A model generated the notes under the pieces. The model saw only the letters and a list, made by a program, of their open reading frames with translations, ran no database searches and was not told the DNA's origin. This document shows, piece by piece, positions 1-64,000 of a stretch of 64,000 nucleotides of DNA; the stretch's first letter is position 1, and each line of letters opens with the position of its first letter. The stretch is from the NCBI RefSeq assembly GCF_014705945.2, contig NZ_CP061538.1, forward strand, positions 992,001-1,056,000, in the 5' to 3' direction. This DNA is from Rothia amarae (lineage in GTDB: Bacteria > Actinomycetota > Actinomycetes > Actinomycetales > Micrococcaceae). Position numbers and translations under genes: made by a program.

Positions 1-1
1 C

Positions 2-382
2 GGTCTTGCAAAGGCTGAAAAAGCTCAGGCTGAAGCCGCAGCAGCACGCGAAGAGTACAACCAGCAGCTCGAAAGCGCTCGTCTGGAAGCTCAGAAAATT
101 CGTGAAGAAGCACGCGCCGAAGGTGATGCAATTATTGCTGAATCCAAGGAACGCGCCACTGTTGAAGCGCAGCGCATTACCGAAAATGCACACAAATCAA
201 TCGAGGCAGAACGCGCAGCAGCTACCGTTTCACTCCGTTCGGAAGTTGGAACTTTGGCAACTGCACTGGCTGGAAAGATTGTGGGCGAATCCCTTAATGA
301 TGATGAGCGATCGGCTCGTGTGGTAGATCGTTTTCTTGCTGACCTAGAAACCGAAAAGCAGAATGCAGGTGCTACTCGGTAA
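2..382 (+). CDS. atpF: ATP synthase Fo subunit b, C-terminal part (5' end outside window)
   Basis: Subunit b forms the peripheral stalk that holds F1 against the membrane Fo motor. Only the last 126 codons are present, in the frame starting at base 2. They encode a long charged Ala/Glu/Lys/Arg-rich helix, as expected for the b dimerisation and delta-binding region, and end SVRSEV-like then AGKIVGESL, a usual subunit b ending. The stop TAA shares bases with the atpH ATG (TAATG), so the two genes are translationally coupled. The membrane anchor lies upstream of the window. Confidence 0.93.
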   Translation, partial: GLAKAEKAQAEAAAAREEYNQQLESARLEAQKIREEARAEGDAIIAESKERATVEAQRITENAHKSIEAERAAATVSLRSEVGTLATALAGKIVGESLNDDERSARVVDRFLADLETEKQNAGATR

Positions 383-1200
383 TGGCAGGAGTATCTACTG
401 AATCATTGAAGAAAGTTGAACAGGTACTAGCCGCCAATATTGGTGCAAACCCTGATCATCTCGCTCAAGAACTATTTGCTGTAGTCGATGTTCTGGATGA
501 AAACGGTGGTTTGCGCCGTGGACTAACAGACCCTTCCCGTTCGGCAGACAGTCGCGCAAGCATTTGCTCCACCATTTTCGGTGGCAAGATTTCAGAATCG
601 GCAATCAAGGTAGTACAGGCAGCAGCTTCGGCACGCTGGTCTAACGAACGCGATCTTGCAGATTCTCTTGAACAAGCAGCAGTTGAAGCTTCAGCTTATT
701 CAGCAGAAGCGAACAACGGCGTTCAGGGTCTTGAAAACGTTATCAACGAATTGTTGACCTTTATCAATTCTGTGGACGATTTAGCAGAAGCGCAGACCGC
801 ACTGACTGAAGAACGTGCATCTAACGACGCTAAACAGAAGCTGGCTTTGGTCCTGGGCGGTAACCCCCAATCTGCTGAGGGTAAGTTGCTCATTGAACGC
901 GTCGCAAAGGCGCCTCGCGGGGCAACACCTGCGCGATTGGCCGAGAAGTTTGTCGATATTATCGTCAAACAACAGAACCGTTCCATTGCACGTGTTTCAA
1001 CAGCACGACCCTTGTCAGAAGCCCAGATCGAGAAACTTCGTTCTGGTCTTTCCAAGGCTTATGGCAAAGAACTGAAGCTAGATATTTCTGTTGACCCATC
1101 GCTTATTGGTGGGCTGCGAGTGCAGGTAGGAGACGACATGATGGACGGCACCGTTCAGACTCGACTTTCCGATCTCAATCGAGCACTCACCCAGCGATAG
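382..1200 (+). CDS. atpH: ATP synthase F1 subunit delta
   Basis: Delta links the top of the alpha3beta3 head to the b stalk. The protein has 272 residues, well above the roughly 180 of E. coli delta but normal for actinobacteria, where the N-terminal half is extended. The C-terminal end has the family ending: a strand with VDPSLIGGLRVQVGDDMMDGT followed by a short helix with Asp, Leu and Arg. The start overlaps the atpF stop by one base. A 150-base structured gap follows before atpA. Confidence 0.96.
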   Translation: MAGVSTESLKKVEQVLAANIGANPDHLAQELFAVVDVLDENGGLRRGLTDPSRSADSRASICSTIFGGKISESAIKVVQAAASARWSNERDLADSLEQAAVEASAYSAEANNGVQGLENVINELLTFINSVDDLAEAQTALTEERASNDAKQKLALVLGGNPQSAEGKLLIERVAKAPRGATPARLAEKFVDIIVKQQNRSIARVSTARPLSEAQIEKLRSGLSKAYGKELKLDISVDPSLIGGLRVQVGDDMMDGTVQTRLSDLNRALTQR

Positions 1201-1226
1201 TCAACACACTGATTTAGCAGATACAC

Positions 1227-1271
1227 GTGTACGGCCCCGTTCCCGTACACAGCAAATTGTGGACGGGAACG
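1227..1271 (+). promoter_or_regulatory. Two overlapping, mutually exclusive hairpins between atpH and atpA
   Basis: Bases 1227-1234 (GTGTACGG) pair perfectly with 1243-1250 (CCGTACAC), loop 8. Alternatively 1238-1246 (CGTTCCCGT) pairs perfectly with 1263-1271 (ACGGGAACG). Both structures need 1243-1246, so only one can form at a time. Neither is followed by a T run, so they are not ordinary terminators. A role in RNA processing, stability or translation of atpA is inference. Confidence 0.6.
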
Positions 1272-1293
1272 TAACTGTATAAAGCAAGTTTTC

Positions 1294-1325
1294 GATTTTC
1301 ACCTCTCGAAGCAGAGTTGGAAATC
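1294..1325 (+). promoter_or_regulatory. Stable hairpin just upstream of the atpA ribosome binding site
   Basis: Arms 1294-1306 and 1313-1325 form 13 base positions with one mismatch and one G-U pair around the loop CGAAGC. The atpA Shine-Dalgarno AAGGAGAG begins about 8 bases later. No T run follows. It may protect the 3' segment after cleavage or set atpA translation relative to its neighbours; that is inference. Confidence 0.6.
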
Positions 1326-1350
1326 ATGTATAAGGAGAGCAGGGACACAG

Positions 1351-2976
1351 ATGGCCGATTTGACCATCAATGCCGATGAAGTCCGTAATGCGCTAAATGA
1401 ATTCGCGGCGTCTTACGAACCCGGCAATGTAGAACGAGTAGAGGTGGGTCGCGTATCGTCAGCATCTGACGGTATTGCCCGCGTCGAGGGTCTTCCTTCT
1501 GCAATGGCTAACGAGTTGCTCCGTTTTGAAGACGGCACTCTTGGTCTTGCACTAAACCTCGACACCCGCGAAATTGGTGTTATCGTCTTGGGCGACTTCA
1601 CCGGTATTGAAGAAGGCCAGGAAGTCCACCGCACTGGTGAAGTGCTTTCTGTACCCGTTGGTGAAGGCTACCTCGGTCGCGTCGTTGATCCACTGGGTCA
1701 GCCTATCGACGACCTAGGCGAAATCCAGAGCGAAAGCCGCCGTGCGTTGGAGCTTCAGGCACCGGGCGTTACCATGCGTAAGTCCGTACACGAGCCCCTT
1801 CAGACCGGTATGAAGGCAATTGACGCGATGATCCCGATTGGTCGTGGTCAGCGTCAGCTCATTATTGGTGACCGCCAGACCGGTAAGACCGCTATTGCAG
1901 TGGACACTATCATCAACCAGAAGGCTAACTGGGCAACTGGTGATCCATCCAAGCAGGTTCGTTGCATCTACGTTGCTGTGGGGCAGAAGGCTTCCACTAT
2001 CGCAGCTGTTCGCCAGACTCTTGAAACTCACGGCGCTCTTGAATACACCACCATCGTTGCAGCTCCTGCATCTGATGCAGCAGGCTTCAAGTACCTTGCT
2101 CCCTACACCGGTTCTGCCATTGGCCAGCACTGGATGTACGGCGGCAAGCACGTACTGATTATCTTTGATGATCTGTCCAAGCAAGCTGAAGCTTACCGCT
2201 CCGTTTCACTTCTTCTTCGCCGTCCTCCAGGACGCGAAGCATACCCCGGCGACGTCTTCTACCTACACTCTCGTTTGCTCGAGCGTTGTGCAAAGCTCTC
2301 TGATGAGCTGGGCGCAGGATCAATGACCGGCTTCCCGATTATTGAAACCAAGGCTAACGACGTTTCCGCCTTTATTCCGACCAACGTTATTTCCATTACC
2401 GACGGTCAGATCTTCCTCCAGTCCGATTTGTTCAACGCCAACCAGCGTCCCGCTGTTGACGTAGGTATCTCGGTTTCCCGCGTCGGTGGCGCAGCACAGA
2501 CTAAGGCAATGAAGAAGGTTTCAGGTACCCTGAAACTCGATTTGGCTCAGTACCGTGCGATGGAAGCATTCGCAATGTTCGCTTCTGACTTGGACGACGC
2601 TTCCAAGCAGCAGCTCACCCGCGGTGCTCGCCTGACCGAACTTTTGCGCCAGCCCCAGTACTCGCCTTACTCCGTTGAGGATCAGGTGGCTTCCATCTGG
2701 GCAGGTACTAACGGCTACCTGGACGACATTGAGGTTTCAGATGTTCTTCGCTTCGAGAAGGAATACATCAACTACCTCCGTCGTCACGGGAACGCGTTGA
2801 AGAACATTGCTGAAACCGGAAAGCTCGAAGACGACACCGTCGCCGAGCTGAAGGCAAGCGTTGAAGCTGTCAAGCGTGATTTCCGTTCACAGGGCTCAAG
2901 CCACCTTGTAGAAGCTGGCCATGAAGAGCACAAGCCTGTTTCTGACTCGGAAGTCTCTCAGGAAACCATCGGTTAG
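1351..2976 (+). CDS. atpA: ATP synthase F1 subunit alpha
   Basis: Alpha is the non-catalytic nucleotide-binding subunit of the F1 hexamer. The 541-residue product has the beta-barrel N-terminus with a [13 protein letters not shown] stretch, the Walker A motif GDRQTGKT at residues 173-180, a Walker B strand HVLIIFDD, and the alpha arginine-finger region [13 protein letters not shown]. The C-terminal tail is acidic and slightly longer than in E. coli (513), as in other actinobacteria. The start ATG follows AAGGAGAG at good spacing. Confidence 0.98.
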
Positions 2977-2992
2977 CGATTACTCCGCAGTA

Positions 2993-3026
2993 GCGTTGTC
3001 TTCTCCAGTGAAGGAGAAGACAACGC
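2993..3026 (+). promoter_or_regulatory. 14-bp perfect hairpin between atpA and atpG
   Basis: Bases 2993-3006 pair without a mismatch with 3013-3026 around the six-base loop AGTGAA. There is no T run after it, and the atpG start with its own AGGAAGAAAGGA ribosome site is 25 bases on, so transcription is expected to continue. It most likely works at RNA level, for example as a 3' stability element for atpA mRNA (inference). Confidence 0.7.
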
Positions 3027-3050
3027 CCACTGAGGAAGAAAGGAAGCTCT

Positions 3051-3983
3051 ATGGGAGCCCAGATTAGGGTTTACCGCCAAAAGATTGCTTCGACGTCGTC
3101 CATGAAGAAAATCTTCAAGGCGATGGAGATGATCGCGACCTCTCGTATTAACAAGGCACGCCAGAGCGCGGATGCGGCTAGCCCCTATGCTGCTGCTTTG
3201 ACTAAGGCTGTTACTGCTATTGCTGCCCAGGGTTCTATCAAGCACCCCTTGATTAGCGATAAAAATGCTCAGCACCGCCGCTCTGCAGTTCTGGTCTTGA
3301 CCAGCGATCGCGGTCTCGCAGGCTCTTACTCTTCTTCAGTCCTGAAAAAGACTGAAGGTCTGATTGAGAAGCTTCGTAGCGAAGGGCGCGAAGTACAGCT
3401 GTTCCTCGTAGGACGTAAAGCGAAGTCTTACTTCGAATTCCGTGAGCGCGACTATGAGCGCTCATGGGAAGGAAATACCGATAGCCCCAACGTAGAGATG
3501 GCTGTTGAAATGCGTGAAGCTCTGCTTGACGCTTTCGCTCGCCCTTACGAAGAGGGCGGCGTGGATGACCTTCATATCGTCTACACAGAGTTCATCTCGA
3601 TGGTGACTCAGGAAACCAAGATTCTGCGTATGTTGCCTTTGGCAGTTGCAGATACCAAGCGTATCGGTGACGAAATTGTGCCCGGCGAAGAGATTGAGGA
3701 TGCTCTGGTAGATCAGAACGCAGCTTTCAACTTTGAACCGAGCCCGCAGGAAGTTCTTGATGAGCTGTTGCCCCGTTACATTGCCTCACGACTTTACGCT
3801 TGCTTGCTCGAAGCAGCAGCAAGTGAGCTGGCATCTCGCCAGCGCGCTATGAAGTCTGCCGGCGATAACGCGGACGAACTGGTGAAGAAATACACCCGAC
3901 TTATGAACAACGCACGTCAGGCAGAAATCACCAACGAGATTTCCGAGATCGTGGGCGGCGCAGACGCCCTCGCCGCCTCCTAA
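3051..3983 (+). CDS. atpG: ATP synthase F1 subunit gamma
   Basis: Gamma is the central rotor shaft that couples proton flow to the catalytic sites. The 310-residue product begins [12 protein letters not shown] and continues [15 protein letters not shown], the conserved N-terminal helix. It ends with the paired C-terminal helix, including [15 protein letters not shown] and [22 protein letters not shown]. It has an own ribosome site AGGAAGAAAGGA and is followed by atpD after 47 bases. Confidence 0.98.
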
Positions 3984-4021
3984 TATCGAAGATACTTATT
4001 CAACTTTCTCTATACAGGTAA

Positions 4022-5494
<1,473 letters not shown>

Positions 5495-5496
5495 TC

Positions 5497-5754
5497 ATGG
5501 CACTCAACGTCGAAGTAGTCTCTCGTGAGAAAAAAGTGTGGACGGGAGAAGCGAAGTACGTTCGTGCTCGTACTCTTGACGGTGATATCGGAATTATGCC
5601 CGGGCATATTCCGACCATGGCTTTGCTTGCTGAAGACGGCGAACTCATCATTGAACCGGTTTCCGGTGAAAAGATTGTGACTCGTCTTCATGAAGGCTTC
5701 TTGACCGTGTCTAACAACAAGGTCATTATCGCTGCAAAGCACGCTAATATCTAG
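5497..5754 (+). CDS. atpC: ATP synthase F1 subunit epsilon, short form
   Basis: Epsilon sits on the gamma/c-ring interface. The product is only 85 residues and consists of the N-terminal beta-sandwich domain, with the family motif GDIGIMPGHIPTMALL and the strand pair ending LTVSNNKVIIAAKHANI. The C-terminal helical hairpin that inhibits ATP hydrolysis in many bacteria (proteins of about 120-140 residues) is absent. No frameshift is visible: a terminator begins 17 bases after the stop. It lies two bases after atpD and is the last gene of the operon. Confidence 0.95.
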   Translation: MALNVEVVSREKKVWTGEAKYVRARTLDGDIGIMPGHIPTMALLAEDGELIIEPVSGEKIVTRLHEGFLTVSNNKVIIAAKHANI

Positions 5755-5770
5755 CGCGAGTCCACCAGCA

Positions 5771-5805
5771 AAAGAACCCCTCCTAACAGGAGGGGTTCTT
5801 TTTTA
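5771..5805 (+). terminator. Rho-independent terminator of the atp operon
   Basis: A 14-bp perfect stem (5771-5784 with 5788-5801) with a three-base loop AAC, followed by a T run. It separates atpC from convergent nucS. Confidence 0.95.
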
Positions 5806-5860
5806 TGTGGTGTCTATGGATGAAGATTACATATGCGCATCAACGACGATGGCGGAAGTT

Positions 5861-6580
5861 TTAGAAGAGCCTAGAATCGACGTCGTCGACTCCGCGCATG
5901 GCATCGTAATCTAAGCTGACGCACCGGATACCACGGTCTTCTGCGAGTACCCGTGCCTGAGGCTTGATTTTCTGAGCGGCGAAAATACCTTTGACGGGGG
6001 AGAGCAGGGGATCTCGATTGAGCAATTCAAGATAGCGGGTCAACTGCTCGACACCGTCGATGTCGCCCACGCGCTTGAGTTCCACAGCTATAGCTGCACC
6101 CTGAGAATCCCGCGCGAGAATATCGACTGGCCCAATAGCAGTTGGATATTCGCGGCGTACAAGCCGGTACCCACTACCTAAGACTTCGATTTGTTCAGCG
6201 AGTAGGCGTTGCAAATCGGCTTCAACACCGTCCTTGATTAAACCGGGATCAACACCTAAATCATGAGAGAGCTCTCCCACCACGCCATAGACGCGAATCA
6301 GCAGATAATCATCGGATTTAGCTGCCTGAACGCGCCAGAGCTCCTGGATATCAGGGTCATCTTCCAAATCAAAAGTAGTTGATCTCGCTAGTTCTTCTCG
6401 GTCAGCAACGTGCATAGTTGCAGGAGGACTCATCCAGTTCAACGGTTTATAAGAGCCACCGTCTGAGTGAATCAGAACGGAACCATCATTTTTTACCATG
6501 AGCAAGCGGGTAGCTCGGGGGAGGTGGGCTTTGAGCCGACCTACATAATCTACGGAACATTCAGCTATTACAAGACGCAC
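5861..6580 (-). CDS. nucS: Mismatch-specific endonuclease NucS (EndoMS)
   Basis: NucS cuts both strands at G-T and related mismatches and replaces MutS/MutL in actinobacteria and many archaea. The 239-residue product has the N-terminal DNA-binding domain ([21 protein letters not shown]) and the RecB-like nuclease core: [21 protein letters not shown] with the Asp and Glu-x-Lys residues, then a QLTRYLELL helix. The last residues, DSRLF, match the usual C-terminal beta-clamp contact of the family. The GTG start has no Shine-Dalgarno, but TAGAGT lies six bases upstream, so the mRNA is probably leaderless. Confidence 0.95.
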
Positions 6581-6586
6581 TCCATA

Positions 6587-6592
6587 ACTCTA
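6587..6592 (-). promoter_or_regulatory. -10 hexamer TAGAGT giving a leaderless nucS mRNA
   Basis: On the minus strand TAGAGT is followed by six bases and then the nucS GTG, so transcription would begin at or within a base of the start codon. Confidence 0.5.
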
Positions 6593-6654
6593 ACAGCTCA
6601 GCAGAGTTGGAAGCAGCCCGAATGAAGCTCATCAACTATGCCACAATATGTACT

Positions 6655-6990
6655 ATGCCTAAACGTTCAGGATCCCGCGGTCGTTCTTCAAATTCTGGTC
6701 AGAAGCCCTCTAAATGGCAGAAAACCATGCCGCAGGGCAGAGATATTTCTAGAATTCTGGACCCCGCACCCTATGTAGAACACAGTTTCGATGGCGACTG
6801 GTTTATTCAGTTTATGCCGGCGGTCAACGCGCTCAAAACCTATATCTGCCCTGAGTGCGGGCGGAAGATACCTCCACGTACCGCGCACCTCGTCATTTGG
6901 CGCGAAGACCACATGTTTGGCAAAGATCGAGCTATTGAGGAGCGGCGTCACTGGCATAGCAAATGCTGGCAGACACGCAGCAAATGGTAG
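6655..6990 (+). CDS. Small conserved protein with a zinc-ribbon-like Cys/His pattern
   Basis: Function not known. The 111-residue product starts with a basic, Ser/Gly-rich tail (MPKRSGSRGRSSNSG) and contains ICPECGRKIPPRTAHLVIW followed by an H-W-H-S-K-C motif; the CxxC and HxxxC pair could bind one zinc ion. Similar proteins near nucS in actinobacteria are often named ATP/GTP-binding protein, but no P-loop is visible here. An upstream in-frame ATG at 6607 would add 16 residues that look unlike protein; 6655 is preferred. It is divergent from nucS with 74 bases between the starts. Confidence 0.75.
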   Translation: MPKRSGSRGRSSNSGQKPSKWQKTMPQGRDISRILDPAPYVEHSFDGDWFIQFMPAVNALKTYICPECGRKIPPRTAHLVIWREDHMFGKDRAIEERRHWHSKCWQTRSKW

Positions 6991-7006
6991 GTGCCTGCGC
7001 TGGGTT

Positions 7007-8290
7007 CTAATGTTCGTCCTGCCGGGGTACAAGAACTTCTTTGACCAAGATGAGCAAAGAAGCAGCCACAGGGATAGCGATGAGCGCACCAAGCACACCC
7101 CACAGTGCGCCCCCGGCAGCAACTGCGATGATGGCAATACCACCGGGTACAGCCACCGCCTTTGACATAATGCGGGGCGAGATGAAGTAAGCCTCCACCT
7201 GAAGATAAATAAAGTAAGGAATCGCAAAAGCAAGCGCGGTTTGCCAGCTATCCAACAGACATACCAGCGAGACCAGTACCCCAGCGGAGACGCCACCGAT
7301 GAGCGGAATGAAAGCCAGTATGACCACAAAGAGCGTGAGAAGCTGGGGGAACGGTGCGCCGATGATGAGCATGACGATAAAGGCGAACGTACCGTTGAGC
7401 AGCGCGACAATAGCCTGACCAGCCACGTAGTGCCCGACAGCGCCGGTAATACTTTCTGTCAAGGCGCTGACACGGGTGCGTCGTGAAGCGGGGGTGAGCC
7501 GCACGAACCATGCTTTCATCAGAGGCAAAGAGGAGAGGAAGTAGAGGGAAAGAATCAGCACGATAATGGTGCCGGTGATGATGTTCGCAAGCATTGAGCC
7601 TGCGTCGACGAGATTATTCAGAAAACTGCCTACCGCATTTGAATCGGCAGTAAACTCTCCGGTTGCCTGCGTCACTGCCTCATCGACTATGTGGCGTACC
7701 CCCCACTGGCGATCAATCGAAGAGAAAAAATCTGAATTCAGAAATTGATCGAACTCATGGGGAAAGTCGCTAATAAACTGCACAGTTTGGTTGGCGATTT
7801 TAGGAACAACCCAAGAAACTAAGCCCACGACGGCCAGGGCAAATATCGAAACGACGAGAGCAACACCGGCAATGCGAGGTAAGCCCATTTTTTCCAGACG
7901 TCGCACCGCCGGATCAAGACCCAGAGCAATGAAAAGTGCGCCAACAATCCATCCGGAGAGAGCCCCCACATTGGTCAGAATATACCAACCCAGCAGAGCA
8001 AGACCCACACCGACCGTCAGCATAAAACCTGCAAGAACCGGGTTGCTGAGAGAATAATGTTGAACCGGCTGAGCAGAGAGACGAGCTTCGTGCTCGGCAG
8101 AGTTGCCAGAGAAAGCAAAGTCAGATTCTGCACGTACCGAAGAGTTGGTCGGTGGATCAAACCGCGGCCTAGGCTGGGCACCGGGAATCTGCGGTAGCTT
8201 TTGATATTTCTTACGCTGCGCTGCCGCAAGGTGTCTCAGATGGCTCATAAAATTTGAAGCATCAGTTTTTAGCTGGGGCATGGGGCTCAT
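7007..8290 (-). CDS. AI-2E family transporter (YdiK/PerM-type membrane protein)
   Basis: The 427-residue product has a hydrophilic N-terminal region of about 80 residues, then about eight membrane segments. The family features are visible: a paired first helix VGLALLGWYIL, ALFIALGLDPAVRRLEK, a large middle region (QFLNSDFFSS to GSFLNNLVDAGS) and the final PVAASLLILVKEVL. Members export small molecules or ions; the name does not prove autoinducer transport. The stop lies 16 bases from the end of the gene at 6990 (convergent). Two nearby starts are possible (8290 or nine bases further in). Confidence 0.9.
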   Translation of the reverse strand: MSPMPQLKTDASNFMSHLRHLAAAQRKKYQKLPQIPGAQPRPRFDPPTNSSVRAESDFAFSGNSAEHEARLSAQPVQHYSLSNPVLAGFMLTVGVGLALLGWYILTNVGALSGWIVGALFIALGLDPAVRRLEKMGLPRIAGVALVVSIFALAVVGLVSWVVPKIANQTVQFISDFPHEFDQFLNSDFFSSIDRQWGVRHIVDEAVTQATGEFTADSNAVGSFLNNLVDAGSMLANIITGTIIVLILSLYFLSSLPLMKAWFVRLTPASRRTRVSALTESITGAVGHYVAGQAIVALLNGTFAFIVMLIIGAPFPQLLTLFVVILAFIPLIGGVSAGVLVSLVCLLDSWQTALAFAIPYFIYLQVEAYFISPRIMSKAVAVPGGIAIIAVAAGGALWGVLGALIAIPVAASLLILVKEVLVPRQDEH

Positions 8291-8461
8291 CTCATCGAAA
8301 AATATTAGTCTGACATCTACTGTAGCTTTTGAGATTCAGCCCATCGCAAGAATTGATTCTTTTAGCCCATAAAAGAGGGCGGATTTGGCAGGATAACTGA
8401 AGAAAGCTCATTCTAAGAGCTCAGATAAGATAGATGAGTTCGTGAGAACTGTAAGGAGAAT

Positions 8462-9403
8462 ATGATGTCTGAATCACCGCACGAAGCTAACCAAAATATT
8501 GACCTCCCCGCCTCTGTACGAAACGCCCCGGATCTCTCAGAATTTTCAACCGCACCAGCAGTTGGAGAAACATCTCAATCTGCAGGCGATGAACCTACCT
8601 GGCGATTTGAAGTTGAATCCGGTGAGGATTTTCAAAAATTTGTCCAGCTATCATCGCAGGGCGCAGTAGTCTTCGCGATGTATGCCGAGCATTCTCCGGC
8701 GTCGTTAGAGACCGTAGAAAACATGGAAAAGTTGGTGAACTCGGCGCAGGGCAATTTGTTGCTTGCAACCGTTGATATCACCAAGCAACCGGAAATCGGT
8801 CAAGCATTTCAGATTCAGGGCGTGCCCGCTGCTGTCGCTGTCATTGCCGGGCAGCCTGCCCCGATGTTTAACTCGCAAGTCACCCTAGAACAACTCACCG
8901 ACGTCATGCAGCAGCTCTTGCAGATTGCCGCACAACAACAGCTTCCCGGCGGATTTGAACCCAACGTTTCCCAAGAGCAAGAAAAACCGCTTCCTCCCTT
9001 GCACCAAGAAGCAGTAGAGGCGATTGACCGGGGAGATTTTTCTGCGGCTGAAACCGCCTACCAAAAAGCTCTCAACGAAAATCCCGGCGATACGGATGCA
9101 AAGATTGGGCTAGCACAGGTGGGGTTGCTGTCACGTGTTGCCCACCTTAACCTTCAGGAGGAACGCGAGCGCGCCGCTGAAAACCCCCAGGATGTTCAAG
9201 CATCCCTCAACGTTGCTGACCTTGATGTAGCGGGTGGGCATGTGGAGGACGCCTTTAGCCGATTGATTACTTTGTTCAAGGCAGTGGACGCCGAACAGAA
9301 GAACGTGGTGCGCGAACGTCTGTTAGAACTGTTTGAAGTAGTGGGCTCTCATGATCCTCGCGTGACTAAGGCGCGCGCCGATTTGATGATGGCTCTGTTC
9401 TAA
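8462..9403 (+). CDS. YbbN/CnoX-like protein: thioredoxin-fold plus TPR domains, no CxxC
   Basis: The 313-residue product has an N-terminal disordered tail, a thioredoxin fold (residues about 55-155) and C-terminal TPR-like helices (AIDRGDFSAAETAYQKALNENPGDTDAKIGLAQ). This order is that of the chaperone-like YbbN/CnoX proteins that hand unfolded clients to GroEL or DnaK. The active-site segment reads YAEHSPASLETV where thioredoxins have WCxxC, so it cannot act as a disulphide reductase. AAGGAGAAT precedes ATGATG; either ATG (8462 or 8465) may be used. Confidence 0.88.
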   Translation: MMSESPHEANQNIDLPASVRNAPDLSEFSTAPAVGETSQSAGDEPTWRFEVESGEDFQKFVQLSSQGAVVFAMYAEHSPASLETVENMEKLVNSAQGNLLLATVDITKQPEIGQAFQIQGVPAAVAVIAGQPAPMFNSQVTLEQLTDVMQQLLQIAAQQQLPGGFEPNVSQEQEKPLPPLHQEAVEAIDRGDFSAAETAYQKALNENPGDTDAKIGLAQVGLLSRVAHLNLQEERERAAENPQDVQASLNVADLDVAGGHVEDAFSRLITLFKAVDAEQKNVVRERLLELFEVVGSHDPRVTKARADLMMALF

Positions 9404-9445
9404 GAAGTACTCCTAGGGGAGGATGCAGTATTCTGCTCAAACTTA

Positions 9446-9451
9446 TACGGT
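9446..9451 (+). promoter_or_regulatory. -10 hexamer TACGGT, leaderless start for the ABC exporter
   Basis: TACGGT is followed by AGAAAT and then the ATG of the ATP-binding gene. No Shine-Dalgarno is present. Confidence 0.45.
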
Positions 9452-9457
9452 AGAAAT

Positions 9458-10336
9458 ATGAGTGAGAACACGCATCTTCCCCGACCATCCATCAGCATGG
9501 ATGATTCCACTGAACAATCTCTATCCACACCAGTTTCAACCGCTGAGGCGGTGGCTGCTGAAGTTCCTGCAGAAGCCTTACACCGACCCGCACTTGAAAT
9601 TCAGAATCTGGTGAAGGCTTTCAAAGACAAGATAGCCGTAGACGGTATTAACCTCACTATTCCGAGGGGTTCTTTCTTTGGTCTGGTAGGGCGCAATGGT
9701 GCCGGTAAGACGACGTCGTTGTCGATGGCTACTGGCATGCTTCGCCCTACCGCAGGGACGGTGCTCATCGATGGCATCAATGTGTGGGAGAACCCTCAGA
9801 GCGCTAAGAGCAAAATTGGTGTATTACCTGATGGCGTATTTCTTTTTGACAAGCTCACGGGGGAGCAGCTGATTACCTATGCTGGGTTGTTGCACGGACT
9901 GGATCGGGCGACTGTAGCTCAGCGCACCGCCGATTTGCTGGCTGCTCTTGATTTGACGGAGGCTGCAGGACGGCGCGTCCGCGACTATTCGGCGGGGATG
10001 ACTAAAAAGGTGGCTTTGGCTGCCGCTATGATTCATGCCCCATCCTTGTTGGTTCTCGATGAACCGTTCGAGGCGGTGGATCCGGTTTCTGCCTCGAATA
10101 TCCAGGATATTCTCAGAGCCTACGTACAGGGTGGAGGCACCGTCATATTGTCCTCCCACGTCATGGATCTGGTGCAAAGACTCTGCGACCATGTGGCAAT
10201 TATGAGCGATGGTCACATTTTGGCTGCTGGGACAACCGACGAAGTACGCGGTGACTCATCTTTGGAAGACCGGTTCGTCGAACTGGTAGGTGGTCGAAAA
10301 ATTTCGGAGGGTATTTCATGGTTAAAGTCCTCTTAA
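9458..10336 (+). CDS. ABC transporter ATP-binding protein (ABC-2 export type)
   Basis: The 292-residue product begins with a polar tail of about 45 residues, then a full nucleotide-binding domain: Walker A GRNGAGKTTS, signature DYSAGMTKKVALAAAMIHAP, Walker B LLVLDEPFEAVDP and the switch histidine in ILSSHVMDLVQ. The gene overlaps the following membrane gene by 19 bases, so the two form one exporter. The substrate cannot be read from the sequence. Confidence 0.95.
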   Translation: MSENTHLPRPSISMDDSTEQSLSTPVSTAEAVAAEVPAEALHRPALEIQNLVKAFKDKIAVDGINLTIPRGSFFGLVGRNGAGKTTSLSMATGMLRPTAGTVLIDGINVWENPQSAKSKIGVLPDGVFLFDKLTGEQLITYAGLLHGLDRATVAQRTADLLAALDLTEAAGRRVRDYSAGMTKKVALAAAMIHAPSLLVLDEPFEAVDPVSASNIQDILRAYVQGGGTVILSSHVMDLVQRLCDHVAIMSDGHILAAGTTDEVRGDSSLEDRFVELVGGRKISEGISWLKSS

Positions 10337-11928
10337 ATCTGAAATGGCGGTATTTTCTCGCTTCCTTTAAAGGGAATGCCTGGGTGATTGTCGGGACTAT
10401 TTTCGGTTCTTTGTATCTGCTGGGTGCTCTCGTGGGATGGGGAGTTTTTGCCGCGACCCAAGGGGCACAGGAAGGTATTGACCCGCAAACAGCTATGTTG
10501 CTCGTGGGAGCAGGAGTTCTGCTGGCACTGCTATGGTGGATTCTTCCGATTTTTGCTTCGGGTACCGATGCCACCTTAGATCCCGACCATCTTGCGCCAT
10601 ATCCGCTGAAAACTAAAGATATTCAGCTGGGGCAGTTGCTGGGCGGCTTGATTGGTCTACCCGGTCTTGCGACGGTGCTTTTTAGTGCTGTGACTGCTCT
10701 CTTACTCTGGCGGCACCCGGTGTCGCTTGTTGTCTATGTGCTGATGATTCCTCTCGGACTGGCGCTTGTCCTGACTATTTCGCGTATTATTAGCCTTCTC
10801 GCCATAGAAATCAGCTCCATTCCAGGGGTAAAACAAGGGCTGATTATCGTAGGGTTCCTACTGATGATGGGCGCTGGTCCCCTGGTCGCTGGGTTAGCTC
10901 TGGGGCTAGGCGAAGCCTGGGATGCGCTCCCTTCAGCTATGAAAGTGCTGTCCTGGACCCCACTGGGCGCGCCTTTTGCCGTAGCTAGCGCGGTCTATAT
11001 GGGGCACTGGGGTAAAGCCCTGCTTTTCCTGGTTCTGAGCCTGATATACCTTGCTCTGTCCTGGGTTATCTGGGCGAAACTTCTTAACCGTGCGATGAGC
11101 CGCATCGGCGAAATCGGTGGAACCACGGCATCGAAACAAGTTGAGGCCGGAAACACCGGCATCTTCAAACATTTCCCTGCCAGCACCCGAGGAGCTCTTG
11201 CCGCTCGAACCGTGCATATGTTGGTAAAGGATCCGCGCTGTAACCTCAATATCATTATGATTCCAGCGTTCTATGTACTTTTTACTCTCTTTGGACGAGT
11301 CTCCATAGGAGAGGAATCAACGGGCAATCCAGTCTTACTCGCGATGGCTGCGGTATTTGTCCCTGCCCTGGCGGGTTACGTGTATTCCTACCTCATTTCT
11401 TACGAGAACTCGGCATTTTCCATGAACGTGCTAGCTCCTGTAAGCGGTAAGGACGATCGTTGGGGAAGAGCATGGGGCTTGCTGGTGCTGATGGGGCCGT
11501 TAATTATTTTCGGTTCCCTTTTCCTGAGCTGGCGGCTTGATAATTTTGCCTCACTTCCGGCAATTCTGGGGTTGGGCGTAGGGCAACTCTTATGCGGTGT
11601 CGGGCTGTCTGCCTTTGTCGATATGCTCATCTCAGTTCCCGTACCTCCACCTGGCGGAAGTCCTTTCAAGACCCCCAAACAATCGGATGGCTTTTCTAAA
11701 GGTCTGATTCGAGGGTTGATCATGCTGGTGCTCATGGCATTTGCAATTCCCGGCGGAATCCTCTGGATTGTTTATTCTTCAACCTCCAGCCCGTTGTGGA
11801 TGTGGTTGAGCGGTGCGGTTTCTCTGCTGATTGGCGCCATCGTTTTCTTTATCGGTCTAACCGTGGGAGCTGCACGGTATGACGCTCACTCCGCCGAGAC
11901 CCTCCAACGCGTGAGCCAATTTCGCTAA
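10318..11928 (+). CDS. ABC-2 type transporter membrane protein
   Basis: The 536-residue product is very hydrophobic, with about 11-13 predicted membrane segments, for example VIVGTIFGSLYLLGALVGWG near the N-terminus and GAIVFFIGLTVGAARYD at the end. A cytoplasmic stretch with GEIGGTTASKQVEAGNTGIF divides two membrane halves, so it may work as a one-chain permease. GGAGG precedes the ATG inside the end of the ATPase gene. It is the partner of the preceding ATPase. Confidence 0.9.
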   Translation: MVKVLLNLKWRYFLASFKGNAWVIVGTIFGSLYLLGALVGWGVFAATQGAQEGIDPQTAMLLVGAGVLLALLWWILPIFASGTDATLDPDHLAPYPLKTKDIQLGQLLGGLIGLPGLATVLFSAVTALLLWRHPVSLVVYVLMIPLGLALVLTISRIISLLAIEISSIPGVKQGLIIVGFLLMMGAGPLVAGLALGLGEAWDALPSAMKVLSWTPLGAPFAVASAVYMGHWGKALLFLVLSLIYLALSWVIWAKLLNRAMSRIGEIGGTTASKQVEAGNTGIFKHFPASTRGALAARTVHMLVKDPRCNLNIIMIPAFYVLFTLFGRVSIGEESTGNPVLLAMAAVFVPALAGYVYSYLISYENSAFSMNVLAPVSGKDDRWGRAWGLLVLMGPLIIFGSLFLSWRLDNFASLPAILGLGVGQLLCGVGLSAFVDMLISVPVPPPGGSPFKTPKQSDGFSKGLIRGLIMLVLMAFAIPGGILWIVYSSTSSPLWMWLSGAVSLLIGAIVFFIGLTVGAARYDAHSAETLQRVSQFR

Positions 11929-12033
11929 GTGAACGTTGTGCCGCGCAGATATTGACCGGCAAGATACAATAGCACCAAAACAAACTGAAACCCGTGCGGA
12001 AAGAGTTTGCACGGATGACCAGGAGGTCAGCAC

Positions 12034-12327
12034 ATGTCATCCATTCCCGGAGTTGAAGATCCGTTCGCTCACGAAACTCAAGGGGGCACCGCCCTCCTTG
12101 AACGCGAGGAAACTCAGAACGTGGAACCTGGCGACCACGAACGGTTTAGCCACTACGTTCGCAAAGAAAAAATCATGGAATCCGCGCTGACAGGAAACCC
12201 AGTGCGTGCGCTCTGCGGCAAAGTATGGACTCCCGGCCGCGATCCCGAGAAGTTCCCCGTGTGCCCGCAGTGCAAGGAAGTTTACGACGGGCTCCGCCCG
12301 GGCAAAGACAACGAGGACGATCAATAA
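12034..12327 (+). CDS. DUF3039 domain protein with paired-Cys motifs
   Basis: Function unknown; the family is restricted to actinobacteria. The 97-residue product contains SHYVRKEKIMESALTGNPV, then ALCGKVWTPGRDPEKFPVCP, then QCKEVYDGL. The Cys at CGK and the CPQC pair resemble a small zinc-binding site. A strong Shine-Dalgarno AGGAGGT precedes the ATG. It is followed by a terminator and then the helicase gene; in many actinobacteria DUF3039 and this helicase are neighbours. Confidence 0.93.
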   Translation: MSSIPGVEDPFAHETQGGTALLEREETQNVEPGDHERFSHYVRKEKIMESALTGNPVRALCGKVWTPGRDPEKFPVCPQCKEVYDGLRPGKDNEDDQ

Positions 12328-12338
12328 ACCCTCAGCAG

Positions 12339-12387
12339 AAACCACCCGAGAATGATGTTATTAATCTTTCATTCTAGGGTGGTTTTT
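12339..12387 (+). terminator. Terminator after the DUF3039 gene
   Basis: AAACCACCC (12339-12347) and AGAATGA pair with TCATTCT and GGGTGGTTT (12377-12385) around a 13-base loop with one mismatch in the stem; a T run follows. Confidence 0.9.
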
Positions 12388-12534
12388 CGTGTATTTGCGC
12401 CAGTCGACCGTAACGCCTGTGATGTTTCCGACCTCTGAGCAAAGGAGAAAGTATTAGAATCATCTCTGGTGCGTGGGCAGGAAACGAGTGGCTCACTAGC
12501 AAAATCAGAAGGTAGACGACTAAAGGGGAAATGA

Positions 12535-14334
12535 ATGAGTGATTCCGAGCAGCCATCGCTTTTTGACGCAGCGCCAGCGCCCTCTCCCGACCTTTCTCCT
12601 GCCTTCCCCAACCGTGCAGCCTGGGGCACAGCAACCAAACTCCGTGCCTGGCAGGCAGAGGCAATGCACCTCTATTTCACCCAGCGCCCGCGGGACTTTA
12701 TGGCTGTAGCTACCCCCGGCGCAGGTAAAACCACCTTTGCCCTTACCATAGCTAAAGAACTTTTTGACCGGGGAGAAGTAAACCGTCTGACGGTTGTCGC
12801 CCCTACTGACCACCTGAAGAAGCAGTGGGCAGACGCCGCCGCGCGCGTCGGGCTTTCGATTGACCCTAACTTCAAGAATGCTGACGGTACCCACGGTCGC
12901 GAATATCAGGGTGTTGCCCTTACCTACGCCCAGGTAGCGAATAAGCCCATGTTGCACCGTGCTCGCACCGAGAACGCGCGCACCCTGGTGATTATGGACG
13001 AAATTCACCACGCTGGTGATGCCCTGTCTTGGGGTGATGGTCTCCGTGAGGCATTTGAACCAGCCCATAAACGTCTGTCTCTGACCGGAACACCGTTTCG
13101 TTCAGATGATTCACCGATCCCCTTTGTGACCTATGAGGAGGGTAAAGACGGTATTCGCCGTTCAAAGTCTGACTACTCCTATGGATATGGTCCGGCGCTT
13201 AAAGACCATGTGGTGCGCCCGGTTATTTTTATGGCGTACTCCGGGCAGATGCGCTGGCGCACCTCTGCCGGTGAAGAAATGGCGGCAAACCTAGGGGAGG
13301 GTTTTACCAAGGACATCACTGCCCAGGCGTGGCGAACTGCTCTTGATCCCAACGGCGAGTGGATTCCCACGGTTCTTTCGGCAGCCGATAAGAGACTCAC
13401 CGAAGTGCGCCGTACAGTGCCCGACGCCGGTGCGTTGGTCATTGCCACCGACCACCAGGATGCACGTGCCTATGCGGCTCAGCTCGAAAAAATCACGGGG
13501 GAAAAACCCACCGTGGTGCTCTCCGATGACAAAACCGCCTCCCGCAAAATTGATGCTTTCTCCGAAGGGGAGCAGCGCTGGATGGTAGCGGTTCGTATGG
13601 TGTCTGAAGGCGTGGACGTGCCCCGTCTTGCTGTGGGCGTGTACGCAACATCTACTTCCACACCCCTATTTTTTGCCCAGGCAGTCGGTCGCTTCGTGCG
13701 TGCCCGTAAACGAGGAGAAACCGCCTCTGTATTCTTGCCCTCGGTACCGCAGCTCATGCTCCTGGCAAATGAGATGGAAGCCGAACGCGACCATGCCCTC
13801 GACCGCAAAGCACCTGGTGATGACATTCCTCAGGATCCCCTTAACGAGGGCCTGGACGATCACCTCATTGAAGAAGCAAACCGTGAGGACCGCGCCTCTG
13901 AGGAGCTGACTAAGGGCAAATTTGAGGCGATTGGTTCCCAGGCGTCCTTCCACGGTGTTCTCTTTGATGGCTCAGAATTCGGTGCCGGCGCAGTAGGCAT
14001 TGGCTCGGAGGAAGAACAAGATTTTTTGGGCATCCCCGGTTTGCTTGATGCCGATCAAGTAGGTACACTATTGCGCGCTCATCAGCAAGAACATGCCTCT
14101 CGGCGTCCTACCGGTTCCACCCCTCAAGTTGTCGACCACCGCCAACTCAAAGATCTGCGCAATAAATTAGCCAAAAATGTGTCTGCCTACGCGGTGCGCT
14201 CGGGCAAACCTCACGGTTCCATCCATAACGAATTGCGGCGAGTATGCGGCGGACCGCCGGTGGCGCAAGCCTCCGCTGAGCAAATTCAAGCCCGACTGGA
14301 TAAACTCGCGGACTGGTTCGTCGGTCGTAAATAA
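12535..14334 (+). CDS. DEAD/DEAH-box superfamily 2 helicase
   Basis: The 599-residue product has helicase motifs in order: a Q-like LRAWQAEAM, motif I ATPGAGKTT, motif Ia VVAPTDHLKKQW, motif II MDEIHH (a DEIH variant), motif III LTGTPF, and the second RecA domain with motif V MVSEGVDVPRLAVGVYAT and motif VI QAVGRFVRAR. The C-terminal quarter is unlike common helicases and includes HGSIHNELRRVCGG. It resembles the XPB/Rad25-like actinobacterial helicases; the substrate is unknown. GGGG precedes tandem ATGs; 12535 is taken as the start. Confidence 0.93.
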   Translation: MSDSEQPSLFDAAPAPSPDLSPAFPNRAAWGTATKLRAWQAEAMHLYFTQRPRDFMAVATPGAGKTTFALTIAKELFDRGEVNRLTVVAPTDHLKKQWADAAARVGLSIDPNFKNADGTHGREYQGVALTYAQVANKPMLHRARTENARTLVIMDEIHHAGDALSWGDGLREAFEPAHKRLSLTGTPFRSDDSPIPFVTYEEGKDGIRRSKSDYSYGYGPALKDHVVRPVIFMAYSGQMRWRTSAGEEMAANLGEGFTKDITAQAWRTALDPNGEWIPTVLSAADKRLTEVRRTVPDAGALVIATDHQDARAYAAQLEKITGEKPTVVLSDDKTASRKIDAFSEGEQRWMVAVRMVSEGVDVPRLAVGVYATSTSTPLFFAQAVGRFVRARKRGETASVFLPSVPQLMLLANEMEAERDHALDRKAPGDDIPQDPLNEGLDDHLIEEANREDRASEELTKGKFEAIGSQASFHGVLFDGSEFGAGAVGIGSEEEQDFLGIPGLLDADQVGTLLRAHQQEHASRRPTGSTPQVVDHRQLKDLRNKLAKNVSAYAVRSGKPHGSIHNELRRVCGGPPVAQASAEQIQARLDKLADWFVGRK

Positions 14335-14341
14335 AAAGAAA

Positions 14342-14372
14342 GAGGGCGGAAGCTACCGTAGCTTCCGCCCTC
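14342..14372 (-). terminator. Terminator of the pncB-pncA unit
   Basis: A 14-bp perfect stem (14342-14355 with 14359-14372), loop of three. On the minus strand it is followed by TTTCTTTTTATTT; on the plus strand no T run follows, so it mainly ends minus-strand transcripts, though it may also stop helicase mRNA. Confidence 0.88.
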
Positions 14373-14387
14373 ACCTGCATTCCCGCG

Positions 14388-15008
14388 TTATCTGACGACG
14401 GTGACGCCGCCGTCCTCCAGTTCCTCCAGAGCGTCTTCGAATCCCTCATCGGAAACAGGCGCGGTGAGCTCTGCCAATACCTGGGTTTCATACCCGGCAT
14501 CTACAGCATCTAGAGCGGTCGCTTTGACACAGAAATCTGTAGCGATTCCCACGACATCGACTTCGGTGATACTCCGCTCCTGCAACCAATCGTCCAAAGA
14601 CAGCTTGGGGGTATTGTCTTCAGGATTTTCATGGGCATCGCGCTCGCCGGTCATGACAGTATCCTCCGGCGCCAAAATACCTTCAAAGCCTGAATAAGCG
14701 GCCTCGAATTCACCCTTACGGAAGAAAGCCTCGATGTAGTCGGTATCGAGATTCGGGTGAGTTTCCGCCCCGTTCGTCTCTGCTTTGCAGTGTACCGGCC
14801 AGGAATTTTTATAGTCAGGGGTTTCTGAGAAGTGAGAACCGGGATCTTTATGCCAATCCTGGGTTGCAACAATTGCATCGTAATCAGTGTGGTGCACTTC
14901 TACATACTCACTAATTGCTGCGGCGACGTCGGCACCGTTTTCCGTTGCCAGGCTACCGCCGGGGCAAAAGTCGTTTTGAACATCGACAATAATCAAAGCT
15001 TTAGACAT
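14388..15008 (-). CDS. pncA: Nicotinamidase (isochorismatase-fold)
   Basis: PncA hydrolyses nicotinamide to nicotinate for NAD salvage. The 206-residue product has the family start ALIIVDVQNDFCPGGSLA (catalytic Asp in VDVQNDF), the metal site DWH (TQDWHKDPGSHFSE), the catalytic Lys in AFFRKGEF, and the nucleophile cysteine in VGIATDFCVKATALDA. It starts 29 bases after the pncB stop with AGAGGA as ribosome site, so the two consecutive steps of nicotinamide salvage are co-transcribed. Confidence 0.95.
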   Translation of the reverse strand: MSKALIIVDVQNDFCPGGSLATENGADVAAAISEYVEVHHTDYDAIVATQDWHKDPGSHFSETPDYKNSWPVHCKAETNGAETHPNLDTDYIEAFFRKGEFEAAYSGFEGILAPEDTVMTGERDAHENPEDNTPKLSLDDWLQERSITEVDVVGIATDFCVKATALDAVDAGYETQVLAELTAPVSDEGFEDALEELEDGGVTVVR

Positions 15009-15037
15009 GGTTTTCCTCTACTTTACAGAGAATCGAA

Positions 15038-16339
15038 TTAGATGAATTGGGAGGGGATGACAGGCTCGCCTTCAGACAGTCGAGACGCCGCTCGGGGGAG
15101 TTCAGCAATCGAACGAGCGTGACGCTCGGCAGCGCGCCGCACACCTTCAGCCCCGGTGAACCCTTCGAGAATTTTTCCGTCTTTGACGAAATCGACCATC
15201 AAGTCGCGATCGTTTGAATCGGAAGGCGCTTTCGCGTCAACCCCAATAACCTCAGCGGTTGCTCTACCCTGTTCATTGATTTTGCGCACCGCATACTTAC
15301 GACCGCCATAGGACACTTTACCCGTGGATGCTTTTGCCACAGGTTCCATGACACCCTCATCGTTTTCGCGGGCTACTACTTTGTAGACCATGGACGACGT
15401 CGGGGCGCCCGAACCGGTCACCAATTTGGTACCCACACCGTAGGAGTTAACGGGAGCTGCGGCGAGCGAAGCGATAGCATATTCGTCCAGGTCAGAGGTC
15501 ACAGTAATCTTGGTTTTGGTGTTTCCCAGCTCATCGAGAAGCCGGCGAACCCAGGTAGCCTGAGCAACCAAGTCTCCGGAATCCAAGCGGACGCCCCCTA
15601 GCTCGGGACCAGCCAACTCCACCGCGAGGCGCACTGCTTTTTCGACGTCGTAGGTATCCACTAACAAAGTAGTATCCACGCCCAAAGAATCGAGCTGCGC
15701 CTGGAAAGCATCGCGCTCAGTATCGTGCAGGAGGGTAAAAGCGTGGGCAGAGGTTCCAATAGTATTCAAACCGTAGCGGCGACCAGCTTCTAGGTTAGAG
15801 GTGCCGGTAAAGCCACAAATGATTGCTGCACGTGCTGCCGCTACAGCAGCTTCCTCGTGGGCGCGGCGGCTACCCATCTCTAAACAGGGGCGATTGCCCG
15901 CCGCTAGAGACATGCGCGAAGCGGCAGAAGCTACAGCGGAATCGTAATTCAAGATAGAAAGAATGAAAGTTTCAAGTACGCACGCTTCGGCAAAGGTGCT
16001 CTCCACCTGCAAGACGGGGGAGTGCGGGAAATAAACTTCACCCTCGGCATACCCAAAAATGTTGCCGCTGAACGAGAAATTACTCAGATATTCCAGAGTC
16101 TCATCGTTCACCACGTGAGTGTTCGCTAAGAAATCTAGTTCTTCTTTTTCGAACTTAAAATTCTTGAGTCCTTCCAGAAACCTGCCGGTTCCGGCTAACA
16201 CTCCGTACCGGCGTCCGGCAGGGAGCCGACGCGTAAATACTTCAAAGAAGCTATGGCGGTGAGCGGCACCAGACTTCAAAGCGGCCTGGAGCATGGTGAG
16301 CTCATAATGATCAGTCAATAATGCTGTTGAGTTAGACAC
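15038..16339 (-). CDS. pncB: Nicotinate phosphoribosyltransferase
   Basis: PncB joins nicotinate to phosphoribosyl pyrophosphate to give nicotinate mononucleotide. The 433-residue product shows TDHYELTMLQAALKSG at the N-terminus, FEVFTRRLPAGRRYGV, the GSRRAHEEAAVAAARAA segment, and the phosphate-binding region LDSGDLVAQA and VTSDLDEYAI. The start is GTG with no Shine-Dalgarno; TAAAAT is seven bases upstream, so the mRNA is likely leaderless. The first gene of pncB-pncA. Confidence 0.96.
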   Translation of the reverse strand: MSNSTALLTDHYELTMLQAALKSGAAHRHSFFEVFTRRLPAGRRYGVLAGTGRFLEGLKNFKFEKEELDFLANTHVVNDETLEYLSNFSFSGNIFGYAEGEVYFPHSPVLQVESTFAEACVLETFILSILNYDSAVASAASRMSLAAGNRPCLEMGSRRAHEEAAVAAARAAIICGFTGTSNLEAGRRYGLNTIGTSAHAFTLLHDTERDAFQAQLDSLGVDTTLLVDTYDVEKAVRLAVELAGPELGGVRLDSGDLVAQATWVRRLLDELGNTKTKITVTSDLDEYAIASLAAAPVNSYGVGTKLVTGSGAPTSSMVYKVVARENDEGVMEPVAKASTGKVSYGGRKYAVRKINEQGRATAEVIGVDAKAPSDSNDRDLMVDFVKDGKILEGFTGAEGVRRAAERHARSIAELPRAASRLSEGEPVIPSQFI

Positions 16340-16346
16340 AGGCTAT

Positions 16347-16361
16347 ATTTTACGGGTAAAA
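16347..16361 (-). promoter_or_regulatory. pncB promoter overlapped by a TTTTAC-N2-GTAAAA dyad
   Basis: On the minus strand the -10 hexamer TAAAAT lies seven bases before the GTG. It overlaps an inverted repeat at 16348-16361 with perfect 6-base arms. A dyad on the -10 is a usual repressor position; NAD-salvage genes are commonly controlled by NrtR- or NiaR-type repressors, but which protein binds here is not known. Confidence 0.45.
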
Positions 16362-16569
16362 CGCTTAGAGGAATATGTTCAGTGCTTCGTGTGTTGAGAA
16401 CAGCAGAATAAACTAAACCCTGGCTCAACCGGCAGATGAACAAATAGTGAAAAATAGCTGAGTAAATTCAAGGCAGATTTAGGATAGGCTGAGGGAAAGA
16501 GACAGGGTGTGGTCAAAGATGACCCGCTGAACCAAAGGCTCACGCAAGGGAAAATAAGGAGATTGTTAC

Positions 16570-16875
16570 ATGTCAGCTGCACCCCAGGAAGCTCTTGAAG
16601 CGGCATTCGCTCAAGAGACAGAATTTGAGGTTGCACCGGGCGTGCCCTGGCAAGTCATTGTTTGGAACGATCCCGTAAATCTGATGAGCTACGTAACCTA
16701 TGTATTTCGCTCCTATTTTGGATTCAGCAAAGACCAAGCACACCGCCTCATGATGCAGGTTCACGAGCAAGGAAAAACCGTCGTTTTCACCGGTTCCCGC
16801 GAAGAAGCTGAAAAACACACACAAGCAATGCACGGCTGGGGACTCTGGGCAACTTTTGAAAGGGTGAGCGAATAA
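16570..16875 (+). CDS. clpS: ATP-dependent Clp protease adaptor ClpS
   Basis: ClpS delivers N-degron proteins to ClpA/ClpC-ClpP. The 101-residue product has the family core WQVIVWNDPVNLMSYVTYVF (with the substrate-contact Asn-Asp-Pro), the MMQVHEQGK helix, and the C-terminal strand GWGLWATFERV. AAGGAGA precedes the ATG. The next gene starts immediately after its stop. Confidence 0.96.
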   Translation: MSAAPQEALEAAFAQETEFEVAPGVPWQVIVWNDPVNLMSYVTYVFRSYFGFSKDQAHRLMMQVHEQGKTVVFTGSREEAEKHTQAMHGWGLWATFERVSE

Positions 16876-17430
16876 ATGGCGCAAGGATTCAAGAGCGGCC
16901 GCAAAGGGCTGACTGCCCGCTTTAATGCAGAAGAAGCATCTCTGCTCCAAAAGCTGTTTACCGATGTCGCCACCACCCTCGAACCCGATACTGACGAAGG
17001 ACAAGACCCGCTAGCGGCGTTGGTAGGTATTTCAGAAAACGTTTCAGCACCCACTGACCCGGCGCTCGCACGAATGCTCCCGGTAGCGAGCGACGACCCA
17101 GAAGTTGCCGACGAATACCGTCGTTATACAGAGATTTCACTGCGCCAGGAAAAAATTGGCTACTTGCAACTAGCCGCGATGGATTTAGAAAAACTCGATG
17201 TCGTTCTCGACGCCGAGCATGCCCGCGCATGGGCAGCTGCACTCAATGATGTTCGGCTGACGCTCGCAGCCCGCCTCAACATCCAGAACGAAAACGATGC
17301 TCAGCTCATTGCAGAAAAAACCGACTGGAATGCTGTTGAAGACATCGAAGACTATATGTCGCTAATTTATAACTTTGTCTCTTGGCTTCTCGATACCCTC
17401 ATGGAAGCCATGTTGGATTCACTGAACTAA
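16876..17430 (+). CDS. DUF2017 family protein
   Basis: Function unknown; members lie next to clpS in actinobacteria. The 184-residue product has the family end EDIEDYMSLIYNFVSWLLDTLMEAML and the central YRRYTEISLRQEKIGYLQ helix. The ATG directly follows the clpS stop codon, so translation is coupled and a role linked to N-end rule proteolysis is possible but unproven. Confidence 0.92.
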   Translation: MAQGFKSGRKGLTARFNAEEASLLQKLFTDVATTLEPDTDEGQDPLAALVGISENVSAPTDPALARMLPVASDDPEVADEYRRYTEISLRQEKIGYLQLAAMDLEKLDVVLDAEHARAWAAALNDVRLTLAARLNIQNENDAQLIAEKTDWNAVEDIEDYMSLIYNFVSWLLDTLMEAMLDSLN

Positions 17431-17521
17431 ATGAATAACACCGTGATATTCGCCCTGAAACATGGGCAAGTAATGCAAATTCCACTGTCTTAGAAATTCT
17501 CGCTGTATTCTCAGAGATAGC

Positions 17522-18514
17522 ATGTCATACGAAGAAACCGCCACAGTAATGACCCCTTGGGGCTCTCACATTTCCGCGCAGCCTACACCTGCAGCGCCCA
17601 TCGGCGTTTTTGACTCGGGTGTAGGAGGATTGACCGTAGCTCGCGCAGTGATGGATCAGCTGCCGCACGAAAACATTATTTATGTAGGTGACACTGCCCA
17701 CGGCCCTTACGGGCCTCTCCCGATAGCTTCGGTGCGCGCTAACGCTCTGCGCATTATGGACGAATTGGTAGATGCCGGAGTGAAAATGCTGGTGATTGCC
17801 TGCAATACTGCCTCGGCTGCTGTACTTCGAGACGCCCGAGAACGATACACTCGTGTTTATGGGATTCCCGTCGTCGAGGTAATTCAACCTGCTGCACGCC
17901 GGGCAGTATCTGCTACGCGCAATGGAAAAATCGGTGTGATTGCTACCGAAGCAACGGTGACATCACGAGCCTATGAAGACACCTTTACCGTCAGCGGTTA
18001 TGATATTTTTTCAGTGGCGTGCCCACGCTTTGTGGAATTCGTAGAACGGGGTATTACCTCCGGCCCAGAGCTTCTAGCCACCGCTGAAGAATATCTGCGT
18101 CCCCTCAAAGAGGCTGGAGTAGACACACTGGTGCTCGGGTGTACTCACTACCCGCTTCTCACCGGCGTTATTTCATACATTATGGGTGAATCGGTCACGC
18201 TTGTTTCTTCGTCGGAAGAATCTGCAAAAGACGTTTACCGTGCGCTCGTTGCCCATAACATGGAACGCACCGATAACACCCCCACCCATTACGATTTTCT
18301 TGCCACCGGGGAAACAGAATCGTTCGAGAAATTAGCACGCCGCTTCTTAGGACCCGAAGTGGCTACCGTGCGTCAAACCGATTCAGTGGCCCAGCAATTC
18401 CCCACCGGTTCTTTGGCGACCCTCACCCCAGAGATGTTGAGCAACGCCCAAAAAACCATCGCGCCCGAACTATTTGGCGCACCTGACAATGCCTTGGAAC
18501 AGGACAAAACATGA
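17522..18514 (+). CDS. murI: Glutamate racemase
   Basis: MurI makes D-glutamate for peptidoglycan. The 330-residue product has the N-terminal catalytic Cys site VIACNTASA, the second Cys site LGCTHYPLL, and the glycine turn [12 protein letters not shown]. The first 25 residues before PIGVFDSG are an extension; ATG 17522 is the first available start and has no clear Shine-Dalgarno, with an in-frame ATG at 17549 as alternative. The C-terminal 60 residues are also longer than in E. coli. It overlaps the next gene by ATGA. Confidence 0.95.
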
Positions 18515-19362
18515 GATTGACGGTTATCGGATGCTCGGGTTCTTTTCCCAGCTCTATTTCCCCGGCGTCTTGCTATATGATTGCCGCCACGGACGAGTTT
18601 GGTCGAACGTGGCGAGTACTAGTTGATATGGGCAATGGTGCCCTCGGCGTACTGCAACGGCATGTTGATCTTTCAGAGATTGATGCCATCTTGATTTCCC
18701 ATCTTCACCCCGATCACTGCATTGATTTATCTGGTGTACACGTGGCAGTGAAGTGGGATCCACGTGGATGGCCCAAAGGCCCTATCCCGTTGTATGGTCC
18801 CACGGATATTCACCAGTACCTTCTTAACACTCATGGGCTGACGATGGAAACCGGTATGCACACCGAGTTTGATTTCCATTCCTGGACCCCCCAGCAAGCC
18901 ATCAAGATTGGCCCTTTTACGGTAACCCCTTATGAGGTACAGCATCCTGTTAAAGAGCCCTATGCTCTGCGGATTGAATGCGATTCGGAAGAAGGTCACA
19001 CCGTTCTGACGTATTCGGGCGACACGGATTCCTGCCAGGGGCTGGTGGATGCTGCACGAAACGCAGACCTCTTTCTTTGCGAAGCCGCTTATCAGGAAGG
19101 TCGAGATGATCACCTGCGTGGCATCCACCTCAGCGGTAAACGTGCAGGTCTTGCTGCCCAAGAGGCGAACGTCCGCAACCTGTTGCTGACTCACTTACCC
19201 ATCTGGAATGACCCTGCAGAAATTCTTGCAGAAGCCCAAGAAATGTTCGACGGCGGCATTGGGGTAGCAGAAACCAGCGCCACCTATCAGGTACATCCTC
19301 GCCCCGATGACTCGCCGACACAGACCACAACCCTGCAAGTCATCAACAAAACACTTCCCTAA
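18511..19362 (+). CDS. MBL-fold metal-dependent hydrolase
   Basis: The 283-residue product starts [15 protein letters not shown] and has the metal site [12 protein letters not shown] (HxHxDH), a later His in VQHPVKEPY, the Asp in [10 protein letters not shown], and a His in LLLTHLPIW. These are the ligands of RNase Z-like/beta-lactamase fold hydrolases. The substrate is not known; a nuclease or cyclic-nucleotide phosphodiesterase activity is possible. It overlaps murI by four bases and precedes rph by 40, an order kept in many actinobacteria. Confidence 0.92.
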
Positions 19363-19402
19363 ACTTTTCCCGCTTCAATCATTCACAGGAGAATAACCTA
19401 CT

Positions 19403-20152
19403 ATGGCTCAAGAAAACACCACCGTTCAGCGAGCAGACGGACGCGCCACCAATGAACTGCGCCCCATCACCATTACCCGCGGCTGGTCAAAGAACGCCGA
19501 GGGGTCGGCGCTCATTGAATTCGGAAACACCCGAGTATTGTGCACCGCTTCCTTCACCGAAGGAGTGCCACGCTGGCTCAAAGGCGAAGGCAAAGGTTGG
19601 GTCACCGCTGAATACGCGATGCTTCCTCGGGCAACGAACACCCGCTCCTCCCGAGAATCTGTCAAAGGAAAGATTGGTGGGCGCACTCACGAAATTTCTC
19701 GCCTCATCGGCCGCTCGTTGCGCGCCGTCATCGATACCAAAGCGCTTGGTGAGAACACGGTTGTGTTGGATTGCGACGTTCTGCAAGCAGATGGAGGAAC
19801 GCGCACTGCATCCATCACCGGTGCTTATGTAGCGCTTTCGGAAGCAATTCAGTGGGCTAAGAGTCAGGGTATTCTTCGTGCCAAAGCTCAGCCTCTGACC
19901 GGCTCAGTTTCCGCCATCTCAGTGGGGATTATCGACGGCGTGCCCATGCTTGATTTGCCCTACGTTGAAGATGTTCGTGCTGAGACCGACATGAACGTGG
20001 TGGTGACAGGCGACGGCAAATTCGTGGAGGTGCAGGGAACTGCTGAAGGTGCTCCCTTCGACCGCGATGAGCTTAACGCGCTCCTCGATCTTGCGCTTGA
20101 AGGCACCGCTGAACTCGCTGCCATCCAGCGCCAGGTTCTGGGGGAGTCCTAA
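19403..20152 (+). CDS. rph: Ribonuclease PH
   Basis: RNase PH trims the 3' ends of tRNA precursors with phosphate. The 249-residue product has [18 protein letters not shown], the [15 protein letters not shown] segment, the conserved [20 protein letters not shown] and [20 protein letters not shown] with the catalytic acidic residues. AGGAGAA precedes the ATG. The stop TAATG overlaps the rdgB start by one base. Confidence 0.97.
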
Positions 20153-20784
20153 TGCCTGCCAAAGTTGTTCTTGCCTCGCATAACCAGGGTAAGCTGCGCG
20201 AGCTCCGTGACATTTTACGCGGACAAATTCCAGGTCTGAACGTAGATACTGACGTGGTCGATGCCACTGCGGTCAACGCCCCCGACGTAGTGGAGGACGG
20301 CGTTACCTTTGCCGAAAACTCCTTCAAAAAGGCGAGGGCAGTATCTGCTGCTACCGGGTTGATTGCTATTGCCGATGATTCTGGGCTTGCAGTTGATGTG
20401 CTCGGAGGAGCTCCGGGGATTTTCTCCGCTCGCTGGGCTGGGAACCACGGTGATGATGCGGCAAATATTAATTTGCTCCTGGCACAGCTTTCAGACATTG
20501 ACGACAGCCACCGCCGGGCAAAATTCTGCTGCGCAGCAACAATGGTGACCCCAGACGGAACCGAAGCTGTGGAATACGGGGAGTTGCCCGGCCGACTCTT
20601 GCGCCAGCCCGCCGGCAAAGGCGGCTTCGGTTATGACCCCATTTTGGCTCCATCGGAGCTCACGGAGGAGTATGCTGGAAAATCATGTGCTGAAATACCG
20701 GCAGAAGTGAAGAATTCTATGAGCCACCGCGCTCGTGCGTTCACCGCTTTAATCCCGCATCTTCGCCAGGCACTTGAATCGTAA
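20152..20784 (+). CDS. rdgB: XTP/dITP pyrophosphatase (RdgB/HAM1)
   Basis: The enzyme removes non-canonical purine nucleotides (ITP, XTP, dITP). The 210-residue product has LASHNQGKLRELRDIL (substrate-binding S/T-N-x-x-K), the metal-binding IADDSGLAVDVLGGAPGIFS, the GKGGFGYDPIL motif and the MSHRARA ending. It is translationally coupled to rph; rph-rdgB pairs are common in bacteria. Confidence 0.97.
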   Translation: MPAKVVLASHNQGKLRELRDILRGQIPGLNVDTDVVDATAVNAPDVVEDGVTFAENSFKKARAVSAATGLIAIADDSGLAVDVLGGAPGIFSARWAGNHGDDAANINLLLAQLSDIDDSHRRAKFCCAATMVTPDGTEAVEYGELPGRLLRQPAGKGGFGYDPILAPSELTEEYAGKSCAEIPAEVKNSMSHRARAFTALIPHLRQALES

Positions 20785-20869
20785 ACCGCAAGGTGGCGCC
20801 TGACCGGTGCTGCCTGTGGGACTTTCCACAACGTCGTGAGAGTTCTTATTATTTGGGGTTGAGAAAACC

Positions 20870-21733
20870 ATGCATCGAGCTCACCTAGACCAAGCCAATT
20901 TTGCGCCTGTGGTGGATGCCGTTATGCGTCAAGCGGGTCTCAACGTTGCCCGCGACCGATGGGACGTGCGCCGAGGAGGGTCAGCCCACTTCGTCATTAA
21001 CATGGAGGGGCGACTGAGCGTCCGCGTTGCTAAGACTCCTGACTCTGGGGCTAAAGTGGCCAGGCGTACGGAAACACTTCGTCGATTACCCACAGGTCTT
21101 TCTTTTGCTGTGCCTCGTCCGATTACTCGAACCATTACGCGCAATGGAATGACGGCGGTGGGGCTGCACTGGATCAAGGGTGAACCAAAGAATCCGGGCC
21201 CGGCTTCGCCAAAAGCTCTATCGCATATGCTTCGAGATTTACACTCGATTGATTACACCGGTATGGAGCCTTACCTGGATCAGCCGCATTGTCACTGGGG
21301 CGGTCAGGATTGGGTCGGGACACTCCAAGATGAGGTGGTTCCTCAGCTGTTGCGGAGCAACCGCCCATACGCTCACAAGATTATTGAGAACGTTTTAGAG
21401 CTGGAGCCAATGAAACCTCGGCTGATTCACAATGATTTAGCCGGTCACAATATCCTGTGGAACGGTGACCGGTTGGTGGGCTTGATTGATTGGGATCACG
21501 CATGCATAGCTGATCCCGCTTATGACTGGGCTTCGCTGGGAAACTGGTATGGCTGGGATTCGCTCAAGAAATCATTGAGTTCTGTTGAGCTAGAGAGAGC
21601 CAAAACTATCTCGCGCAAATTAGCCTTAGAAGCTGTCGCTTATTCTATGCATAATGGCATGGGCGGGGCGATTGTGCGGTTGGCTGTGGAACGAGCCGAT
21701 AACTGGCTGATGGATCACCGCGAAGAAATCTAA
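20870..21733 (+). CDS. Aminoglycoside phosphotransferase-fold (APH) family protein
   Basis: The 287-residue product has a kinase-like fold with VPRPITRTI as hinge-side strand, the catalytic loop LIHNDLAGHNILW (H-N-D-L with Asp base and Asn) and the metal motif LVGLIDWDHACIADPAYDWASL. The family phosphorylates aminoglycosides, choline, homoserine or sugars; nothing here points to antibiotic resistance. The stop shares bases 21730-21733 with the stop of the convergent gene. Confidence 0.88.
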   Translation: MHRAHLDQANFAPVVDAVMRQAGLNVARDRWDVRRGGSAHFVINMEGRLSVRVAKTPDSGAKVARRTETLRRLPTGLSFAVPRPITRTITRNGMTAVGLHWIKGEPKNPGPASPKALSHMLRDLHSIDYTGMEPYLDQPHCHWGGQDWVGTLQDEVVPQLLRSNRPYAHKIIENVLELEPMKPRLIHNDLAGHNILWNGDRLVGLIDWDHACIADPAYDWASLGNWYGWDSLKKSLSSVELERAKTISRKLALEAVAYSMHNGMGGAIVRLAVERADNWLMDHREEI

Positions 21734-22761
21734 GCTGCTAAGGAACTGGCTCCCACTTGAGTGAAGAAATTCTCCAGTACACTGTGAATTGCTGGATGGT
21801 TGGGCTCTACCTGTTCTGAAGCTGAGAAGGCTTGATGTGGGCGGGCGATGCTGGCGAAGAAAGTCGCCAGCAGACGAGCGCGCACAGTACCAGTGGGAAT
21901 AGCTTGAGTGGATTGCTTCGAATCCGGTATTTCAGAGGTACTCAACATAGAAAAAGCCAGGATGATGGATTCCTTCAGTATCGCACCGGCAGTATTGACT
22001 GGGGCTGAGCTATCTTGAATCCGAACCTCCGAGGGAGAATTGAGAGCATCTCGCAGAATCTTCTCAATCTCTTCTCCACGGCCAGGGAGCTGGGGAAGCG
22101 GCAACCGGACGAACCAATCCGCGGCTGCCTCCAACGCCTGGCTTAGAAGTCCATCTTCGGAGCGCTGCTGACCATCAGTGACGCCCGCCAGGAGCGAGCG
22201 CACCAGAAGAGCGACTGCAACTGCACTGAATATTTCTTGCTCATGACCGTGGGTCAAGGCCGCTGCGCGAGCGGTCAATACCGCTACGGTGGTGGGATCC
22301 TCCACCGGTAGAAAGCCCATCATGGCTGAGCGAACGAGCGATCCGCCGTCCTGTGCCTCAGCATTGATGTTCTTCTCCAGGAGCTGCATGTCGTTCTGGT
22401 TCAGTGCTTTCATGATGGTCGCATCGATGTGGCCGCTACAGCTGTGCGGAGTCAGGGAGTCGATTGCCCGATCTAAGGCAAAAGGTGCGCCGTCGGGGGA
22501 GATACTGTGAACCGTGCGAATCATGCGCAAAAGCGCAAGCCAGATACACGCGGTTTCATCGGCGGCTACACCCTCGTTGTTCCATTCTAAGACTTCGTTG
22601 AGCCCATCTAGCTGATACAGCGCAAACCAGGTTTCATCGGAGGGGATTTTGCTCTGATGCAGCGCCGCATCCGCGCTCGCTAGTGCATCAAGCGACGCCG
22701 AGCAAGCCTGGGCGAAAGCGGGGTGGGTGATTTGAGGTGCGGGCTGAAAAGTCGAAGTCAT
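21730..22761 (-). CDS. Degenerate ADP-ribosylglycohydrolase (DraG/ARH-like) homologue
   Basis: The 343-residue product carries the core of the ADP-ribosylglycohydrolase family: DGGSLVRSAMMGFLPVEDP (residues 138-156, family G-N-G-S-L-M-R) and AALTHGHEQ (167-175), then a VAVALLVRSLLAG helix. The metal-binding motifs are altered: the first, T-D-D-T in active enzymes, reads A-D-E-T (67-70), and the last, D-T-D-T-x-G-A-I, reads P-V-N-T-A-G-A-I (254-261). It is thus probably a non-catalytic or changed relative; that is inference. The start is ATG, six bases after TAAGAT, only 35 bases from the divergent sbcD start. Confidence 0.65.
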   Translation of the reverse strand: MTSTFQPAPQITHPAFAQACSASLDALASADAALHQSKIPSDETWFALYQLDGLNEVLEWNNEGVAADETACIWLALLRMIRTVHSISPDGAPFALDRAIDSLTPHSCSGHIDATIMKALNQNDMQLLEKNINAEAQDGGSLVRSAMMGFLPVEDPTTVAVLTARAAALTHGHEQEIFSAVAVALLVRSLLAGVTDGQQRSEDGLLSQALEAAADWFVRLPLPQLPGRGEEIEKILRDALNSPSEVRIQDSSAPVNTAGAILKESIILAFSMLSTSEIPDSKQSTQAIPTGTVRARLLATFFASIARPHQAFSASEQVEPNHPAIHSVLENFFTQVGASSLAA

Positions 22762-22767
22762 GCACCT

Positions 22768-22790
22768 ATCTTATCTTTTTGGCATAGATT
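22768..22790. promoter_or_regulatory. Back-to-back leaderless promoters for the DraG-like gene and sbcD
   Basis: TAAGAT on the minus strand (22768-22773) lies six bases before the ATG at 22761. TAGATT on the plus strand (22785-22790) lies six bases before the ATG at 22797. The two -10 boxes face away from each other within 35 bases, and the -35 region of each falls on the other promoter, so the two genes cannot easily be transcribed at once. Confidence 0.45.
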
Positions 22791-22796
22791 AGAACT

Positions 22797-23948
22797 ATGC
22801 GTATTTTGCACACCTCTGATTGGCACCTGGGCAGATCTTTTCATGGGCTGTCTCTGCATGACATCAGCGAGAAGTTCTTGATGGAGTTAGTAGAAACCGT
22901 GAAAGAGAAAAATATCGATGCGGTCTTGGTGAGCGGTGATGTTTATGATCAGGCGCAACCGCGTACCGAAACCATTGAATTGCTTTCCGCAACCCTTGAA
23001 GAATTGAGCGAGCTGGGGTGCGCGGTGGTGCTCAGTAGCGGCAACCATGATTCGGCTGCGCGGCTAGGCTTTGCCTCTAAACTCCTGGCGCGGCAGCGGG
23101 TATTTTTTCAAACAGAGGTGGAGCAAAGTAACGAGCCCGTGCTTCTCGAAAAAGGCGGGGTAAGCGTTGCAATTTTTGCCGCTCCCTATCTTGAACCGCG
23201 GTCAATGGGCAGACGGCTTGGCGTCGCCCCTACTCACCGCGATGTCCTAGAACATACCTTCAACGCTGCCCGGCAGCGCAAGGAAGAGTTGCCGCAGGAT
23301 ACCGTTAGCATCGCTATGGCTCATTGCTTTGCCAGCGGATCTCAACCGACCGAATCGGAACGAAATATCGCCGTCGGAGGTATTGAGACCGTAGATTTTC
23401 AGGTGTTCAGGGATTTTGACTACGTTGCTCTAGGCCATATTCATGGTAAGCAAAAGCTAACCGATACTATCCGTTACTCCGGCTCACCTTTGGCTTTCTC
23501 TTTCTCTGAGGAAAACCACCGCAAGGGCGCTTGGCTACTCGATATTGAGACCGAGGGCATCGTAGAGATTTCTGAAGTTATCTGGAAAAACAAGCTTTCT
23601 CTGAAAACGCTGCGGGGTACGTTGGCTGAGCTATGCACGGAGAAGACCTACACCCCCTTTGAGCAATCCATTTGTCGGATTTATATCACTGACGACGTGC
23701 GACCTTTAGGTGCTCTCGAAAAACTTCGGGAACGGTTTGAGACGGTAGCGGAACTATATTTTGATCCGGCGCATCCAGCACAGAGAGATACCCGCGCCTA
23801 TGCGCAGCGAGTTTCGCAGACCATGAATATCGAAGAAGTCTGTACTGACTTTTTCGGACACGTTCGCGGTAGCGAACTCACACCCGATGAAGTGTCCTAT
23901 GTGCACGACGTGTGCACGGCTGTAGAAGCAGAGGAAGTTTCCGCATGA
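22797..23948 (+). CDS. sbcD: DNA repair exonuclease subunit SbcD
   Basis: SbcD is the Mre11-like nuclease of the SbcCD complex, which opens hairpins and protein-blocked DNA ends. The 383-residue product contains the phosphoesterase motifs in order: RILHTSDWHLGR, LVSGDVYDQA, LSSGNHDS, MAHCFASGS and ALGHIHGKQK. A capping domain follows to residue 383. It overlaps sbcC by ATGA, so the two subunits are co-translated. No Shine-Dalgarno precedes the start. Confidence 0.97.
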   Translation: MRILHTSDWHLGRSFHGLSLHDISEKFLMELVETVKEKNIDAVLVSGDVYDQAQPRTETIELLSATLEELSELGCAVVLSSGNHDSAARLGFASKLLARQRVFFQTEVEQSNEPVLLEKGGVSVAIFAAPYLEPRSMGRRLGVAPTHRDVLEHTFNAARQRKEELPQDTVSIAMAHCFASGSQPTESERNIAVGGIETVDFQVFRDFDYVALGHIHGKQKLTDTIRYSGSPLAFSFSEENHRKGAWLLDIETEGIVEISEVIWKNKLSLKTLRGTLAELCTEKTYTPFEQSICRIYITDDVRPLGALEKLRERFETVAELYFDPAHPAQRDTRAYAQRVSQTMNIEEVCTDFFGHVRGSELTPDEVSYVHDVCTAVEAEEVSA

Positions 23949-26900
23949 GAATCCACCACCTGAGGTTGACCGCTTATGGTCCCTTTCCCCATACCGTCGA
24001 TATTGATTTCGAAGAACTCAATCAGGCTGGAATTTTCTTGCTTAATGGCCCTACCGGTTCGGGAAAATCCTCCATTTTGGATGCCATTTGTTTCGCTCTT
24101 TATGGCACTACTTCGCTAGCTCGCCCAGAGCTCAAGAGCCACTTTGCTGCAGATGGTGTGGAACCGCGCGTCGAACTTGAATGCACCATCGGTTCAGCTC
24201 ACCTGCGTATTGAGCGCTCGCCCAAGTGGGAGCGCCCCAAAAAGCGGGGTACAGGAACGCTTACCCAACAGGCCAAAGTGCTTGTGGAGCGTGAAAACCC
24301 CGAGCAGCCCGGGCAGTGGGAAACAAAGGCAGAGCGAAACGATGAGGCAGGGAAATACATCACTGAACTCATCGGGTTGAATCGTGAGCAATTTACTCAG
24401 GTTATGCTGTTACCCCAAGGCGAATTTGCCCGGTTCCTGACCAGTAAATCGGCTGATCGAGAAGAACTACTCAAACGGTTGTTCCCCACTGCTACCTTTG
24501 AGCGGGTACAGCAGGAACTTATTCGGCGAGCAAAAGAGAGCGGGTTGAAGGCGGAGAGGGCTCTGCACGATGTAGAGAAAATTGCTGATCGCTCGGAGCA
24601 AACCTTAGAAAGCTCTGCCTTAGATGATGTGAAAGAGCGGTTCGAAAGCCAACTGGCGCCGGTAGCGCAGGAACAAGACAAAGCGCGTTTGACAGACTTG
24701 CTGTTGGAGGAAATTTCCACAGAGTACTCTGACCAGGGGCAGAACCCGACGTTGGGGGAGGAGCTGGCTGCATCTGAACACCGAATTGAACAGGCGCTAG
24801 ATGTGGTGCGCACGGCCCATGGGCTCTCTATAGAAAAGGTGAACACACTTCGCACTGAAGTGCAACGACTCAACGAATCCAAGAGACAGTGGGAAATTTT
24901 CGAAGAACTCAGCGCTTCACTCAAACGTCTCAAGAGCCAGGAGGAAGGTTTCAAGCAGAAGCGCCATAAGGTGAAACGCGCGCACGCTGCAGTGCAGATT
25001 TTGCCGCTCTTTGATGCAGCAAACCAAGCAGAGAAGAAGAGAATTCAGGCGGAAAATCATTTCGCACAAGCTCAAGCACCCCTTCTCCACGAAATGCAGC
25101 TTAACCCCTGGCTCAAAACGCTTCCCGCGCAGTCAACAGGAGAAAAGCTGCACTCGGTAGCAAATGAGGTTTTCACTCCGGATACTTCTGCCGAACTCGA
25201 AACGCTCTATGACGATATCAAACAGCGAGCGGGGTTCACCGAACAGCTGATAGAACGGGAAAAGAAGCTTCAACAGGGTGAAGAGCAAGTTCTTCAACTG
25301 CAAGCGCGCCGGAACGACCATGAAAAGCAAGTTCAAGTATTAGAGCAACAAGCAGAACAATCAGCGCAAAAACTTGCCACGTTCGAAAAAGAGCAAGAGA
25401 GTCTCCATCGGGCAGAAATTGAACTCGCCGAATTCACCGGAGCCTTCGACCGCACTCAAAAAGTAGTAGAACTTTCACGGCAGCTAGACGAGCATCTCAA
25501 AAAGCTAGAGCGCAAAGTTGTACAAGCCCAAGTCGCCGAACAAAACAGGCAAAAGCTGGCGCACCACGCGGAAGCGCTTCAAAATCTTCGCTACGCACAA
25601 GCAGCTCAATCCTTAGCAAACCAACTCGAAGACAACCAACCATGCCCCGTCTGTGGTTCTTGCCAGCACCCACGTCCTGCTGCAGGAGAGGTCACACAAG
25701 AACTGGTCGAAGAATCAGAGGTCAAGAATGCCCGAGTCGCGCGAAATGCTGCAGAAGTAGAAGCCCAAGAAACCCAAACTCAACTCACCGCCGCCCGGGC
25801 CACAGCAGAAAATCTCCAAGAGGTGGGTGCTATCGACGTCGAACAAGCCCTCGACAACTTCAATAAGGCACAAGCACGTTTAGAAGAACTAAAGCACCGT
25901 GTCCACCGTGCTACCGAACTCAAAAACGCAGCAACAAAGCTGAAGGACCAACAAGAGTCCACCGCCCAACAGATGCGACAGAAGACACTTGAAATTTCCC
26001 GTCTCGAATCAGAAATAAAGGTACTCCAAGAACAACATCAGTTAGAACGAACCCACCTTGAAACTCATCGCACCGAATTATCTTGGGCAAACACTCTGCG
26101 CAGCCTTCAACGGCTACTGCCTCTGCTCAAAAACTTCCAAAAAACAGGAAATGACTATGTGCACGCTCACCAGGTAGAAGTCGATCAACAAACGCTTTCC
26201 CAGGCAAAATTACAGGACTCAATCTTCACAGGGGAGTCAGAAATCCGGGAAAGCGCCCTGTCCGCGGCAACTCTGACCCAGCTCGAAGAAGAAATCACCA
26301 CCTATAGCAACACACTCAGTGGTATCCAAGCACGACTAGATACCCCAGCACAACAAGACATCAAAGAAAACAAAGAAATGGGGATGCAGCCCCCCACCGC
26401 TGAAGAATGCGAGCTCCTCACCGAACAACTCGAAAAAACCCAGCACATCGGCGAACAATTCATCCGCTGGGAAACGCAACTCGCCAGTGCCCACCATAGT
26501 TTTCAGCAACTGCGGGCAGAACATACGCGTATCACGGCCCGCAACGAAAAGCTCATTGAGACCGCTCAGATGCACCGCCGTCTTGCCGATATTGCAGCAG
26601 GCAATACAACCGATAACCGTCTTGCTATGTCTCTCACCACCTTTGTGCTGGCAGCGCAACTGGAGGAGGTAGCGCTCGCAGCCACCTTGCATCTGGAAAG
26701 CATGACGCATGGCCGCTTCAAGCTGCGCCACACCGATGCCAAAACAGGGCGGGGCAAATCTGGTCTAGAAATCGCCGTTTTCGATAGCTGGCTTGCGAGA
26801 GAACGCACTCCCGCTACCCTCTCCGGTGGCGAGACTTTCATGGCCTCATTGGCGCTCGCACTGGGGCTGGCGGACGTCGTCCAACAGCGCAACGGCGGTA

Positions 26901-27112
26901 TCGAAATTGATACGCTATTTGTAGACGAAGGATTCGGTACGCTCGATGAATCCACACTGGAAGAAGTGATGGGTACACTCGATAATTTGCGAGAAGGTGG
27001 CCGCGTGATTGGTCTCATTTCGCACGTGGCTGAGATGAAGAATCGAATTCCCTTGCATATTACGCTCAGTACCTCACCGGAAGGATCAACCCTTGAAACA
27101 CCTCGCCCGTGA
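23945..27112 (+). CDS. sbcC: DNA repair ATPase subunit SbcC
   Basis: SbcC is the Rad50-like SMC ATPase partner of SbcD. The 1055-residue product has Walker A NGPTGSGKSSILDAI near residues 35-48, the Q-loop MLLPQGEFARFL, long coiled coils with a zinc hook CPVC at about residue 565, the signature LSGGETFMASLALALGLADV and Walker B DTLFVDEGFGTLDE. ATG 23945 is chosen: it overlaps the sbcD stop and gives MRIHHLRLTAYGPF, the usual start; an upstream in-frame GTG would add only 11 unlikely residues. Confidence 0.97.
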   Translation: MRIHHLRLTAYGPFPHTVDIDFEELNQAGIFLLNGPTGSGKSSILDAICFALYGTTSLARPELKSHFAADGVEPRVELECTIGSAHLRIERSPKWERPKKRGTGTLTQQAKVLVERENPEQPGQWETKAERNDEAGKYITELIGLNREQFTQVMLLPQGEFARFLTSKSADREELLKRLFPTATFERVQQELIRRAKESGLKAERALHDVEKIADRSEQTLESSALDDVKERFESQLAPVAQEQDKARLTDLLLEEISTEYSDQGQNPTLGEELAASEHRIEQALDVVRTAHGLSIEKVNTLRTEVQRLNESKRQWEIFEELSASLKRLKSQEEGFKQKRHKVKRAHAAVQILPLFDAANQAEKKRIQAENHFAQAQAPLLHEMQLNPWLKTLPAQSTGEKLHSVANEVFTPDTSAELETLYDDIKQRAGFTEQLIEREKKLQQGEEQVLQLQARRNDHEKQVQVLEQQAEQSAQKLATFEKEQESLHRAEIELAEFTGAFDRTQKVVELSRQLDEHLKKLERKVVQAQVAEQNRQKLAHHAEALQNLRYAQAAQSLANQLEDNQPCPVCGSCQHPRPAAGEVTQELVEESEVKNARVARNAAEVEAQETQTQLTAARATAENLQEVGAIDVEQALDNFNKAQARLEELKHRVHRATELKNAATKLKDQQESTAQQMRQKTLEISRLESEIKVLQEQHQLERTHLETHRTELSWANTLRSLQRLLPLLKNFQKTGNDYVHAHQVEVDQQTLSQAKLQDSIFTGESEIRESALSAATLTQLEEEITTYSNTLSGIQARLDTPAQQDIKENKEMGMQPPTAEECELLTEQLEKTQHIGEQFIRWETQLASAHHSFQQLRAEHTRITARNEKLIETAQMHRRLADIAAGNTTDNRLAMSLTTFVLAAQLEEVALAATLHLESMTHGRFKLRHTDAKTGRGKSGLEIAVFDSWLARERTPATLSGGETFMASLALALGLADVVQQRNGGIEIDTLFVDEGFGTLDESTLEEVMGTLDNLREGGRVIGLISHVAEMKNRIPLHITLSTSPEGSTLETPRP

Positions 27113-28472
27113 GATGACCTCAGATACTCGGCCTGCAGAATCCCCAGCTAATTCCGGCAGAAAAAGACGACGCAGTGAGAAGATTTGGCAAAAGACTCGG
27201 GCTATGCGGGAGCAACTGAGGGAGAGCTACCGCCCCGTTGATCGTCAACTTTTGGTCTTTTCTATTTTGATGCGTCTGCCGTCTTTCATGATTGCTCTGT
27301 CGGTGCTCCTGGTGATGGCACATCAAACGGGAGAAGTTTCACTGGGTGCCTATGCTGCAGGTCTGGTGGCGCTGAGCTCCGCAGCAACGCAACGAACCTA
27401 CCGCAATCTCTCTCGCAGGGTCGGGTACCGCCGAGTTCTGATGGTTGCAGCAACACTAAATATTCCAGCCGTGGCTTTCTTGATGATTCAGACCGGCAGG
27501 TTTACGACGTCAGGTGCTGGTGGATCAATTATTTTGTTGCTTCTGGCTGCCCTTCTTGCTGGTCTCACGACCGCCCCTCTAGGTTCGATTATGCGTTTGT
27601 TTTGGGGTGGTCAGTATAAGGAAGTCAAGTATCGCAACAACCTCATTTATGCTTCAGCGTTTGAATCAATCCTTGACGTGATAGCCCTACCGGTCGCTGC
27701 TGCGATTGTGGGTTTGGTGTCCATTTTAGGTGGCGTTCAATCCTCCCTGTTCGCCGTCATCGTCATCAACGTGGTGGGCATGATGTTCGTGTTATGGAAG
27801 CCATCAGCGCTGAACCCCCAATCATTAGGTTCTGAAACTTCCGAACCGCGCGTGGAAGATTTAGGAAAAGACAGCCAGCAACTGGGCTGGTTGCCGATGT
27901 TGGGGGCAACTTTTCTAGGTATCGCCATCGGGGCAACGCAGTCCGCATTAGTGATTCGGGCAGTACAAACTGAAACCCTAGAAACCGTAGGTATCTATCT
28001 GGGGATTATGGGAGTTGCAGGGGCTGTGACCTGCCTTTTCCTGGTGGGAAACCTTCAACGGTTTGCCACATGGGAAGGCTGGTTACTGATTTCCGGCTTA
28101 TTGGTGATGGCAACTCTGACACTCTCGTTACCGCGTGCGGTTTTCTGGACGATTTTCGTGCTCATCTTCTTTGGCTGCGCTATCGGTGCTGCCCTGATGT
28201 GTATGGACACGATTATTACCAGGCTCTCTGCCCGGGGAAACATCGTCTTGGCCCATTCCAGCACTCAATCCACATACATCGGTGGACTAGCTCTGGGGTA
28301 CGTATGGGCAGTGCCGATGAGCAATATGACAGGTCAATCGGCGTCTCTACTGGTTCCACTTGTTGCTGCCACTCTGTTCTTTTGCACCGGGCAACTCTTT
28401 GGCTTCCAATGGAGGCGGCGTTATGAAGAGAGACTGCATCTTCTCCAGCTGGAGAGGCCTAAGAATAAATAA
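27093..28472 (+). CDS. Major facilitator superfamily permease
   Basis: The 459-residue product has a basic N-terminal tail and about 12 membrane segments, for example ILMRLPSFMIALSVLLVMA first and PLVAATLFFCTGQLFGF last. It is an MFS-type secondary transporter of unknown substrate. The start is TTG 27093, eight bases after GGAAGGA inside sbcC; the in-frame ATG at 27114 lacks a ribosome site. Translation is thus coupled to sbcC. Confidence 0.85.
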   Translation: MKHLAREMTSDTRPAESPANSGRKRRRSEKIWQKTRAMREQLRESYRPVDRQLLVFSILMRLPSFMIALSVLLVMAHQTGEVSLGAYAAGLVALSSAATQRTYRNLSRRVGYRRVLMVAATLNIPAVAFLMIQTGRFTTSGAGGSIILLLLAALLAGLTTAPLGSIMRLFWGGQYKEVKYRNNLIYASAFESILDVIALPVAAAIVGLVSILGGVQSSLFAVIVINVVGMMFVLWKPSALNPQSLGSETSEPRVEDLGKDSQQLGWLPMLGATFLGIAIGATQSALVIRAVQTETLETVGIYLGIMGVAGAVTCLFLVGNLQRFATWEGWLLISGLLVMATLTLSLPRAVFWTIFVLIFFGCAIGAALMCMDTIITRLSARGNIVLAHSSTQSTYIGGLALGYVWAVPMSNMTGQSASLLVPLVAATLFFCTGQLFGFQWRRRYEERLHLLQLERPKNK

Positions 28473-28521
28473 GAATAAGCAAGGAGCTCAGCACCATCGT
28501 GCTGAGCTCCTTGCTTATTCT
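28472..28521. terminator. Bidirectional terminator with 23-bp perfect stem
   Basis: Arms 28472-28494 and 28499-28521 are fully complementary around a four-base loop CATC. It lies between the convergent MFS and MBL genes. Each strand has T-rich ends (TTATTC with adjacent T/A). Confidence 0.85.
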
Positions 28522-28539
28522 CAAAGAAAACGCTGACGG

Positions 28540-29187
28540 TTAGTGACCGCGCTTGGTCCATTCTTCGACATCGCCGGCTTCTAGCCCGATTCCTGTTTCC
28601 TCACCATGACCGGTGAGAACCGCAGTGGAATCAGGCAACACCAGCAATTTTCCCGTAATCGAATTGAGGATAGTGGGGAAATCACTGAACGAGCGACCGG
28701 TTGCTCCGGGACCGCCCTGGAACAGCGTGTCTCCGCTGAAGACGACACCGTCAGAGTTCTCCCAGCTCAAATCTGGCGCGTAAAAACATACCGAGCCAGG
28801 GGAGTGACCGGGTGTCTCAAGCACTCGAAGTTCAGTATCACCAATGCTCAGAAGAGTTCCTTCGGCGAGATCTTCGTCAAAATCCCAGCTGGGGTACACC
28901 ATTTCCCAGAGTTGCCGATCTGCTGAATTGAGGTAGACCGGTGCTTCAAAACGGTCTGCGGCTTCTTTGGCTGAACCAATGTGGTCATCATGGGCGTGGG
29001 TAAGCAGAATCTTTTCAACGTTTCGACCGTCCACTGCTTTCGAAATTTTATCGACGTCGTGAGCGGGATCTATGATAATCACCGATTTCTCGTTGCCTAT
29101 AATCCAGACGTTATTTTCAACGTCCCAGGTTCCGCCATCGAGTGAAAAGGTTCCCGTCGTTACAACTTTTTCAATTTTTTCACTCAT
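28540..29187 (-). CDS. MBL-fold hydrolase next to mscR
   Basis: The 215-residue product has the metal site LLTHAHDDHIGSA (HxHxDH), then LETPGHSPGSVCFY, VFSGDTLFQGG and VLTGHGEETG. These are the ligands of glyoxalase II-like enzymes. It starts nine bases after mscR, with TAGGAGA as ribosome site, so both are one unit; the neighbour pair is common in mycothiol-producing bacteria. A thioester hydrolase acting on S-formylmycothiol is a reasonable guess, not shown by the sequence. Confidence 0.9.
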   Translation of the reverse strand: MSEKIEKVVTTGTFSLDGGTWDVENNVWIIGNEKSVIIIDPAHDVDKISKAVDGRNVEKILLTHAHDDHIGSAKEAADRFEAPVYLNSADRQLWEMVYPSWDFDEDLAEGTLLSIGDTELRVLETPGHSPGSVCFYAPDLSWENSDGVVFSGDTLFQGGPGATGRSFSDFPTILNSITGKLLVLPDSTAVLTGHGEETGIGLEAGDVEEWTKRGH

Positions 29188-29196
29188 TGTTGTCTC

Positions 29197-30288
29197 CTAA
29201 AGTTCCACAACCGAACGAAGCACCTTGCCGGTCTTCATGGTCTCAAAGGCATCATTGACATCCTCGAGAGAAATTCGCTCGGTCACGAACTGATCGAGGG
29301 GCAAACGACCTAGTTGGTACTGGTCGACGAACATGGGGAAATCACGCGAAGGCAGAGTATCCCCATACCATGCTGATTTGATGGATCCCCCACGGCCGAA
29401 GACGTCGTCGAGGGGAATATCCCAGGAGGTACCGGGGGAGGGAACGCCCACCAGTACGACTCGTCCGGCGAGGTCACGGGCATAGAACGCCTGCTGGAAG
29501 GTCTCTTTGATGCCGACGGCGTCAATGACCAAGTCAGCGCCATAGCCATCGGTCAGTTCACGAATTTTCTCTACCGGATCGGTTGAGGTTGAGTTGATGG
29601 TATGGGTGGCGCCGAGATCCTTGGCGCGGGTGAGCTTAGTGTCGTCCACATCCACAGCGATGATGGTGGTAGCGCCCCCTAGTTTGGCACCGGCAATAGC
29701 TGCAACACCGACGCCGCCACAACCAATTACAGCAACCGATTCACCGCGTTTGAGCTCGCCGGTGTTGAGTACCGCCCCCACACCGGCGGTAATACCGCAA
29801 CCTAGAAGACCAATTGCCGCATAATCTTTTTCGTCAATATCGGCATCAATCTTGGTGCACTGTCCACCAGCAACCAGGGTTTTCTCCGCAAAGGACCCAA
29901 TTCCTAGAGCTGCTTCTAGTTCAGTGCCATCTTCAAGAGTCATTTTTTGAGTAGCATTATGGGTATTGAAGCAGTACTGCAACTGCCCTTTCTTACAGGC
30001 GCGGCATTCGCCGCATACCGCACGCCAGTTGAGGATGACGAGGTCACCGGGTTCTACGTGGGTGACACCTTCGCCCACTGACTCTACAACAGCGGTTGAT
30101 TCATGGCCCAGCAGGTAGGGGAAGTTGTCTCCTACGCCGCCTTCGATGTAGTGGTGGTCCGTTTGGCAGACGCCGCAGGATTTGACCTGAACGAGTACTT
30201 CACCGGGGCCGGGATCTGGAACATTGATTGTGGTAACGGTGGCAGGTTCATTCTTTGCCATAACGACTACTGCTTTAACCTGATGCAT
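29197..30288 (-). CDS. mscR: S-(hydroxymethyl)mycothiol dehydrogenase (formaldehyde detoxification)
   Basis: MscR oxidises the adduct of formaldehyde and mycothiol with NAD and also reduces S-nitrosomycothiol. The 363-residue product is a class III zinc alcohol dehydrogenase: catalytic zinc ligands in [15 protein letters not shown] and GHES, the structural zinc site [15 protein letters not shown], the Rossmann motif [19 protein letters not shown] and the acidic [14 protein letters not shown] precedes the ATG. It is the first gene of a pair with the MBL hydrolase. Confidence 0.95.
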
Positions 30289-30384
30289 TAATCATCCTTT
30301 CATGGAGCAAACATAAAAATTGTTTTTCAATCGTATCTAATCCTCAGCATTCTGATAAGTTCAGTTCACGCGAAGAGGAATGAT

Positions 30385-31173
30385 TTACGGCTCAAATTCT
30401 TGAATCCACTGCATCACGGCTTTCTTGAATATGCCGCTGGTGAGCGCATTAATGTGATCCCGTCCGGAGAGAATTTCTCTGCGGTGGGGGACATCAGTTA
30501 TCTCTAGTGCCTCATACAGCCAATCTCCGTTTCCAGAGACTGTATCTGCTGTGCCACCCACAACAAGGGTCGGGACTTTGGGGTGATGCTGGGCAGGGTC
30601 AAATTCGCCTTCGTGGGGTGCTGAGACGAACTGCAATAGCCCCTCGGTGGTGATGGGCGATTGGTCAATGAGTTGGCGAAAAACGGTGTCAATCGCTTCA
30701 TGCTGACGTCCGCTGAGGTAATTCTTTAAGTCCTCGATATGGTTTTTTTGGGGGAACCCAGCCACGGTGACAGTTCTGACGTTCTCGGGGTGATTAATGG
30801 CAAATTCCCAAGCGATACGAGCCCCTGCTGAGAACCCCACCACATGCAGGGGATGCCCGACTTGTTGACTCAACCGAAAAAGAGCACCTTCAACTGCGGC
30901 TGTATACGTTTTACCTTTGGCGGGGAGCGCAGACTTTTCGAAGCCCTGCGCGGTGCTGGCTGACCGCGCGTCGTCCCGCAAAAAGTCCTGCCCATGGTAC
31001 GGCAAACCCACGGTGATGCAGTGCAAACCCTGAGCTTGTAACTTGCGAATCCAACCGGTCTTGATCCAGACCTGCTCGGCGGTTGCGGCAAATCCGTGAA
31101 TCAGGACGACAATCGGAGCGCCCTGCTGGGGCGAAGGATAGCTGGTGTACTCCACAGGAGGAAACGTAGTCAT
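30385..31173 (-). CDS. Alpha/beta-fold hydrolase
   Basis: The 262-residue product has the oxyanion motif VVLIHGFAATAEQVW, the nucleophile elbow VVGFSAGARIAW (Ser), and later an Asp in VVGGTADTVSGNGDW and a His in SGRDHINAL, the complete triad in order. The start ATG follows GGGA. Serine esterase or lipase-like; the substrate is unknown. It is separated from yihY upstream by a terminator. Confidence 0.88.
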   Translation of the reverse strand: MTTFPPVEYTSYPSPQQGAPIVVLIHGFAATAEQVWIKTGWIRKLQAQGLHCITVGLPYHGQDFLRDDARSASTAQGFEKSALPAKGKTYTAAVEGALFRLSQQVGHPLHVVGFSAGARIAWEFAINHPENVRTVTVAGFPQKNHIEDLKNYLSGRQHEAIDTVFRQLIDQSPITTEGLLQFVSAPHEGEFDPAQHHPKVPTLVVGGTADTVSGNGDWLYEALEITDVPHRREILSGRDHINALTSGIFKKAVMQWIQEFEP

Positions 31174-31184
31174 GTTCCCAACTC

Positions 31185-31224
31185 TAATAGAAAAGGTGGG
31201 CTCCCCGGCTAGGGGGAACCCACC
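31185..31224 (-). terminator. Terminator after yihY
   Basis: GGTGGG-TCCCC type arms at 31195-31206 and 31213-31224 (one mismatch) form a hairpin, followed on the minus strand by TTTTCTATT. Confidence 0.85.
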
Positions 31225-31258
31225 TCATCTGGTTAAAGACCTGATAGAAAAGAACTGT

Positions 31259-32362
31259 TTACTTTTCAGAATCTTCTAAATCTTTTGCCTTTTGCTCAAA
31301 GTCAACACCGTTATTCTTCAAGCGGATGGCGCGTGCTTCTTCAACCAGCTTGTCCTGCTTTTCGATGTTCTTCAAAGCCATGGTGTCTGAGCGAGGCTCT
31401 AAGGTAAGAGTTTCTTCAGCACGGATACCTGCGCGAAGTTCACGGATACGCTCAATTTCGGCATCAATCTGTGCACCGAAGAGCAAGACATTGTTCATAA
31501 TCCAGAGGAAGAGTAACAGAACGATGACGCCGCCGATCATTCCGTAGGTGGCATTGTATTTGCCAAAGTTGGTCACGTAGAAAGTGAAGCCAACTCCTGC
31601 AATACCCATGGTAATCAAAGCAATAAGTGCGCCGGGGGAGAGCCAGTGGAACTTAGGCTGCTTGATATTAGGAGTGCCGTAGTAGAGCAACGCGATGAGC
31701 GCTACCGCGATGACGAAGATAACGGGCCAGCGAACCCACAGCCATACCGCTGTAAAGCCCGAAAGATCGACGCCGGGAATGATGTTGTTGAGGAAATCAA
31801 GGGCTGATCCGCTGAGTAGCAGAACAAGCATCATCAGAACAACCAGCAGAACTAACCCTGCGGTGATCAGTAAATTCCAAGGGCGAAGTACCCAAATGGG
31901 GCGTCCTTCGGTGACTCGGTAGATCTTATTCATCGCACGACCAAAGGCACCCACGTAACCTGACGCGGTCCAGAGGGCACCCACGATACCGATAATTAGA
32001 GCAAGCCCTGCACCGCTACTGGAGGAGAGGTTTCGAATAGGTTCTTCCACCAGAGGCATGATGTCCTTGGGTGCAAAATCGCCGAGGAACTTAAGAATTG
32101 CGTTAGCGGTGGCGTCGCCCTGCCCAAACACACCTAAGGTTGAAACAATAGCCAGCAGCGCAGGGAAAATGGAGAGCACTGCAAAGTAGGTGAGGGCTGC
32201 AGCTAGGTCGGTGGAGCCGTCCGCCAAGAACTTATTAAAAGATCGTTTAAAAATGTAGCCCCAGTTTGAAGCTGAGACGCTGGAGAGCTTGTCTGATTTG
32301 CTCTGGGTAGATTCGTGATCCGTTTGAGCTCTCTTGACAGTTTGCTCATCAAGGGTTGCCAT
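31259..32362 (-). CDS. YihY/BrkB family inner membrane protein
   Basis: The 367-residue product has the BrkB fold: FNKFLADGSTDLAAALTYFAVLSIFPALLAIVS first, GASGYVGAFGRAMNKIY-like segments, then about five more membrane helices and an LFGAQIDAEIERIRELR end, followed by a charged tail. Function unknown; it is often misnamed ribonuclease BN. AGAGGA precedes the ATG. It has its own terminator. Confidence 0.92.
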   Translation of the reverse strand: MATLDEQTVKRAQTDHESTQSKSDKLSSVSASNWGYIFKRSFNKFLADGSTDLAAALTYFAVLSIFPALLAIVSTLGVFGQGDATANAILKFLGDFAPKDIMPLVEEPIRNLSSSSGAGLALIIGIVGALWTASGYVGAFGRAMNKIYRVTEGRPIWVLRPWNLLITAGLVLLVVLMMLVLLLSGSALDFLNNIIPGVDLSGFTAVWLWVRWPVIFVIAVALIALLYYGTPNIKQPKFHWLSPGALIALITMGIAGVGFTFYVTNFGKYNATYGMIGGVIVLLLFLWIMNNVLLFGAQIDAEIERIRELRAGIRAEETLTLEPRSDTMALKNIEKQDKLVEEARAIRLKNNGVDFEQKAKDLEDSEK

Positions 32363-32474
32363 AAAATCCTCTTCATTAAGTACAGGAGCTGGTGAGTACT
32401 AAGTTAGCTTACCCTATGTATTCACCGTGAATTCTGAAGCGCGGGTAGAAGAATATCAATGATTTTATTTGGGA

Positions 32475-32512
32475 AAGAACAGGTCCGAAACGCTTCAGTG
32501 TTTCGGACCTGT
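32475..32512 (-). terminator. Terminator after mqo
   Basis: Perfect 13-bp arms 32479-32491 and 32500-32512, loop of eight; TTCTTTCCC follows on the minus strand. Confidence 0.88.
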
Positions 32513-32548
32513 CATGATGGGCTCTCAATGGAGTAGGTTCTCCAGCGC

Positions 32549-34027
32549 TTAGTTGTTGATTCCAAGTACACGAGCAGTGTGGCTCATGATTTCATCGGCA
32601 AGCTGGGGGTTATCGTTGAGCTTGGTTCCGAAGGCAGGGACCAATTCTTTAATACGGGGTTCCCAGGTGCTAAAGCGATCAGGGAAGCATTGCTGTACCA
32701 AGCGGAGCATGATGGGAACAGCAGTTGAAGCACCGGGGGAAGCACCCAAGAGAGCTGCAATAGAACCATCCGCAGAAGAGATGAGCTCAGTGCCGAACTG
32801 GAGCACACCGCCCTTTTGGGCGTCTTTCTTCATGACCTGCACGCGCTGACCGGCGGTGATGAGCTCCCAATCTCCGCCCACTGCCTCGGGGTAATATTCG
32901 CGCAGAGAACGCACCCGTGACTCTTGATTCTTCAACAACTCACCGATGAGGTACTTGGTGAGGTCCATGTTGTCCAAGCCAGCCTTCATCATGGGGTAGA
33001 GGTTGTCCAGGCGTAGCGAGCGGGGTAGGTCAAGCAAGGAACCCTGCTTGAGGAAGTTCGTTTTGAAACCGGCGTAGGGGCCGAACAATAGGGAGCGCTT
33101 GCCGTTAACGTAGCGGGTGTCGAGGTGCGGTACGGACATGGGAGGTGCGCCCACAGATGCCTGACCGTAGACCTTGGCGTTGTGCAGATCTGCCGTTGCT
33201 TCGTTGGTGTTGCGTAGGAAAAGACCGGATACAGGGAACCCGCCAAATCCTTTTCCCTCTTTGATGCCTGACTTCTGAAGTAGATGGAGAGCGCCACCAC
33301 CGGCACCGAGGAAGAGGAACTTCGCACGAATCTTGGAAGAATCACCTTTACGCAAACGGTTCTGTACGTTGATAGTCCAGGACTTATCGCTTTCCTGGGT
33401 GACGTTGGTGACTTCCTGACCGTAGCGCACCTCGATGCCCTGCGATACAAGGTAGTTCACGAGATTCTGGGTAAGTGCACCGAAATCCACGTCGGTACCC
33501 TCGGGCGACCAGCTGGCAGCTACAGGAACTGAAGGGTCGCGACCTTCCATCGTCAGTGGAGCCCACTGGCGAATTTGCTCAGGGTCGGTGGAAAACTGCA
33601 TACGCTCAAATAACTTTTCTGCTTTAAACGCTTCATTGCGTGCAGCGAGGTACTTTGAGTGCGCATCGCCAAATACTAAGGACATATGCGGAACGGGGTT
33701 AATCCACTGTGCGTCTTTGAGTTTTTTCTCTTCAACCAAAGTTGCCCAAAATTGGCGGGATACCTGGAACTGCTCGTTAATGCCCAAGGCTTTGGATGTG
33801 CTGACAGTGCCATCTGTTGCGGCAGGAGCATAGTTCAGCTCGCACAGAGCGGAGTGTCCGGTACCGGCGTTGTTCCAGGGATTAGACGATTCCTGGGCGA
33901 CCTGATCGAGGCGTTCCAGGAGCACAATATTCCAGGAAGGTTCTAGTTCTTTGAGCAACACACCCAGTGTCGCGCTCATGATGCCGCCACCTACAAGGAC
34001 GACGTCGGTGGTTTCGTAGTTAGCCAC
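32549..34027 (-). CDS. mqo: Malate:quinone oxidoreductase
   Basis: Mqo is the FAD-dependent, membrane-associated malate dehydrogenase that gives electrons directly to quinones in the TCA cycle. The product has the FAD motif [62 protein letters not shown] and the C-terminal [19 protein letters not shown]. The start is GTG 34027 with GGGAG six bases upstream, giving 492 residues; an upstream in-frame ATG at 34060 has no ribosome site and would add 11 residues. Confidence 0.95.
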
Positions 34028-34169
34028 GCTAAACTCCCATAATTTCGTCTGCGGCGCCATCAGGCACCGATGTTGCGTGATTCAGCACGCCTTTATTTTT
34101 AGACTAACTCGTTCTGTGGCGTGGAGGAAATAACAGGCAGACTTATGAAGCTCGATTTTTGGATATCGC

Positions 34170-35897
34170 TTAGGGTTTGACGTTTGCTAAGGCAAATTCT
34201 GAGACCGCGGTAGCACTCAGCGGGTAGTAGTTAACGCGCTGGCCCAAAGCTACTGCGGATACGGGATAGCACAGCGGAAAAGCGGGCATGAGCTGGGCAA
34301 CCTTCAGATTGATGGCTGTGTAAGCTTCTTTCCGTTCCTGGTCATCAATCAACTGGTCAGCGTTGCGAATCGCTTCGAGTATTTCGCGGTAGCTCACTAC
34401 CAGCTCTTCCCGGTCTTTTTCTGCTGCTGAGGGTGTGGGTACAGGCAAGGGGCTAGCTTCAACATCGACATCGGGTGCCACTGCTTTAGTCTTCTCTGCC
34501 TGAGAAATAATTTCCGACGTCGGAGCCAGTACGCGCGAGAGGAAGGCATTGGGGTCGCGGTAGGAGCCAACAAACCCAGTCAGTGCTAAACCTCGTGTTT
34601 CGCTGGGTTTGCTGATGATATCGAGATACCCATCGGTCCACGACACCGGTTTAGGCGTAATATTGATGCCTGCTTTGACAAGGTCAGCTGAGATGGATGC
34701 AAAAATAACTTCGGGTGAAATCATCCACGGCAGAGAAACATCGGTGGGGTAGTAGAACTCAATGGCCTCGCCCTTGTAGCCTGCCTCTTTCAGGCGGTCT
34801 GCAGTGATATCGGTTTTATGCGTGTAATACGCCGAGGTGTCTTCGTTCTTCATCATGAACAAGGACGGCAGAAAATCTACTGCAACGTTTGTACCCTGGG
34901 GGAAATACTTCTTGACCAAGAAATTTCGGTCGACGGCGTGAGCGATGGCTGAGCGCATTTCCCGGCTAGAGAGAATCTTGTTTTGCAGGTTAAAGCTGAT
35001 GTAGCAGATGGAGTAGGGGTCTCTTGGCTGGGTGAGTTTGCCGTGGCGGGCTAGTTCTACGTAGTTATCTCCACCTACCAGGTCGTAGCCGTCTACTTCG
35101 TCGTTCAGCATTGCCACAAAACGTTTTTCCGCATCGGGGATGGCGGTGAAGATAATACGTTCTACGGTGGGTTTGTCGCCCCTAAATCCGGTGTAGTAGT
35201 CGAGCTGGGCGGCGCGGCCATCCCACGAGGTCATGGTATAAGCGCCGGTGCCCACAGGAAATTTTTTGAGCGAGAGATTTTTGGTGAGGGCAGATGGCGC
35301 GCAGATGCCGAATGCTGGCTGAGTGAGTGCACGGAGGAAAGAAGCCGATGGGCGGGAGAGAGTGAAGATTACTTTCCCCTCGTGTTCCTGGCAATCGGTG
35401 ACTAGCGGTGTTTTGCCATCCTTGGAATTGAGAGAGCTCAGTATTTGCAGATATTCGATGTGGGAGTTTGATGCGGTGTCCTGGGAGACAGAGACCCATC
35501 GCTGGTAATTTTTGACGACTGCAGCGGCATTGAAATCTGTGCCGTCCTGAAACTTCACTCCAGAGACCAGCGTGAAAGTGTAGGTGCGGTAATCGTCTGA
35601 AACAGACCAGTCAGAGGCAAGTGAAGCTTCGGGTTCACCGGTGTTGATGTTCGCACGCACGAGCGGTTCTAAAATTTGCGCGGAAATTCGCGCTGTTTCT
35701 AAGGTGCCCGAGGTTCCGACGTCCAGACTGGATGTTTCTGCGGCATTAGCAAAACGGAAGGTTACCGGATGGGCAGATGTAGGGCTATCGGCGGAGGAAT
35801 TTTCGGAGGAGCAGGCGCTCAAACTGATTCCTGCGGTGAGGAGACCGCTTAGCTGCAACATACGACGCCGCGTAAAATGCTGACCCAATTTTTTCAC
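34170..35897 (-). CDS. Peptide/nickel-type ABC transporter substrate-binding lipoprotein
   Basis: The 575-residue product has a twin-arginine-like start FTRRRMLQLSG and a lipobox ISLSAC, so it is an exported lipoprotein. The body is of family 5 (DppA/OppA): LEPLVRANINTGEPEASLAS, FKFQDGTDFNAAAVV-like and MRSAIAHAVDRNFLV. No permease or ATPase genes are nearby, so its transporter is unlinked. The start may be GTG 35897 or TTG 35888; AAAGGTG with six bases of spacing favours the TTG. Confidence 0.9.
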   Translation of the reverse strand: MKKLGQHFTRRRMLQLSGLLTAGISLSACSSENSSADSPTSAHPVTFRFANAAETSSLDVGTSGTLETARISAQILEPLVRANINTGEPEASLASDWSVSDDYRTYTFTLVSGVKFQDGTDFNAAAVVKNYQRWVSVSQDTASNSHIEYLQILSSLNSKDGKTPLVTDCQEHEGKVIFTLSRPSASFLRALTQPAFGICAPSALTKNLSLKKFPVGTGAYTMTSWDGRAAQLDYYTGFRGDKPTVERIIFTAIPDAEKRFVAMLNDEVDGYDLVGGDNYVELARHGKLTQPRDPYSICYISFNLQNKILSSREMRSAIAHAVDRNFLVKKYFPQGTNVAVDFLPSLFMMKNEDTSAYYTHKTDITADRLKEAGYKGEAIEFYYPTDVSLPWMISPEVIFASISADLVKAGINITPKPVSWTDGYLDIISKPSETRGLALTGFVGSYRDPNAFLSRVLAPTSEIISQAEKTKAVAPDVDVEASPLPVPTPSAAEKDREELVVSYREILEAIRNADQLIDDQERKEAYTAINLKVAQLMPAFPLCYPVSAVALGQRVNYYPLSATAVSEFALANVKP

Positions 35898-35974
35898 CTT
35901 TCAGGCATGATCGGCTTGGTGCACTGTTCCACCGATGATGAGAGCGGAAAAATCTGCATACTTCATTGTATATA

Positions 35975-36009
35975 AAGCAAAAGAGCCCATCCGCTCTGGA
36001 TGGGCTCTT
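35975..36009 (-). terminator. Terminator after tRNA-Leu
   Basis: AAGAGCCCATCC (35981-35992) and GGATGGGCTCTT (35998-36009) pair fully around GCTCT; TTTTGCTTT follows on the minus strand. Confidence 0.93.
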
Positions 36010-36016
36010 CAAAACT

Positions 36017-36101
36017 TGGTGCGCAAGGAGGGACTTGAACCCTCACGCCGTAAGGCACAGGAACCTAAATCCTGCGTGTCTGCCAATTTCACCACTCGCG
36101 C
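36017..36101 (-). tRNA. tRNA-Leu (anticodon TAG)
   Basis: Reading the minus strand gives an acceptor GCGCGAG paired with CTTGCGC, a long variable arm typical of leucine tRNA, a loop TTTAGGT with anticodon TAG, a TTCAAGT T-loop and an encoded CCA. 85 bases including CCA. Confidence 0.95.
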
Positions 36102-36204
36102 ATTTCTTCGGGCGAAACCGAAGTACCTAAGAGATACTACAGCATAGCTAGAGACTCTTCAAACCCGAAGACGAGATAGTTTGCACATGGTCGAAGAACT
36201 GAAT

Positions 36205-36678
36205 CTAGCGTGGATCAATTGCTAAATCTTTGCGCAGCTTAGATACATGACCTTTGGCGCGCACATTGTACTGAGCTAGTTCTATATCACTGTTTTCATC
36301 GATGACGAATGTGGATCGGATAAGCCCCACATAAGTCTTACCGTAGTTCTTTTTCTCGCCCCACGCGCCGTATGCTTCGGCAACGCTGTGATCTTCATCG
36401 GAAAGTAGCGGGAAATTGAGGTCATTCTCTGTTCGAAATTTTTCCAGGGCTGCGGGGGCATCTGGTGATATGCCTAAAATTTGATAGCCGTGGGATGCTA
36501 ACGAGGCAATATTATCTCGGAAATCACAGGCTTGAGTGGTGCAGCCGGGAGTGGAAGCTTTGGGGTAAAAATAAAGAATTACCTTCTGTCCCTTGAACTG
36601 ACTGAGGGTATGAAGTTTGTTTTCGGCATCATAGAGGGAAAAATCGGGGGCGGGAGTGCCTGGGGTTAGGTGCGTCAT
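36205..36678 (-). CDS. bcp: Thioredoxin-dependent thiol peroxidase (peroxiredoxin Bcp/PrxQ)
   Basis: Reduces hydrogen and organic peroxides. The 157-residue product has the motif FYPKASTPGCTTQACDFRDN with peroxidatic Cys46 and resolving Cys51, the usual PrxQ spacing, and ends with the KGHVSKLRKDL helix. ATG 36678 is chosen because GGAGA lies seven bases upstream; an ORF reaching to 36879 and an ATG at 36684 lack one. It is divergent from the MarR gene, 176 bases between starts. Confidence 0.92.
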   Translation of the reverse strand: MTHLTPGTPAPDFSLYDAENKLHTLSQFKGQKVILYFYPKASTPGCTTQACDFRDNIASLASHGYQILGISPDAPAALEKFRTENDLNFPLLSDEDHSVAEAYGAWGEKKNYGKTYVGLIRSTFVIDENSDIELAQYNVRAKGHVSKLRKDLAIDPR

Positions 36679-36842
36679 TAACATTTCTCCATCGAGAACA
36701 GGTTGCATATCGAGACTTATTTTATCGATTGATTTCTCGCGCGCCCATATATTTTTTCTCCAGAGCCCCTCTGATTGTCGTGAAAAACATAAATTTTGAA
36801 TAAAAAAGCTCCGCTTGCTTACTATTTTTAGTTGTGTGTCCT

Positions 36843-36848
36843 TATAAT
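36843..36848 (+). promoter_or_regulatory. -10 hexamer TATAAT giving a leaderless MarR mRNA
   Basis: A perfect TATAAT is followed by GTTGCC and the ATG at 36855, with no ribosome site. A clear -35 at 17 bases was not seen. Confidence 0.55.
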
Positions 36849-36854
36849 GTTGCC

Positions 36855-37445
36855 ATGCCTGATATTGGTAATTGGTCAATAAATCGTTTGTTATCTACTG
36901 CAGCACGAATGCTGGAGCATAGCTGGAATAACCAGCTGAAAGAACTCGGTCTCACACATGCGGGTGTCACCGCTTTGGGAGTTATTTCCAAGGCAGGGAC
37001 CATTTCGCAGGTGAATGTGGCGTCTATTGTGGGCGTTCAAGCACAGACAATGGGCAAAACTCTTGCCCGGTTGGAATCTTACGGTCACATTTATCGAACC
37101 CGCAATACCGTAGATCGACGGAGTTATCTCTTGGGGATTACTCCCCAAGGTAAGGAGGTCTTGGAGCGAGCGGAGAATATCGACACCACGCTGGCGGGGA
37201 CGGCAGGGCTTGCCGACCCTAAGTTTCGCGAGATGTTGCTCAATATTGTGCACGAGCTGTCGAGGCAGGAAGGCGCGAATGCCATTTTGCGAGACGAGCG
37301 CAATACTGCTTTAAAGTCAACCGGTCTTGATTCTGAGGGATCTGAAGTCCAGATGGAACCTAAGGATGGTCCCATCACTGCAGTTCTTGATGTGATTACC
37401 CCAGAGATGCTAGCGTCGGCTCGGGCAAGCAACTTTGAAGAATAA
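36855..37445 (+). CDS. MarR family transcriptional regulator
   Basis: The 196-residue product has a winged-helix core: STAARMLEHSWNNQLKELGLTHAGVTALGVI, ISQVNVASIVGVQAQTMGKTLARLES (recognition helix), and the wing YRTRNTVDRRSYLLGITPQGKEVL. The C-terminal 50 residues are an extension of unknown use. ATG 36855 is preceded by TATAAT, so the gene is likely leaderless. Targets are not visible; the divergent peroxidase bcp is a candidate because MarR regulators often control oxidative-stress genes. Confidence 0.88.
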   Translation: MPDIGNWSINRLLSTAARMLEHSWNNQLKELGLTHAGVTALGVISKAGTISQVNVASIVGVQAQTMGKTLARLESYGHIYRTRNTVDRRSYLLGITPQGKEVLERAENIDTTLAGTAGLADPKFREMLLNIVHELSRQEGANAILRDERNTALKSTGLDSEGSEVQMEPKDGPITAVLDVITPEMLASARASNFEE

Positions 37446-37487
37446 ACCCGGAAACCTGTGGCCTTGGCAACATAGAATGATTCTGAG

Positions 37488-37516
37488 TTGCCAAGACTAA
37501 AATACCTGTGTAGAGT
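37488..37516 (+). promoter_or_regulatory. Promoter of the first tRNA-Lys: TTGCCA-17-TAGAGT
   Basis: -35 TTGCCA at 37488-37493 and -10 TAGAGT at 37511-37516 are separated by exactly 17 bases; the tRNA begins 27 bases after the -10. Confidence 0.8.
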
Positions 37517-37543
37517 ATCTATTCGTTGCAAGACAACAGGCAA

Positions 37544-37619
37544 GCGCCTCTAGCTCAATTGGCAGAGCAATTGACTCTTAATCAATGGGTTCTCGGTTCA
37601 AGTCCGAGGGGGCGCACCA
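37544..37619 (+). tRNA. tRNA-Lys (anticodon CTT), copy 1
   Basis: GCGCCTC acceptor paired with GGGGCGC, D-arm TAGCTCAATTGGCAGAGCA, anticodon loop with CTT, T-loop TTCAAGT and encoded CCA; 76 bases. Confidence 0.97.
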
Positions 37620-37622
37620 CAT

Positions 37623-37653
37623 AAAAAACCGGTTCGAAAGAACCGGTTTTTTT
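37623..37653 (+). terminator. Terminator of tRNA-Lys copy 1
   Basis: AACCGGTTC and GAACCGGTT pair around GAAA and are followed by a T run. Confidence 0.93.
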
Positions 37654-37710
37654 GTATTTTCTACTCTTTGATGAAGTTAATTCATGTGATGCATCTTGCA
37701 TGAATTCAAT

Positions 37711-37740
37711 TTGCGCTGTAGCGCATGTTCTCTGTATAGT
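37711..37740 (+). promoter_or_regulatory. Promoter of the second tRNA-Lys: TTGCGC-18-TATAGT
   Basis: -35 TTGCGC at 37711-37716 and -10 TATAGT at 37735-37740 are 18 bases apart. An inverted repeat AATTCATG...CATGAATT (37679-37706) lies just upstream, and a GCGC-TGTA-GCGC dyad (37713-37724) overlaps the -35. Confidence 0.7.
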
Positions 37741-37767
37741 TTTTATTCGTTGCAAGGCAACAGGTAA

Positions 37768-37843
37768 GCGCCTCTAGCTCAATTGGCAGAGCAATTGACT
37801 CTTAATCAATGGGTTCTCGGTTCAAGTCCGAGGGGGCGCACCA
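37768..37843 (+). tRNA. tRNA-Lys (anticodon CTT), copy 2
   Basis: Identical over all 76 bases to copy 1 and embedded in a near-identical unit (TATTCGTTGCAAGnCAACAGG upstream, terminator downstream). Confidence 0.97.
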
Positions 37844-37845
37844 CA

Positions 37846-37880
37846 TAAAAAAGACCGGTTCGAAAGAACCGGTCTTTTTT
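37846..37880 (+). terminator. Terminator of tRNA-Lys copy 2
   Basis: AAGACCGGTTC and GAACCGGTCTT pair around GAAA; a T run follows. It also faces the end of the convergent hypothetical gene. Confidence 0.93.
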
Positions 37881-37909
37881 ATGCAAATTTTCTTTACCCT
37901 ATGACCGCA

Positions 37910-38374
37910 TTAGTCTTCAAACGGTTCTAGCCATGAAGTTTCGAGAAATTTGAAGAAATCTTCAAGATCTAGGCGCTGGTCGAGGATGCCCGAACCCGCC
38001 GGCGTCGTAACCTCCATTTTTTCTTGAAAGCGAAGAAAGAACGATGTGCCGTTGGTCGATTCCAAACCTAAGCTGCGGGGCCCAACTGCATAGGCTCGCA
38101 ACGCATTGGTGTTATCAATCGACGTGGGGGAGCCTGCGGCAGAGACGGCTGGAAGTTCAACCGGGGCAACAATAACTTCTTGGGGAAGTTCCCGGTAGCC
38201 AATGAGGAAATGGTTTTGCTCGGGCTTCTGCCCGGCGGCGATATCTGGATTTCGATAGATAGCCGACCCTGTGGCAAAGACGAGGTTGTAGGCGCCGTAA
38301 TTGATAATTTGGGTGTCAAAAACGGGGTGGAGGGACTTCCCGACCTCTTCGCTAGTGAGTAATGGCTCGTTCAT
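37910..38374 (-). CDS. Hypothetical protein, 154 residues
   Basis: Not recognised. The product has no signal peptide or membrane segment. It has a central proline/alanine stretch (VAPVELPAVSAAGSPTSID) and an acidic, aromatic C-terminus (LEDFFKFLETSWLEPFED). The ATG follows TAGACT by seven bases and has no ribosome site, so it may be leaderless. Convergent to the second tRNA-Lys unit. Confidence 0.8.
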   Translation of the reverse strand: MNEPLLTSEEVGKSLHPVFDTQIINYGAYNLVFATGSAIYRNPDIAAGQKPEQNHFLIGYRELPQEVIVAPVELPAVSAAGSPTSIDNTNALRAYAVGPRSLGLESTNGTSFFLRFQEKMEVTTPAGSGILDQRLDLEDFFKFLETSWLEPFED

Positions 38375-38387
38375 GGGTGCCAGTCTA

Positions 38388-38556
38388 CCTTTTGGAATAA
38401 GAAGCCCAACGACTATTACGCCGCGAGAACATATGACGTCACCTCGTCCTCATATCCTGGCTGCAAAATAAAGTTTGCGCAGATCAGAGCAATGACTTTC
38501 TGAAAAATGAACATCGGGTGTACTACACCTGGTCAATCTTGAACTGTGAGACACCT
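38388..38556 (+). other. Gene-free stretch upstream of the ilv leader
   Basis: No open reading frame with a believable start is seen here. An 11-codon frame at 38507 (MNIGCTTPGQS) has no ribosome site and no run of regulatory codons. The region may hold regulator sites for the ilv promoter. Confidence 0.5.
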
Positions 38557-38592
38557 TTGACACTTGTGGCGTGCCCCACCAGTATTAAAACT
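38557..38592 (+). promoter_or_regulatory. ilv operon promoter
   Basis: A perfect -35 TTGACA at 38557-38562. Candidate -10 hexamers are AGTATT (38581-38586, 18-base spacer, six bases before the leader ATG) or TATTAA (38583-38588); both are weak. Either places the start of transcription on the leader peptide ATG. Confidence 0.5.
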
Positions 38593-38646
38593 ATGAAAAT
38601 GCTAGTTGCTACTCACCAAATCATTAACCTTCTAGTGATTGCCTAG
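38593..38646 (+). CDS. ilv leader peptide MKMLVATHQIINLLVIA
   Basis: A 17-codon frame ending in TAG. Nine of the residues are Leu, Val or Ile, with the block IINLLVI next to the stop. This is the composition of a branched-chain amino acid attenuator peptide: ribosomes that stall for lack of charged tRNA alter folding of the following RNA. No ribosome site precedes the ATG, so the mRNA is probably leaderless, as for leader peptides in Corynebacterium. Confidence 0.85.
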   Translation: MKMLVATHQIINLLVIA

Positions 38647-38716
38647 GGGCGCCTAGAGGTCATTTTTGATGCCAACTTGCGCACCCCTTCGCTCCCCAGA
38701 GTAAAGGGGTTTTTTA
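38646..38716 (+). promoter_or_regulatory. ilvBNC transcription attenuator (terminator/antiterminator)
   Basis: Terminator: ACCCCTT (38683-38689) pairs with AAGGGGT (38704-38710), followed by a T run to 38716. Competing structure: GGGGCGC at 38646-38652, which overlaps the leader stop codon, pairs with GCGCACCCC (38679-38687) with one bulged A and would remove the left terminator arm. Ribosome position on the leader therefore can decide between them. Confidence 0.8.
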
Positions 38717-38809
38717 TTATCTAAATAACCGAAGACCCGAGAAACAGTAGAAGAAAACCAAACCTTTGCTATGGGTTCAACGCTCATGGCCAACCCCAGA
38801 GGAACGTGT

Positions 38810-40648
38810 ATGACCACGGGAAACTCCACTTCTCCCCACGAATCAAGTTCGTCGCAGCCTAGCAACCAGCAGGAAACCATTACAGCAGGTTCAGCAGAAC
38901 CCATCCGAATGACAGGTTCGCAGGCGATTGTGCGCTCGCTGGAGCTGTTGGGCGTCACCGATATTTTTGGTCTACCGGGCGGGGCGATTCTTCCTACCTA
39001 TGATCCACTGTTTGATTCGGAAAAATTGAACCATATTCTCGTACGCCATGAGCAAGGAGCGGGTCACGCCGCCCAGGGATACGCTATTGCAACGGGCAAC
39101 GTCGGCGTTTGCATAGCGACATCGGGTCCCGGTGCTACAAACCTGTTGACTCCCTTGGCAGATGCCAACATGGACTCTGTTCCGATGGTTGCGATTACGG
39201 GACAGGTTGCATCTTCAGTCATCGGTACCGATGCTTTCCAGGAAGCTGACATTGTGGGTATGACTATGCCCATCACCAAACATTCTTTTATGGTGCGCGA
39301 TGCACAAGAAATCCCACGTTGCATAGCAACTGCCTTCCATATTGCGCGCACCGGACGCCCCGGTCCCGTCTTGGTCGATATCACCAAGGATGCGCAGCAG
39401 GGCATGATGGATTTCACCTGGCCGCCGAAGACTGAAGTACGAGGGTATAAGCCCGTTACCCAGGGACATATCAAGCAGATTCGTGAGGCCGCACGTCTGA
39501 TTGCAGAAGCGCAACGTCCGGTTTTCTACGTGGGCGGCGGTCTGACTAAGGCAAATGCTTCTGAAGAATTGATGAGCTTGGCAGAAACGATTAAGGCTCC
39601 AGTCGTTACTACCTTGACGGCCCGAGGTGCTTTCCCCGACTCCCACGAACAAAATCTTGGCATGCCAGGCATGCACGGCACCGTACCTGCAGTAACAGCC
39701 CTACAGAAATCAGATTTGCTGATTACTCTGGGAGCCCGATTTGATGACCGTGTGACCGGCGTCCTAGATTCGTTTGCGCCCGGCGCCAAGGTCATCCACA
39801 TCGATATTGACCCTGCGGAAATATCCAAGAACCGCTATGCGGACGTGCCCATCGTGGGGGACTTGAAAAACGTCCTGCCAGATTTGGCTGAAATCCTAGC
39901 CAAAGATTACAGCAACTCCTTACCCGATCTTTCCGGTTGGTGGACCTATCTCAATAAGATTCGAACGGACTACCCACTGGGCTATGTGAAAACCGAAGAT
40001 GGGCTGGGTTCACCGCAATACGTTCTGGAAAGAATCTCTGCGTTAACCGGACCGGATGCCATTTATGTCTCCGGCGTGGGGCAGCACCAAATGTGGAGCG
40101 CGCACTTCATCAAACATGAGAAGCCCCGCCACTTCATCAACTCCGCAGGCCTTGGAACCATGGGGTATTCGGTACCTGCAGCAATGGGAGCCCAGGTAGG
40201 AGAACCAGAAAAAGTTGTATGGGCAATTGACGGTGATGGCTGCTTCCAGATGACCAACCAGGAGCTAGCAACCTGCGTACAAAACAACATCCCCATCAAG
40301 GTAGCGATTATCAATAACTCCTCGCTTGGAATGGTGCGCCAGTGGCAAAACCTGTTTTATGACGGACGGTACTCCAACACCCACCTGAAAACCGGGCACG
40401 GGACCGAACGAATCCCTGATTTCGTCAAACTTGCCGAAGCTTATGGCTGCGCGGCGTTACGTTGCGAATCGGACGACGACGTCGATGACACCATCCGCCA
40501 GGCGCTTGAGATCAATGACCGCCCGGTGGTTGTGGACTTCACCGTAAGCCCCGATGCGATGGTATGGCCAATGGTTCCCGCCGGTGTTTCAAACGACCTT
40601 ATTCAAATTGCCAAGAACACCTCACCCGATTTTGGAGACGCCGCATAA
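38810..40648 (+). CDS. ilvB: Acetolactate synthase large (catalytic) subunit
   Basis: Condenses two pyruvates, or pyruvate and 2-oxobutyrate, as first common step to valine, leucine and isoleucine; uses ThDP, Mg and FAD. The product has the catalytic Glu region [16 protein letters not shown], the FAD-binding centre [14 protein letters not shown], and the ThDP motif [18 protein letters not shown] to [15 protein letters not shown] 38810 with AGAGGA upstream gives 612 residues; ATGs at 38771 and 38786 lack ribosome sites. Its stop overlaps the ilvN start. Confidence 0.96.
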
Positions 40649-41157
40649 TGAACCGACACACTCTTTCAGTTCTGGTAGAAGATAAACCAGGTGTTCTCGC
40701 CCGCGTATCTGGTTTGTTCGCACGGCGTATGTTCAACATCGATTCGTTGGCGGTAGGTCCCACTGAAATTTCGGGTATCTCGCGCATCACCATCGTGTTG
40801 GACGCCGAGAAGCAGGTTCTTGAGCAGGTCACCAAACAGCTCAACAAGCTAATTCATGTGCTCAAAATAGTCGAACTCCCGGCAGAGACATCAGTTCAAC
40901 GTGATCACATCATGATTAAGGTGCGAGCCGACGCTCAGGCGCGTTTGCAGGTGACTCAAGCGGCTGATTTGTTCCGCGCGTCCATCGTTGATGTTTCCCC
41001 CGAATCGGTGGTGATTGAAGCAACCGGTTCGGCAGAGAAGCTTGGTGCTCTGCTCGATGTACTGGCGCCCTTTGGCATCCGCGAAATTGTGCGTGCGGGA
41101 ACCCTTGGGCTGTCCCGCGGCCCGCGGTCGATGAGCGAAAAGGCAACCCGCCACTAA
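40648..41157 (+). CDS. ilvN: Acetolactate synthase small (regulatory) subunit
   Basis: Carries the ACT domain that binds valine for feedback inhibition and boosts IlvB activity. The 169-residue product has LSVLVEDKPGVLARVSGLFARRMFNIDSLAVG (ACT), then the C-terminal domain ending GLSRGPRSMSEK. The ATG shares a base with the ilvB stop (TAATG). Confidence 0.96.
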   Translation: MNRHTLSVLVEDKPGVLARVSGLFARRMFNIDSLAVGPTEISGISRITIVLDAEKQVLEQVTKQLNKLIHVLKIVELPAETSVQRDHIMIKVRADAQARLQVTQAADLFRASIVDVSPESVVIEATGSAEKLGALLDVLAPFGIREIVRAGTLGLSRGPRSMSEKATRH

Positions 41158-41175
41158 AAAGTTTTGAGTGGGTAG

Positions 41176-42279
<1,104 letters not shown>

Positions 42280-42312
42280 ATGTGCGTGCGCATAACTGCC
42301 GCTCAGCGGTGA

Positions 42313-42350
42313 GAAAACCGCCTTCGCGCGCATAGCCGAGGGCGGTTTTC
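42313..42350 (+). terminator. Terminator after ilvC
   Basis: GAAAACCGCC and GGCGGTTTTC with an inner TCG/CGA make a stem of about 14 pairs around a ten-base loop; only a short T-rich tail. Confidence 0.8.
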
Positions 42351-42400
42351 ATCCTCGCATCCTATTTCAAGACCCCCACCATCTAAGGAAACGTGTCACC

Positions 42401-43996
42401 GTGACGAACAAGCCTGTAGTACTCATCGCAGAAGAACTCTCACCCGCCACCGTCGAAGCTTTGGGGTCTGATTTCGAGATTAGACACTGCGACGGCGCCA
42501 ACCGCTCCGAACTACTTTCCGCTTTGGCTGAGGCGGACGCCGTCATGATTCGTTCTGCCACCCAGCTCAATGGAGAAGCCATTGCCGCAGGCACTCGCCT
42601 GAAAGTCATTGCTCGCGCTGGGGTAGGGCTAGATAATGTTGATATTAAAGCTGCCACTGCAGCCGGCGTCATGGTGGTCAACGCTCCCACCTCAAACGTT
42701 ATTTCGGCCGCTGAACTCACGGTAGCCCATATTTTGGGAATCGCTCGCAATGTAGCTCCTGCAGATGCCTCTATGAAACAGGGAGAGTGGAAGCGTTCAA
42801 GCTTTACCGGGGTGGAGCTCTATGAAAAGAAAATCGGCATTATCGGCTTGGGCAGAATCGGTGGATTGGTTGCCGAACGCCTCAAAGCCTTTGGCACAGA
42901 AATCATTGCTTATGATCCCTTTGTGACTTCCTCTCGTGCGGCATCCTTAGGAGCGAAACTAGTCGAGCTCGATGAGCTGATTTCTGAAGCAGATTTCATA
43001 ACCATCCACATGCCGCGTACCCCTGAGACCGTGGGGATGATTAACGCCAAATCGTTCAAGAAGATGAAGAACAGTGCCTTTGTAGTGAACGTGGCGCGCG
43101 GTGGGTTGATTGATGAAGCTGATTTGGACGCGGCGCTACGCAGCGGCGAGATCGCAGGGGCGGCAATCGACGTCTTCGTCAAAGAGCCAGCAGAGAACGT
43201 GCCCTTTATCGAATTACCCAACGTGATCACCACCCCCCATCTGGGTGCATCCACAGCTGAGGCACAGGAAAAGGCCGGTATTTCGGTAGCCAAATCGGTG
43301 CGTTTGGCGTTGAGCGGGGATCTGGTTCCCGATGCCGTGAACGTCGCGGGCGGTGCTATCGATAAGGACGTACGACCTGGCGTTCCGTTAGCAGAAAATC
43401 TCGGTCGTATTCTGACCGCAATGACTCAGGGCGAGGCCATGACCCGCATCGAAGTCAAAGTGGTCGGTGAGATAGCTGATAAGGATATTTGGGCACTCAA
43501 ACTTTCTGCGCTCAAAGGTGTGTTCACCGATATTGTTTCCGATAAGGTTTCCTACGTGAACGCTCCGGTTTTGGCTGAGCAGCGGGGCATCGACGTCGAT
43601 TTGGCGACCAGCAGCGAAACGGAATATTTCCGTAACGAGACGATTCTTTCAGCCACGCTCAATAGCGGCAACACGATTTCAGTTGCGGGCACTGTAACCG
43701 GCCCCAAGCATATCCAAAAAATTACGAATGTGACTGGGTACGACCTCGAAATCCCCATCACGGACCATCTGCTGATTCTTGAGTACAAAGACAAACCCGG
43801 CATGATTGCGGCAATGTCCACGGTACTGGGAACCTCCTCCATCAACATTGCTGGAATGCAGGTATCCCGCCGGGACGATAAGAGCGCAGCCGTCGCCGTC
43901 TACGCCCTCGATTCGGCACCGAATGCCGAAGTGGTCGAATCGGTCAAACAAATTGTTGCAGCCGATCGCGCAGCCAGCGTGGATCTCTCTGAATAA
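42401..43996 (+). CDS. serA: D-3-phosphoglycerate dehydrogenase
   Basis: First step of serine synthesis from 3-phosphoglycerate. The 531-residue product is the long type I form: NAD fold [35 protein letters not shown], the catalytic His in TTPHLGAST, an intervening domain, and a C-terminal ACT domain [20 protein letters not shown] that binds serine. The start is GTG with AAGGA ten bases upstream. Confidence 0.97.
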
Positions 43997-44079
43997 ACCA
44001 ATCTGATCCCTCAGCTGAAATCCAGCATCGTCCCTGGCAAAATTCCCCAAAATCCCGCTACCGCGCTAAGGTTATACGT

Positions 44080-45624
44080 ATGACATCAACCCCGTTTTAC
44101 ATCACTACTGCTATCGCGTACCCCAACGGCGACCCCCATATCGGTCACGCCTATGAACACATCGCAACCGATGTTATGGCGCGTTTCAAACGACTAGACG
44201 GCTATGACGTACGTTTTATGACCGGTACTGATGAACACGGGCAGAAAATGCAGACCACAGCAGAAAAGCTGGGCATGACGGCGAAGGAACTGGCAGATAA
44301 GAACGCTGCCCGATTTCGTGCCATGGACGATGCGCTGGATATCTCTTACGACCGCTACATTCGCACGACCGATGAAGATCATTACGCGGCTTCGCAGGCT
44401 ATCTGGAAGCGCATGGAAGCTAACGGCGATATCTACCTCGATAAGTACGCCGGTTGGTACTCAGTGCGCGATGAAGCCTACTACGCAGAAGACGAGACCG
44501 AAGTTCGAGACGGTCAACGCTTTGCGATTTCCACCGGTACTGAAGTGACCTGGACCGAAGAAGAATCCTACTTCTTCCGCCTCTCTAAATACCAGGATCG
44601 CCTGCTTGCCCTCTACGAGCAGGAAGGCTTCCTCTTCCCCGAATCCCGCCGCAACGAAATCGCCTCTTTTGTGCGCGGGGGACTTAACGACCTCTCGATT
44701 TCTCGCACCACCTTTGACTGGGGTGTTCCCGTTCCCGGCAATGAGAAGCACGTGATGTACGTGTGGGTGGATGCCCTCACCAACTACATCACCGGTCTAG
44801 GTTTCCCCGACACCGACAGCGAGCTGTTCCAGAAGTACTGGCCCGTAGATGTACACATGATCGGTAAAGATATTTCTCGATTCCATGCTATCTACTGGCC
44901 CGCTTTCCTCTGGTCAGCAGGTTTGGAATTACCTCAGCGAATCTTTGCCCACGGTTTCCTCCTGGTCGACGGCGAAAAGATGTCCAAGTCGGTAGGCAAC
45001 GTTGTCGACCCCGAAGATTTGGTGAGCTCCTTCGGACTGGATCCGCTACGTTTCTTCTTGCTTCGTGAAGTCTCTTTCGGGCAGGACGGCTCTTACTCCG
45101 CCGAAGGCATCAAAAACCGCATCAATTCAGATTTGGCGAACGACTTGGGCAACCTGGCGCAGCGCTCGCTATCTATGATTGCCAAGAATTGCGGGGGAGT
45201 AGTGCCCGAGCACGGCGAATTCACCGCTGAAGATCAAAAGATGCTTGACGACGCCGCAGCTCTGCTGGAACCCGTCCGCGTAGATTTCGATCAGCAAGCA
45301 TTCCATAAAGCATTAGAGCGCATTTGGCATGTGATTGCAGATTGCAACCGCTACTTCACTGCCCAGGAACCGTGGAAGCTGAAAAAGACTGATGAAGAGC
45401 GAATGAAGACCGTTCTCTTTGTGACTGCTGAGACTATCCGTCAGGTGGCGCTGCTGGTTCAGCCGGTGATGCCTTCTTCAATGGGTAAGATGCTCGATTT
45501 GCTTGCTGTTGCAGACGATGACCGTCAGTTCTCATCCATGGATAAGACACTGACTCCCGGCACTGAATTACCGCAGCCGACGCCCGTATTCCCTCGCTAT
45601 GAAGAGCCAAAAACGGATTCCTAA
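44080..45624 (+). CDS. metG: Methionyl-tRNA synthetase
   Basis: Charges tRNA-Met. The 514-residue product has the class I signature in [21 protein letters not shown] (HIGH) and [18 protein letters not shown] (KMSKS). The connective peptide ([16 protein letters not shown]) lacks the zinc-binding cysteines seen in other types, as in the short subtype without zinc knuckles. It has no C-terminal tRNA-binding domain. TAAGGT is seven bases upstream of the ATG and no ribosome site is seen, so the mRNA may be leaderless. Confidence 0.96.
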
Positions 45625-45668
45625 AATGTGTAAGGTATAGCCCGGTGGCTTTTCGCTTTGAACAGGCT

Positions 45669-45708
45669 ACAAAGAAGTGCTCCCTCGACAGAGGGAGCAC
45701 TTCTTTGT
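45669..45708. terminator. Bidirectional terminator between metG and the SGNH gene
   Basis: 18-bp perfect stem (45669-45686 with 45691-45708), loop GACA, T-rich on both sides of the hairpin. Confidence 0.88.
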
Positions 45709-45727
45709 ATTAAACGCCGCGGTATTC

Positions 45728-46786
45728 TTAAACGAACCAGCTTAGTTCGTTAATTTTTGCTTCTAACATGCGGGAGAGCGCTAAATATCCCCAGCCGTTG
45801 AGGTGGATGCCGTCTGATGCGTACAGTGTGCGTGGAATCTTGCCATTTTTAGCGTCTTCGGCATCGGTCTTTTTATCCCACACACCGGAACCGGATAAAT
45901 CGCCATACCTCAGCCAGGTCTGCTGAGTATTTTCAATAATCCACTTCTCAGGATCAATGAATTTATCCCCAAAAGTTTTGGCAGCCCAGGCGTTATAGGA
46001 GATGACCTGCTTCGCTCGATTGGAATCAGATGCGTCGTCTTTATATCTAAAGTGGCCCATGACCAGTGATTTCTTCGGAGCCATGTCAAAACACTGTTGC
46101 GTGTTCTTACGAATGAGATCCTGCAAATTCAGATTATTTCGACCAATTTGAATAACGTGGTGGGAGGATTTGCTCACCAGATATTGTTGGGAAACAAAAT
46201 CGGCGGCGCCCGTTTCATGCGGGGCATAGCGTGCTTTGCCCTCTTGGGAGCGTGTGAAAGTGTAGTATCCCTCTGAATTCCCCAGGGAGCTAATCACACC
46301 GGGAATATCCTGGATAAAACCGGGAAAATAGGTGGCGTTATTCCACGCAATTTTGGGGTTGGTGAGTTTCACCGTGATGGGTTCAGACGAGGCAGGAATA
46401 AGGTTCTTGGAAAACCCCAGAACCGTCTCATACCCTGCTACACCTCGACGCGCGGCGATATTGGTGGAGGATTCTCCACCGCGACCGAATTTGAGGACGG
46501 GTACCCCCAGATAGGCATTGAGGCGAACATCTAGGCGTGCATCCAAACCAGAGGGAACGTTTTCAGTCACCCGTGCGTCGTCAAAGGAAGAACTGCCCCA
46601 AAGCGCCAAGGAAGGTCCGGTAACTTCTGGGTAAGAAAAGTCTGCGGGGAATAGGGAAGCTGATTCTGCTTGGGCAGAGGTAACAGCTATGGCGCTGAGC
46701 CCTGCCGCCGCCGATCCAACTGCCGCCATGCGCATGAGGGAACGACGAGACGTACCGGTGAGAGGGTGTGGTTCTGGCATTCTCAT
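45728..46786 (-). CDS. Secreted SGNH/GDSL-like hydrolase with Tat signal
   Basis: The 352-residue product starts with a twin-arginine signal TSRRSLMRMAAVGSAAAG and a cut site about AQAES. The mature part has the SGNH blocks: WGSSSFDDA (Ser block), KFGRGGESS (Gly), IQIGRNNL (Asn) and DGIHLNGWGY (Asp-x-x-His). It is likely an exported esterase; the GSSS block and the late DGIHL are similar to DltD-type proteins, which is only a suggestion. Divergent from the lipoprotein gene 93 bases away. Confidence 0.8.
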   Translation of the reverse strand: MRMPEPHPLTGTSRRSLMRMAAVGSAAAGLSAIAVTSAQAESASLFPADFSYPEVTGPSLALWGSSSFDDARVTENVPSGLDARLDVRLNAYLGVPVLKFGRGGESSTNIAARRGVAGYETVLGFSKNLIPASSEPITVKLTNPKIAWNNATYFPGFIQDIPGVISSLGNSEGYYTFTRSQEGKARYAPHETGAADFVSQQYLVSKSSHHVIQIGRNNLNLQDLIRKNTQQCFDMAPKKSLVMGHFRYKDDASDSNRAKQVISYNAWAAKTFGDKFIDPEKWIIENTQQTWLRYGDLSGSGVWDKKTDAEDAKNGKIPRTLYASDGIHLNGWGYLALSRMLEAKINELSWFV

Positions 46787-46879
46787 CTTTCACGGTATGG
46801 GTTTGTCCACAGTTATGTAGATTATTTTCCTCCCACTATAGTTGAGACAAACCCTTCAGAGAACCACCGGAGCGTTAGT

Positions 46880-47791
46880 GTGAACCACACCCACCTTAGA
46901 TCCCTATGTTTGGGGAGCAGTCTCTTGCTGTTATTGGGGGTGACAGCGTGCGCCCCCGCAGAAAATTTCGATAATCTTGAGCCCGAAAAAGCGTCCTCAA
47001 AACATCTTGACCAGCTTCAATCGTGGGCTCTACCCTCAACCGAAGCTGAGGACGCTCGTCGTGCCTTTGTGAGCCGCTGTGTGAGCGCACGAGGCGGCAA
47101 ATATAGCGAAGCGCAGAAGGACTATTCGCTTCAAACATCGTTGCGCAACGGGGTAGATACAGACCAGCTCAAAGAACATGGTTATCTTCCTGCTCCCACC
47201 AAGGAGAAAAAGACCCCTACCTATGATGCTCGCGGTCTCAAAGCGTACACGGGGAATCCTGCCCACGGTACAAAATCTGTGCATTTTATGGAACTTGAGT
47301 CGGGTGAAATAGCAGTCGATGGTTGCTTTGCTGAAAGCCTGCAATATATCTACGGTTCGGTGGAAGACGGACTCAAAGTGGCAGTGTTAGCACCCCAAAT
47401 ACTGCAGTCGGTGGGTGAAAATGTTCGAGAAGACCCGGCATACAAAGAGGTAGAGAATTCTTGGGGCACCTGCATGAAAGACCACCTAGATACCGACTTC
47501 ACCACTTTCGAATCGGCGTCTGATTACGCGCTTACCCTTCCGCAATCGCAAAGAGTAAAGGTTGCTCAAACCGACGCTGAATGCCGCGAATCTAATAATG
47601 TTGATTCACGCGTGCATGATATTGAAAACACCTATTTCGAGGCTGTTTATCAAAGAGTCAAGCGTTTTGCAGATGACTTTGAGAAGATTCAACAGCGATC
47701 TCAAGAAAACGTGGTGAAAGATCGCGAAAATCCACAAAAATCATCCCCTGTGGAACAAGCTCAGCCGACAGATGCCACATCGACTTCTTAG
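46880..47791 (+). CDS. Putative lipoprotein
   Basis: Function not known. The product has 303 residues from GTG 46880, with GGAG about eight bases upstream; a frame open to 46670 is antisense to the SGNH gene and is not used. It has a hydrophobic signal CLGSSLLLLLGVTAC with lipobox GVTAC, then four further Cys (in VSRC, DGCFAES, GTCMKD, DAECRE) that could form two disulphides outside the membrane. The C-terminal tail is polar. Confidence 0.78.
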   Translation: MNHTHLRSLCLGSSLLLLLGVTACAPAENFDNLEPEKASSKHLDQLQSWALPSTEAEDARRAFVSRCVSARGGKYSEAQKDYSLQTSLRNGVDTDQLKEHGYLPAPTKEKKTPTYDARGLKAYTGNPAHGTKSVHFMELESGEIAVDGCFAESLQYIYGSVEDGLKVAVLAPQILQSVGENVREDPAYKEVENSWGTCMKDHLDTDFTTFESASDYALTLPQSQRVKVAQTDAECRESNNVDSRVHDIENTYFEAVYQRVKRFADDFEKIQQRSQENVVKDRENPQKSSPVEQAQPTDATSTS

Positions 47792-47853
47792 GTGCTGGCA
47801 GAGGGATAAAGCCCACATGGTGGGCGCAGATGCCCCTTCACCCCGACACAGGA

Positions 47854-47859
47854 TAACCT
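47854..47859 (+). promoter_or_regulatory. -10 hexamer TAACCT, leaderless start for thrC
   Basis: TAACCT, six bases, then the ATG; no ribosome site. Confidence 0.4.
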
Positions 47860-47865
47860 AGGACT

Positions 47866-49299
47866 ATGCAATACATCTCCACGCGCGATTCCTCGCAAAC
47901 TCCGTTTTCTTTCTGCGATATTCTTCTTGCTGGTCTAGCTGCGGACGGCGGACTTTACCTGCCCGTTGAATACCCGGTGCTCAATGATGCACAACTGACG
48001 AAGTGGCGTTCTGTTCTGGAGCAGGAGGGCTATCACGCTCTTGCCGCTGAGGTATTGGAATTGTTCGTGGATGATATTCCCAAGAACGATCTCAAGGGTA
48101 TTTGTGCGCGAGCCTATAACACGCCCAAATTTGCGCATGAAGATATTGTTCCGGTGAGCCAGTTGGAAGAGGGTATCTTTATTGCTCATCTTTCGGAAGG
48201 CCCCACCGCTGCGTTCAAAGATATGGCGATGCAGCTTTTGGGCGAGCTTTTTGAATATGAGCTTGAACGCCGCCAAGACACGCTGACCATTGTGGGCGCG
48301 ACATCGGGTGATACGGGATCCTCTGCCGAATACGCGATGCGCGGTCGCGACGGAATTCGGGTGTTTATGCTGACTCCAAAAGACCGCATGACTCCTTTCC
48401 AGCAAGCTCAGATGTTTGGTCTGGACGATCCCAACATTTTCAATATTGCGCTCGATGGTATGTTCGATGATTGCCAGGACGTCGTCAAAGCGATTTCAGC
48501 AGATGCAGACTTCAAACGGGAGCACCGCATTGGTGCCGTTAACTCCATCAACTGGGCGAGACTGATGGCGCAGGTGGTCTACTACATTTCAACTTGGATT
48601 CGTACGACTGACTCGAACGATGAAAAAGTATCTTTCTGCGTTCCGACCGGCAATTTTGGCGATATCTGTGCAGGACATATTGCCCGGCAAATGGGTCTCC
48701 CGATTGACCGGCTGATTGTGGCAACCAATGAGAATGACGTGTTGGACGAATTCTTCAAGACGGGCGATTACCGAGTACGTAGCTCGGCGGATACCTTCGT
48801 GACGTCCAGCCCGTCGATGGATATTTCCCGCGCGTCCAACTTTGAACGCTTTGTTTTCGATGCACTGGGTCGCGACGCCGACCGCGTAAGCGAACTCTTT
48901 GGAGAGAAAGTCAAAACCGGTGGCTTTGACCTATCAGCGGACGACGTTTTCCCCACTCTGGCAGATCGCTACGGTTTCATGTCTGGAAAGTCGACTCACG
49001 CGGATCGCGTTCAGACAATTCGCGATTGCTCAGAAAAGAACGGGGTGCTGATTGACCCTCATACTGCTGATGGCGTGAAGGTAGCCCGCGATGTGCGTCA
49101 CCAGGTGGATACGCCCATAGTGTGTTTGGAAACCGCTCTGCCGGTGAAATTCGCTGAGACCATCAACGAAGCTATCGGGAAAGACCCCGAGATTCCCTCT
49201 CGTTTTGCAGAGATTATGGATGCCGACCGTTTTGTGGTCGATATGCCCAATGATGCCGAAGCGGTAAAGAAATACATCGCTGAAAACGCAACCGTATAA
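47866..49299 (+). CDS. thrC: Threonine synthase
   Basis: Converts O-phosphohomoserine to threonine with PLP. The 477-residue product is the long fungal/bacterial class: N-terminal MQYISTRDSSQTPFSFCDIL, the PLP-lysine segment SEGPTAAFKDMAMQLLGELFEYEL, GATSGDTGSSAEYAMRG (phosphate binding), and the C-terminal IDPHTADGVKVA. It is monocistronic, ending in a hairpin. Confidence 0.96.
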   Translation: MQYISTRDSSQTPFSFCDILLAGLAADGGLYLPVEYPVLNDAQLTKWRSVLEQEGYHALAAEVLELFVDDIPKNDLKGICARAYNTPKFAHEDIVPVSQLEEGIFIAHLSEGPTAAFKDMAMQLLGELFEYELERRQDTLTIVGATSGDTGSSAEYAMRGRDGIRVFMLTPKDRMTPFQQAQMFGLDDPNIFNIALDGMFDDCQDVVKAISADADFKREHRIGAVNSINWARLMAQVVYYISTWIRTTDSNDEKVSFCVPTGNFGDICAGHIARQMGLPIDRLIVATNENDVLDEFFKTGDYRVRSSADTFVTSSPSMDISRASNFERFVFDALGRDADRVSELFGEKVKTGGFDLSADDVFPTLADRYGFMSGKSTHADRVQTIRDCSEKNGVLIDPHTADGVKVARDVRHQVDTPIVCLETALPVKFAETINEAIGKDPEIPSRFAEIMDADRFVVDMPNDAEAVKKYIAENATV

Positions 49300-49305
49300 A
49301 CAATC

Positions 49306-49342
49306 AAGAGCCGGCCCCACGCAAGTGTGAGGACCGGCTCTT
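49306..49342. terminator. Terminator between thrC and the ABC permease gene
   Basis: AAGAGCCGG pairs with CCGGCTCTT (49334-49342) with partial inner pairing; followed by TTTGGTGTTT on the plus strand. Shared by the convergent genes. Confidence 0.75.
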
Positions 49343-49348
49343 TGGTGT

Positions 49349-51985
49349 TTAGCGGGTATGCTGTAGGGCTTCTATGGGTGAAATTTTTGCGGCTTGTTGT
49401 GCGGGCGTAAGGGCTGCCAACCAGCTCAGCAAAATTGCAGTACATATCATTGCAAGAATCTCTATCCAGGGGAAAGAATACTTCACCGCTAAATCTTCAA
49501 CCGCTAAGATTTGCAATCCCATCGCACAGATAGAGACCCCCACCAGCGATCCAAGTACTGCCGCAACAAGAGAAATCATCAGGATTTCTGTTGAGATGAG
49601 TTGTTGAAGTCTTTGACTGGGCATTCCAATGGTTCGGAACAGAGCGTTATCTTGGGATCTTTGAATGGTGCTGAGAGTGGTTGAGTTTGCTACTCCTGCG
49701 CAGGAGATAAGAATGGTTGCAGCGAGCAAGATAAAGCATGCCATCAAGACTTTATTGAGGTTTTCTTCCATAGAATTCCTTTCAAGTGCACCACCGCTGA
49801 GGGCTTGAAAAGGAATCCCCAACGTCTGGGCGATGACATTCATATCTTCCTGAATCGCAGAGAAACCTGCACCGGGTGTTGTCTTGAAGAAAACCGTAGG
49901 ATAAACATTATTCTTTGAAAATAATTCTTGTGTGGGCTGACCTAGCTCCTGCTGGGTTTTCGAAGAAATGAGTGGAAATGGGATGTTTGCAGAGGTAAAC
50001 CTCACTGTGAAATTTGCATTCGATTCTGTTCCTTGCACCGAGATCTTTTCGCCATCGTGAACGTTATTTGCCTCAGCAAAATCCTTATTAATGACGATTG
50101 TATGAGTGTCTTGAAGTAACTCACTGACAACCGGTACGGTTTGTTGCAATTGAGTCCAGTCAGCCGCGTACGCCACTGGTAAGAAACCAGGTTGAGCTGG
50201 GGAATCTAATAGTAATGTACCTGCGGGGCTAACGACCTGGGCTGATTCAACCGTGGGAAGATTCTCTAACTGAATCACCTTTTGGGAAAGGTTTTGTACT
50301 TCCTTGCTGACTGAAGAGTAGGTGAGTGAGGGGGTTGTTCTATCTGGGCTCATGGTGGCTGTTAGCGAAACAGGTGACCATTCATCCAGCGCAGTGAAAA
50401 TTGTAGTTTTCATGGAGGAATACCCCATCAGCACCGCTCCTATCAGCACTGTGGATAAAAATATCATGCGCCCGGTAGCTGCAGTGCGTGTTGCCGAATG
50501 CACGGCGTTCTGAGAAGCCAAAGCACGATTTGAAAAGGGAGATGCTCCCCACCGGAAAATCTGAATAATCCAGCGAAGGATGAGGGGGAAGAGCAACACC
50601 CATCCCAGCATCAGGGAAAAACAACCTGCGAGAATCAATAGTGTTTGGTCGCTGATATTTCCACCTACAAATACCCCGGTTCCTAATATGCTGAGTAGTA
50701 ATCCCAAGAGTGCCACGCGAGGCGAGATAGCTCGTTCAGAACCGCGAGCACTCACAGAAGTAAACATCGCCAAGGGAGAGATCTTGAAGACTTTCCAGGT
50801 GGGCAGCAAATTTGCTAGAAGTGTCATCGAAACCCCTACCAAAAACCCGATGAGTCCAGCACTGGTGGAGAAATCAATGGTGAAATCTTGAAAAACCTTG
50901 CTGAGGCAAAATGCTAAAACATAGGCCAGTGAAACCCCTACTGCTGAGAACACTGCACCTAATATCAGACTTTCGAGCATAAGAAGCCAAAATACAGTGA
51001 TGCTGGATGCCCCCAACGTACGGAGTAGAGCTAGCTGAGGAACTCGTTGAGCTACCAAAGCATGAAAAGTATTGGCAATTACAAAGGCAGACATCAATAA
51101 AGCTAATCCACCAAAGACGAGCAACACATACAGTTGGACGTTGACGCCCTGGCTCTGGTTGCGTACTGCTTGTTGGATTTGAGCCTCAACTGATGAAAGT
51201 ACCGGACGTTGCTTAGACTCAATATTTGCCCATAAGGAGTTAAGTACTTCGGCAGATTTATCGTGTGGATCCTGTAGCTCAAGAAGAACCTGACGCGCTC
51301 CAGAGACATTTCTTGACCCAGCGCTATCAAGGGCCAAATCATCTAGATTCTTTTGGAGAGCTGAACCGCCTTCGAATACTGACCGAGCTGCAGAGGAATT
51401 AGGTTGCTTTACCTGAAAGATACCCACGATTGTTCGTTCGGAATCTTTCACTTCCCCTGTTTCAGAATTGAGCGCAAGGTCAGTCATTGGAAAATGATTG
51501 CCTACCATCAGCCCGTATTCTTCAGCGGTTTGGGAGGAAACCAAAACCTCATTGGAAGCAGTAGGCGCACGTCCATCAATAGACCAGGGAAATATTGAGG
51601 AATCTTCAGGAAAATTGGAACGCGTCATGATTGCAGTCTTATTTTCTACCAGTTGCAGGCTTTCTTCTCGTTTATAGAGAGGCCAACTTGATTTCACCAC
51701 TGGTGAATCAGCAATATCTCGGAGTACTTGCTCCGACAGAAAATCCTCGCCTTTATCAGTGTCCCCATAAAAACTTCCCGGCGCTTGAGCTACATAATCG
51801 GAATTTTTATAGAGAGAAGTTGCATCTTCTTCAAGAGCTGCAGTTGTAGATTGATTGACAATAAAAATCCCCGTCAGAAAAAGAACAGCCAGAGTAATGC
51901 CTAACGCGGTCAAAGATAGTTTCGAGCGCTCGCTGACGAGCTGCGATACAGCTACGGTTCTCAATGAAGTAACTTGTGATTTCAC
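49349..51985 (-). CDS. FtsX/MacB-type ABC transporter permease
   Basis: The 878-residue product has an N-terminal membrane helix, a large extracytoplasmic domain, then two FtsX-like membrane blocks (VLLVFGGLALLMSAFVIANTFHALVAQRVPQ-like first block; C-terminal LSTIQRSQDNALFRTIGMPSQRL and PTPAQQAAKISPIEALQ-like end), about ten membrane segments in all. Such two-block permeases move peptides or lipids. The start overlaps the stop of the ATPase gene by four bases. Its partner is the preceding ATPase. Confidence 0.92.
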   Translation of the reverse strand: MKSQVTSLRTVAVSQLVSERSKLSLTALGITLAVLFLTGIFIVNQSTTAALEEDATSLYKNSDYVAQAPGSFYGDTDKGEDFLSEQVLRDIADSPVVKSSWPLYKREESLQLVENKTAIMTRSNFPEDSSIFPWSIDGRAPTASNEVLVSSQTAEEYGLMVGNHFPMTDLALNSETGEVKDSERTIVGIFQVKQPNSSAARSVFEGGSALQKNLDDLALDSAGSRNVSGARQVLLELQDPHDKSAEVLNSLWANIESKQRPVLSSVEAQIQQAVRNQSQGVNVQLYVLLVFGGLALLMSAFVIANTFHALVAQRVPQLALLRTLGASSITVFWLLMLESLILGAVFSAVGVSLAYVLAFCLSKVFQDFTIDFSTSAGLIGFLVGVSMTLLANLLPTWKVFKISPLAMFTSVSARGSERAISPRVALLGLLLSILGTGVFVGGNISDQTLLILAGCFSLMLGWVLLFPLILRWIIQIFRWGASPFSNRALASQNAVHSATRTAATGRMIFLSTVLIGAVLMGYSSMKTTIFTALDEWSPVSLTATMSPDRTTPSLTYSSVSKEVQNLSQKVIQLENLPTVESAQVVSPAGTLLLDSPAQPGFLPVAYAADWTQLQQTVPVVSELLQDTHTIVINKDFAEANNVHDGEKISVQGTESNANFTVRFTSANIPFPLISSKTQQELGQPTQELFSKNNVYPTVFFKTTPGAGFSAIQEDMNVIAQTLGIPFQALSGGALERNSMEENLNKVLMACFILLAATILISCAGVANSTTLSTIQRSQDNALFRTIGMPSQRLQQLISTEILMISLVAAVLGSLVGVSICAMGLQILAVEDLAVKYSFPWIEILAMICTAILLSWLAALTPAQQAAKISPIEALQHTR

Positions 51986-52782
51986 TGTTCTTCTCCCAAC
52001 TCGGTAAGAGCGTCCAGCACGGATTCTCGGGTGGGATTATCAACCTGGTTGACCAGCGCGCCGTCCTTCATCAGCACTACACAATCTGCGTAGGAGGCAG
52101 CTTGAGGGTCATGGGTCACCATAAGAATGGTTTGCCCATATTTCTGACTAGCCTCTCGGAGAAGTTCAAGAACTTCTCGGCTTGAATGAGTATCAAGATT
52201 TCCTGTGGGTTCGTCTGCAAAGACAACGGCAGGGCGGGTAAGTAGTGCTCTGCAGATAGCAACGCGCTGCTGTTGCCCACCTGATAATTCTGCAGGTTTA
52301 TGGGCGAGTCGCTCACTGAGCCCCAGCGAACGAATGAGTTGATTCTTCCAGAGAGTGTCAACGCTTTGTCCAGATAATCCTGCTGGCAACTCGATATTCT
52401 GCTCAGCGGTCAGAGTGGGAATGAGATTGAATGCCTGAAAAATGAAGCCAATCTTTTCGCTACGAAACCGGGACAGTTCCGCATCTTTCTTACCGTACAG
52501 TTCGTTGCCATCAATCATTATTGATGTTTTGGTATCTTCATCAGCAGTATCAAGGGTGGAAAGCACATGAAGGAGGGTAGATTTACCTGAACCAGAAGCT
52601 CCCATGATGGCGGTAAATTGCCCTTGTGGGAAGGCAACATCGAGATTGTTGAGAACCCGAACGTTATTTCCGCTAGCTCCATAGGTTTTACTGAGATTCT
52701 TTGCCACCACGGAATATTCAACGGACTGAGGAATTGAACTAGGGGGACGAGAGGAGAAGTCTGAAGATGAGTGAGCTGTCAT
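51982..52782 (-). CDS. MacB/LolD-type ABC transporter ATP-binding protein
   Basis: The 266-residue product has Walker A MGASGSGKSTLLHVLSTLD, Q-loop RSEKIGFIFQAFNLIPTLTA, signature ELSGGQQQRVAICRALL and Walker B AVVFADEPTGNLDT; the GNLD ending and FNLIP are usual for MacB-family ATPases. No ribosome site; CATTAT lies seven bases before the ATG. Upstream at 52862-52877 is the dyad shared with the kinase gene. It forms one exporter with the overlapping permease gene. Confidence 0.95.
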   Translation of the reverse strand: MTAHSSSDFSSRPPSSIPQSVEYSVVAKNLSKTYGASGNNVRVLNNLDVAFPQGQFTAIMGASGSGKSTLLHVLSTLDTADEDTKTSIMIDGNELYGKKDAELSRFRSEKIGFIFQAFNLIPTLTAEQNIELPAGLSGQSVDTLWKNQLIRSLGLSERLAHKPAELSGGQQQRVAICRALLTRPAVVFADEPTGNLDTHSSREVLELLREASQKYGQTILMVTHDPQAASYADCVVLMKDGALVNQVDNPTRESVLDALTELGEEQ

Positions 52783-52861
52783 ACTTTTAATAATGAACTA
52801 GCTGGTCAGGGAACACATCGCACTCTAGTCTGAAGCTTAAGGTTTAAATATTTTTTGAAAG

Positions 52862-52877
52862 TCATTCTCTAGTATGA
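52862..52877. promoter_or_regulatory. Dyad TCATTC-TCTA-GTATGA upstream of the ABC operon
   Basis: It matches the dyad at 54958-54973 upstream of the kinase gene at 13 of 16 positions, including both outer arms. It lies 67 bases beyond the candidate -10 (52790-52795). Best explained as a binding site for the response regulator encoded next to it (inference). Confidence 0.55.
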
Positions 52878-52894
52878 TGACGGCCTCTCTCTGG

Positions 52895-53584
52895 CTAGTT
52901 TTTCATCAGCCCAGCTTCATACGCCATAACCACAGCTTGTACTCTGTCCCGAGCTCCCAGCTTGGCAAGGATATGTGAAACATGTGTTTTAACGGTTGCT
53001 TCACTCAGAAACAGAAATTCACAGAGCTCCTTATTTGTCATGCCCCGTGCCATGAGTAGCAGAAGCTCATGTTCTCGACCGGTGAGTGAAGCAATACGCT
53101 CCAAATGAGGGGTCGTGGTGCTATCTGACGGCTTGGTTATTAGGGGTACCATTTTCTCCATGAGCCGTTTGGTTGCGGATGGGGCAATGACGCCGTCGCC
53201 CCGGTGAACTGTGCGTATAGCGGTGAGTAGTTCTTCCGGTGGAGCATCCTTGAGGAGAAAACCACTTGCTCCCAGACGGATCGCCTCAAAGACATAGTCG
53301 TCTATATCAAAAGTAGTCAGCATAATAATTCTGGCGCGGGTTGAGCTCCGGAGAATATGCGCGGTAGCTTCCAGCCCATTCATCTGGGGCATTCGAACGT
53401 CCATCATTACAATGTGGGGCTCACGATTCTCCTGCTGTAATTGGAGAAACTGAGAAAGGGCATCCTCGCCGTCGGAAGCTTCAGCTACAACGTGGAAATC
53501 CGGTTGAGAATTAATGAGCATGCTAAGCCCATTTCGTACCAAGAACTGGTCATCAACGAGCATAATTTTCAAGGAATCATTCAT
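52895..53584 (-). CDS. NarL/LuxR-type response regulator
   Basis: The 229-residue product has a receiver domain with DD at 11-12, phospho-acceptor Asp62 (IVMMDVRMPQMNG) and Lys110 (FLLKDAPPEE), and a C-terminal LuxR-type helix-turn-helix (TGREHELLLLMARGMTNKEL to TVKTHVSHILAKL). It lies 39 bases after the histidine kinase gene and is its cognate partner. Confidence 0.95.
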   Translation of the reverse strand: MNDSLKIMLVDDQFLVRNGLSMLINSQPDFHVVAEASDGEDALSQFLQLQQENREPHIVMMDVRMPQMNGLEATAHILRSSTRARIIMLTTFDIDDYVFEAIRLGASGFLLKDAPPEELLTAIRTVHRGDGVIAPSATKRLMEKMVPLITKPSDSTTTPHLERIASLTGREHELLLLMARGMTNKELCEFLFLSEATVKTHVSHILAKLGARDRVQAVVMAYEAGLMKN

Positions 53585-53623
53585 GGGTGAACCTCTTTGC
53601 CTTTAATAAAATCAGTTTCTTCA

Positions 53624-54895
53624 TTACCGAATGAGAGTTGGAATAGTTGCCTCCAAGACGAATCCGCCGTCTGCGAGCTCACCGTAATGCAGGGTGCCCT
53701 GATACAAATTGATTCTCTCTCGCATGCCCAAGAGACCCCGGCGGGATCCTGGTAGCGATTCATCGGTTTGGGCTGGAGGTGAATTTTTAATACGTATTGT
53801 CAACGACTCATGGTAAGCGGAGAGCGTCACCTCAACTTTGTCTGCTGATGCCGCATGTTTTCTGATATTCGTCAATGATTCTTGAACCACTCGGTAGGCA
53901 ACCAATTCGGCTCCTGAGGGGAGAAGGTCAGCAATTTCTGATTCACTGATGGTATCGCTAAATGCCACGTTGAATCCGGCAGCTCGCATCTGTTCTATTA
54001 ATTGGGGAATATTTCTCAGGGCTGGCAATGGCTCCAATCTCGTTCCCTCAGTGGTTCTCAGAACTCCAAGAAGTTGACGCATTTGCCCCAATGATTCTCG
54101 AGCCGTGGAAGAAATCGTTTCAAGGGCGCGGATCTCTACGGATTCGGTCGGCGGATAGGATGAAATCTTCTGAGTTTCTTCTGAGTTGGAAGAAGTCGTG
54201 GATTCAGCCTGAGCTGCGTATCGTGCTCCATCTGCCTGGGTAATAATGCTCGATAACGAGTGCGCTACGATATCGTGCATTTCGCGTGCGATGCGAGCAC
54301 GTTCGTCTTGCGCTGCCAACTGTCTTTCTTGTTCTCGCTCGTACTCCAGCTGTCTGGTTCTTTCTTCTAGCTGCAGTTGCCGTATTTCGCTCAGTCGCAA
54401 AGTATTTCCTACCAGCCAGGGTATGAGTACTAATGCCAGACAAACAAAAGTTCCTACTGCGGTAAAGAGAATGTGCTCTAGCGGCGTCCATCCATAGCCG
54501 TTGACGAGTTTCAAGAGGGTTAGACCGCCCAGGAATGAAGCAAGAATTGCTCCCGCTAAAATAAGACGGCGTTGCTTGAGTCGACCATGTCTGGCGAAAT
54601 GGTAGACCATGACGGGCGCTGGCCACCAGGTCGTAAAAACGGGATAGGCGAGAAACATCGAGAATGCCATGGAAAACACCACTGCTATGAGCGCGAGTTT
54701 AGCCCTGCTGTACCGGAAATATAAGGCAGTAGTTGCAACGAAAAATAGGGCAACGCCCCACACCGTTTGGTTGGTAGAAGCGACGATGGCAAATGCCGGG
54801 GGCATGGTAAGACACTGCATGACAGCGATGAACACTGCATTCAGGGCAGTACGATGGCGGTAGAAAAAATCAGAGCGAAGGGCAGGACTCGACAC
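53624..54895 (-). CDS. HisKA_3-type sensor histidine kinase
   Basis: The 423-residue product has about five or six membrane segments in the first 165 residues and almost no external domain, so it may sense the membrane or its ABC partner. The kinase part has EERARIAREMHDIVAHSLSSI (phospho-His in the HisKA_3 box), a poorly conserved N/G region, and SLPGSRRGLLGMRERINLY near the end. GTG 54895 is six bases after TAGACT, so it is probably leaderless; the first start of the operon. Confidence 0.92.
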   Translation of the reverse strand: MSSPALRSDFFYRHRTALNAVFIAVMQCLTMPPAFAIVASTNQTVWGVALFFVATTALYFRYSRAKLALIAVVFSMAFSMFLAYPVFTTWWPAPVMVYHFARHGRLKQRRLILAGAILASFLGGLTLLKLVNGYGWTPLEHILFTAVGTFVCLALVLIPWLVGNTLRLSEIRQLQLEERTRQLEYEREQERQLAAQDERARIAREMHDIVAHSLSSIITQADGARYAAQAESTTSSNSEETQKISSYPPTESVEIRALETISSTARESLGQMRQLLGVLRTTEGTRLEPLPALRNIPQLIEQMRAAGFNVAFSDTISESEIADLLPSGAELVAYRVVQESLTNIRKHAASADKVEVTLSAYHESLTIRIKNSPPAQTDESLPGSRRGLLGMRERINLYQGTLHYGELADGGFVLEATIPTLIR

Positions 54896-54901
54896 CTCTC
54901 T

Positions 54902-54907
54902 AGTCTA
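54902..54907 (-). promoter_or_regulatory. -10 hexamer TAGACT, leaderless start for the kinase gene
   Basis: TAGACT, six bases AGAGAG, then the GTG start codon on the minus strand. Confidence 0.5.
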
Positions 54908-54956
54908 GGAAAACGCTTAAGGTGAAAAGACGGGACACTACGCCAAATACAAAAAG

Positions 54957-54982
54957 TTCATACTCGGGTATGAATATTCATA
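54957..54982. promoter_or_regulatory. Triple half-site operator TTCATA/TATGAA upstream of the kinase and leuB
   Basis: TTCATAC-TCGG-GTATGAA (54957-54974) is a perfect 7-bp dyad. Its right arm is shared with a second perfect palindrome, TATGAATATTCATA (54969-54982). The two centres are 10 bases (one turn) apart, and the block lies between divergent kinase and leuB starts. Confidence 0.6.
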
Positions 54983-55030
54983 TGGTGAGACGCCTCTGCT
55001 CGGAAGTGTCAACGCTAATCGACCGCGTAT

Positions 55031-55036
55031 TAATGT
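55031..55036 (+). promoter_or_regulatory. -10 hexamer TAATGT, leaderless start for leuB
   Basis: TAATGT, six bases GGAAAC, then the ATG. The GGAA in the gap could also act as a weak ribosome site. Confidence 0.35.
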
Positions 55037-55042
55037 GGAAAC

Positions 55043-56107
55043 ATGACTGACTCTCGAACACTCAATCTTGCGATTATTCCCGGTGATGGTATTGGTCCCG
55101 AAGTTGTGGCTGAAGCCGTCAAGGTGCTGGACGCCGTCGCCTCTCGGCAGGGATTCAGCATCCAGAAAAAACACTATGCCTTGGGGGCAGAACACTGGCT
55201 GGAAACGGGGGAGACCCTCAGCGACGAAGTGCTCAATCAACTGAAAGACCACGATGCAATCCTCTTTGGTGCGGTAGGAGCTGACCCTCGCTCATCCACC
55301 ATTCCTTCTGGTTTGATTGAGCGTGAAATTTTGCTGAAGCTTCGTTTTGCTTTCGATCACTTCATCAATCTACGCCCCTCCCGGCTTTTCCCCGGCGCTG
55401 TTTCTCCTCTAAGCAACCCCGGTGATATCGATTTCGTGGTCGTCCGTGAAGGCACTGAAGGCCCCTATGCAGGTAACGGGGGAGCGCTGCGCCAGGGCAC
55501 GGAAGCAGAAATCGCCACCGAAGTTTCGGTCAACACCGCTTATGGCGTGGAGCGTCTCATCCGCTACGCCTTCGAACTGGCGAATTCGCGGGCGCGAAAG
55601 AAGCTCACCCTGATTCATAAGACCAATGTGTTGACCAATTCAGGTCAGCTTTATACCCGCATCTTCGATCGGGTGGCCGCAGAGTATCCCGAGGTCAGCA
55701 CCGATTATTGCCATATTGATGCGGCGACCATCTACCTGACTACCGAGCCTTCCCGCTTTGACGTTATCGTGACCGATAATCTGTTTGGGGACATCCTGAC
55801 CGATCAGGCAGGTGCTGTCACCGGAGGAATAGGTCTCGCTGCCTGCGGCAATATCAATGCCAGCCGCCAATTTCCCTCCATGTTTGAGCCGGTTCACGGG
55901 TCAGCACCCGATATCGCGGGTCAAGAGAAAGCGAACCCCATTGCCTCCATCCTTGCCTCTGCCATGTTGTTGCGCCATGTTGGTGAAGAAGAGAGCGCGC
56001 AGATAATTGAAGCTGCCGTGGAAAAAGATCTGAAAGAAAACGCTACTCACGAGCGAACCACCGGCGATATCGGCTCAAGCATCGTTACATTGGTAGAGAA
56101 CGCCTAA
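55043..56107 (+). CDS. leuB: 3-Isopropylmalate dehydrogenase
   Basis: Third step of leucine synthesis, NAD and Mg dependent. The 354-residue product has [21 protein letters not shown], the substrate-site [38 protein letters not shown] with the metal-binding Asps, and [21 protein letters not shown]. It is followed by ilvE after 13 bases, so both are probably one unit. Confidence 0.97.
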
Positions 56108-56120
56108 GAGGAGATTGAAT

Positions 56121-57218
56121 ATGACTCACGAATTTACTATCACCAAAAATCCCAATCCGGCATCAGAAGAGAAGCTGGCAGAAGTTTTTGCGAATCCAGG
56201 TTTCGGCAACCACTTTACTGACCACATGATTACTATCGAGTGGAATGGCAATTATGAGGACGGCGGCGAATGGTCGAACGCTCAGGTAGTGCCCTATGGA
56301 CCGCTTTCGCTGGATCCAGCTGCCGCAGTTTTCCATTACGGCCAGGAAATTTTTGAGGGTATCAAAGCGTACCGTCACAGCGACGGGAGCGTCTATACCT
56401 TCCGTGCCGAGGAGAACGCACGACGTCTAAACCAGTCCGCTCGTCGTCTGGCTCTGCCTGAACTACCTGAAGAACTCTTTGTGGAGGCACTCAAACAGCT
56501 GGTATCTATTGACGAGCGTTGGGTTCCTAACGGGGAGGGCGAGGCACTCTACCTTCGCCCCTTTATGATCGCTACCGAAGCGTACCTGGGTGTGCGCCCG
56601 GCGCATCAGGTAAAGTTCCTCGTTATTGCTTCACCTGCGGGTAACTATTTTGGTTCCCCCGAGCCAGTTGATATTTGGCTCTCCACCAAGTATGCGCGTG
56701 CTGGCGTGGGCGGAACCGGTTTCGCAAAGTGCGGTGGTAACTATGCCGCTGCGATGATGGGTCAAATTGAAGCTGAAGAACACGGTTGCAAGCAAGTAAT
56801 CTTCAAAGATCCCAACCGCGACGACGCCATTGAGGAGCTGGGCGGAATGAACGTTTTCTTTGTCTTCGGCAAAGAAAACAAGATTGTGACTCCTGAGCTC
56901 ACCGGTACGATTCTCAGCGGCATCACCCGTAAGTCTCTGTTGCAGCTGGCTAAGGATCGCGGGCTCACCGTGGAGGAGCGTAAATTTACGCTGGCGGAGT
57001 GGAAGGACGCCGCAGCATCCGGTGATCTGACCGAAGTTGCCGCGTGCGGTACTGCCGCAGTGGTGGCGCCTTTTGGCACTTTGAAGGCTGAAGATTTCGA
57101 GATTCCCGCTGTGTCCGAGGGCTTCGGTGAGATTTCTAAATCTCTCCGTGACGAGTTGGTGGGAATCCAGACCGGTGCGGTGGAAGATCCGCACGGATGG
57201 CTGACTAAGCTGGTCTAA
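56121..57218 (+). CDS. ilvE: Branched-chain amino acid aminotransferase
   Basis: Last step to valine, leucine and isoleucine with PLP. The 365-residue product has VPYGPLSLDPAAAVFHYGQEIFEGIKAY, RPFMIATEAYLGVRP, and the PLP lysine in GTGFAKCGGNYAAAM, then LTGTILSGITRKSLLQLA. ATG 56121 with AAGAGGAGA upstream is taken; a TTG six bases earlier is possible but unlikely. Confidence 0.96.
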   Translation: MTHEFTITKNPNPASEEKLAEVFANPGFGNHFTDHMITIEWNGNYEDGGEWSNAQVVPYGPLSLDPAAAVFHYGQEIFEGIKAYRHSDGSVYTFRAEENARRLNQSARRLALPELPEELFVEALKQLVSIDERWVPNGEGEALYLRPFMIATEAYLGVRPAHQVKFLVIASPAGNYFGSPEPVDIWLSTKYARAGVGGTGFAKCGGNYAAAMMGQIEAEEHGCKQVIFKDPNRDDAIEELGGMNVFFVFGKENKIVTPELTGTILSGITRKSLLQLAKDRGLTVEERKFTLAEWKDAAASGDLTEVAACGTAAVVAPFGTLKAEDFEIPAVSEGFGEISKSLRDELVGIQTGAVEDPHGWLTKLV

Positions 57219-57227
57219 TTTTTCTCG

Positions 57228-57268
57228 AAAACGGGGGAGGGGCGCGTGTGCCTTCTTCCCCGTTTTTT
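57228..57268 (+). terminator. Terminator after ilvE
   Basis: AAAACGGGG (57228-57236) pairs with CCCCGTTTT near 57258-57266, and a run of six T follows. The loop is long. Confidence 0.8.
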
Positions 57269-57365
57269 GCACTGTGGCATCATGGGAGGAAAAACCAGCG
57301 TGTGAATTTGCATCGATTCGGGGAGCTGTTGAGCATTCCACGGTGCACCCTCACGCTTCACGCGG

Positions 57366-57371
57366 TAGCCT
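57366..57371 (+). promoter_or_regulatory. -10 hexamer TAGCCT, leaderless start for the FAH gene
   Basis: TAGCCT, six bases AGTGGT, then the ATG; no ribosome site. Confidence 0.4.
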
Positions 57372-57377
57372 AGTGGT

Positions 57378-58151
57378 ATGCGAATTGCTCGATTTACTGT
57401 AGAAGATCAACTTCATTTTGGCCTGGTTGAAGGCGGGGACGGCGAAGAGACGCTGACCGTTCTTGCTGGGGACCCTTTTTATATGGGGGTTCAACAGACT
57501 GAAAAAACATATAAGTTGGACGAAGTCCGTTTGCTTTCACCGATTATTCCTCGCTCCAAGGTGATTGGTGTAGCCCGCAACTGGAACGATCACGCTTCTG
57601 AGCTGGGCAATGAGGCCCCGACTAGCCCGCAGTACTTTATCAAGCCCAACACCTCGGTGGTTGGTCCCGGCGATCCGATTAGCTTGCCTGAATGGTCCGA
57701 GGAAGTTTCCTTCGAGGGCGAGCTCGCGGTAGTGATTGGTCGGATTGCTAAGTCTGTGCCTGTTGAGCGCGTGGATGAAATCATCTTCGGCTACACGGTG
57801 GCCAACGATTTGACTGCCCGCGACGCGCAGAGAACCGACTTGCAGTGGACTCGCGCCAAGGGCTTTGACGGTGCGTGCCCGCTGGGTCCGTGGATTCAGA
57901 CTGAACTGGATACCGATGATTTGGAAATCAAAACCTGGGTGGACGGTGACCTCAAGCAAGATGGCACTACCTCAGACATGATTTTCTCTGTAGCTGAGCT
58001 GGTAGCGGCAATCTCCGAAGGCTTCACCCTGCTGCCCGGCGACGTCATTCTGACCGGCACTCCCGCAGGCGTTGGGCTGCTCAAACCCGGTAACGAGGTG
58101 GAGATTGAGGTCGAGGGAATCGGCGCTCTGGTCAACACCATTCGCGGCTAA
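57378..58151 (+). CDS. Fumarylacetoacetate hydrolase (FAH) family protein
   Basis: The 257-residue product has the FAH core: KVIGVARNWNDHASELGN, FEGELAVVIGRIAKSV (with metal-binding Glu), YTVANDLTARDAQRTDLQWTRAKGFDGACPLG and GDVILTGTPAGVGLLKPG. The family includes hydrolases, decarboxylases and isomerases in aromatic degradation and oxaloacetate decarboxylases. Which reaction cannot be told. It is usually upstream of gltX in Actinobacteria, as here (54 bases). Confidence 0.92.
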   Translation: MRIARFTVEDQLHFGLVEGGDGEETLTVLAGDPFYMGVQQTEKTYKLDEVRLLSPIIPRSKVIGVARNWNDHASELGNEAPTSPQYFIKPNTSVVGPGDPISLPEWSEEVSFEGELAVVIGRIAKSVPVERVDEIIFGYTVANDLTARDAQRTDLQWTRAKGFDGACPLGPWIQTELDTDDLEIKTWVDGDLKQDGTTSDMIFSVAELVAAISEGFTLLPGDVILTGTPAGVGLLKPGNEVEIEVEGIGALVNTIRG

Positions 58152-58205
58152 GTCCGCCCCTTCAAATTTTTATTCAACCTAAAGAAAGAGTCGTGATTTT
58201 TCGGT

Positions 58206-59723
58206 ATGACCGATAAGACTGTAGAGCTCACTGATCCGAGCCAGACCCGCGTTCGTTTCTGCCCCTCACCGACCGGTACCCCTCACGTGGGTATGGTGCG
58301 TACCGCCCTGTTTAACTGGGCTTACGCTCGTCACACCGGTGGCAAACTGATTTTCCGTATCGAGGATACCGACGCTGCTCGTGACTCCGAAGAGTCCTTC
58401 CAGCAGGTTTTGGATTCTTTGCATTGGTTGGGCATTGAGTGGGACGAAGGCGTGGGCGTTGGTGGCCCTCATGAGCCTTACCGCCAGTCGCAGCGCGGCG
58501 ATAAATACCAGGACGTTATCGAAAAGCTGGTTGCCGGCGGCTATGTGTATGAAGATTTCTCTACCCCCGCTGAGGTGGAGGAGCGTCATAAGGCTAAGGG
58601 CGAGGACCCCAAGCTGGGTTATGACAACTTCGACCGCGATCTCACTGAGGAGCAGAAAGAAGCGTTCCGCGCTGAGGGGCGTGAGCCTGTTCTTCGTTTG
58701 CGTATGCCTGATGAAGACATCACTTTTACCGACCTGGTACGTGGGGAAATCACGTTCAAGGCTGGTAGTGTTCCTGACTTCGTCGTCGTTCGTGCCAACG
58801 GTAAGCCGCTGTACACGCTGGTTAACCCTGTAGACGATGCTCTCATGGGCATTACCCATGTTTTGCGCGGTGAGGACTTGCTGTCTTCAACTCCTCGCCA
58901 AATCGCGCTGTACCGAGCCCTGGTTGAGGTGGGCGTGGCTGAGTTTATTCCACAGTTCGGCCACCTGCCGTACGTGATGGGCCAGGGTAATAAGAAGCTT
59001 TCGAAGCGTGACCCTGAGTCGAATCTCTTTCTGCTTCAAGAAGCTGGGTTCATCAAGGAAGGTTTGCTCAACTATCTTTCCTTGCTCGGTTGGTCGCTGT
59101 CCCATGACCAGGATATTTTCTCCATTGATGATTTGGTGGAGCACTTTGATGTCAAGGACGTTCTGGCGAACCCTGCGCGTTTTGACGTGAAGAAGGCTGA
59201 GGCTATCAACGGCACTCATATCCGTATGTTGGAGGCTGAGGATTTCCGCAACCGCCTGGTTCACTATTTGAAGGCTGCTGAGCTGGTTTCTGCTGAGTCA
59301 TTTGACGAGTTGACCGCGCGTGAGCAGGAGATTCTGACCGAAGCTGCCCCCTTGGTGCAAGAACGTATGCAGTTGCTGGGCGAAGCCCCGGGACTATTGG
59401 GATTCTTGTTCAAGGAAGATTCAGAGATCGTCATTGCCGACGACGCGCGGAAGCAGCTCAAGGAGTCTGCCCCGCAGGTTCTGCAGGCAGCTCTTGATGT
59501 TCTTGAGCCCTTGGATGATTTCACCGCTGAGCTGATTCAGAATGCGCTTCGCGAGGCAATCGTTGAGGGTCTTGAAATCAAGCCCCGCCTGGCGTTTGGT
59601 CCGATTCGTACGGCGATGTCCGGTGCTAAGGTGAGCCCGCCGCTCTTTGAGTCCATGGAGATTCTGGGCAAGGAGTCTTCACTCAACCGGTTGAAGAGCC
59701 TTCTGGCTGATTTACAGAGCTAA
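58206..59723 (+). CDS. gltX: Glutamyl-tRNA synthetase
   Basis: Charges tRNA-Glu, and in this group usually also tRNA-Gln. The 505-residue product has [22 protein letters not shown] (HVGM in place of HIGH), a GxxRLRMP core, [13 protein letters not shown] (KMSKS-type) and a C-terminal anticodon domain. It begins after a weak upstream site (TTTTTCGGTATG). Confidence 0.96.
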
Positions 59724-59735
59724 TCGGTAGGGGAG

Positions 59736-59771
59736 AGGCGCGCCGCTTGCATGAAGAGCCGGTGCGCCTTT
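59736..59771 (+). terminator. Possible terminator after gltX
   Basis: AGGCGCGCC (59736-59744) pairs with GGTGCGCCT (59761-59769) with one G-U pair and a 16-base loop. A short T-rich tail TTTCCGCTCTCTTTTA follows, so it is weaker than the other terminators. Confidence 0.5.
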
Positions 59772-59815
59772 CCGCTCTCTTTTACCCACTGTGATGCACC
59801 TCTACCTCTTTCGAT

Positions 59816-59844
59816 TTGCACACTACTCAATCCTCGTATAGAGT
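59816..59844 (+). promoter_or_regulatory. Promoter of tRNA-Gln/tRNA-Glu: TTGCAC-17-TAGAGT
   Basis: -35 TTGCAC at 59816-59821 and -10 TAGAGT at 59839-59844, spacing 17, with the same -10 as the first tRNA-Lys promoter. The two tRNA genes follow without another promoter. Confidence 0.75.
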
Positions 59845-59897
59845 TATTACTCGTTGCACAGGTCAAAGAAGAAAAATCTGAAGCCTAAACAACACAT

Positions 59898-59969
59898 TGG
59901 GATATGGTGTAATTGGCAACACTACGGTTTCTGGTACCGTCATTCTAGGTTCGAGTCCTGGTATCCCAG
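59898..59969 (+). tRNA. tRNA-Gln (anticodon CTG)
   Basis: TGGGATA acceptor paired with TATCCCA, D-arm TGGTGTAATTGGCAACACTA, anticodon stem ACGGT/ACCGT with loop TTCTGGT (CTG), T-loop TTCGAGT. No CCA is encoded. Confidence 0.95.
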
Positions 59970-59971
59970 CG

Positions 59972-59990
59972 AACATCTTTTGAAGATGTT
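59972..59990 (+). repeat. 8-bp inverted repeat between tRNA-Gln and tRNA-Glu
   Basis: AACATCTT and AAGATGTT are fully complementary with a three-base loop TTG and fill nearly all of the gap between the tRNAs. Likely a spacer hairpin used in tRNA processing (inference). Confidence 0.55.
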
Positions 59991-59993
59991 TAT

Positions 59994-60066
59994 GGCCCCA
60001 TCGTATAGCGGCCTAGTACTCCGCCCTCTCACGGCGGCAACACCGGTTCAAATCCGGTTGGGGTCA
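59994..60066 (+). tRNA. tRNA-Glu (anticodon CTC), copy 1
   Basis: GGCCCCA acceptor with TGGGGTC, anticodon stem CCGCC/GGCGG with loop CTCTCAC (CTC), T-arm ACCGGTTCAAATCCGGT. No CCA encoded. It is identical in 73 bases to copy 2 at 62680. Confidence 0.95.
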
Positions 60067-60072
60067 CAGGCT

Positions 60073-60105
60073 AAAATCCCTCGCAGAAATGCGGGGGATT
60101 TTTTT
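60073..60105 (+). terminator. Terminator after tRNA-Glu copy 1
   Basis: AAAATCCCTCGCA and TGCGGGGGATTTT form 13 pairs (one G-U) around GAAA; T run follows. Confidence 0.93.
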
Positions 60106-60262
60106 GTTTAATGACGTTGGATGAAAACATCAAATACTTGAGTTTAAACCCCGTAACTTTGGTGGGTGGAGATTCTGGCGACACGCCGACACTACCTGTG
60201 ATAAGTCTTGCGCTGCGCTCCACTATGGAAAACTGAAAGAAAAGTGATTCATTTTACAGTTG

Positions 60263-60649
60263 ATGAGAAATGGCGATGGACGTGAAATTGAGTTTGCGGG
60301 TGGAAGGCAATTCGAGGCCGAATACTTTCACCGCCGTGTTCCGCAAATGAGTACCTATTGCGGGGAAAAAGAAGATGGTACAGAGCTGTGCAACAAAGAT
60401 TTGCGCCTTGAAGCAGAGCATCGCTTCACAAAGGAACATTATCTCAAGAAGAGTAGTGAGATGCGGGCGTATTGGGAGCCTCAGGGGTTCAAACCTTTTG
60501 TGGTGGGTGCAGATGCCCAATCCAAGAAAATTGCTTATAAGACTGACGGCGGTGCTCTGATTCAGTTTGATGCTGGTGAGAATGGGCTGATGATTTTTGC
60601 GGATTCTGTTTGTGTGTTGCCCGGTGAGCCTGATCTGTTGACATCTTAA
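60263..60649 (+). CDS. Signal-less member of a tandem small-protein family
   Basis: Function unknown. The 128-residue product lacks the signal peptide and lipobox of its two neighbours, yet its second half has the same pattern: a helix SSEMRAYWEPQGFKPFV, then strands ending in ALIQFDAGENGLMIFADSVC, comparable with SEKIRAKWESLGWEVK and GGVDYIRVSSPC in the next gene. An in-frame stop at 60245 precedes the start, so the signal sequence is lost or never was present. ATG 60263 is preferred over TTG 60260; no clear ribosome site. Confidence 0.6.
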   Translation: MRNGDGREIEFAGGRQFEAEYFHRRVPQMSTYCGEKEDGTELCNKDLRLEAEHRFTKEHYLKKSSEMRAYWEPQGFKPFVVGADAQSKKIAYKTDGGALIQFDAGENGLMIFADSVCVLPGEPDLLTS

Positions 60650-60675
60650 ATTGCACTTATATGAAAGGTCTGATT

Positions 60676-61242
60676 ATGCGGAAATTAGTAATTGGGTGGT
60701 TAGTCCTGGGCACGATGGTTTGTTCTGGGTGCTCTATGCAGTTCGAGGATGGTCCGGGGAGTTCTGTGTCGGAGTCTGGTTCGAAGGTTGAAGCTGTGCA
60801 GGATGATTTTCGGGTAGCGGTGCAAGAGACGGTGAAAGCTACTGGTTTAGCAGACAATCAGTTCAAGTATCAAAGTGGGCAGGTCTATAACGCTTCGGAG
60901 TTAGAGGGGGATTTAGAAGGGTTCTTGGGTGCATGTGGTGATAACGGGGCCGGATATAAATACGATTATTCCGCTCCGATAGAAGGAGACAAAAAGTATT
61001 CAGCTGATGAGTGGGAGCCTCAGTCTGAGAAGATTCGAGCTAAATGGGAATCTTTGGGTTGGGAAGTGAAGAATGTTGCTCCGGGAACGAAGGACGCTCC
61101 GGAGATTACGATTGGGGCTTCGACTCCTGCTGGAGTGACGGTTCTGTATACGGTAAGCGATGGCGGAGTAGATTATATTCGGGTATCTTCACCGTGTTCT
61201 GCTGAGATCCCTGCGCCGTCGTCCTCTGCTTCAGCCTCATAG
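60676..61242 (+). CDS. Putative lipoprotein, paralogue A
   Basis: The 188-residue product has a lipoprotein signal MRKLVIGWLVLGTMVCSGC (lipobox CSGC). The mature part has two further Cys, in LGACGDN and SSPC, and the shared pattern SEKIRAKWESLGWEVK plus VTVLYTVSDGG. ATG 60676 is chosen with AAAGG seven bases upstream; ATG 60661 lacks a ribosome site. The C-terminal Ser/Ala tail is low complexity. Function unknown. Confidence 0.82.
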   Translation: MRKLVIGWLVLGTMVCSGCSMQFEDGPGSSVSESGSKVEAVQDDFRVAVQETVKATGLADNQFKYQSGQVYNASELEGDLEGFLGACGDNGAGYKYDYSAPIEGDKKYSADEWEPQSEKIRAKWESLGWEVKNVAPGTKDAPEITIGASTPAGVTVLYTVSDGGVDYIRVSSPCSAEIPAPSSSASAS

Positions 61243-61279
61243 TCATTCGTTTTTCTGGGTTTTCGGGGAAGGTTTTTTG

Positions 61280-61849
61280 ATGTTCATCTCTTCTGGGTTC
61301 CGTCGTTTGTTGAGTGTCCGCTTGGCTGTGGTTATGGCGGTGTTGGTGCTGTCAGGATGTGGTTCTGGTGAGCCGAGCGCTAATGAGGTTTTTAAGAATT
61401 ATTATTCTGCGTTGACGGGTACGATGTCTGCTAGCGTGCATCGGGACGATTTTCAGTGGAAAAATGGCACCGAACCGTTTCCATATCTAGATAAAGCCAA
61501 ATGGACTGATATGAAGAATAATTTACGTTCTTGCGATAATGAGGACGTCGCACGGCTGAATGGTATGTATGACACCTATAAGCTGAACTTGGGATACAAG
61601 AATCCTCAGGAAGCAACCGATAAAGTTGCAGCGTATTGGAAGTCTCAGGGCTGGGAAGTAAAAGATATTACTAGTGAGAAAGAGCCTGATATGCGTCAAA
61701 TTCTTACGGTGACTGATACCGATGTCAATTTGTTGTATACCGCAAGTTCTCGTGGTGAGGATATTGAGGCTACTTCTCAGTGTATTTCTGAGTTCTATCA
61801 CGAGGATTCTCCTGCGGAGGATCCGAAAATTTATTCAGCTCAAAAATAG
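61280..61849 (+). CDS. Putative lipoprotein, paralogue B
   Basis: The 189-residue product has the signal RRLLSVRLAVVMAVLVLSGC with lipobox LSGC, then GSGEPSANEVFKNYYSALTG. It shares KVAAYWKSQGWEVKDI, VNLLYTASSRGEDIEATSQC with paralogue A. ATG 61280 is taken with GGGGAAGG about seven bases upstream; a TTG three bases earlier is less likely. Function unknown. Confidence 0.82.
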   Translation: MFISSGFRRLLSVRLAVVMAVLVLSGCGSGEPSANEVFKNYYSALTGTMSASVHRDDFQWKNGTEPFPYLDKAKWTDMKNNLRSCDNEDVARLNGMYDTYKLNLGYKNPQEATDKVAAYWKSQGWEVKDITSEKEPDMRQILTVTDTDVNLLYTASSRGEDIEATSQCISEFYHEDSPAEDPKIYSAQK

Positions 61850-61854
61850 TTCCG

Positions 61855-62064
61855 ATGTTTCATTCCTTCTTTTTGATGTTTTTCTCGGTGCTCCATCGTT
61901 TTTTCAATATCTCTATGGCATTAGCAATGGGTATGCTCGTGCTTACAGGATGCGGTTCTGTGGATCAGAAGAATGAGGCTGTTGAGCCTGGTGCTAATGA
62001 GATTTTTAAAGAGATGTACTCTGCGGTGACTGTTGCTACTAGTGCTAATGGGAATGACAAATAG
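61855..62064 (+). pseudogene. Truncated paralogue of the lipoprotein family
   Basis: The 69-residue frame is a signal peptide, MALAMGMLVLTGC (lipobox LTGC), plus about 35 residues that match paralogue B: EPGANEIFKEMYSAVTVATS against EPSANEVFKNYYSALTG. It stops where B continues for 120 more residues. The frame after the stop is not open to a matching C-terminal half. Probably a decayed or incomplete duplicate. Confidence 0.7.
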
Positions 62065-62184
62065 CTAATGAATCATAAGATTTAGGGCGACAAATACCGG
62101 TCCCAATGTACTGCTCGCGAGCAAATCTTGGATGCGAAATTATTCTGGTTCCTTTAAGTAGTGCTTTTGTTCCTGCAAGCATTC

Positions 62185-62547
62185 TTAGATGAGAGCTTCA
62201 AAAATAAAGCCCAGGATGTAGATGATAAAGGGCAGAAAAAATACCAGATCAAGGAAGATGACCACTATCGCCATGTCACCTCCTAAGCGGTTATATACCG
62301 TCGTCGACTTCCGTTCAGCTCTACTGAGTTTATAAGCCTTAAAAGCCAAGAATAAACTTGTTACCCATAAGAGAGGAGCAGCAACCCCAAAGAGAGTTAT
62401 CAGTAAAATAGAAAAACTCGCAGTACTATTTGAAGCAAAACCCCCTATGAACAGTACTGGAGTAGCAATTATCATAATGAGAGCAATTGCTGGGCCACAT
62501 AACGCTGCTTTGTTAGCCAAATCCTTAGACGGGGCATTCTCAATCAT
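62185..62547 (-). CDS. Small membrane protein, about 120 residues
   Basis: Function unknown. Three to four hydrophobic segments: LCGPAIALIMIIATPVLFIGG, SFSILLITLFGVAAPLLWVT and IVVIFLDLVFFLPFIIYILG, with a basic loop between the last two. ATG 62547 follows GGAAG by five bases; starts at 62559 or 62583 (GTG) are possible. It is convergent with the lipoprotein cluster. Confidence 0.65.
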   Translation of the reverse strand: MIENAPSKDLANKAALCGPAIALIMIIATPVLFIGGFASNSTASFSILLITLFGVAAPLLWVTSLFLAFKAYKLSRAERKSTTVYNRLGGDMAIVVIFLDLVFFLPFIIYILGFIFEALI

Positions 62548-62619
62548 TTTATCTTCCATAGTTAGATGATAAACACAGCCCACTCATAAAACCGGTGTTC
62601 AAAAACACAAGCCCCCACC

Positions 62620-62649
62620 TTGTTCGGGCATATAAACCTGGGGTAAGCT
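62620..62649 (+). promoter_or_regulatory. Possible promoter of tRNA-Glu copy 2
   Basis: TTGTTC at 62620-62625 and TAAGCT at 62644-62649, spacing 18, weaker than the tRNA-Lys and tRNA-Gln promoters. Confidence 0.45.
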
Positions 62650-62679
62650 ATATCTCGTTGTCTTCGCGGCAATAGTGAC

Positions 62680-62752
62680 GGCCCCATCGTATAGCGGCCT
62701 AGTACTCCGCCCTCTCACGGCGGCAACACCGGTTCAAATCCGGTTGGGGTCA
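62680..62752 (+). tRNA. tRNA-Glu (anticodon CTC), copy 2
   Basis: Identical to copy 1 over the full 73 bases (and one base pair more on the 3' side), in a different sequence context, with its own promoter and terminator. Confidence 0.95.
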
Positions 62753-62758
62753 CAACCC

Positions 62759-62790
62759 AAAAATGCTCTTCACAATGAAGAGCATTTTTT
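62759..62790 (+). terminator. Terminator after tRNA-Glu copy 2
   Basis: Stem 62759-62772 with 62776-62789 (14 bp), loop CAA, then T. Confidence 0.92.
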
Positions 62791-62848
62791 GTTTAAAAAT
62801 AGATTGCGCCGCAGGGATAAAACCCATAGATATGCAAGAATACAGACT

Positions 62849-64000
62849 GTGGACGAACAAACAACACCTCTGGCACCCCAACCCATCGAAATTGACGCTG
62901 AACTGCGCACCGTGCAAACAGCTCGCTCAACCATCAACGCGGTTACTCTCCCTCTAGAAACAGCAGAGGTCGAAGAGTCACGGATCACGGTTGCTCGCAC
63001 GCTCACGCAGCTCGATGACTACGTGCTACCCCGCCTTGCCTCGCTCGACGCGCCGCTCACCGTCGTCGTCGGCGGCTCCACCGGCGCCGGTAAATCAACC
63101 CTGGTCAACACCTTATTGGGGGAGCCCATTACCCGCTCGGGCGCGATTCGCCCCACCACCCGGCAGCCCGTACTTTTGCACCGCCCAGAAGACATTGATG
63201 CGTTATCACCTGCGCGCATTCTGCCTCACTTAGAACGCATCAAGCACGAAGGTAAAGGTCCGCTCGTCGGTGCCGAATATGGCTCAACCGACCAACTCAT
63301 TACAGTAGCTACTGACTCCATTCCCGCAGGCATTGCACTTATTGATGCCCCAGACGTCGACTCGGTCAGCGAAGATAACCGCCGCCTCGCCAAACAACTG
63401 CTCGAAGCCGCTGATCTCTGGCTCTTCGTCACCACCGCAAACCGCTATGCCGATGCCGTGCCGTGGGAACTCCTGCACCAAGCTGCCCGACGCGACATCA
63501 CAGTAGCCGTGGTTCTCAACCGTGTACCAGAGGGCTCAGAAGACGAAATCGAAGGCGATTTACGCCGTATGCTCCACGAGGCAGGAATTGACCCCGCCAT
63601 GCTACTCACCGTCACCGAACAAGAGACCGACGAGCGCGGAATGCTGCCCTCGGTTGCTCTTGTCCCCCTCGTTTTTTGGCTCAGAGAACTGGGTGCTAAC
63701 ACCGACGAACGCTCGCGCATCGCCCGCCAAACACTAGAAGGTTCAATTCGTTCCGTTGCAGACAGAATTGAGCAAATCTCACGGGCACAAGAAACCCAGT
63801 ATGCGACCTTCGACCGGTTGGCATCGGCAGTTGATAGTTCCTACAACCGCGCTGCCCACAACATCATCGACTCTACCCAAGACGGCTCCTTGCTTCGCGG
63901 CGAAGTTCTCTCCCGCTGGCAGGATTTCGTGGGAACTGGCGAATTTTTCCGCTCCATTGAAACGGGCATTGGCCGCCTTCGCGACCGTGTAGCCGGTTTC
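62849..64000 (+). CDS. Dynamin-like/YfjP-type GTPase, N-terminal part (3' end outside window)
   Basis: The frame is open from GTG 62849 to the window end (384 codons). It has a short N-terminal helix region, then a GTPase domain: P-loop GGSTGAGKSTLVNTLLG, switch Thr in RPTTRQP, G3 DAPDVDS and a G4-like VLNRVP (N in place of NKxD). Such proteins occur as pairs in actinobacteria near membranes. The C-terminal membrane part, if any, is outside. The start is not certain; no ribosome site is seen. Confidence 0.8.
   Translation, partial: MDEQTTPLAPQPIEIDAELRTVQTARSTINAVTLPLETAEVEESRITVARTLTQLDDYVLPRLASLDAPLTVVVGGSTGAGKSTLVNTLLGEPITRSGAIRPTTRQPVLLHRPEDIDALSPARILPHLERIKHEGKGPLVGAEYGSTDQLITVATDSIPAGIALIDAPDVDSVSEDNRRLAKQLLEAADLWLFVTTANRYADAVPWELLHQAARRDITVAVVLNRVPEGSEDEIEGDLRRMLHEAGIDPAMLLTVTEQETDERGMLPSVALVPLVFWLRELGANTDERSRIARQTLEGSIRSVADRIEQISRAQETQYATFDRLASAVDSSYNRAAHNIIDSTQDGSLLRGEVLSRWQDFVGTGEFFRSIETGIGRLRDRVAGF

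Follow-up and report, generated by a model that had tools for sequence, protein, structure and literature searches.

The window, a stretch of 64,000 nucleotides from Rothia amarae, encodes a histidine kinase (HK), a NarL-type response regulator (RR), and the ATPase and permease of an ABC exporter (Table 1). Profiles for HisKA_3 and HATPase_c in the kinase and for Response_reg and GerE in the regulator matched above curated cut-offs, and a match to DUF7134 in the kinase fell below its cut-off. The kinase has at least 4 hydrophobic segments separated by loops of 30 residues or fewer, which agrees with the initial annotation of a membrane-embedded kinase with almost no external domain. Such short loops fit a kinase that may sense its signal through the exporter or the membrane. 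Relatives of the regulator in the PDB include VraR, NarL, DevR, DesR, and ChrA.

The exporter had been called MacB-like, a name that holds at the superfamily level but not for the closest solved fold, which is Escherichia coli YbbAP. In MacB of the MacAB system, the ATPase is fused to a permease having one FtsX unit. Here, the ATPase is an open reading frame (ORF) of its own and FtsX occurs twice. "MacB-type" is therefore too loose a term for this permease, in which 878 residues make up a duplicated FtsX protein and the ATPase is encoded apart. No MacA-type (HlyD) partner was recognized among the neighboring ORFs on inspection by eye. The YbbAP type is characterized by a separate ATPase and by a permease of about 800 residues in which FtsX is duplicated and two domains are external. 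All of these features are found here, with a fold agreement of TM about 0.5 only. Foldseek ranked YbbAP first (E 1.4e-18), ahead of BceAB, LolCDE, and MacB, at 13 to 14% sequence identity and with a permease model of moderate confidence (pLDDT 71.6) built from 8 sequences.

Table 1. Genes and regulatory features of the kinase-regulator-exporter locus (positions in the window)
Feature	Position	Strand	Remarks
ABC permease, 878 aa	49349..51985	-	two FtsX domains, MacB_PCD, two external domains; profiles, predicted model
ABC exporter ATPase	51982..52782	-	ABC_tran; profile match
Putative -10 CATTAT, exporter promoter	52790..52795	-	22 bp after proximal dyad; 7 nt before ATG 52782
Degenerate (proximal) dyad TCAGAC-TAGA-GTGCGA	52818..52833	-	44 bp from strong dyad; centre about -43
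Strong (distal) dyad TCATTCTCTAGTATGA, exporter promoter	52862..52877		11/12 to TCATAC-N4-GTATGA; centre about -87
NarL-type response regulator	52895..53584	-	Response_reg + GerE; profile matches
Histidine kinase, GTG start	53624..54895	-	HisKA_3 + HATPase_c; membrane-embedded, short loops
Putative -10 TAGACT, HK promoter	54902..54907	-	50 bp after dyad; 6 nt before GTG 54895
Perfect dyad TCATACTCGGGTATGA	54958..54973		upstream of HK gene; centre about -70 from inferred start; perfect in 12/17 genus loci
Palindrome TATGAATATTCATA (third half-site)	54969..54982		overlaps HK dyad; present, not conserved

One dyad had been reported upstream of the HK operon and one upstream of the exporter operon, and both were found in place, equal at 13 of 16 positions. 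A triple half-site had also been claimed at the HK dyad. The third half-site is indeed part of a perfect palindrome whose center lies 10 bp from that of the HK dyad, but it is absent at 11 of the 11 other perfect HK dyads, and of the genomes compared this is the only one with the triple arrangement. Leaderless starts of the HK and of the ATPase are plausible, given the putative -10 elements just upstream of each start codon. Neither promoter has a recognizable -35 element, and a promoter and terminator scan of positions 52700 to 55060 returned no match at the dyads, including no sigma-70-like site. An RNA hairpin was set aside as an explanation because transcription is predicted to start downstream of the HK dyad. 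We note that the two promoters (52823 to 52843 and 54898 to 54923) also have CTCTAGTCT and GCTTAAGGT in common, 3 and 8 bp apart.

Within the genome, the dyad is rare when read strictly. In 2.48 Mb, TCATACNNNNGTATGA is matched perfectly once and with a single mismatch once, exactly at the HK and exporter dyads, such that a genome search up to one mismatch returned just the two sites first noted. Likewise, TCATWCNNNNGWATGA occurs at 2 places in the whole genome, precisely the two dyads, and its reversed control at 1. With up to 2 mismatches TCATACNNNNGTATGA sinks to background (32 places versus 40 for the control), and the pattern of the initial annotation with up to 3 mismatches was not enriched within the window (7 found versus 6.96 expected) and was not used as evidence. 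Thus, the exactness of the dyad matters, as patterns that tolerate 2 or 3 mismatches behave like background.

What decides that the dyads are real is conservation in relatives rather than frequency in the window. Over 35 genomes of the genus, TCATWCNNNNGWATGA was found at 61 places, compared to 7 for the reversed control, and it was present in 30 of the 35. Of 396 genomes from the order, 40 contain the exact palindrome and 3 the reversed control. Among the matches listed, a homolog of HK, RR, or ATPase lies within 1.5 kb at 19 of 30 order loci, as opposed to 1 of 24 control pieces, and the other 11 of these 30 listed loci have no such homolog linked; some lie beside a gene that by eye looks TetR-like (L102). 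Comparison of the two intergenic regions across species, which had been proposed as a check, found both dyads conserved, with drift confined to the center and the outer 12 bases retained.

The dyad also keeps its position relative to the genes. A regulator query was run against 39 genomes, and the stretches around the matches were compared. The order HK-RR-ATPase-permease is found in 9 of 13 genus loci compared, and L043 has the same order with interrupted frames. In the genus, the dyad precedes HK and is found again in the RR-ATPase gap, and its center changes. Although the neighboring gene differs, being leuB in this window and thrC in most of its relatives, the dyad stays with HK. The genus loci are related, and the counts therefore overstate independence. 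We conclude from these comparisons that the dyad accompanies the HK-RR-exporter locus in one genus and in several other families. A convergent ATPase-permease operon in genome G022 (L052) had no match in the sequence that reaches 166 bp upstream of its ATPase match, nor any TCATWCNNNNGWATGA match at that locus. As for L043, its HK and ATPase matches are split between stretches of an incomplete genome, with either interrupted genes or poor assembly.

An unbiased scan of the gaps between regulator and ATPase genes led to the same palindrome. Every six-base half-site with a spacer of 0 to 10 was counted, and TCATAC with a spacer of 4 ranked first, in 20 of 37 gaps, 11 of the 37 having been found via the dyad itself and the other 26 having been chosen by regulator homology. 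The next classes were shifted registers of the same palindrome, and in no gap of the 37 did any of the 89 other orderings of the TCATAC letters attain 11/12. When only the 26 homology-chosen gaps are considered, 10 have the exact dyad, this window has 11/12, L150 has 10/12, and 14 have less. Exact dyads were found in gaps from Demequina (L149) and Brachybacterium (L160), and at L044 a 10/12 copy overlaps the RR stop codon and hence falls outside the gap. The 80 named regulator loci contributed the 13 that have an ATPase within 700 bp.

At perfect dyads, the spacing of the HK promoter is nearly invariant. Of the 12 perfect HK dyads in the genus, 8 are near-identical sequences, and the independent ones are those of the window, L033, L044, and L103. 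All 12 are followed by TAGACT or TAAACT, at 50 bp in 10 and at 51 bp in 2, with GTG 6 to 7 nt later. An 11/12 dyad in L042 precedes TACAGT by 50 bp, that of L040 (also 11/12) stands at 93 bp and off the spacing rule, and a 9/12 dyad in L041 lies 23 bp before TACACT. When the genus HK promoters were inspected by eye, no clear proximal second element emerged.

The exporter promoter is built differently. Its strong dyad was confirmed, but a second, degenerate dyad at 52818 to 52833 had been missed, although that element was among the matches of the original pattern with up to 3 mismatches. Side-by-side reading of the gaps first pointed to a degenerate copy downstream of the strong dyad. With the strong dyad as the sole query, 20 of 24 loci (one tie) had their best second match at 23, 24, 33, 34, or 44 bp; this match reached p<0.05 singly in 4 of the 24, and the combined p was 2e-5 for loci that are not independent. 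Gibbs sampling of 19 sequences with the strong dyad masked, under a model that imposes one site per sequence, gave log-likelihood ratios (LLR) of 240 to 287 in 12 runs, compared to 177 to 188 in 6 shuffled sets. These 19 remained after dereplication of 30 loci, each having a dyad of 10/12 or better; L126, L129, and L150 were left out, and no second element was seen by eye in L126 and L129.

The distances from strong to second dyad (n=19) were 23, 23, 23, 24, 24, 32, 33, 33, 33, 33, 34, 34, 34, 34, 44, 44, 45, 54, and 54 bp, and they are coherent at 10.5 bp with an R of 0.93, which was unmatched in 100000 random sets for 17 lineages. Moreover, the second dyad ends 22 to 23 bp before NANNNT in 18 of 19 loci and TANNNT is found in 9 of 19; in these tails, the two hexamers have frequencies per position of 0.054 and 0.011, respectively. 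The exception is L035, with just 10 bp between the second dyad and CATACT. By sequence, the promoter thus has two helically phased sites, of which the proximal keeps a fixed place before the -10, and class II activators likewise have a center near -43. When the element is read in the 6-4-6 frame, C6 is retained in 19 of 19, G11 in 18, and G15-A16 in 19, and the left half is looser, with pairs 3/14 complementary in 4 of 19. Three of four divergent HK-RR/ABC loci (L117, L125, and L142) have a perfect dyad that ends 22 bp before the HK -10, and the fourth, L119, differs with 39 bp. Because of the kept bases and of the perfect dyad at the same place in L117, L125, and L142, the same regulator probably also binds the degenerate dyad. 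The exporter leaders contain a conserved GATGTG as well, which was considered as a leaderless mini-ORF; that reading was dropped, since GACGCG takes its place in other families and a separate -10 serves the ATPase ATG.

Dyads of this kind precede other exporters in the genus. We classified 27 genus stretches around dyads by the downstream operon, running profiles on one member per exporter type (L085, L107, and L091) and assigning the others by sequence likeness. Four stretches contain the operon described here (L100 and L103 to L105), five an HlyD/ABC/MacB-like operon (L082 to L085 and L101), seven an ABC plus ABC-2 operon (L086 to L088, L092 to L094, and L107), and three an ABC plus FtsX operon (L089 to L091); none of these operons was assigned downstream of the dyad in 8. 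At 16 exporter sites, TANNNT follows the dyad by 49 to 50 bp in 12, by 52 bp in three of the L089 type, and by 45 bp in one, a spacing that resembles the 50 to 51 bp of the HK promoters. We note that L101 has two perfect dyads ahead of its exporter operon, at 681 and 890 and 209 bp apart, with TANNNT at 45 and 50 bp. A third dyad site of this kind is absent from the R. amarae genome.

How might the locus work? The regulator very probably controls both operons, because the same site is found at both and is kept in related bacteria, and it very likely turns on its own operon and the exporter through the common dyad. That control had been proposed from the outset, and the association of dyad and locus, the spacing to the -10, and the persistence of the dyad with HK all speak for it. 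The membrane-embedded kinase would phosphorylate the regulator, a dimer of which would bind TCATAC-N4-GTATGA. At the HK promoter, a single dimer at about -70 would activate the operon and thus its own synthesis. At the exporter promoter, a dimer occupying the strong distal dyad would help a second dimer onto the weak dyad, which would adjoin RNA polymerase, with both dyads on the same face of the helix. The sequences themselves show the sites, their conservation, the distance to the -10, the phasing on the helix, and the gene order; from these we infer binding by this particular regulator, cooperation between the dimers, activation, and dependence on phosphorylation. Taken together, the locus is likely a self-contained signaling and export module in which the predicted regulator dimers activate the HK operon and the exporter.

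The same regulator might instead use the same sites to repress one or both promoters at rest, with the signal relieving repression. The sign of regulation is not readable from sequence alone, and a dimer at -43 might equally block RNA polymerase. Neither promoter has a recognizable -35, however, the dyads leave the -10 uncovered, and distal and proximal sites in helical phase, as found here, are the usual picture of cooperating activators. The ChrSA-HrtBA system, moreover, is positively autoregulated according to the available text of one report (PMC6850329). Resting repression therefore seems improbable to us. We give somewhat more weight to the possibility, still an unlikely one, that the element at -43 is a sigma factor -35 box or the site of another protein. 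Its right part, YGAYG, resembles TTGAC, its distance to the -10 is fixed, and the symmetry of its left half is partial. From YYGAYG to the -10, however, there are 20 to 21 bp, above the usual 16 to 18, and both the bases kept in the 6-4-6 frame and the perfect dyad in the same place at three of four divergent loci favor a second site of the regulator.

Alternatively, the dyads could belong to another regulator, such as a TetR-type or a different NarL-type protein. The regulator query has 13 matches in this genome, and L117-type loci have the same dyad with regulators merely 37 to 40% identical. Moreover, the G/C-centered palindrome TCATACG-NN-CGTATGA, a possible confounder, has the same half-sites and occurs at about 6265 in L102, adjoining a TetR-like gene by eye, and at about 6111 in L097. 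Nevertheless, the dyad is confined to the HK-RR-exporter locus in this genome and recurs between RR and ATPase in relatives, and ownership by another regulator strikes us as quite improbable. Finally, the likeness of the dyads might be due to chance or to a functionless duplicated stretch, as the pattern that tolerates mismatches is no commoner in the window than chance predicts and CTCTAGTCT and GCTTAAGGT are likewise common to both promoters. Retention of the outer 12 bases across species despite drifting centers makes either explanation extremely improbable.

Activation by the NarL-type regulator has precedent. The heme-responsive ChrSA-HrtBA system of Corynebacterium, which pairs HK and RR with a heme exporter, likewise has a HisKA_3-type kinase and a NarL/LuxR-type regulator; its kinase has several membrane helices and no extensive loops, as here, and ChrA and HrtBA are among the sequence and fold matches of the proteins of this locus. 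HrtB, however, is a single FtsX unit, whereas the permease here is a duplicated FtsX protein. Moreover, one central ChrA site serves divergent promoters there, and two promoters with separate sites are found here. In the available text of two reports, the regulator activates the ABC exporter next to it as well as its own operon (PMC5812335, PMC6850329). The likeness is one of architecture and regulatory logic, with the letters of the ChrA/HrrA operator outside the comparison, and a palindromic motif is given for HrrA in the available text of PMC7337898. LnrJK-LnrLMN of Bacillus subtilis (formerly yfiJKLMN) is also an HK-RR-ABC gene group with a promoter between the RR and transporter genes, and LnrLMN is the only target of LnrK in the available text of PMC7472640. 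It differs in belonging to another phylum and in having a three-gene transporter. The reading is plausible and its kind known because ChrSA-HrtBA and LnrJK-LnrLMN follow the same logic, and the present system appears to be a further, well-supported case of that kind.

The exporter promoter resembles that of another actinobacterial regulator. DevR of Mycobacterium tuberculosis differs from this system in consensus and stimulus. It is, however, a NarL-type regulator for which strong and weak sites act jointly at one promoter, and the available text of that report contains no distal site moved by whole turns between promoters (PMC7018068). In titles and abstract openings among the literature matches listed, no description of the present operator was recognized. 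Regarding function, the pump presumably exports a toxic or membrane-active compound, and the signal would come from the membrane or the exporter. By analogy, heme and membrane-active compounds are first candidates for signal or substrate.

The operator may extend beyond this locus. We speculate, at a little less than an even chance, that NarL-type regulators of this lineage use one grammar for pump promoters across the order: the weak dyad keeps its place at about -43, and the near-perfect dyad shifts between promoters by whole helical turns (2, 3, 4, or 5), with two dimers cooperating over a variable span of DNA and with duplicated FtsX, HlyD plus MacB-like, and ABC-2 type exporters under the same operator in different species. 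The kinase-regulator-exporter module occurs in several families and now has a precise candidate operator, the spacing rule of which lets its targets be recognized in other genomes. The promoters also form a natural series in which the same two sites are separated by 2 to 5 helical turns and in which the reach of dimer cooperation would be measurable. Two observations concern the fate of the dyad itself. In L099, a perfect HK-type dyad lies beside thrC at about 6032, in 12 kb without an HK, RR, or ATPase match, and looks like an operator that remained after loss of the operon. In L035, L037, and L038 (and in part in L039), an inverted repeat AGGTTCCGCAGRCTCAC ... GTGAGTCTGCRGAACCT of variable length, which by eye resembles a small mobile element, sits between the RR stop codon and the dyad, just upstream of a dyad that is intact.
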